Made by a program: the position numbers and the translations under genes. From positions 1-64,000 of the forward strand of contig CAIUVX010000184.1 in assembly GCA_903902705.1 (NCBI GenBank): a DNA stretch of 64,000 nucleotides, written 5' to 3'. The notes under the pieces are model-generated. The model did not search any database. It saw only the letters and a program-made list of their open reading frames with translations, and was not told where the DNA came from. The DNA is from an uncultured Methylococcales bacterium. Lineage in GTDB: Bacteria > Pseudomonadota > Gammaproteobacteria > Methylococcales > Methylomonadaceae. Shown here piece after piece: positions 1-64,000 of this stretch. Numbering within the stretch: position 1 is the stretch's first letter; each line of letters begins with the position of its first letter.

Positions 1-26
1 AAACCTGCGAGCAACTGTGTTAAAAA

Positions 27-1004
27 TCAAGCAAAACCTGCGAAATCTGGATTCCATTCTGACTGATTTTTAACCATTGAATTCAGTGTTACCAATAGCT
101 TTCTCATGCAGGCGGTGATGGCGACTTTTTCGAGTTTACCGCTGGCAATGAGTCGTTGGTAGAAGGTTTTAATGGGTTTGTTAAAGCGTTTCGCACTGAG
201 TATCGCCATGTATAGAGCGGAACGGATTAACGCCCTCCCGCCGAAGATGGTGCGTTTGCCTGTTTTTTTGCCGCTGTCTTTGCTGTAAGGGGCAACGCCG
301 ACTAACGCGGCGATTTCTTTGTTGGAAACCCTGCCCAGTTCTGGCAGCATGGACACCAGTGTCATGGCGTTGACGATGCCAATGCCGTTGACGGTGAGTA
401 AACGCGCTACTTTTTGTTTCAAGCCATCATCGTTATCAATGTCGGTCTGGATTTTCGCTTCAATAGTACGGATTTCTTCGTCAAGTTGTTTAATGACTCG
501 TTTAATGGAACGCACGGCATCCTTATCGTAAGCGGTGGCTTGATGCTGCTGTTCGATGGCTCTTTGTTCCACTACTTGATGACGGCGTTTGACGAGGGCT
601 TCGATGCGTTGTTTCACCTCTGAGCGTGGCTCGCGCAATTGCATCCGTCCTTTGGCATAAGCCGTTTCAGCATAATAACGAATCATGGTGGCATCGATAC
701 AATCATTTTTCGCATACGCCCCCATCGCGTTGGCAAAATCACGCACCCGTTTGGCGTTGACTACCGCCACTTTGATGTTTTCCGTCAATAAGAAACTGAC
801 TAACGGTTTTTCATAACCACCCGTCGCTTCCATCACAAAGCATAACGACTGTATGGGTCTGTTTTTAAGCAGCTTTTTAAAGGCGGATGCCTCATTTTTA
901 ATCGTCAGCACTTTTTCATTCGCAAACGCAATGTCTAGCTTGTCTTTTGCTACATCGACACCGACCATGATAATTTCTTCGCTATTTTCTGACATGATAT
1001 TCAC
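27..1004 (-). CDS. IS110-family transposase (DEDD/Transposase_20 type)
   Basis: 325 aa; N-terminal VGVDVAKDKLDIAF, 'VMEATGGYEKPLVSFL', 'NAKRVRDFANAMGAYAKNDCIDATMI' and C-terminal 'LLTVNGIGIVNAMTLVSMLPELGRVSNKEIAALVGVAPY' typical of IS110 transposases. Confidence 0.95.
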   Translation of the reverse strand: MNIMSENSEEIIMVGVDVAKDKLDIAFANEKVLTIKNEASAFKKLLKNRPIQSLCFVMEATGGYEKPLVSFLLTENIKVAVVNAKRVRDFANAMGAYAKNDCIDATMIRYYAETAYAKGRMQLREPRSEVKQRIEALVKRRHQVVEQRAIEQQHQATAYDKDAVRSIKRVIKQLDEEIRTIEAKIQTDIDNDDGLKQKVARLLTVNGIGIVNAMTLVSMLPELGRVSNKEIAALVGVAPYSKDSGKKTGKRTIFGGRALIRSALYMAILSAKRFNKPIKTFYQRLIASGKLEKVAITACMRKLLVTLNSMVKNQSEWNPDFAGFA

Positions 1005-1075
1005 CTTTTGTTCTCTTTCTTGTTAAATACGGAATCGCTTTGCGTTCCTCGCAACTGTTCGAGATGTAAAAAGTA

Positions 1076-1143
1076 AGGAAAGGCGACCTGCGCTCGCAGA
1101 CGGTTTTGTCTCTAAACCAAGGTTTTATCGGTCTGCCTTTCCT
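1076..1143 (-). ncRNA. Candidate IS110 bridge/seek RNA core: multi-stem structured non-coding region
   Basis: Outer 9-bp stem aggaaaggc/gcctttcct enclosing hairpins ctgc-gctc-gcag and ggttt-tgtctct-aaacc; lies in the non-coding end upstream of the transposase, where IS110-group guide RNAs are encoded. Confidence 0.4.
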
Positions 1144-1252
1144 CTTTTCTATCAGGTATCCTAACCTAATAAAAAATCATTATGTTACTTTGCGTGTAAC
1201 ATACAAGGTTTTAAAAACCTCGCAGGTTTATCTGTAATCTTGTCTGCGTAAA

Positions 1253-2080
1253 CTAATAGCGTTTTCCAGTAGATAACAAATCATCGATATAATCTTTGGC
1301 AGGATAATGAAAATGCACTGGACCATCTGCCGCACCTTTCATAAACTGCTGCACCCATTCAGACGGTGAGTTATCAATTTGCTCAGGTGTGCCATGATCG
1401 ACCACTTTGCCGTTTGAAATAATATAAATGTAATCGGCAATTTGGGCGGTTTCTTGGACATCATGGGAGACGATAATGCTGGTCAAACCTAAGGCTTCAT
1501 TTAAGGCTTTGATGAGCAACACCAACACACCCATTGAAATTGGGTCTTGTCCTGTAAATGGTTCATCATACAAAATCATGGTTGGATCTAATGCAATCGC
1601 TCTTGCCATCGCTACCCGTCTTGCCATACCGCCTGATAATTCATTAGGCATCAACTGACTCGCACCCCTTAAACCGACTGCTTGTAATTTCATCAATACC
1701 AAAGAGCGAATCATGGATTCAGTCAAATGGGTATGCTCACGCAATGGAAACGCAACATTATCGTAGACGTTCATATCCGTGAGTAACGCGCCACTTTGAA
1801 ACAACATACCCATGCGTTTACGCAGTTCATATAATTCTGCACGGCGCAAACGGTGTACATTTTGACCATCAACCGTGATTGTGCCTTGTTCAGGAAATAA
1901 CTGCCCACCGATGAGTTTTAGTAGCGTGGTTTTACCCGTGCCACTGGGTCCCATGATAGCGGTGATTTTGCCGCGCTGAAAATCCAGAGAAATGTCATCA
2001 AATATTTTATTGTTACCGCGAGCAAAGGTTAAGTTACGAACGGTGACTAAATTGTTTTGAGAGGAATCGCTATTGTCCAT
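1253..2080 (-). CDS. mlaF: ABC transporter ATP-binding protein, MlaF-like (phospholipid trafficking)
   Basis: Walker A GPSGTGKTTLL, signature LSGGMARRVAMARAIALDP, Walker B MILYDEPFTGQDPISMGVL as in MlaF. Confidence 0.85.
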   Translation of the reverse strand: MDNSDSSQNNLVTVRNLTFARGNNKIFDDISLDFQRGKITAIMGPSGTGKTTLLKLIGGQLFPEQGTITVDGQNVHRLRRAELYELRKRMGMLFQSGALLTDMNVYDNVAFPLREHTHLTESMIRSLVLMKLQAVGLRGASQLMPNELSGGMARRVAMARAIALDPTMILYDEPFTGQDPISMGVLVLLIKALNEALGLTSIIVSHDVQETAQIADYIYIISNGKVVDHGTPEQIDNSPSEWVQQFMKGAADGPVHFHYPAKDYIDDLLSTGKRY

Positions 2081-2148
2081 GTTGTGGTTGGCGTATTTAT
2101 TGCAAATCTGAATTGGCTATTTTCTATGACTACTCCCTCACAGTCAAT

Positions 2149-3189
2149 CTATTGTATTAATTCAGTATCATGCTTAAGTTTGGTCAAAATGTCATTAGCG
2201 TGCTTATCCGCACCCGATGGTAGTTGGTCAGATTGATGACCAATCCACGCGGCAATGTCTTGCCATGTGGTTTCTGCTTTCAAATCGCGTAATAATAAAT
2301 GATGACCGTTTGGATAAATCGCTACGGTTTTATTGGTTTTATCGGTAGAGAGAAAGGTTTGTAAAAAGGAGTAAGTCGGCTCTTTAGGAATAATGTCATC
2401 TTTTTCGCCATACAGCATTAAGGTATTTTCATGTAGCGAGCGGGCATTATCAAATGCACTATCCATCAAATCCGTTAGCCCATAAATCGCTTCCACTCGC
2501 GCCCCCTTAATCACCCAAGGATCATGCCATAAAGCGCGAAGCATTTTGATATTATCCGACGGGGTGACTTTTACGACCCCCTCACCTGTTAGCACCATCC
2601 AAGGCACACTGTGTGCTGCTACCCATAACAAGCTGGTTTGATACCACGGCATCGTCTCTCTTGCCCACAATGCAGGTGCAGCAAGAATAATACCATCAAC
2701 AGGCGGCATAGTCGCTTGCCCCATCGCACTAATAATCACCGCACCCCCCATACTTTCACCGAGTAAATACACAGGTATTTTAGGATAACGTTGCTTTAAC
2801 AGGCGCGTCAACACTTGCAAATCATCGATATAGGTTTCTTGACCTGCCCACAAACCACGATTAGGAGATGAACCAAAACCGCGTTGATCATAGGCAAAAC
2901 AAGCAATTCCTAAGTGGCTCAAATACTCGGCGGGCGTAGCAAAGAAAAAGCTATAATCATTAAAACCGTGTAATGCAATGAGTACCGCATTTACCTCCTT
3001 TTTAGGCAGCCAATGACGTAGCGGCAAGCTCGCGCCGTCTTCGGTAATAAAAGCTGACTCGCTGATTTTAGCCGCTTGATTTTTTTCCCCCATCGGATGA
3101 AGCGCGGGCATACAGCCACTGAGAGCAATAAATAGTAGTAATATCGACAATTTCATAGGCTTCAAGCTAGACGTTAAATATGTAATCAT
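2149..3189 (-). CDS. Alpha/beta hydrolase (monoacylglycerol lipase/lysophospholipase-like), probable lipoprotein
   Basis: LIALHGFNDYSFFF, YDQRGFGSSPNRG, nucleophile elbow LLGESMGGAV; N-terminal LFIALSGC lipobox-like. Confidence 0.85.
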   Translation of the reverse strand: MITYLTSSLKPMKLSILLLFIALSGCMPALHPMGEKNQAAKISESAFITEDGASLPLRHWLPKKEVNAVLIALHGFNDYSFFFATPAEYLSHLGIACFAYDQRGFGSSPNRGLWAGQETYIDDLQVLTRLLKQRYPKIPVYLLGESMGGAVIISAMGQATMPPVDGIILAAPALWARETMPWYQTSLLWVAAHSVPWMVLTGEGVVKVTPSDNIKMLRALWHDPWVIKGARVEAIYGLTDLMDSAFDNARSLHENTLMLYGEKDDIIPKEPTYSFLQTFLSTDKTNKTVAIYPNGHHLLLRDLKAETTWQDIAAWIGHQSDQLPSGADKHANDILTKLKHDTELIQ

Positions 3190-3228
3190 ATATGAATACC
3201 CAACTTTTATTAGACTATTTCCTTAACT

Positions 3229-3942
3229 GTGGACAGCGAGAACGTGAAACGAACCCCCTTTTCTATTATCATCCCTGCCCTCAATGAAGCCGCCAGTATT
3301 CAAGGCTGTTTGCTTGCCTTGCAACCGTTGCGTGACCATGCTGAAATTATTGTAGTCGATGGTGGTAGTTGTGATAACACCATCGAATTAGCCGCAGCTT
3401 ACGCGGATAAAATCTTAAGCTCTGATCTAGGACGCGCCAGACAAATGAATCAGGGGGCGAAACAAGCGACAGGCGATATTTTAGTATTTCTACACGCTGA
3501 TACTGAACTGCCTGAGCAAGCTTTATCGCTGATTGAGCAAGTTATCAGCATCGAGCAAGTTTGGGGACGCTTTGACATTCAACTACGCGGCGAATCTGTC
3601 ATGCTTACAATCATCGCCTTTATGATGAATTGGCGTTCACGTTTAACGGGTATTGCGACAGGCGACCAAGTTTTATTTGTTCGTAAAACCGCTTTTACTG
3701 CCGTTGGTGGTTATCCTGACATCAGCTTGATGGAAGATATTGCCTTAAGCGGTGCATTAAAAAAAATCAGCTCACCCGTGTGTTTAACCGCCAAAGTCAA
3801 AAGCTCAGCGAGACGCTGGCAACAATACGGCATTTATAAAACAATATTATTGATGTGGAGTTTACGGTTAAGATACTGGTTGGGTGCAGACCCCCATTAT
3901 TTGGCTGAACTTTACCGCACAGGTTTATTATGGAAACGTTAA
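3229..3942 (+). CDS. TIGR04283-like family 2 glycosyltransferase
   Basis: FSIIIPALNEAASIQGCLLAL...IIVVDGGSCDNT...GRARQMNQGAKQATGDILVFLHADT...GGYPDISLMEDI. Confidence 0.85.
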   Translation: MDSENVKRTPFSIIIPALNEAASIQGCLLALQPLRDHAEIIVVDGGSCDNTIELAAAYADKILSSDLGRARQMNQGAKQATGDILVFLHADTELPEQALSLIEQVISIEQVWGRFDIQLRGESVMLTIIAFMMNWRSRLTGIATGDQVLFVRKTAFTAVGGYPDISLMEDIALSGALKKISSPVCLTAKVKSSARRWQQYGIYKTILLMWSLRLRYWLGADPHYLAELYRTGLLWKR

Positions 3943-4721
3943 TTCGCTTAAGCGTCGCGCTGGGTATTTTTGCTTTGATGATTAGCTGGGAAATACTTAG
4001 CCCGCGTAGAAATCAGCCACCCGACCGCAAACACCGATGGACGATTAATTTAGGTTTAGCGGCATTTAATATGCTCATTGTACGCGCTACTGTTGGTGGC
4101 TTAGCTTATCTTAGTGCGCTTTATGCGGGTACTCATGGAATCGGTTTATTAAATCTAGTCGCCGTACCGACAGGGTTAGCAATTATAGCCACCTTGTTAT
4201 TTTTGGATTTTGCGATTTATTGCCAACACATTATCGCCCATCGTTGGGCATGGTTATGGAGGTTACATCAAGTGCATCATACGGACGTGGCTTTTGATGC
4301 CAGTACCGCTGTGCGTTTTCATCCTCTGGAAATCATTATTTCTCTGTTGTATAAAGTGCTATGTATTTATTTGCTTGGCGCGAATCCAACAGCAGTGTTT
4401 ATCTTTGAAATTATACTCAATGGCGCGGCAACCTTTAATCACGCTAATGTCAATCTTCCTACCGCGCTGGATAAAATCATTCGCACGGTGTTAGTCACGC
4501 CTGATATGCACCGTATTCATCATTCCACTGACCCCAAAGAATTTAATAGCAATTATGGCTTTTGTTTGTCTTGCTGGGATCGGTGGTGTCGAACCTACAC
4601 AGCCGAACCCAAACAGCCACAAACTATCATGGATATTGGTTTAAAACCTTACCGTGAGCCGCAGGCATTGAGTTTTATCGCGCTATTATTATTGCCGTTT
4701 AAAGCCCCTCGCCGTTTGTAA
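3930..4721 (+). CDS. Sterol desaturase/fatty acid hydroxylase superfamily protein
   Basis: Histidine boxes HIIAHR, HQVHHTD, HRIHHS; multiple TM segments. Confidence 0.88.
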   Translation: METLIRLSVALGIFALMISWEILSPRRNQPPDRKHRWTINLGLAAFNMLIVRATVGGLAYLSALYAGTHGIGLLNLVAVPTGLAIIATLLFLDFAIYCQHIIAHRWAWLWRLHQVHHTDVAFDASTAVRFHPLEIIISLLYKVLCIYLLGANPTAVFIFEIILNGAATFNHANVNLPTALDKIIRTVLVTPDMHRIHHSTDPKEFNSNYGFCLSCWDRWCRTYTAEPKQPQTIMDIGLKPYREPQALSFIALLLLPFKAPRRL

Positions 4722-5344
4722 TGGACTATTTATATCCTGATGCAGTGCTGTTGATTTTTTGCAAAGCCCCGATTGCTGGACAAGTGAAAACTCGTTTAAT
4801 CCCAACATTGACGGCTGAACAAGCGATGCAGCTACACAGTGAACTTAGCCTAAGTACACTACAACGAGCAACCCAACAACCATTATGCGCAGTGCAATTG
4901 TGGTGTACACCTACCACAGACCATGACTTTTTTATCAGTGCTGCGCACAACTATGGTCTCACCCGACAGTTGCAACAAGGTAGCGATTTGGGTGAACGAA
5001 TGAATCACGCGCTGTGTACAGCACTCAAGTCTTACCAACGAGCCGCGTTAATTGGTTGTGACTGCCCCTCATTAACTAGCCAAGATTTAGCCGATGCTAT
5101 TGGCGCGTTAAATGACAAAACCACCTCCGTATTCGCCCCCGCAGAAGATGGTGGTTATGTGCTAATAGGCTTGAATCGTCCACAACCTGAACTATTCACT
5201 AATATACCTTGGGGTAGTGAACAAGTAATGGCAGAAACCCGCGCTCGTTGTCAGCAACTGGGCATTATTTATCATGAGTTAGCTCTGCAATGGGATGTCG
5301 ATACGGATGAGGATTTAACGCGATATAGAAAGCTAAATCTATAA
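4721..5344 (+). CDS. TIGR04282-like (DUF2064) glycosyltransferase
   Basis: LLIFCKAPIAGQVKTRLIPTLTAEQA...IGCDCPSLTSQDLADAI...VFAPAEDGGYVLIGL. Confidence 0.88.
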   Translation: MDYLYPDAVLLIFCKAPIAGQVKTRLIPTLTAEQAMQLHSELSLSTLQRATQQPLCAVQLWCTPTTDHDFFISAAHNYGLTRQLQQGSDLGERMNHALCTALKSYQRAALIGCDCPSLTSQDLADAIGALNDKTTSVFAPAEDGGYVLIGLNRPQPELFTNIPWGSEQVMAETRARCQQLGIIYHELALQWDVDTDEDLTRYRKLNL

Positions 5345-5446
5345 AAATTAACAGACAGCAAAAAAACCGCCTTTAGTTTTAATTGGCGTTTATAGAGAGG
5401 GTTATGACTCAAATTCAAGCGATGTTCCGTAGTGTTCCATAAAATA

Positions 5447-5474
5447 TTGACAAATTTATTTTTGCCAATATAAT
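5447..5474 (+). promoter_or_regulatory. Near-consensus sigma70 promoter upstream of the GTPase-like gene
   Basis: -35 TTGACA (5447-5452), 16-nt spacer, -10 TATAAT (5469-5474). Confidence 0.7.
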
Positions 5475-5513
5475 CTAGCCATACTTTGGCACATCAATAA
5501 AAGAGAGGATAAC

Positions 5514-7742
5514 ATGGCTACATATACCGCTACTGCTAAACGCAATCAAGGTCGTCAATCGTTTGTTATAGAATTTCGCCATCCATTAATAACCGATAAC
5601 AATGGAAAAAAGGGACGCAAAGTTAGAAAAGGACTTGGAACAACAGATGAACAAGAAGCAAAAGAATTAGAAAATCAACTGAATCAACTTTTACAAGAAG
5701 AATCTTGGCACTCAATCGCGGCAGAAAGTCGTGCTAAAGAAAAGTTTGACGGTAGAATTGTCGAAATTTTCTATCGTGATATTTCTCCTTCTTCTGATAT
5801 ACCTCAAGAGTTACGAGAAAAGTATTTGCCTTTACCTACAGATAATCACAAGTCCATTTTATTAATGGGTGTATCTGGGGCAGGAAAAACAACTTTACTT
5901 CGTAAATTGATGGGAACAGATTCTAAAAAAGAGAGTTTTCCTGCAACCTCAGTTAATCGTACAACAACTTGTGAAACAGAAATAATTACAAGCACTAACT
6001 CTGAATATCAAGCAGTTGTCACATTTTTAAGTGAACATGAAACCCGCTTTGAAATTGAGCAAGCATTATTAAATGCCGCAGAACGTGCTATAGACAGCGA
6101 TGATGAAAAACGTATTGCCCAAGAATTACTCGAAAGTAAAGATATGCGCTTTCGTTTAAAGTATTTGCTGGGCGATTGGCTTATTAATGAAATCGAAGAG
6201 GAAGAAGATTTATTTTCTGATGATGAACAACAAGAAACCTTATCTGATGAAGATGATGAGGTTAGTGAGTCAGATAGTGAGACCTACTTTCAATTTTTAC
6301 AATCTATTGTTGGACGAATCAAAGAGCTATCTGCACAACAACGTCAAAAAGCAGAACAAGATTATTATCCTTTAAAGGATTGTTCCAGCAATGAACGCGA
6401 AGATTTACTAGAGTATATTTTAAGTGATGTTGAACAATCAAAAGAGTTTGCAGATATTGCTGATGATGTTTTAGAAGAAATTAAGGGAAAATTTCAATTA
6501 ATAAAAAATGGAGGTTTTGAGAAAAACACCACAGGATGGATTCGTGCTTGGCATTGTTCAATGCAAGATAGACAAGATTTTATTGTAGCTGTCAAACAAT
6601 TTTCTGGGATTCATTATAAATTTTGGGGACGGTTAATTACACCATTAGTTAATGGTATTCGTGTTCAAGGTGCATTCTTTCCTGAGTTTGTAAATGAAAA
6701 ATCCCAGTTCATTTTAATTGACACGGAAGGTTTAGGACACAAAGCGGGTACACAGGATTCAATTCCCGAACAATTAACAAAACGTTTTGTTGAAGTAGAT
6801 TCTATTTTGTTGGTTGATGATGCTGCTAAAGCAATGATGTCTTCAGAAAAAGCTCTCGAAGCAATTGCATCTTGTGGACAAACGCAAAAATTATGTGTTG
6901 CCTTTACCCACATGGATAATGTGAAAGGTGATAATCTTAAGTCTGTCACATCCAAAAAAGAACATATTTTTAATGGATTGAGAAATGTTCTTGAAGTTAA
7001 AGTTTCCAAGAGCATAGGACATGAAGTAGCTCATGCTATGCGTGAACATTTAGAGGCTAATACTTTCTACTTAGGATTTTTAAATCGTGGAGAAGAAAAT
7101 AAATTACAAGATAAGAAAGGCGATTTACCCAAGCTCTATAAAAAACTTGGCTTTTCTGTACCAAAAAACGCTGAAAAACGCTTAGATAGAGAACTAAATA
7201 CTAAGGAGCTTGAACTTGCCATACAAGCGGCAACGCAAGAGTTTAGATATAAGTGGCGGTCATTGTTAGGCATTTATGGGCTTCCGCGAGCAACTGCACC
7301 TAATCCTTTGCATTGGGCAACCGTCAAAGCTCTAACTCGTCGTTATGCTGAAAACTGGGGAGTAAATGGTCTTAATTCAAGTCCTATTGATGATGCTTGT
7401 ACCAGTTTGCGTAATGGACTTTCGCGTTTTCTGGAAGATGCTTTGATTGTGGAGGATATTGAAGAAAAAAATATTCTGGCTAATCAGATAAGAGCAAAAT
7501 TTAATCCCGAAATCACAAAATTAATTATCAAACGGTTGCTTATAGATGCTCAACCACAATGGCGAATCGCTTATAACTATAGTGGACGTGGTAGCACGCA
7601 TCCAAGAAAAATGGAGATAGAAGGAATTTATGACAAGCAAATTCCAATTCCTCAATATCCAAAGAGCAAGGAAGCAAAAGACTTGATTGGTGACATTGAA
7701 GATATTTTAAAGAAAATTACCGATAGCTTTGCAGAGGGGTAA
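5514..7742 (+). CDS. Large P-loop GTPase-like protein with an integrase arm-like N-terminus
   Basis: 742 aa; G1/Walker A LLMGVSGAGKTTLLRKLMG, DTEGLG (G3-like), FTHMD (G4-like); N-terminal MATYTATAKRNQGRQSFVIEFRHP...RKVRKGLGTTDEQEAKELENQLNQLL resembles tyrosine-recombinase arm-binding domains; very acidic internal stretch. Confidence 0.65.
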   Translation: MATYTATAKRNQGRQSFVIEFRHPLITDNNGKKGRKVRKGLGTTDEQEAKELENQLNQLLQEESWHSIAAESRAKEKFDGRIVEIFYRDISPSSDIPQELREKYLPLPTDNHKSILLMGVSGAGKTTLLRKLMGTDSKKESFPATSVNRTTTCETEIITSTNSEYQAVVTFLSEHETRFEIEQALLNAAERAIDSDDEKRIAQELLESKDMRFRLKYLLGDWLINEIEEEEDLFSDDEQQETLSDEDDEVSESDSETYFQFLQSIVGRIKELSAQQRQKAEQDYYPLKDCSSNEREDLLEYILSDVEQSKEFADIADDVLEEIKGKFQLIKNGGFEKNTTGWIRAWHCSMQDRQDFIVAVKQFSGIHYKFWGRLITPLVNGIRVQGAFFPEFVNEKSQFILIDTEGLGHKAGTQDSIPEQLTKRFVEVDSILLVDDAAKAMMSSEKALEAIASCGQTQKLCVAFTHMDNVKGDNLKSVTSKKEHIFNGLRNVLEVKVSKSIGHEVAHAMREHLEANTFYLGFLNRGEENKLQDKKGDLPKLYKKLGFSVPKNAEKRLDRELNTKELELAIQAATQEFRYKWRSLLGIYGLPRATAPNPLHWATVKALTRRYAENWGVNGLNSSPIDDACTSLRNGLSRFLEDALIVEDIEEKNILANQIRAKFNPEITKLIIKRLLIDAQPQWRIAYNYSGRGSTHPRKMEIEGIYDKQIPIPQYPKSKEAKDLIGDIEDILKKITDSFAEG

Positions 7743-7848
7743 CAAAACTTAGAATAAGTCGCCCAGAAGCGCAACGGAGTATGCACCCTGTCGCACTATT
7801 TTGAGCGAAACATCGTGCTGGTCGTTATGACCGAATTCAAACATTAGA

Positions 7849-7868
7849 GGCGGGTTGAATAACCCGCC
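7849..7868. terminator. Hairpin between convergent genes, likely bidirectional terminator
   Basis: ggcgggtt-gaat-aacccgcc followed by cctttct. Confidence 0.6.
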
Positions 7869-7936
7869 CCTTTCTGGATAATCTTGTAAACTTTTAGGAC
7901 GGAGTGAATACGCCAGCCGATTTAGCGAGGTATCAC

Positions 7937-9040
7937 CTAACCAACCAAGCCTGTTAATGTTGTCACAAAATCGAGAATCTCAGCCTCAGTATTGCTGATA
8001 CCTAAGCTAACACGCACGGCTGTTTTCGCTTGTTCAGGGGAAATACCCATTGCCAATAACACATGACTGGGTGCGTTGCCGCCACTGGCACAGGCAGAAC
8101 CACTGGCAACGGCGATGCCTTTTTGATCTAGCTGCATCACTAGCATTTCACCATCAATACCTTCAATGCCAAATAATACTGTATTGGGTAGTCTGAGTGC
8201 TGCTTCGGCAAAAATAGTGAGTTTGGGAATGCTGGTTAAGCGTTGTTCTAGTAGAATTCTAAGCGAAGAGTGGTGTTTACTGCGTTGTGTTAGTTCGTTG
8301 TTAGTCAATTCGGCAGCTGTGCCAAAAGCAACAATGGCAGCGACATTTTCCGTCCCTGAACGTCGATTTTGTTCTTGTCCTCCGCCATATATGAGTGGAT
8401 TTATTGTAATATCTCTACCTACAACCAATGCGCCACAGCCTTTTGCACCATAAATTTTATGACTGGATAAGCTCATTAAATCGACATTTAACGCGTCAAA
8501 TTGCACGGGGATTTTACCCAACGCTTGCACGGCATCGGTATGTATTAGGATGTTATTGGCTTTTAACTGCTCGGCATAACAGGCGATGTTTTGAATAACG
8601 CCTGTTTCATTATTCGCCAGCATCATTGAAACCAGCTGCGGGTGTTGTTCAATGACTTGGTTAATCGCATTTTGAGTGATGGAGCCAGTGCTATCCACAT
8701 CCATGATAATTAATTCATGACCCTGATTTTTTAAATGCAGGGCTGATTCTATGATGGAGGGGTGTTCAATAGCAGAAATGGCGAATTTAGCGGCGGGGTT
8801 CACTATGGCTAATGCCAGATTATTTGCTTCCGTACCACCGCTAGTAAAAATAATTTGTGTTGCCGACACCCCAATCAATGCAGCGACTTGTTCACGCGCC
8901 GCATCGATTGCACTGCGAACCAATCTTCCATGACGGTATAAGCTGGAAGGATTGCCATAATAGCGGTTCAAAAAAGGCAACATTGCCGCCAACACCCGCT
9001 CATCTAACGGGGTGGTGGCATTGTGATCAAAATAGATCAT
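7937..9040 (-). CDS. Cysteine desulfurase (NifS/IscS-like)
   Basis: MIYFDHNATTPLDERV, SGGTEANNLAL, HTDAVQALGKIPV, SLSSHKIYGAKGCGALVV (PLP Lys), SGSACASG. Confidence 0.95.
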   Translation of the reverse strand: MIYFDHNATTPLDERVLAAMLPFLNRYYGNPSSLYRHGRLVRSAIDAAREQVAALIGVSATQIIFTSGGTEANNLALAIVNPAAKFAISAIEHPSIIESALHLKNQGHELIIMDVDSTGSITQNAINQVIEQHPQLVSMMLANNETGVIQNIACYAEQLKANNILIHTDAVQALGKIPVQFDALNVDLMSLSSHKIYGAKGCGALVVGRDITINPLIYGGGQEQNRRSGTENVAAIVAFGTAAELTNNELTQRSKHHSSLRILLEQRLTSIPKLTIFAEAALRLPNTVLFGIEGIDGEMLVMQLDQKGIAVASGSACASGGNAPSHVLLAMGISPEQAKTAVRVSLGISNTEAEILDFVTTLTGLVG

Positions 9041-9528
9041 TGTCTTTCGTTCATTAATTCCGCGTAGTTACGAACTTCAACGACTTGTTGCGCTTCTTGA
9101 TCTTGCATTTCAGCAATTTTCTGCACGTTATTTTTGATTAAAAGATCAGCGAGAGTAATCTTCTCCAAATAAACTTTGATATGCTCGCCTAATTCCATCC
9201 ACAAATCGTGTGTTAAACACGCATGATGTTTTTGACAATTAGCATCACCACCACATTTAGTGGCATCAATTCGTTCCCCAACTGCGGCGACAATATCAGC
9301 AATGCTAATATCACTGGGGTTGCTGCACAGACTATAACCACCACCAGGCCCGCGTACCCCTTTAACTAAGTTAGCGCGACGCAAACGAGCAAATAATTGC
9401 TCTAAATACGATAAAGAAATCGTTTGCCTAGCGGCTATGTCGATTAAGGTCACTGGTTTTAATTGGCTATGAAAAGCCAAATCAAGCATTGCCGTCACTG
9501 CATAACGACCTTTAGATGTTAAGCGCAT
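9037..9528 (-). CDS. iscR: Rrf2-family transcriptional regulator, IscR-like (start at the internal MRLTSKGRYA)
   Basis: MRLTSKGRYAVTAMLDLA, SLSYLEQLFARLRRANLVKGVRGPGGGYSL, three-cysteine region CGGDANCQKHHAC. Confidence 0.92.
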   Translation of the reverse strand: MRLTSKGRYAVTAMLDLAFHSQLKPVTLIDIAARQTISLSYLEQLFARLRRANLVKGVRGPGGGYSLCSNPSDISIADIVAAVGERIDATKCGGDANCQKHHACLTHDLWMELGEHIKVYLEKITLADLLIKNNVQKIAEMQDQEAQQVVEVRNYAELMNERQ

Positions 9529-9564
9529 AAAAATCACCTTATAAAAATAATGTTAAGTATCGCC

Positions 9565-9592
9565 ACTATACTTAACCTAGCGAAATAGTCAA
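9565..9592 (-). promoter_or_regulatory. iscR promoter with overlapping IscR/Rrf2-type site (predicted)
   Basis: On the minus strand TTGACT-16nt-TATAGT inside ATTAGTTGACTATTTCGCTAGGTTAAGTATAG, upstream of iscR. Confidence 0.5.
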
Positions 9593-9621
9593 CTAATGTA
9601 CGCATTACTTGCGTTAATTAG

Positions 9622-10362
9622 TTAAACATCGTGCCTTTTATTATGATCTTGAGACATTCTTAAAATACCTCTAAGAATATCTAACTCTTTGGTATCCAAT
9701 AAGGTACGGTTATAAATGCGTCGTAAACGGCGCATAATGGATTTTGATTTATCGGGGTGCATGAAGCCAATATCGATGATAGTCTGATGTAAATGTTGGT
9801 AAAAAGACTCCATTTGTTCTGCGGAGGCTAAGGGTTGCTCACCTTTATCACCGACCAAACTTTCCGCTTGTACGCCTGTGGCAACAAATAATTCATAACA
9901 GACGACCTGCACCGCAGCGGCAATATTTAATGAACTGTATTGGTCATTGCAGGGGATACGCAACAAAAAATGACACAAATCTAATTCGTGATTTTTTAAG
10001 CCTGAATTTTCTCGACCAAAAACAATCGCTACTTTGTTGTGTGGCTCATGCAACACCACTTTTTCAGCACATTGTCTAGGCGTTAATTCTGGCCAACTGA
10101 TGGTTCGACCTCGCGCACTTGCACCAATGACTAACTGACAATCCGCCACTGCTTCTGACAAACTTTGATACACTATCGCCCGCGCCAAAATATCATCAGC
10201 TCCCGATGCTCTTGCCGTTGCTTCAGCGCAGGGAAATAGTTTAGGCTTGACCAAACATAAATTAGTTATTGTCATGTTTTTCATCGCCCTCGCCACCGCA
10301 CCGATATTGCCAGAGTGTGATGTTTCAACTAACACAATTTTTATATGAGACAGCAAGTCCAT
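9622..10362 (-). CDS. trmJ: tRNA (cytidine/uridine-2'-O-)-methyltransferase TrmJ
   Basis: IVLVETSHSGNIGAVARAMKNM, VIGASARGRTISWPELTPRQCA, IVFGRENSGLKNHEL, IPCNDQYSSLNIAAAVQVVCYEL. Confidence 0.93.
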   Translation of the reverse strand: MDLLSHIKIVLVETSHSGNIGAVARAMKNMTITNLCLVKPKLFPCAEATARASGADDILARAIVYQSLSEAVADCQLVIGASARGRTISWPELTPRQCAEKVVLHEPHNKVAIVFGRENSGLKNHELDLCHFLLRIPCNDQYSSLNIAAAVQVVCYELFVATGVQAESLVGDKGEQPLASAEQMESFYQHLHQTIIDIGFMHPDKSKSIMRRLRRIYNRTLLDTKELDILRGILRMSQDHNKRHDV

Positions 10363-10714
10363 TGTCCTTCATTGCAAAAGTGGCAAGTTTAACAAAAATT
10401 GATTATTTTCAGGCTATTTTATTGACTGACCAACATTTTATTAACACTACGTTCCTCACAAAAAAACGCACTATTTATTAAAGCCAAGTATAATGGGGAT
10501 AGATTTGATTAGCAAAGTTGATGATATTTAGGTTAACAAGCAATACCAACCTTGCTTTAAACTGGCTAACAACACCTGACAAAATGGACATTATTTTTCG
10601 TATGCTTAATCAAAAACGTAACCTAGAAGCTATCCACCGTAGCTTGAAAGACCTTATTGACACAAAAATATACACGCTATTCAGCTATCCTTATAACGAT
10701 ATTCGGAGTCCATT

Positions 10715-11260
10715 ATGAACGTAATCCCCACCGCTATTCCTGATGTTCTTCTTTTCGAACCTAAAGTATTTGGCGATGCGCGAGGTTTCTTCTATGAAAG
10801 CTTTAATCAACACGCTTTCAATCAAGCCACTGGACTAGATGTGCGTTTTGTACAAGACAATCATAGCCGCTCTAGCAAAGATGTATTACGCGGACTACAT
10901 TATCAAATTCAGCAACCACAAGGTAAATTAGTACGAGTGGTACGCGGTGCAGTTTTTGATGTCGCCGTTGATATTCGTCAATCTTCACCTACTTTTGGGC
11001 AATCAGTCGGGATGGAACTGTCTGAAGACAATCAACATCAACTTTGGATACCTGCTGGTTTTGCACATGGCTTTTTAGTGCTAACAGAAAGTGCTGATTT
11101 TTTGTATAAAACAACCGATTACTACGCGCCTGAATTTGAACGCTGTATCGCTTGGAACGATCCGACTATCGGTATTGAATGGTCTTTACAAAATGAACCT
11201 CGGCTTTCTGTTAAAGATCAAGCGGGTTTGCCACTTTCTCAAGCAGAATTATTTTCATGA
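10715..11260 (+). CDS. rfbC: dTDP-4-dehydrorhamnose 3,5-epimerase
   Basis: VLLFEPKVFGDARGFFYESFNQ, QDNHSRSSKDVLRGLHYQ, GAVFDVAVDIRQSSPTFG, IPAGFAHGFLVL. Confidence 0.95.
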   Translation: MNVIPTAIPDVLLFEPKVFGDARGFFYESFNQHAFNQATGLDVRFVQDNHSRSSKDVLRGLHYQIQQPQGKLVRVVRGAVFDVAVDIRQSSPTFGQSVGMELSEDNQHQLWIPAGFAHGFLVLTESADFLYKTTDYYAPEFERCIAWNDPTIGIEWSLQNEPRLSVKDQAGLPLSQAELFS

Positions 11261-12093
11261 ACCCTCACGCAACACAACCTATTTCACCGATAGCTTTGCT
11301 GCGTAGCTTACTACACAACCGTCAACTGATTATACAGATGACGAAACGTGAAGTGATTGGTCGCTATAAAGGCTCAGTTATGGGCTTATTGTGGTCTTTT
11401 CTTAATCCTATTTTTATGCTGGCTGTTTATACCTTCTTTTTTTCAGTAGTGTTTAAAGCTCGCTGGGTTGGTGCTGAAGGCGTTATAGAAAGCAAAACCC
11501 AATTTGCGGTAGTACTTTTTGTGGGTATGATTGTTCATGGGTTGTTTGCCGAAGTGCTAAACCGCGCACCAACACTCATCATTAGCAATATCAACTATGT
11601 AAAAAAAGTTGTTTTCCCATTAGAAATATTGCCAGTGGTTAGTTTATGTGCGGCGTTATTTCATAGCCTAGTCAGCCTAATGGTCTTGCTAATTGCTTTT
11701 GCTATATTCAATCACTACTTGCCGTGGACAGTTCTTTTCGCGCCGCTGGTATTATTGCCATTAATTATTATTAGTCTTGGTTTTGCGTGGATGTTAGCAT
11801 CGTTTGGCGTGTTTGTGCGTGATATTGGACAAACCATTGGCATTTTTACCATGGTGTTAATGTATATTTCCCCCGTGTTTTTTCCTATTACGGCCATGCC
11901 AGAAAAATATCGCCCTATTATGATGGCAAATCCTTTAACATTTATCATCGAACAAGCCAGAGAAGTCCTTATTTGGGGGCATTTACCAGACTGGTTGGGA
12001 ATCGGTATTTATACTTTAATTGCCTGTGCAATTGCTTGGCTGGGCTTCATCTGGTTTCAAAAAACCAGAAAAGGTTTTGCTGATGTTTTATAA
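11257..12093 (+). CDS. ABC-2 type polysaccharide export permease (Wzm-like)
   Basis: LIIQMTKREVIGRYKGSVMGLLWSFLNPIFMLAVYTFFFSVVFKARW; six-TM hydrophobicity; followed by a Wzt-like ATPase. Confidence 0.93.
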   Translation: MNPHATQPISPIALLRSLLHNRQLIIQMTKREVIGRYKGSVMGLLWSFLNPIFMLAVYTFFFSVVFKARWVGAEGVIESKTQFAVVLFVGMIVHGLFAEVLNRAPTLIISNINYVKKVVFPLEILPVVSLCAALFHSLVSLMVLLIAFAIFNHYLPWTVLFAPLVLLPLIIISLGFAWMLASFGVFVRDIGQTIGIFTMVLMYISPVFFPITAMPEKYRPIMMANPLTFIIEQAREVLIWGHLPDWLGIGIYTLIACAIAWLGFIWFQKTRKGFADVL

Positions 12094-12144
12094 GGTCTGC
12101 AATCAGACAATCATCACCGTGTCCCTCAACAGTAGCAAAAAATC

Positions 12145-13503
12145 ATGACCGATATTGCCATTCGTGCCAGCCACTTAAGCAAGTGTTATCACATCTATAA
12201 TAATCCGCACGATCGCCTCAAACAGTTTGTCGCCCCGCGTCTACAAAGACTTGTTGGTCGGCAGCCCAAACAATACTTCCATGAATTTTGGGCATTGAAT
12301 GATGTGTCTTTTGAAATTAAAAAAGGCGAAACCGTTGGTATTATTGGTCGCAATGGCTCAGGTAAATCAACTTTATTACAATTGATTTGCGGCACACTTA
12401 CGCCCAGCAACGGACAGGTAGAAATTAACGGACGTGTCGCAGCGTTGCTAGAATTGGGTTCAGGTTTTAATCCCGAATTCACTGGACGAGAAAACGTTTA
12501 CATGAATGCGGCAGTATTAGGCTTGAGTAATGAAGAAATAGATATACAGTACAATGATATCGTTGCATTTGCCGATATCGGCGAATTTATCGAACAACCC
12601 GTAAAAACTTATTCTAGTGGGATGATGGTAAGACTAGCATTTGCTGTTATCGCTCACGTTGATGCTGACATCCTAGTGATAGATGAGGCTCTAGCAGTGG
12701 GTGACGCATTCTTTACTCAAAAGTGTATGCGTTTTTTGCGCAACTTTATGAAAAAAGGAGCCGTGTTATTTGTCAGTCACGATACAGGTAGCGTAAAAAA
12801 TTTGTGTAGCTACGCGCTATGGCTTGAAAAAGGTCAAATTCTACAGGAAGGAACGCCTAAAGAAGTGTGCGAACTTTATCTTGAAGCGTTTTACGAAGCA
12901 GAGCAAGACAAGAGTAGCACAACCAAGCTTAGGGTAATTAAAAAGCCAGATAACGATGCGCTTCCATTAAAAGATCATCGGATGGAATTTATTAATGCCA
13001 GTAATTTACGCAATGATTTGCAGGTATTCAAGTTTGCCCCTGATGCCGCTTCCTTTGGGAAAGGTGGGGCGCAAATTTGTGATGCTCGTCTTTTGGATGA
13101 AAACGAACATACCCTTGCTTGGATTGTAGGTGGCGAAAAAGTTATATTGCGAATAATTGTCGAAGTATATCAAGATCTAGACTCACCTATCATTGGTTTT
13201 TTTGTTAAAGATCGTTTAGGGCAGGCTCTGTTTGGAGATAACACGTTTCTATCCTACAAAGAAAATACTGTTCACTGTAAAAAGGGTGACGTACTTAAAA
13301 CAGACTTTATTTTTTATATGCCATTGCTACCTTCAGGCGCATACAGCATTACAATTGCGATAGCTAACGGCACTCAAGAAACACATGAACAACATCAGTG
13401 GATACATGATGCCATTGTATTTCAATCAGAATCTAGTAGCGTTGCATCTGGTCTGATAGGTATTCCAATGCTCGAAATAAAACTACAAACCTTAGGAGAA
13501 TAA
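12145..13503 (+). CDS. Polysaccharide ABC transporter ATPase, Wzt-like with C-terminal carbohydrate-binding-like domain (copy 1)
   Basis: GIIGRNGSGKSTLLQLICGTLTPSNG, LLELGSGFNPEFTGREN, YSSGMMVRLAFA, VIDEALAVGD; ~200-aa C-terminal beta-type domain. Confidence 0.93.
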   Translation: MTDIAIRASHLSKCYHIYNNPHDRLKQFVAPRLQRLVGRQPKQYFHEFWALNDVSFEIKKGETVGIIGRNGSGKSTLLQLICGTLTPSNGQVEINGRVAALLELGSGFNPEFTGRENVYMNAAVLGLSNEEIDIQYNDIVAFADIGEFIEQPVKTYSSGMMVRLAFAVIAHVDADILVIDEALAVGDAFFTQKCMRFLRNFMKKGAVLFVSHDTGSVKNLCSYALWLEKGQILQEGTPKEVCELYLEAFYEAEQDKSSTTKLRVIKKPDNDALPLKDHRMEFINASNLRNDLQVFKFAPDAASFGKGGAQICDARLLDENEHTLAWIVGGEKVILRIIVEVYQDLDSPIIGFFVKDRLGQALFGDNTFLSYKENTVHCKKGDVLKTDFIFYMPLLPSGAYSITIAIANGTQETHEQHQWIHDAIVFQSESSSVASGLIGIPMLEIKLQTLGE

Positions 13504-13504
13504 A

Positions 13505-14581
13505 ATGATTGCACACAGCTTAATTCCAGCAGCCTCATTTATCCCAAACTCACTTCGGTTTCCCAACTCATGGGTAGGGCATTTGCCTTTTGCTGCATGG
13601 ATAATCCAAGAAGTTTCCCCAAAGATATTTGCTGAGCTTGGCACACATACTGGAAATTCCTATTTTTCATTTTGCCAATCAGTTGCCGAAGCTGGTATTT
13701 CAACAAAATGCTTTGCTGTGGATACATGGCAGGGTGACGAACATGCAGGTCAATATAGCAATGAGGTTTTCGTCCAAGTCAACGCTTATCATCAGGAGCA
13801 TTATGCTGGATTTTCACGATTGCTACGAATGACGTTTGATGATGCTGTCACTTATTTTGCCGATGAATCGATAGAGTTGCTACACATTGATGGGTTTCAT
13901 ACTTATGAAGCTGTTCGTCATGATTTTGAAACATGGCTGCCCAAACTTGCATCTGGTGCTGTGGTCATGTTTCATGACACCAATGTGCGCGAACGCAATT
14001 TTGGTGTGTGGAAACTATGGGAAGAACTTCAAGAGCGTTATCCAAATAATTTGGAGTTTTTGCATTCTCACGGGCTTGGAGTGTTGCAGTTAAACAATGC
14101 ACCAGATGACAAAAAGTTGGACTGGCTACAACCCAATTCCCCAGAAAAGCAACAATTGATAAGCTACTTTGCAACACTGGGTTTGCGACAGTTGGAACGT
14201 TTTGAATTAAACGAACTGAAGCAATATGTTGTCAACCTCAACCAAGCCGCAGCTGAACGTGAGATTCACATTGCCAACATCAACCAAGCCGCAGCTGAAC
14301 GCGAGATTCACATTGCCAACATCAACCAAGCCGCAGCTGAACGCGAGATTCACATTGCCAACATCAACCAAGCCGCAGCTGAACGTGAGATTCACATTGC
14401 CAGCATCAACCGACAATTCAATCAGGCATTAAGAACCATTGAAAAAATTCATGCCAGTTTAAGCTGGCGCATTATTACACCACTGCGTTTTGTATTTTCA
14501 AAAGCAAAAAATATAATCAGGGTAGTTATATTGCCACGCACTCGCGCATTATTGGGTAGACTGAAAACTCTAAATGAGTAA
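13505..14581 (+). CDS. Class I SAM-dependent methyltransferase (Methyltransf_24-like) with 14-aa coiled-coil repeats and SWRIITPLR tail
   Basis: FAELGTHTGNSYFSFCQ, LLHIDGFHTYEAVRHDFETWLP, VVMFHDT; C-terminal NINQAAAEREIHIA repeats. Confidence 0.8.
   Translation: MIAHSLIPAASFIPNSLRFPNSWVGHLPFAAWIIQEVSPKIFAELGTHTGNSYFSFCQSVAEAGISTKCFAVDTWQGDEHAGQYSNEVFVQVNAYHQEHYAGFSRLLRMTFDDAVTYFADESIELLHIDGFHTYEAVRHDFETWLPKLASGAVVMFHDTNVRERNFGVWKLWEELQERYPNNLEFLHSHGLGVLQLNNAPDDKKLDWLQPNSPEKQQLISYFATLGLRQLERFELNELKQYVVNLNQAAAEREIHIANINQAAAEREIHIANINQAAAEREIHIANINQAAAEREIHIASINRQFNQALRTIEKIHASLSWRIITPLRFVFSKAKNIIRVVILPRTRALLGRLKTLNE
14234..14401 (+). repeat. In-frame tandem repeat: 4 copies of a 42-nt unit (14 aa, NINQAAAEREIHIA)
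   Basis: aacatcaaccaagccgcagctgaacgcgagattcacattgcc repeated four times nearly identically, plus a partial unit. Confidence 0.97.
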
Positions 14582-14865
14582 CTGATGTACGAAGGCGTTC
14601 AGAAGAATCAATGGCTGTAGCGAATTCAGAAAATTTTAATTCATTGATTTTAAAAAATGGGTGCGTAACATCAGTGAGTAAATAGTACGAGTTACTGACT
14701 GATTCAAGTATCACCTTTTTATGTCGCCATGATAACAATATGCTGAGGCAGAGCAATCGCACTTAAATTAACTTGACTTCTATAATCAATTATAAATCAA
14801 TAAACCAGAAAAGGCTTTGTTAATTCTCATAGTCAACAATTCACTAAAATCACGCAACCTAAATT

Positions 14866-16224
14866 ATGACCAATATTGCCATTCGTGCCAGCCACCTAAG
14901 CAAGTGTTATCACATTTACAACACCCCACATGATCGTCTTAAGCAGTTTGTCGCTCCGCGCTTACAACGTATGATAGGTCTACAGCCTAAACAATACTTT
15001 CACGAGTTTTGGGCATTAAATGATGTGTCATTTGAAATTAAAAAAGGTGAAACTGTTGGTATTATTGGACGCAATGGATCAGGTAAGTCTACTTTATTAC
15101 AATTATTGTGCGGTACTCTGACACCCACTCATGGGCAAGTAGAAATTCATGGTCGTGTCGCCGCCTTGTTAGAATTGGGTTCAGGTTTTAATCCTGAATT
15201 TACAGGACGCGAAAATGTCTATATGAATGCCGCTGTCTTAGGGCTAAGTCATCAAGAAGTCGAAGAACGTTTCGATGATATAGCCGCGTTTGCAGATATT
15301 GGTGAATTTATTGAACATCCCGTAAAAACGTATTCCAGCGGTATGTTTGTACGCTTGGCCTTTGCCGTTAATATTCTATCAAAACCAGACATTATGATTG
15401 TTGATGAGGCACTGGCAGTAGGCGATATGAACTTTCAAGCAAAATGTATGACAGCATTAACGCGTATTCAAGATAATGGTGCAACGGTGTTGTTTGTTAG
15501 TCATGATGTAGGTGCGGTAAAAAGTCTGTGTTCGCAGGGTATCTACCTTGAACATGGTAATGTTAAAACGACTGGAAAAGCGTCTGAGGTAGCGACGCAA
15601 TACATTAAAACAATGCGTGAAGAGATGAATGCAGAGCATCAAAAATTTATCCGTGTTGCGTCTGAATTTGAATCAAAAAATACCAAAACTGAAGAAATTT
15701 CCTTGCCATCACTGGAAAAAAGTAACGACATCTTAAAGCGATCAGATGCGTTTGACAACCGAGTGGCAGCATTCCGTTATGGTTCTGGAGGCGTAAAAAT
15801 AACCTATGTTGAACTACTGAACATGGATGATGAACCCATACAGTTCGTCGAATTTAATCAAGAGGTAAAAATAAGAATCTATGTAGAATCCTCCTCCGAA
15901 CAAAATGTTTCAATAAACTTTAATATTCTTGATGCAAAAAAAATAATGCTCACTGGATGTGGTTTTCTTCAAGCAGGACACGAACTATTAGCCACCACCA
16001 TCGGGGGAGAATATTTGATAGAATATATTCTTAGACTTCCTTTTCAAGAGGAAAATTACGCTTTGCGAACACAAATTTCATCGCCTGTAATACAAGGTGA
16101 AACAGCTGTATTTTTGGATGTCATAGAGAATGCGGTGGTGTTTCAAGTAGCACGATGGGAAAAAGCAAGAATTTGGTCAGGCGTCCATCTTTTTCCAACA
16201 GTTCATTTAAAAAAGCTGAATTAA
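14866..16224 (+). CDS. Polysaccharide ABC transporter ATPase, Wzt-like (copy 2, different C-terminal domain)
   Basis: First ~160 aa nearly identical to the 12145 ORF; then diverges; C-terminal RYGSGGVKITYVELLNMDDE Wzt-C-like domain. Confidence 0.93.
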   Translation: MTNIAIRASHLSKCYHIYNTPHDRLKQFVAPRLQRMIGLQPKQYFHEFWALNDVSFEIKKGETVGIIGRNGSGKSTLLQLLCGTLTPTHGQVEIHGRVAALLELGSGFNPEFTGRENVYMNAAVLGLSHQEVEERFDDIAAFADIGEFIEHPVKTYSSGMFVRLAFAVNILSKPDIMIVDEALAVGDMNFQAKCMTALTRIQDNGATVLFVSHDVGAVKSLCSQGIYLEHGNVKTTGKASEVATQYIKTMREEMNAEHQKFIRVASEFESKNTKTEEISLPSLEKSNDILKRSDAFDNRVAAFRYGSGGVKITYVELLNMDDEPIQFVEFNQEVKIRIYVESSSEQNVSINFNILDAKKIMLTGCGFLQAGHELLATTIGGEYLIEYILRLPFQEENYALRTQISSPVIQGETAVFLDVIENAVVFQVARWEKARIWSGVHLFPTVHLKKLN

Positions 16225-16225
16225 T

Positions 16226-16777
16226 ATGATTGATAAATTTTCACCTCCAATTGTGATATTAGGATATGAAAGATCAGGAACTAATTTATTAAGAGTTCTA
16301 TTAAATTCACATTCAAAAATTTCTTCTCCACCTCCAGCTGGATTTATTGAGGTATTGGGAGGAATCCAAGAACGATATTTCCCTCTAAATCAGCCCCCTT
16401 ACTTGGAAGAGTTGATAGATGATATTATTTTATGCACCCAAACTCATCTTAACCCATGGGACATTGAGCTTAATCCACAGATGATTATGGCAATGCTTAA
16501 GACAGACTCATTTTGGGAAATTGTAAACGTTATTAATTTAATTTATGCCGATAAAACCGAATGCTCTACTTGGTGTTCTAAAGAACCAGGACTTTTCAGG
16601 TTTATCTATGAAATTAAGGCTCACTTGCCTAACGCTAAATTTATATATTTAGTTCGCGACGGAAGAGATGTCGCTGCCTCTATGTTACAAGGACATCTTC
16701 ATGAATTTCATGTGTATTTTGCAGCACATAATTGGGGTAGCGCCAACCAGCTGCGGTTTAAAAGGGTTCTATCTTAA
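16226..16777 (+). pseudogene. Sulfotransferase-family protein, probably 3'-truncated
   Basis: VILGYERSGTNLLRVLLNSH (5'-PSB-like), FIYLVRDGRDVAASMLQG (3'-PB-like); ends abruptly after AAHNWGSANQLRFKRVLS, followed by non-coding sequence with tgtctggacaatggggtccacta. Confidence 0.6.
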
Positions 16778-16833
16778 ACTAGGCAAATTGTGTCTGGACA
16801 ATGGGGTCCACTATAAAGATTGGTAATTGATCA

Positions 16834-17574
16834 ATGATAATAACTGACGATTTCGTTCTATTAAACTTTCCAAAAACAGGTACGACGTTCACTAGAAAAA
16901 TAATTCAAAAAATATATGAAGATGATTATGAAGAGTTATTGTTGCCCGTTGCTTTCAACATTCGTGATATTGGTCGTCGAACCCAACATGGAACTTATGC
17001 CCAAATCCCTATAGAACATCGGGGGAAAACAGTATTGAGTATCATGCGAAATCCATTTGATCGATATATTTCACAGTATTGTTTTAAGTGGTATGCACAT
17101 TCTCCTCCTGAAAGCATAGAGAAAATAAGAGCTACTTATCCTAGTTTTCCAGAAATGGAATTTGTAGATTTTCTCGATATGTCGGATAGGTTTACAAAGA
17201 AAAATGTACTGAAAGCATATAATATATTTTTAAGTACTGATATTGGTACTCAAACAATTAACTTTATAGCATTTTATTCAAACACGCCAGAAAGTGATCT
17301 TAATGAAATGATACAAAATAATTCTGATCCTTTTCTAAAACTTCCAAAGATACATTTTCTGCATCAAGAATCATTACGAAAAGAGTTATGTGATTTTTTG
17401 GTGGGATTGCATCGAGACAAGGATATAGAAAAAATAATATCTTCACAGGAAGATATGAATGTTAGTAGACCTTCTGAAGAAAGGAATTTAAGTCAATTTT
17501 GGAATCCAGACTTGCATACTATGTATAGCAAAAAGGAAAGATTTCTTCTAAATGCTTTTCCTGAATACAGATAA
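16834..17574 (+). CDS. Sulfotransferase-family protein
   Basis: FVLLNFPKTGTTFTRKIIQKIYED, VLSIMRNPFDRYISQYCFKW. Confidence 0.75.
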   Translation: MIITDDFVLLNFPKTGTTFTRKIIQKIYEDDYEELLLPVAFNIRDIGRRTQHGTYAQIPIEHRGKTVLSIMRNPFDRYISQYCFKWYAHSPPESIEKIRATYPSFPEMEFVDFLDMSDRFTKKNVLKAYNIFLSTDIGTQTINFIAFYSNTPESDLNEMIQNNSDPFLKLPKIHFLHQESLRKELCDFLVGLHRDKDIEKIISSQEDMNVSRPSEERNLSQFWNPDLHTMYSKKERFLLNAFPEYR

Positions 17575-17588
17575 AAGAAGAATTATTC

Positions 17589-18116
17589 ATGTTAGTAAAA
17601 AATGAGTTATTAAAGCTACATACTATGCCATCAAAACTGCAACTCGCTTTTCATAGTCTGGTGAGTTATGGTTCGAGTGGCGCAAGAATAACTTATGTAG
17701 AAATGCTTGATTTAGATAATCAGTCTTTATCAACAATAGAATTTAATCAAGAAGTAAAAATTAACATTTTTTTTGAAAGCTATGTGAATAGTAATGTTGC
17801 TGTATATTTCGGAATAATGGATGAGAAAAAAAACCAAATTACAGGTGCTGGATTGAGACAAGTTGGGCTACCACTAATCGATTCAAAAAACGGTGACCGA
17901 TTTGTGGTTAGCTACAAGATAAAACTTCCACTGGAAGAAGGAAATTATTCTCTGATGGCGCAATTATCACGACCAATAATTTTAGATCAAACAGCCGATT
18001 TCGTGGATGTTGTAGATAACGCTATTGTTTTTTCAGTAAATCGGCGAGAAGGTGCTAAGCTTTGGGCTAAAGTATACCTATTTCCAACGTGTGAGGTAAA
18101 AAGAGCCTATGAATAA
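17589..18116 (+). CDS. Stand-alone Wzt C-terminal (carbohydrate-binding-like) domain protein
   Basis: SYGSSGARITYVEMLDLDNQSLSTIEFNQEVKINIFFES...ADFVDVVDNAIVFSV aligns by eye along the C-terminal domain of the 14866 Wzt copy; no ATPase part. Confidence 0.8.
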   Translation: MLVKNELLKLHTMPSKLQLAFHSLVSYGSSGARITYVEMLDLDNQSLSTIEFNQEVKINIFFESYVNSNVAVYFGIMDEKKNQITGAGLRQVGLPLIDSKNGDRFVVSYKIKLPLEEGNYSLMAQLSRPIILDQTADFVDVVDNAIVFSVNRREGAKLWAKVYLFPTCEVKRAYE

Positions 18117-18176
18117 GACATTATTATCGAAAAACAAAATGCGGCATTTATTTACCAATCAAGGAGTAGAACTGTT

Positions 18177-19295
18177 ATGAACAGTTCTTTTTTAAATGAT
18201 TACATCAACTCAGCGATTGAAGCTAATCAAAATAATTTTTGTGATAATCATGATCTCTGGCGTTTCGGTTCGGACAGTTTGTTAGAACAAAATAACTTTC
18301 TGTGGTTTGAGAATTCCTATAAATTTTTGTTAAAAAAATTAAACCTTATAAATAAAATCAATGCCAACATATTAATTAATAAGGCTATCGCGCATATTGC
18401 CCCCTGTTTAGCAGATTTTGAATGGCTATATGAACATCTGGAAGATGATGAGTCTCGTAAATTGCTAGTTCAAATACAGCTATATAGAGCTCTTGGTGAA
18501 CGATATATAAAGCTACCTTTAAACAATAAAGACTATTGGCTCAAACTCAAAGCTGTTGAAAAATTGGCGCAGGGAGCTGAATCTATTGATCTTGGTTTTA
18601 TGGGATGGAAAGCATATAAAATGCGCCTAGATAGTCTGGGCTATCCTTTTCAATTATTTTTAAGACCTCCTGGTGTCTTAACTCAACTATTACTACAACA
18701 ATACCGCTGTCAAATTGAAAACTTGGTAATTGAAGTTGTCGAAGGGGATGTTGTAATTGACGGAGGGGGCTGCTATGGAGAAACTGCCCTTTACTTTGCT
18801 CTTAAGGCGGGCAATAGCGGCAGGGTTTTTACTTTTGAATTTATGCCAGAAAATTTATCGATTTACCACCGAAATATGGAGCTAAACTCTGATGTAGCAC
18901 AACGAGTAGAGTTAATAGAAAAACCGTTATGGGTGCATTCAGGTGAAAAACTATACATAGAAGGCTGTGGACCAGGTACTAGAGTTCAGCAAGAAACAAA
19001 CGATCCTAATGCTAAAAAAATTGAAACGATTTCAATAGATGATCTAGTGCGTGATAAAAAATTGACAAAACTCAACTTTATTAAAATGGATATTGAGGGT
19101 GCTGAATTACAAGCACTAAAAGGAGCTGAAAAAAGTATTCAGCAATTTCGCCCCAAAATGGCTATTTCAATTTATCATAAGCCTCAGGACTTTTGGGAAA
19201 TACCTCAATACATTGCAAGTCTTGATTTGGGGTATCGATTTGCGCTGAGACATTTCACTATTCATCAAGAAGAAACTGTACTATTTGTTTTTTGA
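18177..19295 (+). CDS. FkbM-family methyltransferase
   Basis: GDVVIDGGGCYGETALYFALKAGNSGRVFTFEFMPENLSIYHRNM...TISIDDLVRDKKLTKLNFIKMDIEGAELQALKGAEKSI. Confidence 0.85.
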   Translation: MNSSFLNDYINSAIEANQNNFCDNHDLWRFGSDSLLEQNNFLWFENSYKFLLKKLNLINKINANILINKAIAHIAPCLADFEWLYEHLEDDESRKLLVQIQLYRALGERYIKLPLNNKDYWLKLKAVEKLAQGAESIDLGFMGWKAYKMRLDSLGYPFQLFLRPPGVLTQLLLQQYRCQIENLVIEVVEGDVVIDGGGCYGETALYFALKAGNSGRVFTFEFMPENLSIYHRNMELNSDVAQRVELIEKPLWVHSGEKLYIEGCGPGTRVQQETNDPNAKKIETISIDDLVRDKKLTKLNFIKMDIEGAELQALKGAEKSIQQFRPKMAISIYHKPQDFWEIPQYIASLDLGYRFALRHFTIHQEETVLFVF

Positions 19296-19307
19296 GCTAA
19301 CTATAAA

Positions 19308-20405
19308 ATGATTCACGTCACTAAAACTACCCTCCCTACCCTGAATGAATACACGCACTACTTAGAGCGCGTCTGGTCATCAGGACAGATCACTAATAAT
19401 GGTTCTCTTTGTCGTGAGCTAACTGAGCATTTAAAGACATATCTTGAGCTTAAAAATCTTGAGTTGGTTAGTAACGGTACGCTTGCCATCCAGCTTGCTA
19501 TTAAAGCGTTGGCTATCAAAGGCGAGGTCATTACCACGCCATATAGCTATGTTGCTACTACAAGTTCAATTCTGTGGGAAGGCTGCGAACCTATTTTTGT
19601 AGATATTAATAATCATAATTTTTGCATTAACCCTGATTTGATAGAAGCGGCTATTACCGAAAAAACCTCGGCAATTTTGGCTACTCATGTTTATGGTTAT
19701 CCGTGTGATGTGATAAAAATTCAACAAATTGCCGATAAATATCAACTTAAAGTGATATACGATGCAGCTCATGCGTTTGGCGTAAGAGTTGCAGGGAAGT
19801 CAATTTTGCAATATGGCGATTGCTCTACTTTGAGTTTCCATGCAACTAAATTATTTCACACCGCCGAAGGCGGTGCGATAATTTGTAAAGATGCAGACGT
19901 GACTAAGCGCATTTTTCTAATGAAAAAATTTGGTCATATCGGCGAAGATGACTATCTCGACATCGGTATTAACGCAAAAATGTCAGAACTGCACGCAGCA
20001 ATGGGACTTTGTATCTTACCCAAAGTGAATGACATTATTGCCTATCGTAAAGAATGTTCTGGTTGGTACGACACCCAACTTGAAGGCTGTTTTTTACAAC
20101 GACCTATCGCTCCAGCAGACTTTACTTATAACTATGCCTATTATCCTGTGATTTTTCCTACTCACGAAATTATGATGCGTGTGCGGCAAACACTCCTAGA
20201 CAATGGTATCGGTCCACGGCGATATTTCCATCCATCGCTCAATACCTTGCCATTTTTAAAGACTGAGTTAAAAAGAGCGTGTCCAATTTCAGAAGATATA
20301 GCTTTGCGTGTGCTTTGTTTGCCTCTGTATGTTGGGTTAAGCAAAGTAGATGTCAAGGTTATTTGTGACCTTATCAAACGCACCTTACGAAGTGAATCAG
20401 AGTAA
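19308..20405 (+). CDS. DegT/DnrJ/EryC1/StrS family aminotransferase
   Basis: SNGTLAIQLAIKALAIKGEVITTPYSYVATTSSILWEGCEPIFVDI, IYDAAHAFGVRV, LSFHATKLFHTAEGGAII. Confidence 0.93.
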   Translation: MIHVTKTTLPTLNEYTHYLERVWSSGQITNNGSLCRELTEHLKTYLELKNLELVSNGTLAIQLAIKALAIKGEVITTPYSYVATTSSILWEGCEPIFVDINNHNFCINPDLIEAAITEKTSAILATHVYGYPCDVIKIQQIADKYQLKVIYDAAHAFGVRVAGKSILQYGDCSTLSFHATKLFHTAEGGAIICKDADVTKRIFLMKKFGHIGEDDYLDIGINAKMSELHAAMGLCILPKVNDIIAYRKECSGWYDTQLEGCFLQRPIAPADFTYNYAYYPVIFPTHEIMMRVRQTLLDNGIGPRRYFHPSLNTLPFLKTELKRACPISEDIALRVLCLPLYVGLSKVDVKVICDLIKRTLRSESE

Positions 20406-20412
20406 CATTCTA

Positions 20413-21111
20413 ATGAAGATTGCAATTATGCAGCCTTATTTTTTTCCTTATATTGGCTACTGGCAGCTAATCCATGCTGTGGATCGCTTTGTTATTTACG
20501 ATGATGTTAATTACATTGTCAGAGGATGGATCAATCGTAATCGCATCTTGATTAATGGTGAGTCAAGTTATATTACAATACCGTTGCAGCAGGCATCTCA
20601 AAACAAGCGTATTTGCGATATATACTTGCAATCTTCATCTATCTGGCGTGACAAATTAATTAAATCAGTCGAAACGACCTACCGAAAAGCACCTTATTTT
20701 GTTGAAGTGTTTCCAGTCATCGAAAGAATAATTCGCCATAAAACCGATAATTTATCGGATTATCTGGTATATCAATTGCAAACGCTGGCGGTATTCATGG
20801 GTATTAACACGAAATTTGTGCAGACTAGCCGATGCTATGAGAACAACGAACTGTCAGGACAGGATCGGATTCTTGACATCTGCAAACAAGAAGGTGCAAT
20901 TACCTACATTAATCCGCAAGGGGGGCAATCCCTATACGATAGGGTTGCTTTCGCACAAAACGGCTTAGACTTGAAATTTTTGATTCCATACACTGTAGAA
21001 TACAAACAGTTCGGATCTGTGTTTATACCTTGGCTCTCGATTATTGATGTGATGATGTTTAATTCTCCAGATCAATTACAAATGTTATTAAACAAATACA
21101 AGTTGATGTAA
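20413..21111 (+). CDS. WbqC-like family protein
   Basis: MKIAIMQPYFFPYIGYWQLIHAVDRFVIYDDVNYIVRGWINRNRIL...YINPQGGQSLYD. Confidence 0.9.
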   Translation: MKIAIMQPYFFPYIGYWQLIHAVDRFVIYDDVNYIVRGWINRNRILINGESSYITIPLQQASQNKRICDIYLQSSSIWRDKLIKSVETTYRKAPYFVEVFPVIERIIRHKTDNLSDYLVYQLQTLAVFMGINTKFVQTSRCYENNELSGQDRILDICKQEGAITYINPQGGQSLYDRVAFAQNGLDLKFLIPYTVEYKQFGSVFIPWLSIIDVMMFNSPDQLQMLLNKYKLM

Positions 21112-21113
21112 TC

Positions 21114-21929
21114 ATGGACAAAATAGCAATTTTTGGTGTACCTCGTTCAGGTACAACATGGCTCAGTCAAATTTTTAACAGTCATCCAGACGTAGCACTA
21201 AGATTTCAGCCGCTTTTTTCGTATGGACACAAAGGCAGTCTGTCTGCGTATTCATCAGCTGAAGAGATACAATCATTCTTTGAAGAAATTTTATATTCTC
21301 AAGATGCTTTTGCAATGATGACCTCTGAAATGCAAAAGGATTATCCCGTCTTTCAAAAGACCGATAGTCCAACACATATTGTTTTTAAAGAGACGCGCTA
21401 TCTTCATGTCATTGAAAATATACTTACAGAATGTAGTGATGTTAGAATTGTTGGTATTGTCAGAAATCCTCTGGCAGTCATTGCATCCTGGATTTTGGCT
21501 CCCAAAGAATTCAATTCAGAGTGGGATATAAATAGTGAATGGCGTAGTGCGCCCAGCAAAAATCAAAACAGACCAGAAGAGTTTTACGGTTTTGATAAAT
21601 GGAAAGAAATTGCAGAAGTATTTCTTCGGTTAAAAAATCAATTTCCTAAACAGTTTTTACTACTCAGTTATGATGAATTAAATAGTTTACCTCTTGAGGC
21701 TACAAAAAAGTTATTTGATTTTTGTGGATTAAACGTAAGTGATGAAGTGCAACAATTCCTCATTGAGAGTAAATCAAGGCATGACCCAGACCCTTATTCG
21801 GTTTATCGTGCCAACGCAAACGATAAATGTTGGCAAAGTACATTACCCGATAACATTGTGAAACAGATTATGCTAGAACTTCAAAACACTCCATTGGATA
21901 TTTTTCTTCAGGATATTAATAATGCCTAA
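21114..21929 (+). CDS. Sulfotransferase-family protein
   Basis: IAIFGVPRSGTTWLSQIFNSHPDVALRFQPLFSYG...RIVGIVRNPLAVIASWILAPKEF. Confidence 0.85.
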   Translation: MDKIAIFGVPRSGTTWLSQIFNSHPDVALRFQPLFSYGHKGSLSAYSSAEEIQSFFEEILYSQDAFAMMTSEMQKDYPVFQKTDSPTHIVFKETRYLHVIENILTECSDVRIVGIVRNPLAVIASWILAPKEFNSEWDINSEWRSAPSKNQNRPEEFYGFDKWKEIAEVFLRLKNQFPKQFLLLSYDELNSLPLEATKKLFDFCGLNVSDEVQQFLIESKSRHDPDPYSVYRANANDKCWQSTLPDNIVKQIMLELQNTPLDIFLQDINNA

Positions 21930-23553
21930 AGTTTCTGTAATCCTAACCTCATTTAATCATGACAAATATCTTTGCGAAGCAATTGAAAGTGTTCTTAATC
22001 AAACTTTCACTGATTTTGAACTCATTATTTGGGATGATGCTTCTTCTGATAATTCGTGGTATTTAATTAATCAATATACTGATCCACGCATCAAAACATT
22101 TCGTAATGAGCAACAAAAAAGAGGAATATGGGGAGTAAATAAAGCTATCTCGGAAGTAGCTACGGGTGAATATATTGCTATTCATCACTCTGATGATGTT
22201 TGGGAATTGACTAAGTTGGACAAGCAAGTTGCTTTTTTAAATGCTAATACCGAAATCGGAGCGGTTTTTACTTGGGTGCAAATAATTGACGAGCATAGCG
22301 AGGAGAAAGAAAATGATGACTTTAATCAAGAAAATAAAACCCGTTGGCAATGGTTGCAACAATTATTTGCAGGTGACAATCACCTAAATCATCCTAGTGT
22401 ACTGATCAAAAAACAGTGTTATCAAAATGTTGGAGGGTATCGCTATGGTTTAGCTCAGACAGGGGATGCCGAAATGTGGAGTCGGGTTTTAATAAAATAC
22501 CCTATCCATGTTATTCAAGAAAGATTAACTAAACACCGCCGACCTTCGGATCATTCCAATACCAGCGGTCCTAGAGTTGACGCTGAAATTAGAACAAGTA
22601 ACGAATGGAACATAATACGAGAAAATTTTCTCGCACTGACGGAATTTGAAGAGATTGTTGCAATATTCCCTAGTCTCGAACGTTATAGAAATCCAGCAGG
22701 ATGTGACCATAAGTTTTTACTGGCTATGGCTTGTTTGTACGAAAGCAAACAAAGAAATGCGTGGCAACTCGGTCTAAATTGGTTGTTTGAATTGCTTAAT
22801 GATGCAGCTCGCCATAAAAAAATAACAGAGCTTTATGCTTTTTCTTATGCCGATTTAATCAAATTGACTGGAGAATTTGATGTTTTTTCAATGTTCCAAC
22901 AACACGAATTTATTGATTATATTGAAGCGCAACGGCAAGAAATTCAGGCTTATGCAGAACAGGATCACGTTTTTAGTGATCAAATTCAGACTCAGATTGC
23001 TGTCATTGCTGAGCTAAATACAATACTCCATGAGCGTAATATAACGCTCAATGAGCGCAATATAACAATCAATGAGCTAAATACAACACTCCATGAGCGC
23101 AATATAACAATCATTGAGCTAAATACAACACTCCATGAGCGTAATATAACAACTATTGAGCTAAATACAACACTCCATGAGCGTAATATAACAACTATTG
23201 AGCTAAATACAATACTCCATGAGCGTAATATAACAATCAATGAGCTAAATACAACACTCCATGAGCGTAATATAACAATCAATGAGCTAAATACAATACT
23301 CCATGAGCGTAATATAACAATCAATGAGCTAAATACAATACTCCATGAGCGTAATATAACAATCATTGAGCTAAATACAATACTCGATGAGCGTAATATA
23401 ACAATCAATGAGCTAAATACAATACTCGATGAGCGAGATGAAACAATCCATGAAATTTGTACGTCACGTTCTTGGCGATTCACTCGACCTCTACGCCTTT
23501 TATATCGACTCATCCGCGATCCAAGGTTATTATGGTCACAACTTCATGAATAA
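21922..23553 (+). CDS. Family 2 glycosyltransferase with a long 14-aa coiled-coil repeat and SWRFTRPLR tail
   Basis: VSVILTSFNHDKYLCEAIESVLNQTFTDFELIIWDDASSDNS; C-terminal ELNTTLHERNITIN repeats then TSRSWRFTRPLRLLYRLIRD. Confidence 0.92.
   Translation: MPKVSVILTSFNHDKYLCEAIESVLNQTFTDFELIIWDDASSDNSWYLINQYTDPRIKTFRNEQQKRGIWGVNKAISEVATGEYIAIHHSDDVWELTKLDKQVAFLNANTEIGAVFTWVQIIDEHSEEKENDDFNQENKTRWQWLQQLFAGDNHLNHPSVLIKKQCYQNVGGYRYGLAQTGDAEMWSRVLIKYPIHVIQERLTKHRRPSDHSNTSGPRVDAEIRTSNEWNIIRENFLALTEFEEIVAIFPSLERYRNPAGCDHKFLLAMACLYESKQRNAWQLGLNWLFELLNDAARHKKITELYAFSYADLIKLTGEFDVFSMFQQHEFIDYIEAQRQEIQAYAEQDHVFSDQIQTQIAVIAELNTILHERNITLNERNITINELNTTLHERNITIIELNTTLHERNITTIELNTTLHERNITTIELNTILHERNITINELNTTLHERNITINELNTILHERNITINELNTILHERNITIIELNTILDERNITINELNTILDERDETIHEICTSRSWRFTRPLRLLYRLIRDPRLLWSQLHE
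23011..23451 (+). repeat. In-frame tandem repeat: 10 x 42-nt units (14 aa, ELNTTLHERNITIN) plus one 21-nt half unit
   Basis: gagctaaatacaatactccatgagcgtaatataacaatcaat repeated; 441 nt = 147 aa = 10x14 + 7. Confidence 0.96.
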
Positions 23554-23607
23554 ACTCATGCACCTTGCTTGCGATAGCCATCCTACAGAAGAATCTGCTA
23601 ATTAGTT

Positions 23608-24576
23608 ATGAGTACAATAAAGATCACCAGTGATGTACAGAGTCCTGTTTGCTCGGTTGTGATACCAACAAAAAATGGCGGCGATTTATTTCGTAAAGTT
23701 CTCAATGCCTTAGCCGAACAAACGTTGTGGGATTGTGTTGAGCTAATTGTCGTTGATTCTGGCTCTGAAGATGATACCGTTGCAATGGCTAAGCAAGCAG
23801 GCGCGAAAGTGTTTGAAATTGCACCGCATGAATTTAATCATGGTGCAACACGAGACTATGGTATAGCGCAAGCCAATTCAGAATACGTTATTCTTATCGT
23901 ACAAGATGCCATACCTAATGATGCAAATTTGTTACAAACGTTATTATCTTCACTCGAAGATGCCGCTGTTGCAGGTGTTTATGCACGGCAAATCCCACAG
24001 CCCGATGCAGACGTACTGACTAAACGCAACTTAAATGGCTGGTTGACGGGGCGTACTCAATCTGAGACGCGCTTTGTTCCTTACAATGGTTGGTATGAAG
24101 CGTTATCACCTATGGAGAAATATTTGTTCTGTAATTTCGATAATGTCTGTTCCGCCATCAAAAAATCAGTTTGGCAACAAGAGTGTTTTGGAAAAGTCAA
24201 CTTTGGCGAGGATATAGATTGGGCGGAAAGAGTGCTTAAATGCGGCTACCGAATTGTTTACGAGTCGCAAGCCGCTGTAATCCATTCCCACAATAGACCG
24301 CTAAGCTACGAATACAAGCGTACCTACGTCTGCCACCGTAAATTGTATGCTATGTTTGGTCTACATTTAGTCCCTAGCATAAAAGGAGTATGGCGGTCTT
24401 GGCTTTATGCCTCAAGTGCAGATATGGTGTATATTTTTCAGAACGAAAAACGATTGGTTCAAAAAATGCAAATGTTATTTAAAGCCCCGATTCTAAATTT
24501 ATTCAGTGTTTTTTCTCAATATCAGGCAGCTCAAGATGAAATTCAAAATGTTTCTAATTCAGTAACAGGCGTGTAA
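23608..24576 (+). CDS. Family 2 glycosyltransferase (rhamnosyltransferase-like)
   Basis: PVCSVVIPTKNGGDLFRKVLNALAEQTLWDCVELIVVDSGSEDDT...FGEDIDWAERVLKCGYRIVYESQAAVIHSH. Confidence 0.9.
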   Translation: MSTIKITSDVQSPVCSVVIPTKNGGDLFRKVLNALAEQTLWDCVELIVVDSGSEDDTVAMAKQAGAKVFEIAPHEFNHGATRDYGIAQANSEYVILIVQDAIPNDANLLQTLLSSLEDAAVAGVYARQIPQPDADVLTKRNLNGWLTGRTQSETRFVPYNGWYEALSPMEKYLFCNFDNVCSAIKKSVWQQECFGKVNFGEDIDWAERVLKCGYRIVYESQAAVIHSHNRPLSYEYKRTYVCHRKLYAMFGLHLVPSIKGVWRSWLYASSADMVYIFQNEKRLVQKMQMLFKAPILNLFSVFSQYQAAQDEIQNVSNSVTGV

Positions 24577-24582
24577 ATTACC

Positions 24583-25935
24583 ATGAAAATTTTACTAACA
24601 GTTCATCAGTTTTTTCCTGAATATAAATCAGGTACGGAAGTACTCACTTTTAGCGTGGCGAAAGAGCTGCTACAGCGTGGTCATGAGGTCTTTGTTTTTA
24701 CAGGGTTTCCAGCGCAACAAGTTTTATCGGATGAAATGAGACTGGATCGCTATGAAATAGAAGGCATTGCTGTTTATCGCTATCACCATGCGATACAACC
24801 GTTAGCAGACCAACGAGTAGTCACGGAAATTGAATACAATAATCATTTGGCATCGCGTTTTTTCACTCAGATAGTGGAAGAAATTCAGCCTGATATTGTT
24901 CACTTTTTCCACTTTAGTCGCTTGGGTATTGGCTTAATTGATGTGGCAACAGCCAGTAACATTCCAATTTATTTTACTCCAACTGATTTTTGGGCAGTTT
25001 GCCCAACGTGCCAGTTATTACTTAATGATGACAGTATGTGTGCAGGATCAAGTAAGGCGGGTGGTAATTGTGTTAAACACGTCGCTATACTTACTAGAGG
25101 GGAGCGGGTAAAAAAATATATGCCACTAATTCCAAACCCTGTAGCTGATGTGATAGTCACATTAACTAAAAAATTTCTTACCTCTAAATCCTCACTGGCA
25201 CTCGAAATAGCGGCAATGTCTAATCGCCGTCCATTTACTATAGCGCGACTGAACAGGCTCAACGTTATATTTTCACCCACGCAACTGATGACAAAAACGC
25301 TGATTCATAACGGAGTCAACGCTGAGCTAATTCGACCATTGCCGTTTGGCATCGATATTTCTGGCTATGATGAGCATAGCGGACAACGTGTTGGTATGGC
25401 GCGTACCATTGGTTTCATTGGCACGTTATCGCCGCATAAAGGCTGTCATATTCTGATTGACGCATTCAAACAACTTAATTTACCAAATCTTCAGCTTAAA
25501 ATTTACGGTAATCCCAATGAATTTCCTGATTATTATGCTGAACTAAAAGCCTTAGCAGGAGAAATAGAATCCATTGAGTTTTGCGGCACATTTCCCAATA
25601 CCCAAATAGCTGCTGTTTTAAGCGAATTAGATACGCTGGTAGTTCCCTCATTGTGGTACGAAAATACGCCACTTGTTGTGTATTCTGCCTTCGCCGCCCA
25701 TTGCCCTGTTGTTGCATCCGATTTTCCAGGAATGTCGGAGGTTGTGCTACATCAACAAAATGGACTGGTATTTCCCGCAGGTGATATTAATGCCCTTACT
25801 GAGCAATTACGCTTACTTGCCAGCACACCCGATTTGCTGACACGACTGAGTGCCAACTGTAAACCACCAAAATCAATTTTAGACTATGTGAATGAGCTTG
25901 AGACTGCCTATCATGTAAATATGCAATCTGCCTAG
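24583..25935 (+). CDS. Family 4 glycosyltransferase
   Basis: MKILLTVHQFFPEYKSGTEVLTFSVAKELLQRGHEVFVFTG...IGFIGTLSPHKGCHILIDAFKQL...VVPSLWYENTPLVVYSAFAAHCPVVASDFPGMSEVV. Confidence 0.92.
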   Translation: MKILLTVHQFFPEYKSGTEVLTFSVAKELLQRGHEVFVFTGFPAQQVLSDEMRLDRYEIEGIAVYRYHHAIQPLADQRVVTEIEYNNHLASRFFTQIVEEIQPDIVHFFHFSRLGIGLIDVATASNIPIYFTPTDFWAVCPTCQLLLNDDSMCAGSSKAGGNCVKHVAILTRGERVKKYMPLIPNPVADVIVTLTKKFLTSKSSLALEIAAMSNRRPFTIARLNRLNVIFSPTQLMTKTLIHNGVNAELIRPLPFGIDISGYDEHSGQRVGMARTIGFIGTLSPHKGCHILIDAFKQLNLPNLQLKIYGNPNEFPDYYAELKALAGEIESIEFCGTFPNTQIAAVLSELDTLVVPSLWYENTPLVVYSAFAAHCPVVASDFPGMSEVVLHQQNGLVFPAGDINALTEQLRLLASTPDLLTRLSANCKPPKSILDYVNELETAYHVNMQSA

Positions 25936-25991
25936 ATGTTAAAAAGTTTTTTCTTAATACAAGCTTTATCGACTCCGCACTTGCGTAACAC

Positions 25992-27269
25992 ATGATAAGA
26001 AAATCATATAAACTTCTAAGTGCCTTATGGTCTTTAAAAAATCGCGAAAATCGTAGAAAATTTGTGATTGCAATTCGTGAATATATGGATGTTATTGCAG
26101 AGCAACCGCAACTCTTCTCAACAGCATCCAATACGCTATCAAATAGACTAGAGGAAACTCCATATAAAAAAGTTGAACACCAGTATTTAGGAGCTAAGCA
26201 TAAGATATTATTGGTTACGCATGATTTTTCTCGTACGGGAGTTCCATACGCTGTTTTATATTTGGCTCGCGCTCTTTTTTCCCTTTATGGGATACGACCT
26301 GTCGTTATATCTCCTAAAGACGGCTTAATACGCGAAGAGTTTGAACAAGAAGGATTTCCTGTTATCATTGATCCTCTGTTGTTTAAATACAAAGAGTACT
26401 CACTGGATGCTTGCAATTTTATAGCAAGTTTTGAAAAGGTTATTGTAGTATCACTCGCTTCTTTTGGCTTTATTCGCTACTTTAGAGGCATAGCCAAGCA
26501 TCTGATATGGTGGATACATGAAACCGTTGCAGGGTTTACTGCGGTTACACACATAACAGATGACTTACCTTTATTATTTGCAGTTTGCGAATCTGTTTGG
26601 CTGGGTAGTCCACTTTGTTTTCCTTTTGTGTCGAAATATTCGCCACCCGATAAATTGCATTTGCTATTTTACGGTTGCGAGGATACGGCTTTGCCACATC
26701 ACCCTCATCCCACAGGGAAAATTGTATTTTCTATTATTGGCTCAGTGGAGCCGCGTAAAGGACAAGATATTTTTTTAAATGCTATTAAACAGTTGCCTAA
26801 CGAATTAAGATGTAAAGCTATTTTTCGTATTATTGGATCACCACTTCCCTTTGATGAATCTGTTAAATTTCATAAAAAAGTGCTCGCTAAGACCGTGCTA
26901 ATAGCTGAGGTTGAATGTATTGAAAATATGCCCCCAAATAAACTCATGGAGTTTTATGCTGAAACAAATGTATTGGTCTCAGCCTCATGGGATGATCCGA
27001 TGCCTATCGTGATTACGCAGGGACTTATGTTTTCTAAAGTATGTTTGTGTTCGTCTGTTATAGGTCACGCTCAATTATTGGAAGATAGGAAAGATGGACT
27101 GCTATTTACTAATAAATGCGTAGAAGAACTTTCAGCGAAAATGGCTTGGATTATACAAAATCCCAATGAGTTGACTGTTATGGGTGCAGCAGGTCGAAAA
27201 GTATATGAGAAATATTTTCTCATCAATAGTTTTGTTAATAATGTAGAAAAATTGATACAAAATAAGTAA
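25992..27269 (+). CDS. Family 4 glycosyltransferase
   Basis: KILLVTHDFSRTGVPYAVLYLARAL...FSIIGSVEPRKGQDIFLNAIKQL...VSASWDDPMPIVITQGLMFSKVCLCSSVIGHAQLLED. Confidence 0.88.
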   Translation: MIRKSYKLLSALWSLKNRENRRKFVIAIREYMDVIAEQPQLFSTASNTLSNRLEETPYKKVEHQYLGAKHKILLVTHDFSRTGVPYAVLYLARALFSLYGIRPVVISPKDGLIREEFEQEGFPVIIDPLLFKYKEYSLDACNFIASFEKVIVVSLASFGFIRYFRGIAKHLIWWIHETVAGFTAVTHITDDLPLLFAVCESVWLGSPLCFPFVSKYSPPDKLHLLFYGCEDTALPHHPHPTGKIVFSIIGSVEPRKGQDIFLNAIKQLPNELRCKAIFRIIGSPLPFDESVKFHKKVLAKTVLIAEVECIENMPPNKLMEFYAETNVLVSASWDDPMPIVITQGLMFSKVCLCSSVIGHAQLLEDRKDGLLFTNKCVEELSAKMAWIIQNPNELTVMGAAGRKVYEKYFLINSFVNNVEKLIQNK

Positions 27270-27362
27270 TCAGTCATTAGGTTCTTTAGTCTACCATTTC
27301 AAACTAAGAACTAAAGAGGCGAGAGAAAGATATTGGTTATTTCAAAAATTTGCAGGTCAATA

Positions 27363-28292
27363 ATGAAAAAACGGTTTTTAATTTTAGGCGGAGCGGGATT
27401 TATCGGCTCACATTTGTGTGATGCTTTGCTATCGGCTGGGTACTCTGTCAGATTGTTTGACAGATTGGGAGTCCCTCCTTACCGCGTTTTTACTGAACAA
27501 GAGCCTATCGAATGGATACAGGGGGATTTTAGTTCAACGGCAGATATTGAAAAAGCTGTTGATGGGTGTCAAATAGTCTTTCATCTTGTTTCAACCACCT
27601 TACCTAAATCATCTAACGATGATCCTGTTTATGACGTAGAAAGCAACGTTGTTGGTACACTGAGGTTCTTGGATGCTGCACGTCATGCAGGTGTGGAAAA
27701 AATCGTGTTTGTTTCTTCGGGTGGTACGGTATATGGTGTGCCACAGGTTATTCCCATTTCTGAAACCCATCCAACTGATCCCGTTTCATCTTATGGAATC
27801 GGCAAGCTAGCTATCGAAAAGTATTTGCATTTATATGAAGTTCTGCACGGAATGAATTACTGTGTTTTACGTTTGGCTAATCCGTTTGGCGAGCGACAAC
27901 GTGCCAATGCCGCACAAGGTGCGGTTGCTGTATTTATGAATCGTGCCATCCATAATCAGCCTATTGAAATTTGGGGCGATGGCTCTGTTGTGCGTGACTA
28001 TATTTACATTGCTAATGTAGTTGACGCACTGGTAAAAGCAGCATTTTATTCAGGTAAAGAACGGCTGTTTAACATCGGTTCAGGACAAGGTAAAAGCTTG
28101 AATGATATTTTAGCGGCGATTGAAGTGTTACTCAATCGCCCCGTCAATCGCACCTATTTGGCTAGTCGTAGCTTTGATGTTCCTGCTAATGTGCTGGATA
28201 TTGCTCATGCTCAAAAGCATCTAGCTTGGTCGCCACAGGTATCATTTGAGGCGGGGTTAACGGGTACTTTGAGTTGGTTATCTAAAAAGTAG
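27363..28292 (+). CDS. NAD-dependent epimerase/dehydratase (extended SDR, nucleotide sugar)
   Basis: MKKRFLILGGAGFIGSHLCDALLSAGYSV, FVSSGGTVYGVPQ, SSYGIGKLAIEKYL, WGDGSVVRDYIYIANVVDAL. Confidence 0.92.
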   Translation: MKKRFLILGGAGFIGSHLCDALLSAGYSVRLFDRLGVPPYRVFTEQEPIEWIQGDFSSTADIEKAVDGCQIVFHLVSTTLPKSSNDDPVYDVESNVVGTLRFLDAARHAGVEKIVFVSSGGTVYGVPQVIPISETHPTDPVSSYGIGKLAIEKYLHLYEVLHGMNYCVLRLANPFGERQRANAAQGAVAVFMNRAIHNQPIEIWGDGSVVRDYIYIANVVDALVKAAFYSGKERLFNIGSGQGKSLNDILAAIEVLLNRPVNRTYLASRSFDVPANVLDIAHAQKHLAWSPQVSFEAGLTGTLSWLSKK

Positions 28293-28338
28293 ATTATGCA
28301 AGTAAAACAACGTCTTGACGCGCTCACTTCATTGCGAT
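28054..28338 (+). repeat. Direct repeat copy A: 3' end of epimerase plus first 14 codons of the acyltransferase
   Basis: Matches 29479-29746 over its length with scattered substitutions and a few indels. Confidence 0.93.
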
Positions 28339-28340
28339 AA
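28296..28340 (+). pseudogene. Truncated 5' stub of acyltransferase gene (MQVKQRLDALTSLR*)
   Basis: Same 14 N-terminal residues as the 29704 ORF (MQVKQRLDALTSLRFFAA...), then stop. Confidence 0.9.
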
Positions 28341-28486
28341 AGAAATTTATATAATATGTTCTGTTGATAGGGATAGTGCTGATGGTAAGGAATCGCATCC
28401 GTCGCGATTGGCACTTAGTTTCTCGGCGTATCCTATGACACTGAATACAACCAGATTTACAAGCAAAATAAATATAGGAAAGCACC

Positions 28487-29401
28487 ATGAAGTTAGCAGA
28501 AATTACGTTTAAGGCAATGTTTGATAGACTGGAAGAGCTTAAAACTCAACAGCCTGAAATAGAAACACTGAGTTATATTTTAGGACGTGAGAAAATTCTT
28601 GAGTGGATTCATTCAGTGGGTGTTTCTACAGACCATAAATTGCGAGATCTCGCGCCGCCTGTTCCTCCATTTGATTTGCGAAGTATTGTCGCGGCACCAT
28701 CGGAATCCGTTTTCCTTTGGAGTGGGCTGAAAGATGCAGAAATGTGTGCAGCGTATGTGGAACGCTATATGCCACACAAAATACACGACACGATAAAAAT
28801 CCTAGACTTCGGTTGTGGATGCGGTAGAACCACTCGTTTTCTTCAAGCAATCCCGCAGTTCGATGTCTATGGCTCTGATGTAAATAAGAGCCTCGTAGCG
28901 TGGTGTCGGGATAATCTCAAAATGGTTACAACGACAGACAACGAGACGATACCACCTCTTAATTTCAGTGAAGGACAATTCGATTTTATCTATTCGTTGT
29001 CGATTTTTACTCACCTATCCGAGACATCAATGCTTGCTTGGTTAGGTGAATTGGCAAGAGTTACCGTTGATAACGGCATCGTATTGTTGACAACACATGG
29101 ATACCCAGCAATTGAAATAATATGTAAATCCAACCAGCATCAGCAAATGTTTCAGATGTCGGAAGCAGAGGCAGAGGAGCTACGTAGCACGTTCGACCTA
29201 AATCGATTTAATTATCGACGCTATAGTTTAGGCGTGATCGAGGCGGCAAATGCTGGCGAAGATTATGGAAACAGTTTTACCCATGAAACTTACATAAAAG
29301 AGCAATGGACGCGAGATTTTTTCGATGTTATTGAGTTCGTTCCAGGTGGATTACGCGGTTGGCAGGATGTGACAATTTTGCGTAGGCGACCCAGAGGATA
29401 G
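28487..29401 (+). CDS. Class I SAM-dependent methyltransferase
   Basis: IKILDFGCGCGRTTRFLQAIPQFDVYGSDVNKSLVAWCRDN...FDFIYSLSIFTHLSETSMLAWLGELARV. Confidence 0.9.
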   Translation: MKLAEITFKAMFDRLEELKTQQPEIETLSYILGREKILEWIHSVGVSTDHKLRDLAPPVPPFDLRSIVAAPSESVFLWSGLKDAEMCAAYVERYMPHKIHDTIKILDFGCGCGRTTRFLQAIPQFDVYGSDVNKSLVAWCRDNLKMVTTTDNETIPPLNFSEGQFDFIYSLSIFTHLSETSMLAWLGELARVTVDNGIVLLTTHGYPAIEIICKSNQHQQMFQMSEAEAEELRSTFDLNRFNYRRYSLGVIEAANAGEDYGNSFTHETYIKEQWTRDFFDVIEFVPGGLRGWQDVTILRRRPRG

Positions 29402-29465
29402 CATCGCTATTTTTGCGAAAGCTTGTTAGCTTTTCAGTATCTCCCGTGAAACTTGTTAAAAAGCG

Positions 29466-29684
29466 TTGTTTTATGGTTGTAAAGAACGACTGTTTAACAT
29501 CGGCTCAGGACAAGGTAAAAGCTTGAATGATATTTTAGCCGCGATTGAAGTGTTACTTAATCGCCCTGTCAATCGTATCTATTTGGCTAGTCGTAGCTTT
29601 GATGTTCCTGCTAATGTGTTGGAGCATCTAGCTTGGTCACCACAGGTCTCATTTGAGGCGGGTCTAACGAGTACTTTTCACTGA
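29466..29684 (+). pseudogene. Epimerase C-terminal fragment (duplicated remnant)
   Basis: 72-aa ORF nearly identical to the C-terminus of the 27363 epimerase, no catalytic N-terminus. Confidence 0.88.
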
Positions 29685-29746
29685 TCAATTTAAAGAGTAG
29701 ATTATGCAAGTAAAGCAACGCCTTGATGCCCTAACTTCATTGCGAT
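29479..29746 (+). repeat. Direct repeat copy B: epimerase 3' remnant plus start of intact acyltransferase
   Basis: Homologous to 28054-28338; translated KERLFNIGSGQGKSLNDILAAIEVLLNRPVNRIYLASRSFDVPANVL...HLAWSPQVSFEAGLT. Confidence 0.93.
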
Positions 29747-31353
29747 TTTTCGCGGCTGCCATGATTGTTATTTATCATTCGAGTGGTTTATTTGGTCTTA
29801 GTAAAACCTCTTTTTTTTCATTAGATCAAGGCGTTTCTTTCTTCTTTGTGCTTTCAGGTTTTATTTTGGCTTATGTCTATCCAAAATTAGATACTTGGTC
29901 TGAGATAAAGCATTTTTGGCATGCACGCATCGCACGAATATACCCTGCTTTCTTTGCTAGTTTTATTTTTGCATTTTGGTTATTGTCATTAGATTGGGAC
30001 TACCAAACAGGATTAGCTCATCTTTTCATGGTCAGTGCGTGGATTCCTTTACCAAAGTATTTCTTTTCCTATAACGCGCCTGCCTGGAGTATCTCAACAG
30101 AGTTCTTTTTTTACTTAACCTTCCCTTTTCTTATTCGTCGATGGGATAAAACGTGGCTAGTAAAATTAGTAACTTCTGGCATTATTGTGTTGTCATTAAT
30201 TCTAGTATCAAATTGGTTTCAATTAACATCTTATAAATCAATCGATGATGACTGGGTAAGTGTTGATGCTTTGATATATATACACCCGTTATCTCGAATT
30301 TTTGAGTTTATTTTTGGTATTTTTGTGGCTTCTTACTGGCGCAAAAAAGTAGCCGTCATTCAATGGAGCGAACTTAATGCTTCTGTATATGAAATAGGGG
30401 TGATTTTTCTTGTTGGACTATCTATGCGTTTTTCGCCTTTGGCAGGATGGGTGGGTGGAACGTGGCTAGGTTTTCCCGCAGCAAAATGGCTACTTAGCAG
30501 CGGTTCAATGTTTATTTTTGGGCTACTAATTTATGTTATAGCTATCGGACGAGGTCGAATCACCGCTTGGTTGTCTCATCCAATGTTAGTTCTATTGGGT
30601 GAAATAAGTTTTTCACTCTATTTATTACACCAAATTTTGTTGATATATTATCAACTTGACATTGCTAACCTTCTACAGTTATCCAATATGCTGTCATTAG
30701 TAATTTTCTGGGTCATTTTATTACTTGCTTCATATTTGATGTGGGCATTAATTGAAATGCCTGGAAGGCGTTTGTTATTAGGACGTGGACAAAATAAAAT
30801 ACATGGAACTAAAGTGATGCGAGCATCATGGCATCACCATCTTAATTTAAATCGAAATACACTTTCAGCGGCGACTGTTTTGGTTTGTTTGCTGGTTTCA
30901 ATTTATTTTTCGATGGGAAATGTCAAGCGTATCAGCCCGTGTGATGCTGATGCAATGACTGCAAAAGAATTAACATCGGTGATAGGAACGCGCTTTGGTA
31001 ATTTGTTTGCATTGCGTGGCATAAAAATTGAGCAGAAAGCTGAAGGATTGTATGTTGATCTTGCATGGGAAAGCCTTGTTGAGCAAGAATTGATTTACAC
31101 CAATGGCATTCATCTTACTGATGCAACTGGAAACATCCTTGCTCAAGCAGACTATAAACAGCCAATGAACAGATTGAAAGTAAAACAAGGAACAATCTGG
31201 AAAGATTCAATTTTCATACCCAAAAATAAACTAACAGGCGGAGAAAGGAAATTGGCAATTATCTTATACAAAAATGCAAATGATTTTCTGCTAGTGACTC
31301 AAGGTGAGCGGGATTGGAATAACCATCGGCTACTTATCAATTTAGAGAGATAA
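29704..31353 (+). CDS. Acyltransferase 3 family membrane protein (OafA/YrhL-like)
   Basis: RLDALTSLRFFAAAMIVIYHSSGLFG...GVSFFFVLSGFILAYVY...ARIARIYPAFFASF...NAPAWSISTEFFFYLTFP. Confidence 0.93.
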   Translation: MQVKQRLDALTSLRFFAAAMIVIYHSSGLFGLSKTSFFSLDQGVSFFFVLSGFILAYVYPKLDTWSEIKHFWHARIARIYPAFFASFIFAFWLLSLDWDYQTGLAHLFMVSAWIPLPKYFFSYNAPAWSISTEFFFYLTFPFLIRRWDKTWLVKLVTSGIIVLSLILVSNWFQLTSYKSIDDDWVSVDALIYIHPLSRIFEFIFGIFVASYWRKKVAVIQWSELNASVYEIGVIFLVGLSMRFSPLAGWVGGTWLGFPAAKWLLSSGSMFIFGLLIYVIAIGRGRITAWLSHPMLVLLGEISFSLYLLHQILLIYYQLDIANLLQLSNMLSLVIFWVILLLASYLMWALIEMPGRRLLLGRGQNKIHGTKVMRASWHHHLNLNRNTLSAATVLVCLLVSIYFSMGNVKRISPCDADAMTAKELTSVIGTRFGNLFALRGIKIEQKAEGLYVDLAWESLVEQELIYTNGIHLTDATGNILAQADYKQPMNRLKVKQGTIWKDSIFIPKNKLTGGERKLAIILYKNANDFLLVTQGERDWNNHRLLINLER

Positions 31354-31431
31354 GAAATAGGGTAGGAAGACGAGCCATTAAATAAAGCTTCCTGTCTTTG
31401 GGTTTATATAAAGGATACCAAAATTTTCAAA

Positions 31432-34400
31432 ATGAAATTTTCTAACAAAATAACAAATAGTTTTAAAATGACGCGTATAAATTTATTGCTATTAACTTTC
31501 TGTGCGCTGCTTATTGCTGGCGTAGCTGGGTACAAAGATTATCGTTTGAGTAATAAAATATATTTTGTAATTGAAATGGAATCGAGTGCCACAGGAGTGT
31601 GTCAGCTTTTTTTTGATACAAATCAAAGACCCACAGGGGGTGATTCGACTTTAATACCAGTCATCCGATCAGGATTTTATCAGAAGCATTCGCTTCGCTT
31701 ACCTAAGTTAATTAAAGACATAAAATCGATCAGATTCGATCCGATAGATAAGGCTACAGTGCTTAGGATAAAAAAAGCGGGCATTGAAAATGCTGCTGGC
31801 GATACGCTCAAAAGTTTTCCTATTCAGTCTTTTAAAGCAGTACAGCAAATTGACAACATGGTTATTGATAACGATGTGTTAGTTATTCAGTCGGCAGAAA
31901 ATGCTAACGACCCTATCACAATCATAGAAAACTCATCGTTTGAGAGGAAAAGCAGCAGTTGGGTCGATTTTCTTGTCCAGCACGGGTGGATATACGTTGG
32001 ATATTTCCTATTAAGTTTCACCGTTTTAATGGGTTTGGCTAAATATCGCCAACAAATTGCTGAGTCTATTAATGAGTTTTTAGAGCGACTGTTTGATTAC
32101 GCCGTTGCAAATCCAAGAAACACGATAATATTTATTGGTTTTTTTGCTGCAATTGTCAGTTGTTACCCCGTGATATTTTTTGGTAAAAGTTTTGTTCATC
32201 CTGTTGGGGTGTACGCTTTGTATAGTAGTCCTCCGTGGTTTCCTGAATTTCCATTAGATGCAGTCAGCGAAGCTTTTCGTGGCACAGATTTAGGTCCATC
32301 AGCGTGGAGTATTGCTCCGAATAGCGTTGTGCAACATAATTCGCTATTTCGTGATTTTGAATTTCCGTTCTGGAATCGGTATGTGGGTGGCGGAATTCCA
32401 TTATTTGCACAAGGCTATTCATTAATTGGGGATGTACTGCATTGGATTCCAGTTTTTCTGGGTGAAAGTGCTATTGGCTGGGATATTAAATTCGTTCTGT
32501 CCAAAGCAATCTTTGCAGTTGGAATGGGTCTGCTAGTTTTTCGCTTAACCGATAAATTATTGGCTGGCGTGTTGATTACATTTTCTAGTTGCTTTCTTGG
32601 TTTCTTTGCCTATCGGTTTAACCACCCTGCTTATTTTGTTTTAACTTACGCACCTTGGATTGTGTTGCAATGGGACAGATTTGGGAGGTTTTTGGCTTTA
32701 CCAAATCCACAAATAAAGAGTTGTGTTGTGCAAGGTTTTTTACTGGCTGTTATTACTTGGCTACAACTCAATGCTGGAACACCTAAAGAAGGTGTTATCA
32801 CAGCGTGTTTTGTACACGCTTTAGGGATAGTTGGTTTTTTGATGTATACCGTACCTAAATGGGGAAGGATGCGTTCATTTGTTCTGGTTGGTGGAATCGG
32901 AATTGCACTTTCCATGATTACAGCACCTTATTGGTTGCTATTTTTGGACGCTTTAGGTAAAGCATTCACTGCTTATGACACTCCAAGTATTTCGACATTT
33001 CCGTCGTGGTCTATCATTGGATTTTTCGATAATTTCTTTTTCCAAAAGTATTTTAATAATTATCTTACAGGGCCATCAGTCAACCTATTTGTTCTATTTT
33101 GTATGGTAAGCTCTTTTTTGAGTTTACGTCTCCGTCAATCGCTTATGGTCTATGCCAGTTGGGGGTTATTTATCGTGGCAATGGCTGCTGCTTATGGCTT
33201 GATTCCTGTATCAATCCTGATTGCCATTCCCTTTATCAATAAAATAATACATATAGGCGATACCTTTTCAATGCCTATGATGGTACTGGCTTTAATCATT
33301 GCCGGGTATGGGATTCGTGATTACCTGGTGGCATCCGAAAAATTGAAGAAGACCATTCTGATTTTTTCACTTTCAAGCTTTTTGGGATTATGGTTTATTT
33401 CGGGATTAAATGAATGGCATTGGAAGGGGGGCATCTTTGTAATAATAATTATTTTTTCTATAACCCTGATTGGGTTTATCCAGCTATACCAATACTCAGC
33501 ATCAGATGTTCGGAAAAAATGCGCGGCGTTAATAATATTAACGTGCTGCTTCTTGGTATTACATATTCGTCATGGATTGCATTTGATGACAGGCGTAGAA
33601 ATGATTGATACTTATGTGACAAATCCGACGGAGCGTCCCAATTTTTCCAATAAGTCAACTGCCATCGAATACATTAAAAATGAGATGGATAAAACTTCGA
33701 TACCTACACGAGTAATTGGCGAAGGATATGTATTATTTCCTGGATTTAACGCTAGATTGGGTCTGGAAGGAATCGTACCTGTTGAGGCATTGAGAAGTAA
33801 GGATTACCAAAAACTTTTGACCCTTGTTGATTACCCAGTCGTCAGGTCATGGGGCTGGTTGCATTTAATCACAAATGGGCAAATTGAAAGTCGAGCAGCG
33901 GCACTAGATTTTCTTGGGATAGGTTTTATGGTAACTACGCCTAATACTAAAATGCCTCAAGACATGAAATTAGTACACTCTAGCGATTTGGATGTCTGGC
34001 AAAGACCGTCCGTCTGGCCAAGGGCTTTCTTCGTAAATAAAATAGTAGAGGTGCATAAACCATCGGATATTTTAGAAGCATTGGCAGATAAAGCGCGTAC
34101 ACCCTTTGCCGCAGTAGAAAGTCAATTTATTCCGCAAGGGGGGCTAAGCAATAGTAATCCTTACCAAGTGGTGTCCGCAGGAGAATATAAGTTGACTAAC
34201 AATAGTATCCATTTTACCATTGATGCGAGTAGTTCTGGTATCATTGTACTTGGCGAAACTTATTATCCTAACGACTTTGTTGCGACTGTAAATGGTGAGA
34301 AAGTTGACTATATACGGGTCAATGAAGCATCAAAGGGAATATGGGTAAGTAAGGCAGGGAAATATGATGTAAGTTTTACCTATAGACCAGAAAAACTTAA

Positions 34401-34500
34401 TCAAGCACTATGGATATGTTTATTTGGATTGGCATTGTTGCCCCTCCTTATCAGGATGTTCGTTGGGATTCCGATAAGCGCTGAGAGTGAGCGTGTATAA
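31432..34500 (+). CDS. Large multi-TM membrane protein, YfhO/GT-C glycosyltransferase-like
   Basis: 1022 aa, many TM segments, extracytoplasmic C-terminal beta region (VVLGETYYPNDFVATVNGEKVDYIRVNEASKGIWV-like) and final TM as in YfhO-type proteins. Confidence 0.55.
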   Translation: MKFSNKITNSFKMTRINLLLLTFCALLIAGVAGYKDYRLSNKIYFVIEMESSATGVCQLFFDTNQRPTGGDSTLIPVIRSGFYQKHSLRLPKLIKDIKSIRFDPIDKATVLRIKKAGIENAAGDTLKSFPIQSFKAVQQIDNMVIDNDVLVIQSAENANDPITIIENSSFERKSSSWVDFLVQHGWIYVGYFLLSFTVLMGLAKYRQQIAESINEFLERLFDYAVANPRNTIIFIGFFAAIVSCYPVIFFGKSFVHPVGVYALYSSPPWFPEFPLDAVSEAFRGTDLGPSAWSIAPNSVVQHNSLFRDFEFPFWNRYVGGGIPLFAQGYSLIGDVLHWIPVFLGESAIGWDIKFVLSKAIFAVGMGLLVFRLTDKLLAGVLITFSSCFLGFFAYRFNHPAYFVLTYAPWIVLQWDRFGRFLALPNPQIKSCVVQGFLLAVITWLQLNAGTPKEGVITACFVHALGIVGFLMYTVPKWGRMRSFVLVGGIGIALSMITAPYWLLFLDALGKAFTAYDTPSISTFPSWSIIGFFDNFFFQKYFNNYLTGPSVNLFVLFCMVSSFLSLRLRQSLMVYASWGLFIVAMAAAYGLIPVSILIAIPFINKIIHIGDTFSMPMMVLALIIAGYGIRDYLVASEKLKKTILIFSLSSFLGLWFISGLNEWHWKGGIFVIIIIFSITLIGFIQLYQYSASDVRKKCAALIILTCCFLVLHIRHGLHLMTGVEMIDTYVTNPTERPNFSNKSTAIEYIKNEMDKTSIPTRVIGEGYVLFPGFNARLGLEGIVPVEALRSKDYQKLLTLVDYPVVRSWGWLHLITNGQIESRAAALDFLGIGFMVTTPNTKMPQDMKLVHSSDLDVWQRPSVWPRAFFVNKIVEVHKPSDILEALADKARTPFAAVESQFIPQGGLSNSNPYQVVSAGEYKLTNNSIHFTIDASSSGIIVLGETYYPNDFVATVNGEKVDYIRVNEASKGIWVSKAGKYDVSFTYRPEKLNQALWICLFGLALLPLLIRMFVGIPISAESERV

Positions 34501-35261
34501 TGCGTATGTCCAAAAAATTAATTCCTACTCAATCTGATGTCAATATGAAATATTCAGGCACACATCTTCTGCTAAATGGTGAAGAGGATTTAAAAAATTA
34601 CAATCAATGGATAATCAACAAATTTTTATGTAATGTGCAGATTAACAGTCAAACCAAAGTATTGGATTTTGGTGCTGGTATAGGAACTTTATCTAAATTA
34701 TTTTTTGAGACCACAGGTTTAAAGCCAGAGTGTGTAGAAATAGACACCGAGCAAAGAGAATTTATTGAAAAAAGGGGGTTTAAATCATATTCGGCACTTA
34801 ATAATGAAGTTACAAAAAAATATGATGTGATTTTCACATCCAATGTATTAGAACATATTGAAGATGACGTAAAGGCTCTCTCAGATATAAAATTAAAATT
34901 GGAAAATTCAGGTTTATTGATTATTTTTGTACCAGCTTTTGAAATTATTTGGTCATCAATGGACGAAACGGTTGGACATCATAGAAGGTATAAAAAAGAA
35001 ACGTTAAAAAGAAAACTTGAATTGAGTGGTTTTACCGTAAAGCATATACGCTACTGTGATTCGATGGGGTTTATACTCTCTTTCATTTTTAAGTATATAG
35101 GAAGTAAAAACGGTGAACCATCACGAGCTTCTTTAAGGTTTTATGATAGATTTTTATTACCTGTCACCAAAGTAATGGATATTTTAGTGGGTGGAAAATT
35201 TGGAAAAAATGTTTTGGCAATAGCCATTCCCAATGAAATAGTGGAGCATTCAAATGGTTGA
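34500..35261 (+). CDS. Class I SAM-dependent methyltransferase
   Basis: TKVLDFGAGIGTLSKLFFETTGLKPECVEID...KYDVIFTSNVLEHIEDDVKALSDIKLKL. Confidence 0.9.
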   Translation: MRMSKKLIPTQSDVNMKYSGTHLLLNGEEDLKNYNQWIINKFLCNVQINSQTKVLDFGAGIGTLSKLFFETTGLKPECVEIDTEQREFIEKRGFKSYSALNNEVTKKYDVIFTSNVLEHIEDDVKALSDIKLKLENSGLLIIFVPAFEIIWSSMDETVGHHRRYKKETLKRKLELSGFTVKHIRYCDSMGFILSFIFKYIGSKNGEPSRASLRFYDRFLLPVTKVMDILVGGKFGKNVLAIAIPNEIVEHSNG

Positions 35262-36084
35262 TAGCTATTTAAAACATTGGACTGATAAAACAGTTCTTAT
35301 TACTGGCGGCTCTTCTGGAATCGGATTCGGAATAGCCTCATATATTAATGGGGTTGCCAAAAATATAGTCATCGTATCTAATGATATTGACCGCTTAAAA
35401 GAGGCGGAATCTGGGCTTGTCGTTAAAGAATGTCACTCAAACATTTTGCCATTGCAGTGTAATATTGGTGACTTGGCGCAGGTAAAGCTTATGGTTGATA
35501 ACGTGATTGTTAATGTAGGCTGTCCAGACATCATCATAAATAATGCTGGTTTTGCGTATTATCATACCTTCGATCAAATGACGGAAGAGGAAGTTGAAGA
35601 AACGGCCAATGTGAATTTTATTGGCTTTTTACGGGTTACTCGTGCTTTTATCCCCTATATCATAAAATCCAAAGTTAAGGCGTGTATTGTTAACGTTGCT
35701 TCTGTGGCAGGTGCTTTTCCTATTACGCCGAATGCTGTTTATGGGGGAGCTAAAGCTGGAATGTTAGCCTTTTCCGAGTTATTGGAAATAGAGTTAAGAC
35801 CATTTGGTATAAATGTACTGAGTGTTTGTCCGGGTAGGGTTGTCACCCCATTTTTTAATCATGATTCCTATAAAACCCGAAAAGCAGGTTCTGAAACATC
35901 AATCGTGACCCCCATCGAAGATGTTATACACGGAGTGGTTAAGGCAGTTGCTTTAGGTAGGAAGTTGGTATTTATTCCAGAATATTGGCGTTTTTTTTCA
36001 TGGTGGATAAGCTTTGACCGCATAATATCAAGACCTTTATACCGATTGTTTTTATCTAGCCGTGTTTCAAGATTGCGTAATTAA
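35254..36084 (+). CDS. Short-chain dehydrogenase/reductase
   Basis: TVLITGGSSGIGFGIASYI, IINNAGFAYYHTFDQ, NVASVAGAFPITPNAVYGGAKAGMLAFS. Confidence 0.93.
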   Translation: MVDSYLKHWTDKTVLITGGSSGIGFGIASYINGVAKNIVIVSNDIDRLKEAESGLVVKECHSNILPLQCNIGDLAQVKLMVDNVIVNVGCPDIIINNAGFAYYHTFDQMTEEEVEETANVNFIGFLRVTRAFIPYIIKSKVKACIVNVASVAGAFPITPNAVYGGAKAGMLAFSELLEIELRPFGINVLSVCPGRVVTPFFNHDSYKTRKAGSETSIVTPIEDVIHGVVKAVALGRKLVFIPEYWRFFSWWISFDRIISRPLYRLFLSSRVSRLRN

Positions 36085-36099
36085 TAGAGAAATTATTAT

Positions 36100-36981
36100 A
36101 TGAATTCACAAGTTGTGGTATGCCCAATAAATAACTTACCCGCCAAATATTATGCTACTAAAGGTCGGGCAGTGTATTACATTGAACCAGTAGATGGCAT
36201 TATTTTTCAGTCGATGCTTCCGACAGTAGCTGAGATGGAGATATTTAATCAGCATGAATATAAGGAAGGAAGATATCGTGCTTATTTTGAAATGGAACAC
36301 CTTAAAAAGAAAACAGCCGAACTGCGGTTAAAATATATACAGCAATATGGCAAAGTAAGCGGTCGTTTATTAGATGTTGGTTGCTCAGTAGGGTTTTTTC
36401 TTGAGGTTGCACAGAGTTTTGGATTTGATGTTCAAGGTGTAGAACTATCCTCGGAAGCTATAGCTATAGCCAAAGACAGTGTGAGGGATAAAATTTCTCA
36501 TGCAGATGCAAATGAGCATATACGCAAATACGGGGCGTGTTATGAGGTAGTGACTGCTTATGACATCATCGAACACACACAGAACCCTAAGGCTTTTTTA
36601 AGCGATCTTTACAATGCTCTTAATGCAGAAGGCGTTGTTGCAATAACTGCACCTGATACAGATCATTTTCTTCGCTATGTCATGGGTAGTAACTGGTCGA
36701 TGCTTCAACCCATGCAGCATACCTTTTTATTCAGTAAACGTTCTATCAAGACTCTCTTAATAGAAGCTGGTTTTGAGGATGTTGAGGTATTACCCGCAAA
36801 GAAAACACTAACACTGAATTATTTATTTGGACAATTATCCCAAACCAATCCCGTTATTTCCAAATTTTATAGTTATATTGCGAAACTAATTCCATCATGT
36901 ATTGGAAATGCTCCAGTAAATATCAATATTGGGGAGTTTTTTGCAATTGCGAAAAAACCTTTAGCACAAGAACAGATGTAG
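36100..36981 (+). CDS. Class I SAM-dependent methyltransferase
   Basis: GRLLDVGCSVGFFLEVAQSFGFDVQGVELSSEAIAIAK...YEVVTAYDIIEHTQNPKAFLSDLYNAL. Confidence 0.9.
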   Translation: MNSQVVVCPINNLPAKYYATKGRAVYYIEPVDGIIFQSMLPTVAEMEIFNQHEYKEGRYRAYFEMEHLKKKTAELRLKYIQQYGKVSGRLLDVGCSVGFFLEVAQSFGFDVQGVELSSEAIAIAKDSVRDKISHADANEHIRKYGACYEVVTAYDIIEHTQNPKAFLSDLYNALNAEGVVAITAPDTDHFLRYVMGSNWSMLQPMQHTFLFSKRSIKTLLIEAGFEDVEVLPAKKTLTLNYLFGQLSQTNPVISKFYSYIAKLIPSCIGNAPVNINIGEFFAIAKKPLAQEQM

Positions 36982-36988
36982 AAAAATA

Positions 36989-38374
36989 ATGAGTTTAGAA
37001 CAGTGTTTATTGTGTGGTTGTAGTCATCGTGCTTATGTTTATTCTAAGGCGCATTCCCGTGTTGTTCATTGCACTAATTGTGGATTGCTGGAAGATATTG
37101 ACTTTACTCCACAGCATGAGAATATTTTCCAGTATTCCACAAAAGCTATATCGCGTGTAACAGATTTAATAAGCCAATCAAAGGAAAGGATTACCCTTAT
37201 CACCACAAAAGGGGGTAATAAGTCATTACAATTATTATTTGAAAAAATATGCTCTGCTGATCGGCTAGATGTGGTTGATTTTGAATCTCTAGTTACACAT
37301 TCCATCGGCAAAGGCAGTATCGTTGTTGATGATCACCTCTTAGATCAGATTGATCCCCTTGCAACATTGCATTTATTGCGAGAGCGAATGAACGCATCTC
37401 AAGACATAGTGTTTCTGATTGAACTTGCAGGTGGAAATCACAAATGGTTACGCGAATCCCTGATAATGCGGGAATCTCCTGCAAGGTTTTGGCCAGACTG
37501 GAACGCATTTTACAAATTACTTCTTGCTTCAAATTTTGATCAAATTTGGCTTAGTGACCCAGAGAATGAACAATACGGGTCTCATCTAGTCATTATTTCC
37601 GCACGAATTGGCATAATACGCGAAAGACCTATGGTTTCAGTCATCATGCCTGTATTCAACGAGTTTTCTACTTTCGATGAATCTATTAATCGCGTTATAA
37701 GCAAAGAAATTGCTGGCGTTGATATTCAAATTATTGTTGTAGAAAGTAATTCTACTGATGGTACGAAAGAGCTTGTCGCAAAATATGATGGGCATGAAAA
37801 AGTAGATATTATTTGGCAAGAAAGTCCAAATGGTAAAGGACACGCGGTACGCGAGGGAATTGTGGCAGCTAAAGGAAACATTATCCTGATTCAGGATGCG
37901 GATCTTGAATACGATATTAATGATTATGACGCATTAATTGAGGAGTTAACATCATGGCGTTCCTCGTTTGTTCTAGGTTCTCGGCATACGGGTGATTGGA
38001 AGATGCGAAAGTTCAATGATATGCCGATTATTGCTAATTTTTATAATTTGGGGCATATTTTTTTTGTTGGCTTAATAAATATCTTAATAGGGGCAAAAAT
38101 GAAAGACCCTTTTACGATGTACAAGGTTTTTTACCGAGATTGTATTTATGGGCTAAATTTTCGCTATAAACGTTTTGATTTCGATCACGAGTTAGTTATA
38201 AAGTTATATCGAAAAGGATTTCATCCCACTGAAATTCCTGTCAACTATGAAGCCAGATCATTTTCTGAAGGAAAAAAAGTTTCCTTTTTAAAAGATGGTA
38301 TATCTTGGGTTCAGAAAGATATTCAACTGGCTAATGAACCACTGGAAAATTCAAAACTTGGGAGACTTCCATGA
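36989..38374 (+). CDS. Family 2 glycosyltransferase with N-terminal Cys-rich/methyltransferase-remnant-like region
   Basis: N-terminal CLLCGCSHRAYVYSKAHSRVVHCTNCGLL; C-terminal MVSVIMPVFNEFSTFDESINRVI...IIVVESNSTDGTKEL...NGKGHAVREGIVAAKGNIILIQDADLEYD. Confidence 0.88.
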   Translation: MSLEQCLLCGCSHRAYVYSKAHSRVVHCTNCGLLEDIDFTPQHENIFQYSTKAISRVTDLISQSKERITLITTKGGNKSLQLLFEKICSADRLDVVDFESLVTHSIGKGSIVVDDHLLDQIDPLATLHLLRERMNASQDIVFLIELAGGNHKWLRESLIMRESPARFWPDWNAFYKLLLASNFDQIWLSDPENEQYGSHLVIISARIGIIRERPMVSVIMPVFNEFSTFDESINRVISKEIAGVDIQIIVVESNSTDGTKELVAKYDGHEKVDIIWQESPNGKGHAVREGIVAAKGNIILIQDADLEYDINDYDALIEELTSWRSSFVLGSRHTGDWKMRKFNDMPIIANFYNLGHIFFVGLINILIGAKMKDPFTMYKVFYRDCIYGLNFRYKRFDFDHELVIKLYRKGFHPTEIPVNYEARSFSEGKKVSFLKDGISWVQKDIQLANEPLENSKLGRLP

Positions 38375-39372
38375 TGAAAGTGGCGCGCCTTCTTTTGGGG
38401 CTAGCAATTAGTGGATTGTGTCTTTGGCTGGTACTCAGTAAATTCTCAGGGAATGCAAACACCGCCATTATCATGGCGAAAATAGAGGATGTCAGCCTTA
38501 TGTGGGTTTTAATTGCTCTCGGTGGTTTGATATTTAGCTATCCTTTAAATACACTGCGCTTAAATTATGTCTTATCCTTTGACGAGGCGTGTTCCTGTAA
38601 TTTCTTGCAAGTTCTCCCTATAGTTTGGGTAAGTTCATTCTTATCTTTGGCTGTGCCTTCGCCTGCTTTTTCTGACGGTATTAGAGCGGCATTATTGCGT
38701 ACCACACGAGTTTCAAATTTATCATTGGCGGTTCGAGCAGTACTTATTGATCGTGCTGTAGGGTTAATTTATACGCTTGGGCTTGCAGGTATATTCCTTT
38801 TGATTCTTCCTGCCAACATGAATTCTGAACTCGCTGATTATTGGGGCATCGCTTTTTTGGTAGTTTTTTTGGGTACAACGGCAACAATCTTTCTTGGTTC
38901 AAAATTAGTCAATAATATCCAGCTTTTTGCACGCTTACGAAGTTTGTTTAATGGTATGCATCATTTAATGAAAAATCCAAGGATGGTGCTTTTATTTTTG
39001 GGTTTTGCGCTGGCAAATACAATTATCTCAGCGATTAGTTTATGGTGTTTAGCACGAGGTTTTTCTGTAGATATCAGCTTTTGGGTTTTTTTCGTTTTTA
39101 CCCCAGCGATTCTGATTGTTAATAATCTACCATTTTTTTATCAGGGATTTGGAGGTCGGGAGGCTACGATGTTGTTTATATTCAGCCACTATCCATCAGC
39201 AATGAACCCTGATTTAGTTTTAATTGTATCATTGCTTAGTGGGGCGATAATGATGGTTTCGGCATTAATTGGCTCAATATTTCTGCCATTTCTTCTATTG
39301 CACAGGAATGATTCCTCATTATCTCAAACTGATTATGATGCACAAAATATTCGAGAGGAAAGTTTTAAATGA
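38371..39372 (+). CDS. Lysylphosphatidylglycerol synthase TM region-like/UPF0104 membrane protein
   Basis: Polytopic membrane protein; PAFSDGIRAALLRTTRVSNLSLAVRAVLIDRAVGLIYTLGLAGIFLL and FYQGFGGREATMLFIF motifs. Confidence 0.8.
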   Translation: MMKVARLLLGLAISGLCLWLVLSKFSGNANTAIIMAKIEDVSLMWVLIALGGLIFSYPLNTLRLNYVLSFDEACSCNFLQVLPIVWVSSFLSLAVPSPAFSDGIRAALLRTTRVSNLSLAVRAVLIDRAVGLIYTLGLAGIFLLILPANMNSELADYWGIAFLVVFLGTTATIFLGSKLVNNIQLFARLRSLFNGMHHLMKNPRMVLLFLGFALANTIISAISLWCLARGFSVDISFWVFFVFTPAILIVNNLPFFYQGFGGREATMLFIFSHYPSAMNPDLVLIVSLLSGAIMMVSALIGSIFLPFLLLHRNDSSLSQTDYDAQNIREESFK

Positions 39373-40325
39373 ATTTTATTGTGACAGGTTGTGCTGGTTT
39401 TATCGGTAGTACCTTGGTTGATCGTTTGTTAGCAGAGGGTCATCAAGTGACGGGGATTGATAATTTCTCCACAGGTCAGCGGCGGTTCCTCGAAGGGGCG
39501 TTAGCGTGTCCAAGTTTCCGACTTGTTTGTTGTGATTTGCTTGATCTTGACGCATTGAAGCAGGCATTTATTGGTGGCGACGCGGTTTTTCATCTTGCGG
39601 CGAATGCCGATGTTCGTTTCGGCACGGAACATCCGCGCAAGGATTTGGAGCAAAACACTATTGCTACTTACAATGTTCTGGAAGCTATGCGGGCAAATGA
39701 CATTAAAAAAATCGCCTTTTCATCAACTGGCTCGGTTTATGGCGAAGCACCTGTTGTTCCAACGCCAGAAGATGGAGCATTTCCTATTCAGACCTCGCTT
39801 TATGGTGCGTCTAAGGCAGCAGGAGAAGGCTTGATTGCTGCTTACTGCGAAGGTTTTGGTTTTCAATCTTGGATTTTTCGCTTCGTTTCCATCCTCGGTG
39901 AACGTTATACCCACGGTCATGTCTTCGATTTCTACCAAAAATTGAAAGCTGATCCTTCGCGTTTGCCAGTGCTTGGTAATGGCAAACAACGGAAATCTTA
40001 CTTGTATGTTCAAGACTGCATTGATGCCATCTTGCTGGCTATGGATAAAGCCACTGATAAGGTCAATATCTTTAATCTGGGTGTCGATGGCTATTGCGAA
40101 CTTAATGATTCTATCGGCTGGATTTGCGAAGAATTGAGTCTTAAGCCGCAGTTAGACTATTCGGGCGGCGACCGTGGCTGGATTGGTGATAATCCATTCA
40201 TTTTTCTGGAAACGAAAAAGATTCAGTCACTAGGATGGAAACCAAAGCTAAGTATTCGTGATGGCGTGATTAAGACAGTTGAATATTTACGCGAAAATGA
40301 ATGGGTATTCGAGGCGAGGGATTGA
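39369..40325 (+). CDS. NAD-dependent epimerase (UDP-glucose 4-epimerase-like)
   Basis: FIVTGCAGFIGSTLVDRLLAEGHQVTGIDNFSTGQRRFLEGA, FSSTGSVYGEAPVVPTPED, SLYGASKAAGEGLIAAYCEGFG. Confidence 0.93.
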   Translation: MNFIVTGCAGFIGSTLVDRLLAEGHQVTGIDNFSTGQRRFLEGALACPSFRLVCCDLLDLDALKQAFIGGDAVFHLAANADVRFGTEHPRKDLEQNTIATYNVLEAMRANDIKKIAFSSTGSVYGEAPVVPTPEDGAFPIQTSLYGASKAAGEGLIAAYCEGFGFQSWIFRFVSILGERYTHGHVFDFYQKLKADPSRLPVLGNGKQRKSYLYVQDCIDAILLAMDKATDKVNIFNLGVDGYCELNDSIGWICEELSLKPQLDYSGGDRGWIGDNPFIFLETKKIQSLGWKPKLSIRDGVIKTVEYLRENEWVFEARD

Positions 40326-41632
40326 TGATGAAAGTGTGTGTGCAAGGTCTCTGGCATTTGGGTTCAGTAACTGCTGCTGGCTTGGCATCCGTTGGTCATG
40401 ATGTTGTAGGACTCGATCCAGATCAAAAAACTATTGATAGTTTGAATCAAGGTAAGGCTCCGCTTTTTGAACCTAATTTGGATGATCTTTTACAAACAGG
40501 AATTACCAAAGGACGATTGCGTTTTACGACTACCATAACTGATGCGGCTGTTGATGCTGAGGTGCTATGGGTCACCTTTGATACCCCCGTTGATGATGAC
40601 GATCGAGCCGATGTCGATTTTGTTCTGAATCAAATTAAAAGTATCTTGCCAGTGCTGTCCGATGGCACTGTTGTTTTAGTGTCCTCTCAAATGCCAGTTG
40701 GCTCGATTCGTAAGCTTGAAGCTTTTGCTTGTGAGAATCTAGCGAATAAACATCTTAGCTTTGCCTGTTCCCCAGAAAACCTTCGTTTAGGCAAAGCATT
40801 GGATGTGTTTTTAAATCCTGATCGAATAGTGGTTGGTGTGCGTACAGAAGAGGCAAGGAGCAAACTGGAAAAATTGTTACTGCCCATCACCGACAGAATT
40901 GAATGGATGTCCGTAGAATCGGCAGAAATGACCAAGCACGCAATTAACGCATTTTTGGCAACATCAGTCACGTTTGCTAATGAGATAGCCTCGATTTGCG
41001 AGTTGGTTGGCGCAGATGCTAAAGAAGTCGAACGCGGATTGAAAACTGAAACACGGATTGGTTCTAAGGCTTATCTTTCTCCTGGTGGACCATTTGCGGG
41101 GGGTACGTTAGCTCGTGATATTGAATTTCTTGGAATAGAAAGCCAAGCAAAACAGTTGATAACACCACTCCTTACCTCGGTCAAGGTCAGTAATGATGAA
41201 CACAAGAATTGGGTACGTCGTAAATTACTGGAGAGATTCCCTGACTTAAAAGGAGTCACGGTCGCTATTTGGGGATTAACCTATAAGCCCAATACAGATA
41301 CCTTGCGCCGCTCTCTTGCTGTAGAGTTATGCGATTGGTTAATAGAGCGGGGAGCTAGTGTGCAGGTGCATGATCCAGTTGTTCGGCAGTTACCCGAAAG
41401 TTGGCTCGGTCATGTAGTCAGCTATGCAAGCGCATTAGACGCGGTACTTGAGGCGGATGTGCTAGTCGTTGGTACTGAGTGGCTGGAATTTCGTCAAGAA
41501 GCTGCAAATCTGCTCTCTGCTGCTAAGCCTAATCTTGTCATCATTGATGCTAACCGACATCTGCAAACAGCTGTGGTGTCTTTGGGGTTGGGATACGTTG
41601 CCGTCGGTACGCCACTGACAAGCGAGGGATAA
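40325..41632 (+). CDS. UDP-glucose/GDP-mannose dehydrogenase family protein
   Basis: VCVQGLWHLGSVTAAGLASVGHDVVGLDPD, SPENLRLGKALDVFLNPDRIVVG, AEMTKHAINAFLATSVTFANEIA, GLTYKPNTDTLRRSLAVEL. Confidence 0.9.
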   Translation: MMKVCVQGLWHLGSVTAAGLASVGHDVVGLDPDQKTIDSLNQGKAPLFEPNLDDLLQTGITKGRLRFTTTITDAAVDAEVLWVTFDTPVDDDDRADVDFVLNQIKSILPVLSDGTVVLVSSQMPVGSIRKLEAFACENLANKHLSFACSPENLRLGKALDVFLNPDRIVVGVRTEEARSKLEKLLLPITDRIEWMSVESAEMTKHAINAFLATSVTFANEIASICELVGADAKEVERGLKTETRIGSKAYLSPGGPFAGGTLARDIEFLGIESQAKQLITPLLTSVKVSNDEHKNWVRRKLLERFPDLKGVTVAIWGLTYKPNTDTLRRSLAVELCDWLIERGASVQVHDPVVRQLPESWLGHVVSYASALDAVLEADVLVVGTEWLEFRQEAANLLSAAKPNLVIIDANRHLQTAVVSLGLGYVAVGTPLTSEG

Positions 41633-41634
41633 GT

Positions 41635-42510
41635 ATGGAAAAAGTATTATTAGGAAAAGTGGCGATTATCACAGGTGCCAATCAAGGACTGGGGCTGGAA
41701 ATTGCCAGAAGCTATGTGCTGGCAGGAGCTGATGTGATATTATGCGCACGCAATGCCGCTTTGCTACAGGAAGTTCAGAGCAATCTCAGTGAGTTGGTAA
41801 CACCTACGCAAAAAGTCTTGATCAAAGTATGTGATGTTTCGGTTGAAACGGATGTACAGGCTCTGGTGAACGAGACACTCACTCAGCTTGGCGGTTGCCA
41901 TATTCTTGTGAATAACGCAGGTGTCTATGGACCCAAAGGTGAAATTGAAGAAATTGATTGGGCTGAATGGATTAAAGCGATTGAAATTAATGTTTTTGGT
42001 TCAGTTTTAATGTGTCGGGCGATTTTGCCGCATTTTAAAGAGCAAGGTTACGGAAAAGTGATTCAGCTTTCGGGTGGTGGGGCAACCAACCCGCTACCGC
42101 GAATCAGTGCTTATGCAGTGTCTAAAGCGGCGATAGTTCGGTTTATTGAAACACTTGCTGAAGAGGTTCGTGGCAGTGGTATTGATGTAAATGCGCTTGC
42201 GCCAGGTGCTTTAAACACCCGTATGCTTGGTGAGATTCTCGAAGCGGGTCCTGAAAAAGTGGGCAAGGATTTCTATGAGCGTTCGTTAAAACAAAAAGAA
42301 GCAGGAGGTACTCAGTTGGGTCTGGGTGCCGATTTGGCTTTATTTCTTGCATCTGCGGCGAGCGATGGTATCACTGGAAAACTCATTAGCGCGGTTTGGG
42401 ATAACTGGGAGCATTGGTCTGAGCATAAGAATGAATTATCGTCAAGCGATGTTTACACCCTGCGCCGCATTGCTGGGCGGGATCGTGGTTTTTTGTGGGG
42501 TGATAAATGA
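41635..42510 (+). CDS. SDR-family oxidoreductase
   Basis: VAIITGANQGLGLEIARSYVLAGADVILCARN, ILVNNAGVYGPKGEIEEIDW, ISAYAVSKAAIVRF. Confidence 0.92.
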   Translation: MEKVLLGKVAIITGANQGLGLEIARSYVLAGADVILCARNAALLQEVQSNLSELVTPTQKVLIKVCDVSVETDVQALVNETLTQLGGCHILVNNAGVYGPKGEIEEIDWAEWIKAIEINVFGSVLMCRAILPHFKEQGYGKVIQLSGGGATNPLPRISAYAVSKAAIVRFIETLAEEVRGSGIDVNALAPGALNTRMLGEILEAGPEKVGKDFYERSLKQKEAGGTQLGLGADLALFLASAASDGITGKLISAVWDNWEHWSEHKNELSSSDVYTLRRIAGRDRGFLWGDK

Positions 42511-43499
42511 GTTACGGTATTGGTATTATCGGTTGCGGCTTGATTGGTCAAAAACGATCCAAAGCGTTGGGTGATGGAAGGCTACTCGCTTGTGCAGACA
42601 TTAATGAAGCCAAGGCAAAAATAGTTGCGGGTAGCAGTGGAGCTAAAGTTTTTACTGATTGGCGAGAGCTTTTGGCTCTCCCCGAAATTGAGATTGTTAT
42701 TATTGCCACCCTGCACGATTCATTAGCTGAAATCACTCTGGCTGCGGTCGAGGCAAGTAAGCACATACTGGTGGAAAAGCCAGCGGCACGTTCGACGGCT
42801 GAACTGGAACCAGTAATAATCGCTGCTGAAAAACACGGTGTCAAAGTTCATGTGGGCTTTAACCACCGTTATCATCGCGCCTTGCTTAAGGCAAAAGATA
42901 TTGTTGATTCTGGCGAACTGGGCGAATTAATGTTTATCCGCGCTCGTTACGGGCATGGTGCGCGAATTGGTTACGACAGGGAGTGGCGTGCGAATCCCGT
43001 ACTTTCTGGCGGTGGTGAATTAATTGATCAAGGACCGCATCTGATTGACCTTTCACGTTGGTTTCTCGGAGACTTTACTGAGATACAAGGTTTTGCTCAT
43101 ACCTACTACTGGGATATGCCCGTTGATGACAATGGTTTCATGATACTTAAGACTCCGAAGCAGCAGGTCGCATTTCTTCATGCTTCATGCACTGAGTGGA
43201 AAAATATGTTTTCAATGGAAATTTATGGTCGGGATGGCAAGCTAGATATTTCAGGACTAGGTGGCAGTTATGGTGTGGAACGGCTCACTCATTACAAAAT
43301 GTTACCTGAAATGGGTCCGCCAGAAACAACATCTTGGGAATTCCCCATGACTGATAATTCTTGGGACGTTGAGATAGCTGATTTTTATGATGATATTCGT
43401 CTGAATCGTCTTCCAGCATCTGGGTTAAGTGATGCTTATGCGGCATTGAAAATTATTGAACAAATTTATAAGGAGTCTGGTTATGATCATTGCGCGTAG
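42507..43499 (+). CDS. Gfo/Idh/MocA-family oxidoreductase
   Basis: GIGIIGCGLIGQKRSKAL, IIATLHDSLAEITLAAVEASKHILVEKPAARSTAEL, GFNHRYHRALLKAKDIVDSGELGELMFIRARYGHG. Confidence 0.93.
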   Translation: MSYGIGIIGCGLIGQKRSKALGDGRLLACADINEAKAKIVAGSSGAKVFTDWRELLALPEIEIVIIATLHDSLAEITLAAVEASKHILVEKPAARSTAELEPVIIAAEKHGVKVHVGFNHRYHRALLKAKDIVDSGELGELMFIRARYGHGARIGYDREWRANPVLSGGGELIDQGPHLIDLSRWFLGDFTEIQGFAHTYYWDMPVDDNGFMILKTPKQQVAFLHASCTEWKNMFSMEIYGRDGKLDISGLGGSYGVERLTHYKMLPEMGPPETTSWEFPMTDNSWDVEIADFYDDIRLNRLPASGLSDAYAALKIIEQIYKESGYDHCA

Positions 43500-44466
43500 T
43501 CCTTTACGCATTACCTTAGGCGGCGGTGGCACTGATTTGCCATCTTATTACCGTGAGCATGAGGGGTTTTTGCTAGCGGCAGCTATTGATAAGTATGTGT
43601 ATGTGAATGTGATGCGTCCGTTTACATCAGGTATCTATCTCAAATACTCACAGTTGGAACACGTTGATCACATTGCCGATGTTAAACATCCTATCATTCG
43701 TGAATCCTTGCGGTTGCTTGATTTCAAGACACCGCAGATAGAAATTACTACCTTGGCGGATATTCCAGCGGGTACAGGTCTTGGATCTTCTGGCAGTTTT
43801 ACTACAGCGTTGTTAAAAGCTCTTTATGCCCATCGTCGCCGACCTCTGCACCAAGAGGAGTTGGCAGAGCTTGCCTGTCACATCGAAATTGATCGTTTGG
43901 GTGAGCCTGTTGGTAAGCAGGATCAATATGCGGCTGCATTCGGTGGTGTAACCTGCTTTACTTTTCACAAGGATGATAGAGTGACGGCAAGACCACTGAA
44001 TATAGGCATGGATACCTATTTTGATCTGGAAGATAATTTACTGCTGTTTTTTACAGGATATTCGCGCAGTGCGGGTAGTATCTTAAAGGATCAGAACGAC
44101 CGCACTAAAGTCAGTGATGATGATATGCTCAAAAATCTCCATTATGTTAAGGAATTGGGCTATCAGAGTAAGGACGCGCTTGAAAAGGGTGATACCGTGG
44201 CTTTTGGTGAGATTATGCACACCCATTGGCTACATAAAAAGCAACGATCTACTGGTATGAGTAATCCTCAAATTGATGAGTGGTATGACTTAGCCATGAA
44301 TAATGGCGCAGTGGGTGGCAAGCTAGTGGGTGCAGGCGGTGGTGGATTCTTGATGTTTATGGCGAAGGATCGTAACAAGCTAAGACACGCGATGACTAAG
44401 GCAGGGCTTGAGGAAGTTAGATTCCGCTTTGATTTTGAGGGTAGCTCAGTCGTATTGTCATCCTAA
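43483..44466 (+). CDS. hddA: GHMP kinase, D-glycero-D-manno-heptose 7-phosphate kinase-like
   Basis: MIIARSPLRITLGGGGTDLPSYYREHEGFLLAAAIDKYVYV, DIPAGTGLGSSGSFTTALLKAL, GEPVGKQDQYAAAFGGV, KLVGAGGGGFLMF. Confidence 0.88.
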   Translation: MIIARSPLRITLGGGGTDLPSYYREHEGFLLAAAIDKYVYVNVMRPFTSGIYLKYSQLEHVDHIADVKHPIIRESLRLLDFKTPQIEITTLADIPAGTGLGSSGSFTTALLKALYAHRRRPLHQEELAELACHIEIDRLGEPVGKQDQYAAAFGGVTCFTFHKDDRVTARPLNIGMDTYFDLEDNLLLFFTGYSRSAGSILKDQNDRTKVSDDDMLKNLHYVKELGYQSKDALEKGDTVAFGEIMHTHWLHKKQRSTGMSNPQIDEWYDLAMNNGAVGGKLVGAGGGGFLMFMAKDRNKLRHAMTKAGLEEVRFRFDFEGSSVVLSS

Positions 44467-45161
44467 TGTTGCCCGTCGCAATTTTAGCGGGTGGTCTGGC
44501 TAAGCGTCTGAGACCTATTACAGAAACCATTCCGAAAGCTTTGGTTGAAGTGGCGGGGCGACCCTTTATTGAATGGCAACTTGATTATTTGCATAGCCAA
44601 GGTGTGGCGCATATTGTGTTGTGCCTCGGCTATCTAGGTGAACAGGTTGAAAACTTGATTGGAGATGGTCAACGGTTTGGGCTTAAAGTTGACTATTCCT
44701 ATGATGGTGAGCGTTTATTGGGTACGGGCGGCGCAATTAAAAAGGCATTACCATTACTGGGTGATGCCTTTTTCGTATTTTATGGGGATTCCTATCTGCC
44801 CATTGGGTTCATTGATGTCGAAAAGTGTTTCCTAGCACACGATCAGCCAACACTGATGACGGTGCTTAAAAATGGCGACCGCTGGGATAGGAGCAATGTG
44901 CTGTTCAGTGAAGGTAAATTGATTGAATACAATAAGCACGCCCCCTCTGAAAACATGGCTTATATCGATTACGGACTTGGCGTACTATCAGCCGATGTGC
45001 TGCTAGACTACCCTGAAGACCAAGCATTTGACCTCGCTGAGCTTTATCACCGCCTATCCTTAGATGGACGACTGGCTGGTTATGAAGTATTTGAGCGATT
45101 TTATGAAATTGGCTCCCTTGAGGGGCTGAAAGAGACAGAAGAATATCTTCAGAGGCATTGA
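44466..45161 (+). CDS. hddC: Sugar-1-phosphate nucleotidyltransferase, D-glycero-D-manno-heptose 1-phosphate guanylyltransferase-like
   Basis: VAILAGGLAKRLRPITETIPKALVEVAGRPFIEWQLDYL, LGTGGAIKKALPLLGDAFFVFYGDSYL; operon context. Confidence 0.85.
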   Translation: MLPVAILAGGLAKRLRPITETIPKALVEVAGRPFIEWQLDYLHSQGVAHIVLCLGYLGEQVENLIGDGQRFGLKVDYSYDGERLLGTGGAIKKALPLLGDAFFVFYGDSYLPIGFIDVEKCFLAHDQPTLMTVLKNGDRWDRSNVLFSEGKLIEYNKHAPSENMAYIDYGLGVLSADVLLDYPEDQAFDLAELYHRLSLDGRLAGYEVFERFYEIGSLEGLKETEEYLQRH

Positions 45162-45164
45162 AAA

Positions 45165-45764
45165 ATGAATTACACACAACAGCATATTAATGAAGCCATC
45201 ACCATCCTCAATACGATAGATATAGATGCTATCGAAAAGATGGCAGAGCTTTTGGCGACTGTTAAGCAAGATCAAGGGCGGATATTTTTTCTAGGTGTTG
45301 GCGGTAGCGCGGGCAACTGTTCTCACGCAGTGAACGATTTTCGTAAGATAGTGGGCATTGAGTCTTATGCCCCTACCGACAATGTATCAGAATTGACCGC
45401 TCGAACCAATGATGAAGGTTGGGCTACTATATTTGTCGAATGGTTAAAAATCAGTCGATTAAATCCAAAGGATACACTATTCATCTTGTCTGTTGGGGGC
45501 GGTGATTTGGAAAAGAACATCAGTCCAAATCTGGTTGAGGCACTAAAGTATGCCAAGTCGGTAGGTGCTAAAATAACGGGTATTGTGGGACGCAATGGCG
45601 GTTATACAGCAAAAGTGGCTGATGTCTGCGTTATCATTCCGACAGCAAACGTAGCGACAATTACTCCGCACTCTGAAGCATTTCAGGCAGTTGTATGGCA
45701 CTTATTAGTATCACACCCCAAGCTCAAAGCCAATGATACCAAGTGGGAGTCGGAGGTTAAATGA
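45165..45764 (+). CDS. gmhA: SIS-domain phosphoheptose isomerase-like
   Basis: RIFFLGVGGSAGNCSHAVNDFRKIVG, LFILSVGGGDLEKNISPNLVEALKYAKSVGAKITGIVGRNGGY, PHSEAFQAVVWHLLVSHPKL. Confidence 0.85.
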   Translation: MNYTQQHINEAITILNTIDIDAIEKMAELLATVKQDQGRIFFLGVGGSAGNCSHAVNDFRKIVGIESYAPTDNVSELTARTNDEGWATIFVEWLKISRLNPKDTLFILSVGGGDLEKNISPNLVEALKYAKSVGAKITGIVGRNGGYTAKVADVCVIIPTANVATITPHSEAFQAVVWHLLVSHPKLKANDTKWESEVK

Positions 45765-46327
45765 GCTTAGATGTTACCAAGAAGGCATGTGCTATTTTCC
45801 TTGATCGTGATGGTGTATTGAATCGTGCTTTGGTACGCGACGGACTACCCTATCCACCACGAGAGCTGGCTGAAGTTGAAATCCTATCAGGTGTTACCGA
45901 AGCACTCTTGAGTCTGAAAGCCGCAGGATATATATTAATTACTGTATCCAATCAGCCTGATGTAGCACGCGGCACACTGACACGCGACACCGTTGAGTCT
46001 ATTAATTCCTATCTTGGTGAGCGGTTGCCGATGGATCAATTCATTATGTGTTATCACGATAGCGGTGACGGCTGCGAGTGCCGAAAACCTAAATCGGGGA
46101 TGTTACACGAAGGTGCGGCTAAATTTAACATTGACCTAAGCGAAAGCTACATGATTGGTGATCGTTGGCGGGATGTGGAAGCTGGTAAAAACGCTGGTTG
46201 TAAGACCATTTTTATCGACTATGGCTATAACGAAAAACAGCCAGATTCATACGATTTTGTTGCAGGCTCTTTATTTGAAGCCGCTCAAATAATTTTATCA
46301 GTGGAGAAAGACCGTGAAGACCGTTGA
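45761..46327 (+). CDS. gmhB: HAD phosphatase, D-glycero-D-manno-heptose 1,7-bisphosphate 7-phosphatase-like
   Basis: AIFLDRDGVLNRALVRDGLPYPPREL, ITVSNQPDVARGTLTRDTVE, CECRKPKSGMLHEGAAKFNIDLSESYMIGDRWRDVEAGKNAGC. Confidence 0.9.
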   Translation: MSLDVTKKACAIFLDRDGVLNRALVRDGLPYPPRELAEVEILSGVTEALLSLKAAGYILITVSNQPDVARGTLTRDTVESINSYLGERLPMDQFIMCYHDSGDGCECRKPKSGMLHEGAAKFNIDLSESYMIGDRWRDVEAGKNAGCKTIFIDYGYNEKQPDSYDFVAGSLFEAAQIILSVEKDREDR

Positions 46328-47030
46328 ACAATTGAATATAAAAATCTTCGCAGATGGAGCGGACAAGGAAGGTATGCTGGATATGTATGCAAAGTCTTTC
46401 ATCAAGGGATTGACGACAAATCCTACCTTGATGAACAAAGCGGGGATTAGAGACTATAAATCATTCGCTCTGGAAATTCTGTCAGAGATCAGAGATAAGC
46501 CATTATCTTTTGAGGTGTTCTCGGATGACTTTGTTGATATGGAACGTCAAGCACGCGAGATTGCTAGCTGGGGTGATAATGTTTACGTCAAAATACCCGT
46601 CACCAATACCAAAAAGGAGACCTGTTATGCCCTTGTTGAAAAATTGGCATCACAAAAAGTTAAATTGAACGTCACCGCATTGATGACGTTAGATCAAGTG
46701 CGTGATGTGGTTGCTGTACTGAATCCAGATGTACCGAGTTATGTGTCAGTATTTGCAGGACGCATTGCTGATACGGGACGCGATCCTATACCCTTGATGA
46801 CTGACGCAGTTGAATTACTAAAAGCATCACCCGCAGCTGAACTTATCTGGGCAAGTCCAAGAGAACTTTTAAATATATTCCAAGCAGATGCTATTGGATG
46901 CCATATCATAACGGTCACCAACGATATACTAAAGAAGCTTTCTCAAGTTGGATATAATCTGGATGAGTTTTCTTTGGATACGGTCAAAATGTTTTATAGC
47001 GATGCACGCGCAGCAGGATATACGTTATAA
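46314..47030 (+). CDS. Transaldolase (GTG start)
   Basis: LNIKIFADGADKEGMLDMYAKSFIKGLTTNPTLMNKAG, VYVKIPVTN, KLNVTALMTLDQVRDV, YVSVFAGRIADTGRDP. Confidence 0.9.
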   Translation: MKTVEQLNIKIFADGADKEGMLDMYAKSFIKGLTTNPTLMNKAGIRDYKSFALEILSEIRDKPLSFEVFSDDFVDMERQAREIASWGDNVYVKIPVTNTKKETCYALVEKLASQKVKLNVTALMTLDQVRDVVAVLNPDVPSYVSVFAGRIADTGRDPIPLMTDAVELLKASPAAELIWASPRELLNIFQADAIGCHIITVTNDILKKLSQVGYNLDEFSLDTVKMFYSDARAAGYTL

Positions 47031-47452
47031 TAATCAGACAAACCTAAGTGGTTAAAACAAAGTTTCATGGAATATAAATTATGTAAGATACTGTATTTTA
47101 TAGGTTTATTTAAAACAAGATACCTGAAAACTTAGGTTTAACTACTTACATTCGCGACTGAAATGATCAAGGTAGCATGAGTTTATTCTGTTAGATAACA
47201 CGAATTTTGATAGGCAGAACGAGTCCACACTGCGGTTTTGATGTGAACTATTTTCAAATCTTGAGTAGATAATGATAACTTAACAAGCTAAAGCTGGTGG
47301 GTTAAATATAACGACTAAAGTCGGGATACGGGTCACAAGCCCCGTTTATGTCTCCGTCCTGTTGTATAAGCTAAGGCATAACAAAATGATTAGAGAAAAT
47401 CTTAAAAACTACAGATTTTTATTAGCTTTGTGGTCATTTCTGTATAATCAAT

Positions 47453-47738
47453 TTATATTGCGCTAGCTATATCATCGCCCTTGGGTTCAAAGTGATGTTC
47501 CAGATAATTCTTAATCATCTCTTCGGTCAATTCGCCAGAAGTGGCGCAAAAGTAGCCTCTTGCCCAAAAATGTCGCCCCCACTATCGCTTTTTTCAAATC
47601 AGGAAAACTTTCAAACAACTTCATCGAACACTTTCCTTTGATTCGCCTCATTATCTCGCTCGGTGCAATGTTCGGCGGCGCAAAGACAAAAATGGGCATC
47701 ATGATCCTGACTGACGACTCCTTTAGAAATGCTGCCAA
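47453..47738 (-). pseudogene. IS200/IS605-family tnpA (Y1 transposase) C-terminal part, frameshifted
   Basis: Minus-strand reading APPNIAPSEIMRRIKGKCSMKLFESFPDLKK then, after a frameshift, GRHFWARGYFCATSGELTEEMIKNYLEHHFEPKGDDIASAI*. Confidence 0.85.
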
Positions 47739-48276
47739 ATAAACCGCCTCCTGTGAATTTATCGATTATCTACACGCTACATTCAAATTCCATAAGCTAG
47801 TATTCAAAAAGATGAATTGATCATCGTGACCGTTTCGATGACGGTAAACGTGACGCAAGCAATTCATGCGTTTTAAGCCCGCAAAAACGTGTTCAATCGG
47901 CATTCTAAGGGCTGAAATGACACGGTTTTCTGCTTTTTCATCGGTCGTCAACTGTGCGTTTTTGGGCTTTTTCTTGGGCATCATCACGTTTTTATGGTGG
48001 TGTTGAACGTCTTGAAAGCCTTTGTCCAGCCACAGAGTTCGGTCGGGCGGAATAAATCGAAAGGAGGTTTCTTTATCAAAGAGTTTCTTATCGTGATAGT
48101 GACCCGCCTTAGTGGGGCTTAGAAAAAGAATCTTTTTTTCAAGATTCCCCATGACGATATTTTTGCGCGTGTGACAGCCTTGTTTGCCTGAATAGTGCTT
48201 ACGCTGAGTTTTTCCGTTACTTGAGCGTTGCGCTCAGTACCGTCAATCAGCAAGTCTTTCTCGTGCGGAAAAAGCT
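47731..48276 (-). mobile_element. IS5-family element copy 1, 5'-truncated, transposase frameshifted
   Basis: Terminal gctgccaaataa (47731-47742) and C-terminal transposase ORF 47766-48152 (DKETSFRFIPPDRTLWLDKGFQDVQ...RMPIEHVFAGLKRMNCLRHVYR). Confidence 0.85.
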
Positions 48277-49278
48277 AGATTTGCTGCCAAATAACGCTAA
48301 AATAAGTAAAAACGTCCTACAACAGCAAACTTCCAAAAAAAAACGATGCTTAACTTGAATCGAATAGACAAAAAAGAACGCTTAATGAGAGCCACGATAG
48401 GTCTAACCTTGAAGCAGTTTGACGAATTATTGGGTGATTGTATGAAAAAGCCTTGGATGCGGACAGAAGCAAACGGGGTTGTGAGCGTAAAAAAAGGGCG
48501 GGGAAGAAGCCAAGGCTGGCAAGCACACGCCTGAAGTTATTTTTCGTGCTGATTTATCTGAAATGCTATCTGACGTATGATGTGTTGGGGATACTGTTTG
48601 ACCTCGACAGTGGCACAATTGTGCTTGGATAAAACACCTACTGCCGATTTTAGAGACGACGTTGGGCAAAAAACAGGTGTTGCCTGCCCGCAAAATCCGC
48701 AATGTTGAGGAGTTTTTACGGCTTTTTCCACACAAGAAGGATTTGTTGATTGACGGTACTGAGCGCAGAACGCAACGCTCAAACTCAGCGTAAGCATTAT
48801 TCAGGTAAACAAGGCTGTCACACGCGCAAAAATCTCGTCATGAGGAATCCTGAAAAAAATATTTTATTGCTGACTCCCACCAAAGCGGGTCGTTATCATG
48901 ATAAGAAACTCTTTGATAAAGAAACCTCCTTTCGATTTATTCCGCCCGACCGAACTCTGTGGCTGGACAAAGGCTTTCAAGGCGTTCAACCCCCCCCTAA
49001 AAAGGTGATGATGCCCAAGAAAAAACCCAAAAATGGACAGTTGACGACCGATGAAAAAGCAGAAAACCGTGTCATTTCAGCCCTTAGAATGCCGATTGAA
49101 CACGTTTTTGCGGGCTTAAAACGCATGAATTGCTTGCGTCACGTCTACCGTAATCGCAACGGTCAAAATGATCAATTCATCTTTTTGAGTGCTGGCTTAT
49201 GGAATTTGAATTTGGCGTGCAGATAATCGATAAATTCACAGGAGGAGGTCTGGTTTTTATTTATTTGGCAGCATTTCT
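48277..49278 (+). mobile_element. IS5-family element copy 2, full length in opposite orientation, transposase with frameshifts
   Basis: Terminal repeats gctgccaaataa (48283) and ttatttggcagc (49261-49272); HTH_Tnp_4-like N-terminal ORF 48346-48534 and DDE C-terminal ORF 48750-49226. Confidence 0.85.
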
Positions 49279-49316
49279 CATAACGATAATCCATAAGTTC
49301 TCCTTCTTTTCAGGCT
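49279..49316 (-). pseudogene. N-terminal stub of the interrupted IS200/IS605 tnpA (MDYRYEK...)
   Basis: Minus strand aaggagaacttATGGATTATCGTTATGAGAAA, directly abutting the IS5 copy 2 end. Confidence 0.6.
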
Positions 49317-49349
49317 TTTAGCTTATCATAACTCACACATCATAGATAA

Positions 49350-49372
49350 ATCTAACCGCCTAAAGGCGGTGG
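49350..49372. repeat. Short hairpin, probable left-end hairpin of the IS200/IS605 element
   Basis: taaccgcctaaaggcggtggttt: ccgcc-taaa-ggcgg stem upstream of the tnpA start. Confidence 0.5.
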
Positions 49373-49423
49373 TTTTAACCTTGAAAACGGACTAATAAAG
49401 ATTATTGCCCCGATGTATCCGCT

Positions 49424-50329
49424 GTGTTGGTTACCTACAATCCCAATACGGAAGCACTGCGAACGACTATTCAAGCTGTGTTAGAGCAAGTAGCTGATGT
49501 TTTTATTATCGATAATAGCTCATCAAATTTTTCATCTAACTGGCTCGACAAGTTTGAAGATCAGGCTAACACAAAACTACATTTACTCCCGCAGGAAAAA
49601 AATTTAGGCATCGGATCTGCGCATAACATTGGCATCAAGCTCGCCATTGCACAAGGTGCGAAATTTATATTGTTGTTGGATCAAGATAGTCAAGTAGGTG
49701 CAGAGATGGTGATTAAACTGCACACTGCATATACGGCATTGATTGAAAAAGGGCTTCAGGTAGCAGCGATTGGTCCACAATACCACGATGTGGATAATGG
49801 TGCCTTATCTCAGTTTGTAAAAACTGAGCGCGGACGGTTTGTTTTTTCCGAGTACGGAGATAACACCGACATTGTGGATACCGATTTCTTAGTGTCTTCT
49901 GGGTCGTTGCTGACTGTTACTGCACTAAACTTAGTTGGGCTAATGGATGAGGAGTTGTTTATAGACCTCGTTGATACAGAATGGTGCTTGCGTGCCAAAG
50001 CCAAAGGGTTACAAGTATTCGGACTGCGTGGGGCAGTGATGGCACACTCTTTGGGGGAGCAACGAAGAGAGGTTTGTTGGCTTTTTCGCAAACGGATTGT
50101 GCCGTTTCACAAACACTTTCGCTATTACTATATGTTTCGCAACAGTGTATTGTTATCTCGGCGGAGTTATATACCGTGGGGTTGGAAAATCGCTGAGATA
50201 ACTAGATGTTTAAAAACCGCCATTTTTTTTGGCTGGGTAGCAGAAGATAGGTGGCAACGTCTGCAAATGATGTACGTTGGTGTGCTTGATGGATTGAAAG
50301 GCATCAGTGGTAAACGTGCTGATCTGTGA
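49424..50329 (+). CDS. Family 2 glycosyltransferase (rhamnosyltransferase-like), 5' end probably displaced by the IS
   Basis: (DVSA)VLVTYNPNTEALRTTIQAVLEQVADVFIIDNSS...GIGSAHNIGIKLAIAQGAKFILLLDQDSQV; no ATG between upstream in-frame TGA (49382) and conserved motif. Confidence 0.88.
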   Translation: MLVTYNPNTEALRTTIQAVLEQVADVFIIDNSSSNFSSNWLDKFEDQANTKLHLLPQEKNLGIGSAHNIGIKLAIAQGAKFILLLDQDSQVGAEMVIKLHTAYTALIEKGLQVAAIGPQYHDVDNGALSQFVKTERGRFVFSEYGDNTDIVDTDFLVSSGSLLTVTALNLVGLMDEELFIDLVDTEWCLRAKAKGLQVFGLRGAVMAHSLGEQRREVCWLFRKRIVPFHKHFRYYYMFRNSVLLSRRSYIPWGWKIAEITRCLKTAIFFGWVAEDRWQRLQMMYVGVLDGLKGISGKRADL

Positions 50330-50423
50330 TTTATTAAGATGCTTAGGACATTCATCAAAACGCTAGTATTTACCGCCCAGCCTGAGGTATATGGGCAGTA
50401 AAGCCACCAAAGTCAACCTCTGT

Positions 50424-51038
50424 CTATTCAGATTCTTTTTTTGAATCAAATAAAAAATGTGCCATTTTTTTAGCTTTGGTTTTTAAATAATCCATGTTGT
50501 CATCGTGTGCGACTACTTCAATAGGAATGCGATCTGCTACCTTGATACCCAGTTTGGTCAATGCTTCTATTTTCTTAGGATTATTGGTCATCAGTTTGAC
50601 TGATTTTATTCGTAGACTTTCCAGTATTAATGCGGCAACGTCATATTCACGCTCATCGGCGAGATAGCCTAGGTGAATATTGGCATCAACAGTATCCATG
50701 CCTTGATCTTGCAAGTTATAGGCTTGGAGCTTTTTCAATAAGCCAATCCCTCGACCTTCTTGGCGTAGATAAATCACTACACCAAAACCCGCATCATTAA
50801 TATATTGCATCGCCATTGCTAATTGCTCACCACAATCACAGCGTCTTGAACCTAATACGTCCCCCGTAAAGCATTCGGAATGAATACGCACGGGTACATT
50901 TTCTTGATTTGCCACCTCCCCTTTCACTAAGGCAATATGCTCTTTGTCATCAAGAGTGTTACTGTAATAATGCAGAATAAACTCGCCATGCTGAGTGGGA
51001 AGAGGCGTTTGTACTAAATCTTCTAATTGTGGCTTCAC
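50424..51038 (-). CDS. ribA: GTP cyclohydrolase II
   Basis: VPVRIHSECFTGDVLGSRRCDCGEQL, YLRQEGRGIGLLKKLQAYNLQDQGMDTVDAN, LMTNNPKKIEAL. Confidence 0.95.
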   Translation of the reverse strand: MKPQLEDLVQTPLPTQHGEFILHYYSNTLDDKEHIALVKGEVANQENVPVRIHSECFTGDVLGSRRCDCGEQLAMAMQYINDAGFGVVIYLRQEGRGIGLLKKLQAYNLQDQGMDTVDANIHLGYLADEREYDVAALILESLRIKSVKLMTNNPKKIEALTKLGIKVADRIPIEVVAHDDNMDYLKTKAKKMAHFLFDSKKESE

Positions 51039-51193
51039 GTCTATGACTAATCCAAAGTGCTTGATAGTTTTAATGAGTTGTTGGCATTTGAGCCTGATAA
51101 CGAGTATTTTACATGACAGATTAAAATAGTGTTGATGAAGCGTAAGTCAGCACTGTAATATTCAGCAATCTCAACCCATGAGCAACGACTATT

Positions 51194-51811
51194 ATGAAGC
51201 TAGACAGTGCCGACATACAACAACGTTATAATCGTATTGCCCCGTATTTTGAGGGGTTGGAAGCCGTTATCGAAGGTCTGATTTTTAAAGGCTGGCGCAA
51301 AAAATGTTGGGAAAAAGCGCAGGGTCATCACATCCTCGAAGTGGGAGTAGGCACAGGTAAAAACTTTGATTACTATCCATCTGATGCCAGAATCACCGCG
51401 ATTGATTTCAGTAAAGAAATGCTCAAACGAGCCGAACAAAAACGCACTCGAAAAAATGTCACGGTTGAATTGGATTTAATGGATGTGCAGTCTTTGTACT
51501 TTGCCGATAATAGTTTTGATACCGTGATTGCTACGTTTGTGTTCTGCTCTGTGCCATTGCCATTAAAAGGTTTAAAAGAGCTGTACCGCGTGTGTAGACC
51601 TGGCGGACAAGTAGTTTTGCTAGAGCATGTCTTAAGTTCAAAACCCGCGCTTGCCAGTGTGATGAATTTTGTTAATCCTGCCATCGTTGCCCTAGTGGGG
51701 GCTAATATTAATCGCAATACCGTTAAAAATGTACAATCCTGCGCGTTTAGCTCGGTTCATGTAGATGAAAGTAGTGGCGATATTATTAAATTAATTGTGG
51801 CAAAAAAATAA
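51194..51811 (+). CDS. Class I SAM-dependent methyltransferase (UbiE/phospholipid methyltransferase-like)
   Basis: ILEVGVGTGKNFDYYPSDARITAIDFSKEMLKRAEQK, SFDTVIATFVFCSVPLPLKGLKELYRVCRPGGQVVLLEHV. Confidence 0.9.
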   Translation: MKLDSADIQQRYNRIAPYFEGLEAVIEGLIFKGWRKKCWEKAQGHHILEVGVGTGKNFDYYPSDARITAIDFSKEMLKRAEQKRTRKNVTVELDLMDVQSLYFADNSFDTVIATFVFCSVPLPLKGLKELYRVCRPGGQVVLLEHVLSSKPALASVMNFVNPAIVALVGANINRNTVKNVQSCAFSSVHVDESSGDIIKLIVAKK

Positions 51812-51814
51812 CAG

Positions 51815-51840
51815 AATAAAACAGCTTTAGCTGTTTTATT
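51815..51840 (+). terminator. Hairpin terminator-like, downstream of the 51194 methyltransferase
   Basis: aataaaacagc-ttta-gctgttttatt perfect 11-bp stem. Confidence 0.7.
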
Positions 51841-51898
51841 CAATAGTAAAGCATTGAACTCCTGATGCTCTATGTAAACACTGAAAAAATACCAAACC

Positions 51899-54800
51899 AT
51901 GCAAAAAACCACTGATTCATCCAAATCCAACGCAATAGCCGAATTATCACCTGCTCTTGTAGACAAATTTCAACAAGCTTTTAATTTGCATCAACAAGGA
52001 CAACTGGAACAAGCAGACATTCTCTATACAGAGCTATTAAAAGAACAGCCTCAACATATTGATGCCCTGCATTTTTCAGGTGTATTAGCCAATCAGTGTG
52101 GACAAGCACAACGTGCGGTGGATTTAATCAGTTTAGCACTAGAAATAGACGCTAGTAACGCGGCAGCTCACTCAAACCTTGGTCTCGCCCTCTATGCTCT
52201 CAGTCATTTTGATGAAGCTCTTGCCAGTTACAACAAAGCCTTAGCCCTTAAGCCAAGCAATGCCGAGACGCACTATAACTGTGGCAACGCACTACTGGCT
52301 CTCAATCGTTTTAACGAAGCCCTTACCCGTTATAATCAGGTCTTAACTATCAAGCCAGATTATGTTGATGCGCATTGGGGGGCAAGTTGGTGTTATCTAT
52401 CACTAGGCAACTTTGATAAGGGGTGGAAAGAATATGAATGGCGTTGGCAGACGAATGACTTCAAGAATTACGTCCGAAATTTTTCTAAGCCGCAGTGGTT
52501 TGGTGAAGAATCTTTACAAGGAAAAACGATCCTTCTGCATAACAACGAACAGGGGCTAGGCGATACCTTACAATTTTGTCGCTATGCAAAACGAGTGGCT
52601 GACTTAGGGGCGAGGGTTCTTTTAGAAGTGCCAAAAACTTTATTGGGTTTACTTGCCAAGCTTGAAGGAGTCACTCAATTAATCGCTCAGGGAAGCGTCT
52701 TACCCGCTTTCGATTTTCACTGTCCTTTGCTCAGCCTACCGTTGGCATTTAAAACCTACCTAGATTCAATTCCTGTTAATAACCCTTATTTATTCAGCGA
52801 ACCCGACAAAGTAAAGCATTGGCAAGCCGTCCTTGGTGAAAAAACCAAGCCGCGTGTCGGTCTAGTTTGGGCAGGCAATGCCGTACATAAAAATGACCGT
52901 AATCGCTCTTTAGCACTGCATGAATTGCTGCCTTTGCTCATGCCTCACTACCAATTTATCAGTTTACAAAAGGAATTGCGTGACACCGACAAGGAGTTAT
53001 TGGCACAACAGCCGCTGCTACAACATTACGGTGAACAAATTAACGATTTTACCGATACAGCCGCTCTGTGTGAGTTAATGGATTTGGTTATCAGCGTTGA
53101 CACTTCTGTTGCTCACTTGGCAGCGGCAATGGGCAAACCAACGTGGATTTTATTGCCCTATAATCCTGATTGGCGATGGCTAATAGATCGCGAAGATAGC
53201 CCTTGGTATCCTACTGCCCGCTTGTTCAGACAAAAAAAACACGGCGATTGGCAAGGTGTGATTGAATGTGTACAACGTGAACTTGTTAATCTACCCGCAT
53301 TAGCGCGACCCATTATTGAAGTGTCACAACGAAATCAGCCAGTATCAAACCATATCGAGTTATTTTCACAAGCACTTAGCTTGCATCAACAAGGGCAATT
53401 GGAACACGCTGAAGTGTTGTATGAACAACAACTAAAAAATCAACCTCAACATATTGATGCCTTGCATTTTTTAGGCGTGTTAGTTAACCAGCGCGGACAA
53501 TCACAACGGGCGGTGGAATTAATCAGTCAAGCACTTGAAATCGCGCCTAATAATGCAGCCGCTCATTCAAACCTCGGTCTCGCGCTTCAAGAACTCGAGC
53601 GTTTCGATGAAGCCATTGCCAGTTATGATCGCAGCTTAGCTTTAAAACCTAATAACGCCGAAGCACATTACAATCGTGGTAACGCACTGCTCGCACTCAC
53701 GCGTTTTGATGAAGCTATTCTTGACTATGAACGAGCTTTAGCTATCAAGCCAGACTATGCACAAGCATTCTCTAATCTGGGCAATGTACTATTAGCTGTT
53801 AAACGTTATCAGCAAGCACTTTCCCACTATGAAAGTGCGTTGACTATCAAGCCAGATTTCGCCGAAGCACTTGCTGGTAGAGGTGCTATATTGAATGGTC
53901 TCAAACGCTTTACCGAAGCACTCAGCAGCTATGAACACGCTCTTGCCATCAAGCCAGATTTAGAGTTTATTCGCGGTACTCGGCTACATACAAAAATGAA
54001 TATTTGTGCGTGGCATGAGTTTGATCATGATCTTGATGAATTAACCAAAGCCATAGAACGTGGCGAAAAAGTATCGATACCCTTTACCATCCAAGCAGTT
54101 TCTTCATCCGCCGCCTTGCAGAAAAAAGCTGCCGAGATTTATACTCAAGCAAAACACCCTAGTCATTTTCTGTCACCACCGTTAATCAAACACGCACATT
54201 CAAAAATTAAAGTTGGCTATTTTTCATCGGATTTTCGCAATCATCCTGTTGCTCTCTTGACTGCTGAATTATTTGAATGCCATGACCGTTCACGATTTGA
54301 AATTATCGCCTTCTCTTTTCATGAGGCGAGTGATAAAGATGATATGCGCTTAAGATTAGAAGCAGCATTTGACCAGTTTATTGATGTCAGTGAACAATCC
54401 GATGAACAAGTTGTACGATTGGCTAGACAGCTTGAAATCGACATTGCCGTTGATTTGAATGGTTGTACCGAAGGCTGTAGAACAGATATTTTCGCGTTAC
54501 GAGCCGCGCCTATTCAAGTGAATTATATTGGTTATCTAGGCACAATGGGCGCGGATTACATTGATTATTTACTGGCCGATTCCGTGTTAATTCCGACCGA
54601 ACACCAAGCCTATTACCAAGAAAAAATTGCTTATTTACCGTATAGCTTTCAAGTTAACGACAGCACGCTACAGATTTCTACTAACAAGGTAATTCGCGCA
54701 GAACTCGGTTTACCTGAACAGGGTGTGGTGTTTTGTTGTTTTAATAACCATTACAAAATCACTCCTACGGTTTTTGCCAGTTGGATGCGAATACTGAACC

Positions 54801-57800
54801 GCGTTAAGGGTAGCGTATTATGGTTAATTGGTGGCAATATTGAGACTGAAACAAACTTACGGCTGAGCGCGACGGCTCAAGGCGTTGCTGCCCAGCGATT
54901 AGTATTTGCTCAACGCACACCAATGCCTGAGTATTTAGCACGTCATCGTCTCGCTGATGTATTCTTAGATACCAGCCCGTATAATGCAGGCGCGACTGCC
55001 AGCGCGGCATTATGGGCAGGACTGCCGCTAATAACTTTTTTAGGCACAAGCTATTCTAGCAGAATGGCTGCCAGTTTACTGAATGCTATTGGCTTGCCTG
55101 AGTTAGTGACCCAATCTGTGAGCGATTATGAAACACTGGCAATCCAACTGGCTACCCATCCTGAACAACTTGCCGCAGTTAAACAAAAGTTATCCGATAA
55201 CCGCCTAACTACGCCATTATTTAACACTGCCCTGTTTACCCAGCATATTGAATCTGCTTTTCAAATGATGTTTGACCGTTATCAAGCTGGACTCTCTCCA
55301 GATCATATTTATGTACCCGCCACTGGTGCGGAGGCTAACTTGAAACCCGTTCATCAAAGTGAACTAACGTCTGATAGTAGCGATAAATTTCAACGCGCAG
55401 TTAATTATCATCAACAAGGATTATTGGTAGAAGCTGAGCGGTTGTATCAAGAAATATTGCTCACTGAGCCTCAACACGCGGACAGCCTGCATTTGCTAGG
55501 TGCGATTGCAAAACAGCGTGGACAGGCACAACTTGCTGTTGATTTAATTAACCAAGCTCTGGATATAAATCCTAACAATGCTGCCGCACATTCAAATATT
55601 GGGCTTGCTTACCAAGAACTTAATCGCTTTGAATTAGCACTTGCTAGTTATAACCGCGCCTTAAGCCTTGATCCACATTATGCCGATGCCTATTTTAATC
55701 GCGGTACTTTACTGTTAGCCCATAAAGAATTTGATCAGGCTCTGAGCAGTTATGATCAGGCACTTATTATCAAGCCAGATTTTATTGAAGCCTTATTCAG
55801 TCGTGGCATTGTATTAACAAATCTTAAGCGTCATGATCAAGCACTGGCTAGCTATGACAGTGCTTTAAGCATCAAGCCAGACTATATAGAAGCCTTGATT
55901 AACAAAGCGAATGTATTACAAGAACTTAAAAGTTATGACGAAGCTTTAGCAAGTTGTGAACGTGCCTTAGCTATCAAGCCAGAGTATGCTGAAGCATTAT
56001 TTGCTTGTGCGGTAATATTGCAAGACATGAAACGCTTTAAAGAGGCGATTACCTTTTATGAACGCGCCTTTACCATCAAGTCAGACATGGTGTTTCTGTT
56101 CGGTGATTACCTGTATATCAAGAGGAATATTTGCGATTGGACTGAATTTGACGCGCATCTTAATAAATTGGCAAATGCGATAGAAGTCGGCGAAAAAGTA
56201 GCTACACCATTTACTTTACATTCCATTTATTCATCGCCTGATCTACTAAAAAAAGCGGCGGAAACCTATGCAAAACAAAAGTATCCGTGCAATTTTCTAT
56301 TACCTCCCTTGGTAAAAAACACGCACTCAAAAATAAAAATCGGTTATTTTTCATCAGATTTTTGTCAACATGCCGTGTCCTATTTAATAGCAGAGTTGTT
56401 TGAACGCCATGATCGCTCACGTTTTGAAATTATCGCTTTTTCTTTTCATGCGACCTCGCACAAAGATGATATGCGTTTAAGGCTGGAAGCGGCATTTGAC
56501 CAGTTTATTGATGTTAGCCTGTTAGCAGATAAACAAATTGTACAACTGGCCAGACAGATTGGTTGCGATATTGCTGTTGATCTCAATGGTTTTACTGCCA
56601 ATTCCCGCACAGGTATTTTTGCTATGCGAGCAGCCCCTATTCAAGTTAGTTATCTAGGTTTTCTAGGGACGATGGGTACGGATTATATGGACTATTTACT
56701 GGCTGATTCCGTGTTAATTCCGACTGAACAGCAAATTTATTACAACGAAAAAATTGCTTATTTACCCAATAGTTTTCAGGTCAATGACAGCACACTAAGT
56801 ATTTCAAATAAAGTAATTACTCGTGCAGAATTTGGTTTACCTGAACAGGGTTTTGTATTTTGTTGCTTTAATAACCATTATAAAATCACACCAGCGGTTT
56901 TTAAGAGTTGGATGCGGATATTGCACCATGTTAATGGTAGTGTGTTATGGTTACTTGGCGATAACACTGATGCTGAAAAAAATTTACAGCGTGCAGCAAG
57001 CGAACAAGGTATTTCTAGCCAGCGTTTAATATTTGCCCAATCTTTACCAATGGACGAGTACTTGGCTCAATGTCGCCTTGCGGATTTATTCTTAGATACC
57101 AGCCCGTATAATGCAGGCGCGACTGCCAGCGCGGCATTATGGGCAGGACTGCCGCTAATCACTTTTTTAGGCACAAGTTATTCAAGCAGAATGGCGGCAA
57201 GCTTACTCAATGCCATTGGTTTGCCAGAACTGATTACCACCAACCTAGAAGACTACGAAGCACTGGCAATTCAACTTGCCACTCATCCTGAACAACTTAC
57301 CGCTGTTAAACAAAAGTTAGCCGATAACCGCCTAACTACGCCATTATTTAATACCGTATTATTTACCCAGCATATTGAATCGGCTTTTCAAATGATGTTT
57401 GATCGCTATCAAGTAGGCTTAGCTCCAGATCATCTGTATGTACCCACACAGATACCCACTATTAAAACTCTGCAACAACCATTACCAACAATCCACATTA
57501 CAAACACGGTAGTTATTGAAAATCCAACAGAAAAATCCAATCCACCAAGCTTATTGGCTAAAATTGCCCAAAAACCCGCACAACTGTTTGCGGCAATAAA
57601 CGTTTTTGGCAAACAAAAAAACTCACCATTAGCCAAACAGCAAGCACTCACATTAACGCCCGACGAAGTTAATACATTGGAACAAGCGCAACAATTACAT
57701 CATCAGAGTCAATTAGCGGCGGCTGAATTATTATACCAAGAGCTTTTAAAAACACAGCCTAAACACGCCGAAGCATTACGCTGTGTAGCGATGATAAAAA

Positions 57801-60800
57801 AGCAGCGTCAAACGCGAAACACTGTTGATTCAAGCAAGCAAACACTGCCCGCCCATTCTAATAGCGTACAAATACACTTTAATAAAAAAATTGCGTTACA
57901 ACATATTGATCGTTTGGATAAAACTGCTGCCAGCGTTGAAAGCACCTTAGTCATCGAAGAAAATACTGTTGAAGAGTTGATAAATCGTGGCAATGAGCTA
58001 GAAGACCTTGGGCGTTTCGATGATGCCCTTGCCAGTTATGACCGAGCTTTATCTATTAATCCCGACTATGCCAGAGCGCATTCTAATCGAGGTAATGTCC
58101 TGCAAAGCTTGAAACGCTTTGATGAAGCACTAGATAGCTATGATCGAGCGTTGGCAATTAGACCAGACTATCCAGAAGCCTTTTATAACCGTGGTAATAC
58201 CTTGCAAGCTTGCAAACGCTTTCAAGAAGCCCTTGTCAGTTATGACAGAGCATTAAGCATTAAACCAGATTTCATTGATGCTCTGATAGGGCGTGGTAAT
58301 GCACTGCAAGATTGCAGACAATATTCTGAGGCATTGATAAGCTATGATCGTGCGTTGGCTATTCAGCCAAACTACGCAGAAGCACATTCCAATCGTGGCA
58401 TCGTGCTAAAAGATATGAAACGTTATGACGAAGCCTTAGCCTGTTATGAACGCGCCCTCGCCATCAAACCAAACTTAGAATTTACGTTTGGCGATTTTCT
58501 CATCATGAAAATCACTATTTGTGATTGGAATAACCTTGACAGTCATCTAACTCAGCTTATCAAAAAAATAGAACGCGGTGAAAAAACATCGACACCTTTT
58601 CCTATGCTTGCCGTGTCTTCATCCGCCGCCTTACAAAAAAAAGTAGCGAGTTGTTATGCCAATGCAAAATATCCCAGTCATTTTTTGTTGCCACCGCTAG
58701 TAAAACACGCACATTCAAAAATTAAACTCGCTTATTTTTCAGCAGATTTTCGTATTCATGCTACTACCCAATTAATCGCTGAATTATTTGATCGTCATGA
58801 TAGATCACGGTTTGAAATTATCGCTTTTTCTTTTCATTCAGCAAACCATAAGGACGCGATGCGCTTAAGATTAGAAGCGGTATTTGACCAATTTATTGAT
58901 GTCAGTCAGCAATCCGATGAACAGGTGGTGCGACTGGCTAGAGAGTTAGAGATTGATATTGCGGTTGATTTAAAAGGCTTTACCGATGGTTGCCGACCCA
59001 ACATTTTTGCCATGCGGGCAGCACCCATTCAAGTGAGTTATTTAGGTTATCCAGCCACGATGGGTGCGGATTACATCGACTACTTACTGGCTGATTCGGT
59101 ATTAATTCCAAAAGAATATCAGCACTATTACACAGAATTTTGTGTCTATCTACCGAATAGCTATCAGGTCAATGATACCAGTCGAGTCATTGCCAATAGA
59201 CAATTCACTCGTGCAGAACTAGGCTTACCTGAGCAGGGTTTTGTATTTTGCTGTTTTAATAACAATTATAAAATTACCCCTGTGGTATTTGATAGTTGGA
59301 TGCGGATATTACATCACGTTGAAGGCAGTGTGTTATGGCTATTGGAAGACAATGCCACTGCCGCAAGAAACTTACGTTTAGCAGCAACAGCGCGAGGCAT
59401 AAATTCTGAACGGATAATTTTTGCTCAACGCTTAGCCTTACCTGAACATTTAGCGCGGCATCGCTTAGCGGATTTATTTTTAGATACTCTACCCTGTAAT
59501 GCCCACACTACCACCAGTGATGCGCTATGGGCAGGATTACCTGTGTTGACGTGTATGGGTGAAGCATTTGCCAGTCGTGTAGCAGCTAGCTTGCTTAGTG
59601 CAGTTGGCTTACCCGAATTGATTACCACCAATCTTGACGATTACCAAGCACTGGCAATCCAACTCGCCACTCATCCAGAACAACTCGACGCACTGAAACA
59701 AAAGTTAGCCGATAACCGCCTGACTACGCCATTGTTTGATACTGAGCTATTTACCCAACATATTGAATCTGCTTTTCAAATGATGTTTGACCGCTATCAA
59801 GCAGGACTCGCTCCCAATCATATTTATGTGTCGGCACAAGAAGATGTTGCCACCGCGTTACCCTGCGCTATTGAAATACCACAACAAAACCAAGCAACCC
59901 AAACGACTGTCGATAAATTTCAACAAGCACTTAGCTTGCATCAACAATTGCAGTTGGAACAAGCTGAAGTGTTGTATCAAGAGATATTGCACACCGATCC
60001 TCAACACGTTGATGTGCTACATTTTTTGGGCGTATTAAAAAATCAAAATGGACAACCACAACGTGCGGTAGAGTTAATCCAGCAGTCACTCACTATAAAT
60101 GCCAATAATTCTGCGGCATATTCCAATTTAGGTACGGTGTTTCAAGCACTTAATCGCTTTGATGACGCATTGATTTGCTACGACAAGGTATTAGAGCTGA
60201 CCCCTGACAGTGTTGATGCTCTCTTAAGTCAGGCTAATTTATTACAAACGCTTAACCGTCCTGATGAAGCCTTGACCTGCTATAACAGGGCATTGACTAT
60301 CAAGCCAGATTTTATCGACACATTGATAGGGCGTGGGATTGTTTTACAAATTCTCAATCGTTTTGATGAGGCACTCATCAATTACGACCTGCTATTATCT
60401 ATCGACACCCATCATGCCGAAGCACTTTTTGGTCAGGCTAATACGCTATACAAGCTTAAACGTTTAGAGGAAGCACTTACCAGTTATAACCGTTCTTTAG
60501 CGATTAATCCGAATAGTTTTGAGGCACTTTATAACCGAGGTGTCGTCCTTGCAGACCTTAACCGTGTTGATGAAGCCATTGTCAGCTATCAAGATACCTT
60601 AGCCATTAACCCAGATTATGCGGAAGTGCATAATAATCTGGGAATTCTCCTCAAAAATCAACATCGCTACCTTGAAGCCGAAGCTTGTTATCGACGCGCA
60701 ATAGAGATTAAACTCGATTATAGTGAAGCACATTGTAATCTTATCAATTTACTAAAAGATCAAGGACAACTTTCACAAGCAGAAATCAGTTTACAGACTG

Positions 60801-62227
60801 CATTAATGGCGATTCCCGATAGTGTAGAGATGCACTTTATACAAATCATTATGTCGTTACCCATAATCCCTAAAAGTGCGGCTGCTTCGATTTTAGTCCC
60901 TAGTCAATTCGACGATGCCCTGACAAATTTATCAAATTGGATAAACTCCTCAGTAAGTCATCAAGAATCCCTAAACAAGGCGGAGCTTCTGCCTTTGCCT
61001 TTTCTGTTAGCTTATCGAACTGGCAATCATGTTCAGCGATTGTCGCGTTATGGCGATTTAGTCACAAGCCATAGTAACTCTGTGTCTGTTAAACCACTAG
61101 CAAACAAAATACGCATGGTGGTCGTTTCACATCATTTTTACCGTCATTCGGTTTGGGATGTTATTACTCGCGGTTTGTTAGTTAATTTAGATCGTAGCCG
61201 TTTTGAGCTAATACTCTATCATTTAGGTAAAATCGAAGACCAAGAAACCACGTTTGCCAAATCATTAGCAAATGAATGGCGCGACACGCACACGATTACT
61301 GAGTTAGCGGGCTGGCTAACTGCACTGAGAACCGATGCAGCTGATGTTATTTTTTACCCAGAAATTGGCATGGATCCTCTATCAGCCAGATTAGCCTCAC
61401 ATCGTTTTGCAACTTTACAAATTGCAAGCTGGGGACATCCCATCACCACAGGATTATCGACTATCGACCTGTATTTTTCAGGGGAATTACTTGAGTCACC
61501 GAATGCGGATAACCATTACCGTGAACGCTTGATACGCTTGCCTAACACTGGCTGTTGCACAACCCCGATTAATATTTCACCTGAACCATTAGAGCCTGAA
61601 CTTGTAGCCCAATTGACTGCAAGCCGTGGTGTGCGCTTTATAATTGCACAAACTATCTACAAGTTTGATCCTGTCGATGACGCGCTTTACGCTACTATTG
61701 CCAGTGTGGTGCATGACAGTGTATTTATTTTGCTGAGTGACCGTCAGGATACTTGGGCAACTAATCAGATAGTTGCCAGACTTGAGCAATGTTTTGTTGA
61801 TCGTGGCTTAAATCCAAAACAACATCTGCTAGTGATTCCGAGGCAATCAATGGAAAAATTTCAGACCTTGCTTGATTTATGTGATGTCTATCTCGATTGC
61901 CCCTCATTTTCTGGCTATACCACTGCGTGGCAGGCAGTACATCGAGGCTTACCCATCGTAACCCTAGAAGGTGAGTTTATGCGCCAGCGATTGGCAGCAG
62001 GATTGTTGCGTAAAATTGGACTTACTGACACGATTGCTAGTTCGCGTGAGGACTATGTGAAAATTGCGGCACAACTGGCTGAAGAATGCCGCAATCCCAA
62101 GCACCGTGCAGCGCGTCGTCATGCCCTTAAAGACGCTGCATCAAAAGCGGACAATGACCTCAGTGTGGTACGCGCATTTGAACAAAGTGTGATAAATACG
62201 TTAGCTATCAACTCAGAAAATGGGTGA
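51899..62227 (+). CDS. Giant (3442 aa) TPR/multi-glycosyltransferase protein: TPR+GT9-like, three TPR+SPINDLY/OGT(GT41)-like modules, and a divergent C-terminal TPR+GT41-like module
   Basis: Many TPRs (e.g. [35 protein letters not shown]); repeated IKxxYFSxDFxxH..., [36 protein letters not shown], FCCFNNxYKITPxVFxSWMRIL, FLDTxPxNAxxTxSxALWAGLP blocks. Confidence 0.92.
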   Translation: [3442 protein letters not shown]

Positions 62228-62254
62228 TGGTAAAGTCAAAGGAATTTAGCAACA

Positions 62255-62287
62255 GAGGGAATCAAAAAACATATTTTTGATTCCCTC
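62255..62287 (+). terminator. Strong hairpin terminator after the giant gene
   Basis: gagggaatcaaaaa-acata-tttttgattccctc, 14-bp perfect stem 25 nt after the stop. Confidence 0.8.
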
Positions 62288-62302
62288 CAGTAGCATCCTG
62301 TT

Positions 62303-62444
62303 ATAGCTAACACACAATAAAATGATAGCGTTCGTGGTGAGCTGTGAGCTTGTCGAACAGTCGAACTACATTCACATCATTCGACAAGCTCATGACAGGC
62401 TCAGTGCGAACGGTTTTGCAATCATTTTATCGACGGTTAGCTAT
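62303..62444. repeat. REP/MITE-like long imperfect palindrome
   Basis: Outer arms atagctaac...aataaaatgat / atcattttat...gttagctat and inner gcgttcgtggtgag...gagcttgtcgaac / ttcgacaagctc...cagtgcgaacgg. Confidence 0.75.
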
Positions 62445-62698
62445 AAGCTTTTATAAGCTGTGTTCGGATCACGTTTACCTAATGGGTCTGCATGATGAAT
62501 TTGAGAGGGAGCGCGAGCATCACCCGATGATAAGAAGGTAAGAAGCATCGGTAGCAAAATTAAAATAGCCATGACGACAGCAAGACCTGCAATACCAAGT
62601 AAAAACGGTTTAAAAGTCGAAGCAGGGGTTTCCTCACCATCCAATATTTCGCTTGATGATTCTTTATCTGTCAATTCAGTTTGTTCTTCAGTTTTCAT
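62441..62698 (-). CDS. Small single-TM membrane protein of unknown function
   Basis: MKTEEQTELTDKESSSEILDGEETPASTFKPFLLGIAGLAVVMAILILLPMLLTFLSSGDARAPSQIHHADPLGKRDPNTAYKSL; Met at 62698 more plausible than the ORF start. Confidence 0.6.
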   Translation of the reverse strand: MKTEEQTELTDKESSSEILDGEETPASTFKPFLLGIAGLAVVMAILILLPMLLTFLSSGDARAPSQIHHADPLGKRDPNTAYKSL

Positions 62699-62976
62699 AG
62701 TTATGACCTTTATATTATTTTTATAATAAAAAACAACCTCGGAATAAAAACGCGAAGCTAAATTTACGCCACGCGAACAATCATAGTTAAAAAATAATTT
62801 TGATTGCTGGTTAACTGTATGATAATTGGACAATCCTGTACAGAGTAAAAACTAATACTCCCTCACATTTCTAGCGATAGCGTTAGCGACACGCTTTATC
62901 TATCGGAAAATCTAATTTTTATTTGGCAATGAGTGACGGTGACCAGCTATCCGTTGCTTAATCCCGACAATCAAGA

Positions 62977-63525
62977 CTAAACCGACCAACCGCTCAAAAA
63001 GGTTTTGAGTAATAACAATCCCGATGTTTCTATCTCTGCCTCTTCTGATAACAAACAAATGCCATGAATACCTTGCCACAGTGCCTGTATGGCTTGCGGA
63101 TTTTTCTCGGATGATATGCAAGTGAAATAAGCAGAAAATTGCTGAAAAATCTCGTTTAATTGGACTTGATACCAATCAGGTAGGGTGTGATTTTCGGATG
63201 CGGACTGAGTAAAAAGCAGTCGCCAGCGGTGCGTATTGGCACGAGCGTATTGCAAATACGCATTAAGCCATACTTCAATATCGCCTGACCTACTAATGGG
63301 CTGTAAGTGAATGGCGATGTCTTCCAGAGTTCGGGCATTGATATGTAAAATTAAATCCGCTCGGCTGGCAAATACCATATAGACACTGCCGACGGTATAA
63401 CCTATTTCCATCGCAATTTTGCGTATAGTTAACGCTGCACAACCCTCTTCAAGAATAATGTTCTCGGCAGCAGTTAACACCATTGCTTTTATTTCTTCCA
63501 AGCTATGCTCGTTTCGTCTTGCCAT
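62977..63525 (-). CDS. TetR/AcrR-family transcriptional regulator
   Basis: IKAMVLTAAENIILEEGCAALTIRKIAMEIGYTVGSVYMVFASRADLILHIN HTH. Confidence 0.9.
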   Translation of the reverse strand: MARRNEHSLEEIKAMVLTAAENIILEEGCAALTIRKIAMEIGYTVGSVYMVFASRADLILHINARTLEDIAIHLQPISRSGDIEVWLNAYLQYARANTHRWRLLFTQSASENHTLPDWYQVQLNEIFQQFSAYFTCISSEKNPQAIQALWQGIHGICLLSEEAEIETSGLLLLKTFLSGWSV

Positions 63526-63590
63526 TTAATGTAATTTTATGCCGTTAAAGGCTTGCTATGCTTGCGTAAGCTGAAAATTACGCTGAAATA

Positions 63591-63667
63591 TGGCGGAGCG
63601 GACGGGACTCGAACCCGCGACCACTGGCGTGACAGGCCAGTATTCTAACCAACTGAACTACCGCTCC
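63591..63667 (-). tRNA. tRNA-Asp (anticodon GTC)
   Basis: Minus strand GGAGCGGTAGTTCAGTTGGTTAGAATACTGGCCTGTCACGCCAGTGGTCGCGGGTTCGAGTCCCGTCCGCTCCGCCA; all arms and encoded CCA present. Confidence 0.97.
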
Positions 63668-63895
63668 ATTTGAGAGCGGGTATTCTATAGTATCTTTGCT
63701 GTTCGTCAAGTATTCAATGATTTAAGCCTAGGGCAATCGCGCTTAAATTGCCTTGACTTCGATAATTATCAGATAATTAATTGGTTACAAACGAGGTTGT
63801 GTCAGATTTCGTAGTTTTTGCAAAAAAAAACAAGGGTAGTGGGTGAAACCTATTAATTCGATTTATATGCAATCGATATGAGACTCTTCGCCTAT

Positions 63896-64000
63896 GACCT
63901 GCTATCAAGAAATCACCTGCCCCCAAGTGTGGCGACAATAAGCACTGAAGGCAGGACGAAACGCAAGCGGCATCCAGAGATACCGCTGCCAAAATCCGAG
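63896..64000 (+). pseudogene. Start of a zinc-finger (InsA-like) transposase reading, apparently frameshifted, cut by the window edge
   Basis: Translations across frames: MTCYQEITCP / CPKCGDNKH / LKAGRNASGIQRYRCQNP, resembling IS1-type InsA N-termini. Confidence 0.4.

What the first reader, a model, noticed from the sequence alone, without database searches (positions are those of the whole stretch)
51899..62227. 3442-aa single ORF chaining about five glycosyltransferase-like domains with TPR arrays
Seen: one uninterrupted 10.3-kb ORF. By eye the order is TPR + GT9-like (52.4-53.3 kb), TPR + SPINDLY/OGT-like (54.2-55.3), TPR + OGT-like (56.3-57.4), a Lys/Gln/Pro-rich linker (57.44-57.65), TPR + OGT-like (58.7-59.8), then TPR + a divergent GT41-like domain (61.1-62.2). 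Known: bacterial TPR-SPINDLY proteins usually have one catalytic unit, and GT41 enzymes glycosylate proteins or peptides. Inference: a processive or multi-acceptor glycosylation megaprotein, possibly built by tandem duplication of an ancestral TPR-OGT gene. It has its own terminator and may be functionally separate from the upstream O-antigen cluster.
Basis: partly seen in the sequence, partly recalled or inferred. Interest (0 to 1): 0.85.

Follow-up and report, generated by a model that had tools for sequence, protein, structure and literature searches.

The report
Five-module chained protein-glycosyltransferase megagene
A methane-oxidising bacterium carries one 3,442-residue protein made of five glycosyltransferase machines strung end to end, and sister species carry the same gene with a different number and order of machines, which looks like a recombining, modular system for putting sugars on proteins.

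Summary
The ORF is real (51899-62227, 3442 aa). It holds five repeated units, each starting with the same ~83-aa TPR cap, then TPR repeats, then a glycosyltransferase: GT9-like, OGT, OGT, OGT (all GT41), and a divergent SPINDLY/NGT-like GT41. Four sister Methylococcales genomes keep the gene at the same ribA-methyltransferase locus but with other modules: OGTx5-M5 (4433 aa), OGTx3-GT9x3-M5 (4450 aa), OGTx2-GT9-OGT-M5 (3370 aa), and one cut by a contig end. G007's locus is empty. In other genera TPR-OGT and TPR-GT9 are separate adjacent genes. Module 3 is a mosaic of its own orthologue and module 2, evidence of gene conversion. Two of the three OGT modules (a genus-wide subclass) have lost the donor-ribose Asp (hOGT D925 -> Ala) whose loss inactivates human OGT, yet stay under purifying selection. 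I read it as a single-chain, multi-step protein glycosylation enzyme that diversifies by module shuffling. Substrate, donors and activity are untested. It is a new variant of a known kind (bacterial TPR-OGT/GT41).

The parts
51899..62227 (+). Megagene ORF, 3442 aa, five TPR-glycosyltransferase modules
51899..53338 (+). Module 1: TPR cap (51950-52198), TPRs, GT9-like domain (52376-53323)
   Evidence: PF01075 above gathering cut-off; AF2 mean pLDDT 74, best fold hits are TPR+GT-B enzymes SPY/OGT; cap
53339..55336 (+). Module 2: TPR cap (53345-53593), TPRs, OGT domain (53966-55318), 'GAT..A' donor motif (G1031, A1036), keeps H782 and K953
55337..57439 (+). Module 3: TPR cap (55367-55618), TPRs, OGT domain (56096-57433), 'GAT..A' motif (G1740, A1745), keeps H1491 and K1662; C-lobe shared with module 2
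57440..57655 (+). Lys/Gln/Pro-rich linker (aa 1848-1919)
57440..59848 (+). Module 4: linker, degenerate TPR cap (57656-57901), TPRs, OGT domain (58481-59833) with canonical HTT..D motif (H2536, D2541), H2287, K2458
59849..62224 (+). Module 5: TPR cap (59897-60148), about 7 TPRs, divergent GT41 domain (60866-62224), H3083, K3255, Q3345 at the ribose position, NGT-like P-x-IGMD and GHPxTT
   Evidence: AF2 mean pLDDT only 61
51194..51811 (+). Class I SAM methyltransferase; syntenic neighbour, present also where the megagene is absent, so probably unrelated
50424..51038 (-). GTP cyclohydrolase II (ribA), syntenic marker
51814..51841 (.). Perfect hairpin between methyltransferase and megagene (terminator-like)
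   Evidence: -15.1 kcal/mol, z -6.8
62255..62287 (.). Hairpin after the megagene stop (terminator-like, 14 pairs)
   Evidence: region -23.5 kcal/mol, z -5.75

Best explanation
A cytoplasmic, single-chain, multi-step protein glycosylation enzyme built as a string of complete TPR-glycosyltransferase genes fused in frame. Each TPR array grips the polypeptide acceptor. The canonical OGT module (module 4) most likely transfers a sugar from a UDP-sugar to Ser/Thr; the GT9-like module 1 and the SPINDLY/NGT-like module 5 add or extend with other sugars; modules 2 and 3, whose donor pocket is altered in a conserved way, either use a different nucleotide sugar or hold the acceptor without transferring. 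Homologous recombination between the near-repeat modules changes the number, order and donor lobes of modules, so related species carry different glycosylation programs at the same locus. Shown: modules, locus, variation between species, mosaic module 3, motif loss, purifying selection. Inferred: catalysis, division of labour, acceptor.
For: Five modules, each with the same cap. Same locus, different module content in G001/G002/G003/G006. Empty locus in G007 although it has ribA-MTase. TPR-OGT and TPR-GT9 occur as separate adjacent genes in G150 (4 OGT + GT9) and G229, and adjacent OGT arrays in G250, so fused and unfused forms point to one pathway. Module 3 N-half groups with G006.m2 (100/100), C-half with WIN.m2 and G006.m1 (100/98). 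dN/dS about 0.23-0.28 for modules 2, 3, 4 and 5 against G006. Catalytic His and Lys positions kept in modules 2-5. Family precedent: Caulobacter FlmG uses its TPR part to bind the acceptor and its GT part to transfer (PMC7591256); HMW1C of the same GT41 family acts on its protein in the cytoplasm (PMC3983070).
Against: No activity, substrate or donor is known. No flagellin and no nonulosonate synthase in the genome, so the FlmG route does not apply. Modules 2 and 3 lack the Asp that human OGT needs. The genome has its own HMW1C-type enzyme, so its two-partner-secreted exoproteins need not be the acceptors. No dedicated substrate gene was recognised beside the megagene. All same-genus sequences are draft assemblies.
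Confidence: 0.5

Rival explanations
1. Multi-site rather than multi-step: all modules add the same single sugar to many Ser/Thr sites of a long repetitive surface protein, and more modules simply raise capacity.
For: OGT genes lie beside a giant Thr/Ser-rich LTTxQ repeat protein in G018 and, by coordinates, in G060; acceptors of this kind would suit several heads on one chain. The genome has nine TPS exoprotein matches.
Against: Modules are of three different GT kinds (GT9, OGT, SPY/NGT-like) and two OGT subclasses with different donor motifs, which argues against one sugar. No LTTxQ protein was found in this genus.
Confidence: 0.25
2. Mostly a scaffold: modules 2 and 3 (and perhaps 5) are catalytically dead acceptor-binding units and only module 4 (and module 1) transfers.
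For: D925A in human OGT abolishes activity mainly by disrupting UDP-GlcNAc binding (PMC4703063); the equivalent residue is Ala/Gly in 13 of 14 GAT modules of the genus and Asp in 7/7 HTT modules and 22/22 readable modules of other genera.
Against: Catalytic His and Lys equivalents are kept, purifying selection is as strong as on module 4, and the change is one of a set of correlated substitutions, which fits a changed donor as well.
Confidence: 0.2
3. Assembly or annotation artefact: separate tandem genes wrongly joined or multiplied.
For: G000 and its sisters are draft genomes; the repeats are similar.
Against: Modules differ by 20-30% in DNA and the longest exact repeat is 73 bp; four other genus assemblies have multi-module ORFs at the locus without frame breaks; two-module fusions occur in G060 and G201, assembled in 8 contigs each.
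Confidence: 0.04

Closest known systems
Bacterial TPR-OGT (XcOGT, PDB 2jlb; Thermobaculum terrenum OGT, PDB 5djs)
   Same: TPR array plus GT41 GT-B domain, catalytic His and Lys kept
   Different: One catalytic unit there; here three OGT units plus GT9-like and SPY/NGT-like units in one chain, two with an altered donor motif
FlmG of Caulobacter crescentus (flagellin O-glycosyltransferase, PMC7591256)
   Same: N-terminal TPR part binds the acceptor, C-terminal GT-B part transfers, cytoplasmic
   Different: FlmG is 596 aa with one unit and uses pseudaminic acid on flagellin; this genome has neither flagellin nor a NeuB/PseI-type synthase
HMW1C-like N-glucosyltransferases (AaNGT PDB 8p0o, ApHMW1C 3q3e)
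   Same: Module 5 aligns over most of its catalytic domain and shares the P-x-IGMD and GHPxTT stretches
   Different: Module 5 has TPRs instead of the HMW1C N-terminal domains; a true HMW1C-type gene exists elsewhere in the same genome
SPINDLY protein O-fucosyltransferase (PDB 7y4i, 8dtf)
   Same: TPR + GT41; best sequence match of the module 5 profile (E 3e-22)
   Different: Single unit; module 5 has Gln where SPY has Glu at the ribose position (alignment)
Multi-domain bacterial glycosyltransferases (Pseudomonas flagellin GT Fgt1, capsule multienzymes such as PDB 8qoy)
   Same: Several sugar-transferring domains in one chain (from my own knowledge; 8qoy appeared as a fold hit)
   Different: Not strings of TPR-GT41 units, and to my knowledge not reported to vary in module number between sister species

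Membership tests
GT41 / Glyco_transf_41 (modules 2, 3, 4) | Significant match to PF13844 over both lobes | tested here: met
   E 3.8e-86, 2.2e-88, 3.8e-89, two stretches each
GT41 (module 5) | Match above PF13844 cut-off | tested here: met
   61.6 bits against 25, C-lobe stretch only; profile aligns over both lobes of SPY and AaNGT
O-GlcNAc transferase (functional OGT) | Catalytic His (hOGT H558) and Lys (K842), modules 2-4 | tested here: met
   H782/K953, H1491/K1662, H2287/K2458
O-GlcNAc transferase (functional OGT) | Donor-ribose Asp (hOGT D925), module 4 | tested here: met
   D2541
O-GlcNAc transferase (functional OGT) | Donor-ribose Asp (hOGT D925), modules 2 and 3 | tested here: not met
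   A1036 and A1745; the H920 position is also Gly
O-GlcNAc transferase (functional OGT) | Transfers GlcNAc to Ser/Thr of proteins | not testable with these tools
   needs an enzyme assay
HMW1C-like NGT (module 5) | HMW1C N-terminal domains (PF18071/PF18254) and NGTferase score | tested here: not met
   Module 5 scores 62.1 bits against a cut-off of 1000 and is preceded by TPRs; the separate C26 gene has both N-terminal domains
GT9 heptosyltransferase-like (module 1) | PF01075 match and GT-B fold | tested here: inconclusive
   Above cut-off but only 32 residues matched; AF2 pLDDT 74, GT-B enzymes as fold hits with TM about 0.34 over query length
FlmG-type flagellin glycosylation | Flagellin substrate and nonulosonate pathway in the genome | tested here: not met
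   No PF00669, no PF03102

The most novel reading that the evidence does not exclude
A collinear, modular 'assembly line' for protein glycans: each TPR-GT module carries out one step on a threaded polypeptide, GAT-type modules use a donor other than UDP-HexNAc, and recombination between modules rewrites the glycan from species to species, as module swapping does in polyketide synthases.
Probability: 0.2. Interest if true: 0.88.

Novelty: new variant of a known kind. Interest (0 to 1): 0.62.

Why it matters
The characterised GT41 enzymes I know of have one catalytic unit, and what sets their acceptors and sugar number is poorly understood. A natural series of one orthologous locus with 0, 5, 6 or 7 modules of three kinds, with clear cassette boundaries, makes it directly testable how module number and order relate to glycan structure and acceptor choice. 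The genus-wide subclass with the D925-to-Ala change under purifying selection tests whether the GT41 fold can work without the canonical donor contact.

Tried and rejected
Pilin as substrate: no prepilin pattern in the window; pilin genes lie on other contigs of this genome; a prepilin-like ORF lies about 1.4 kb beyond ribA in G002, but the genes between are unrelated, so I treat this as linkage only. Flagellin route: rejected. LTTxQ repeat protein as acceptor in this genus: not found, though present beside OGT genes in two other genera. Module 5 as an HMW1C enzyme: rejected on N-terminal domains and score. Neighbouring methyltransferase as partner: it is present without the megagene in G007, G011 and G008, so probably housekeeping. 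The module 5 structure model is weak (pLDDT 61), so its fold hits only confirm GT41, not a subfamily. Literature searches found no report of multi-unit GT41 proteins; the library holds open-licence papers only.

Full report
Where it is. The window is contig C184 of a 3.97-Mb, 210-contig genome. Its nearest named relatives by module 5 are MAGs labelled Methylococcales: LacPavin_0818_WC45_MAG_42_49 (93% identity), C19_metabat.bin.15 (74%) and E2_concoct.bin.53 (71%). It is therefore a methanotroph-type gammaproteobacterium (order from the record titles; genus not named by the tools).

The ORF 51899-62227 is uninterrupted and 3442 aa long. Pfam gives a GT9-like domain, three strong GT41 domains and one divergent GT41 domain, each behind TPRs. 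Modules 2-4 match XcOGT and human/fly OGT over both lobes. Module 5 matches SPINDLY, Thermobaculum OGT and HMW1C-like NGT at similar strength. A structure model of module 1 (mean pLDDT 74) and of module 5 (61) both hit TPR+GT-B enzymes of the OGT/SPY group first; because the TM scores are low, this supports the general fold only.

It is modular in a strict sense. All five units begin with a homologous ~83-aa TPR cap at aa 18, 483, 1157, 1920 (degenerate) and 2667, the last four starting 8 to 75 residues behind the preceding GT domain. Some single OGT and GT9 genes of other genera begin with a weaker match to the same cap, at aa 25-43. The megagene is thus a head-to-tail in-frame fusion of whole TPR-GT genes. 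In other genera the same parts occur unfused and adjacent: G150 has four TPR-OGT genes and one TPR-GT9 gene in a row, G250 five OGT genes, G229 OGT and GT9 genes together.

It varies between sister species at one locus. G006 has OGTx5-M5 (4433 aa), G002 OGTx3-GT9x3-M5 (4450 aa), G003 OGT-OGT-GT9-OGT-M5 (3370 aa), G001 OGTx4 cut by the contig end, all downstream of the same methyltransferase and ribA; G004's contig ends inside its first OGT module at that place. G007, 99% complete, has ribA and the methyltransferase but no megagene there; its 3-module gene (OGT-GT9-OGT, 2281 aa) is elsewhere. The nearest species, G006, shares orthologues of modules 2, 3, 4 and 5 but lacks module 1 and has two more OGT modules. 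The flanking methyltransferase is 96% identical between window and G006, the OGT modules 79-86% and module 5 93%.

Recombination has reshaped it. In trees of the two lobes, module 3 groups with G006.m2 on its N-half (100/100) and with WIN.m2 and G006.m1 on its C-half (100/98): the donor-binding lobe of module 3 appears to have been overwritten by that of module 2. The last 195 nt of the three OGT modules are 86% identical to the reference copy, against 67-80% in the other 300-nt blocks compared.

Two OGT subclasses. In this genus 7 OGT modules have the canonical HTT..D donor motif and 14 have GAT, with Ala 12 times, Gly once and Asp once at the ribose position; all 22 readable modules of eight genomes from other genera have the Asp. 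The residue equals human OGT D925, which contacts the donor ribose; D925A abolishes activity, mainly by disrupting UDP-GlcNAc binding (PMC4703063). The GAT modules keep the catalytic His and Lys and modules 2 and 3 show dN/dS about 0.24, the same as module 4, so they are not decaying. The changes come as a set (H to G, T to A, D to A, R to L, V to M). I take this as a remodelled donor site; whether it binds another donor or none is open.

How rare it is. Among 369 sampled genomes of the class, 28 have a close OGT and no ORF other than this one holds more than two at that threshold. Within the order, two OGT modules in one ORF occur in G032, G060 and G201, and four more divergent ones in G022. 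So chaining itself recurs in the order, but counts of five to seven with mixed kinds were seen only in this genus.

How it probably works. The family precedents (OGT, SPY, HMW1C, FlmG) act on proteins in the cytoplasm or nucleocytoplasm, and in FlmG the TPR part alone binds the acceptor (PMC7591256). I infer a soluble enzyme that grips a polypeptide by several TPR arrays and applies several transferases to it. The mixture of three GT kinds favours several steps over one sugar at many sites. The acceptor is unknown: the genome has no flagellin and no nonulosonate synthase, nine TPS-domain matches and a separate HMW1C-type enzyme. In G018 and G060 OGT genes lie next to giant Thr/Ser-rich repeat proteins, and in G197 next to a flagellin-like gene (identified by eye from its N-terminus), so long surface proteins are the likeliest class.

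Transcription. A hairpin separates the methyltransferase from the megagene and another follows its stop, so it is probably transcribed alone.

Limits. No reads, no expression, no biochemistry; all same-genus comparisons are drafts; the literature library is partial.

Noticed in passing
L074 10590-12440 (G000:C26): A HMW1C-type N-glucosyltransferase (HMW1C_N and HMw1_D2 domains, NGTferase 659 bits) beside a DegP-like protease ORF; weak module 5 matches of similar size occur in several other genomes of the genus.
   Followed up: partly
L109 2310-7253 and 8493-13520 (G000:C131): Two two-partner-secretion exoproteins (ESPR + TPS domains) that carry WD40-like repeats and a C-terminal caspase domain (Peptidase_C14): an unusual secreted architecture.
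   Followed up: no
L038 3422-6583 (G000:C104): A fusion of FkbM methyltransferase, TPRs and a GAT-type OGT domain (1053 aa), suggesting O-methylated sugars in the same kind of pathway.
   Followed up: no
L066 12409-18999; G060:C1:1736660-1742911: Giant Thr/Ser-rich LTTxQ repeat proteins next to TPR-OGT genes in two genera: candidate acceptors.
   Followed up: partly
L057 4828-5487, L058 2898-3644, L060 4653-5330: Small secreted-looking Ser/Thr-rich proteins (20-26% S+T) with a similar N-terminus and no Pfam match, beside TPR-OGT arrays in three genomes.
   Followed up: partly
L062 4720-5925 and 6900-12286 (G197): Two tandem TPR-OGT genes directly beside a flagellin-like gene in a single-contig genome.
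   Followed up: no
window 47766-48152 and 48750-49226: Remnants of IS5-family transposases between the polysaccharide cluster and the ribA locus.
   Followed up: no
window 62330-62420: Inverted copies of a TTCGACAAGCTCA-like motif downstream of the megagene, possibly a REP-type palindrome.
   Followed up: no
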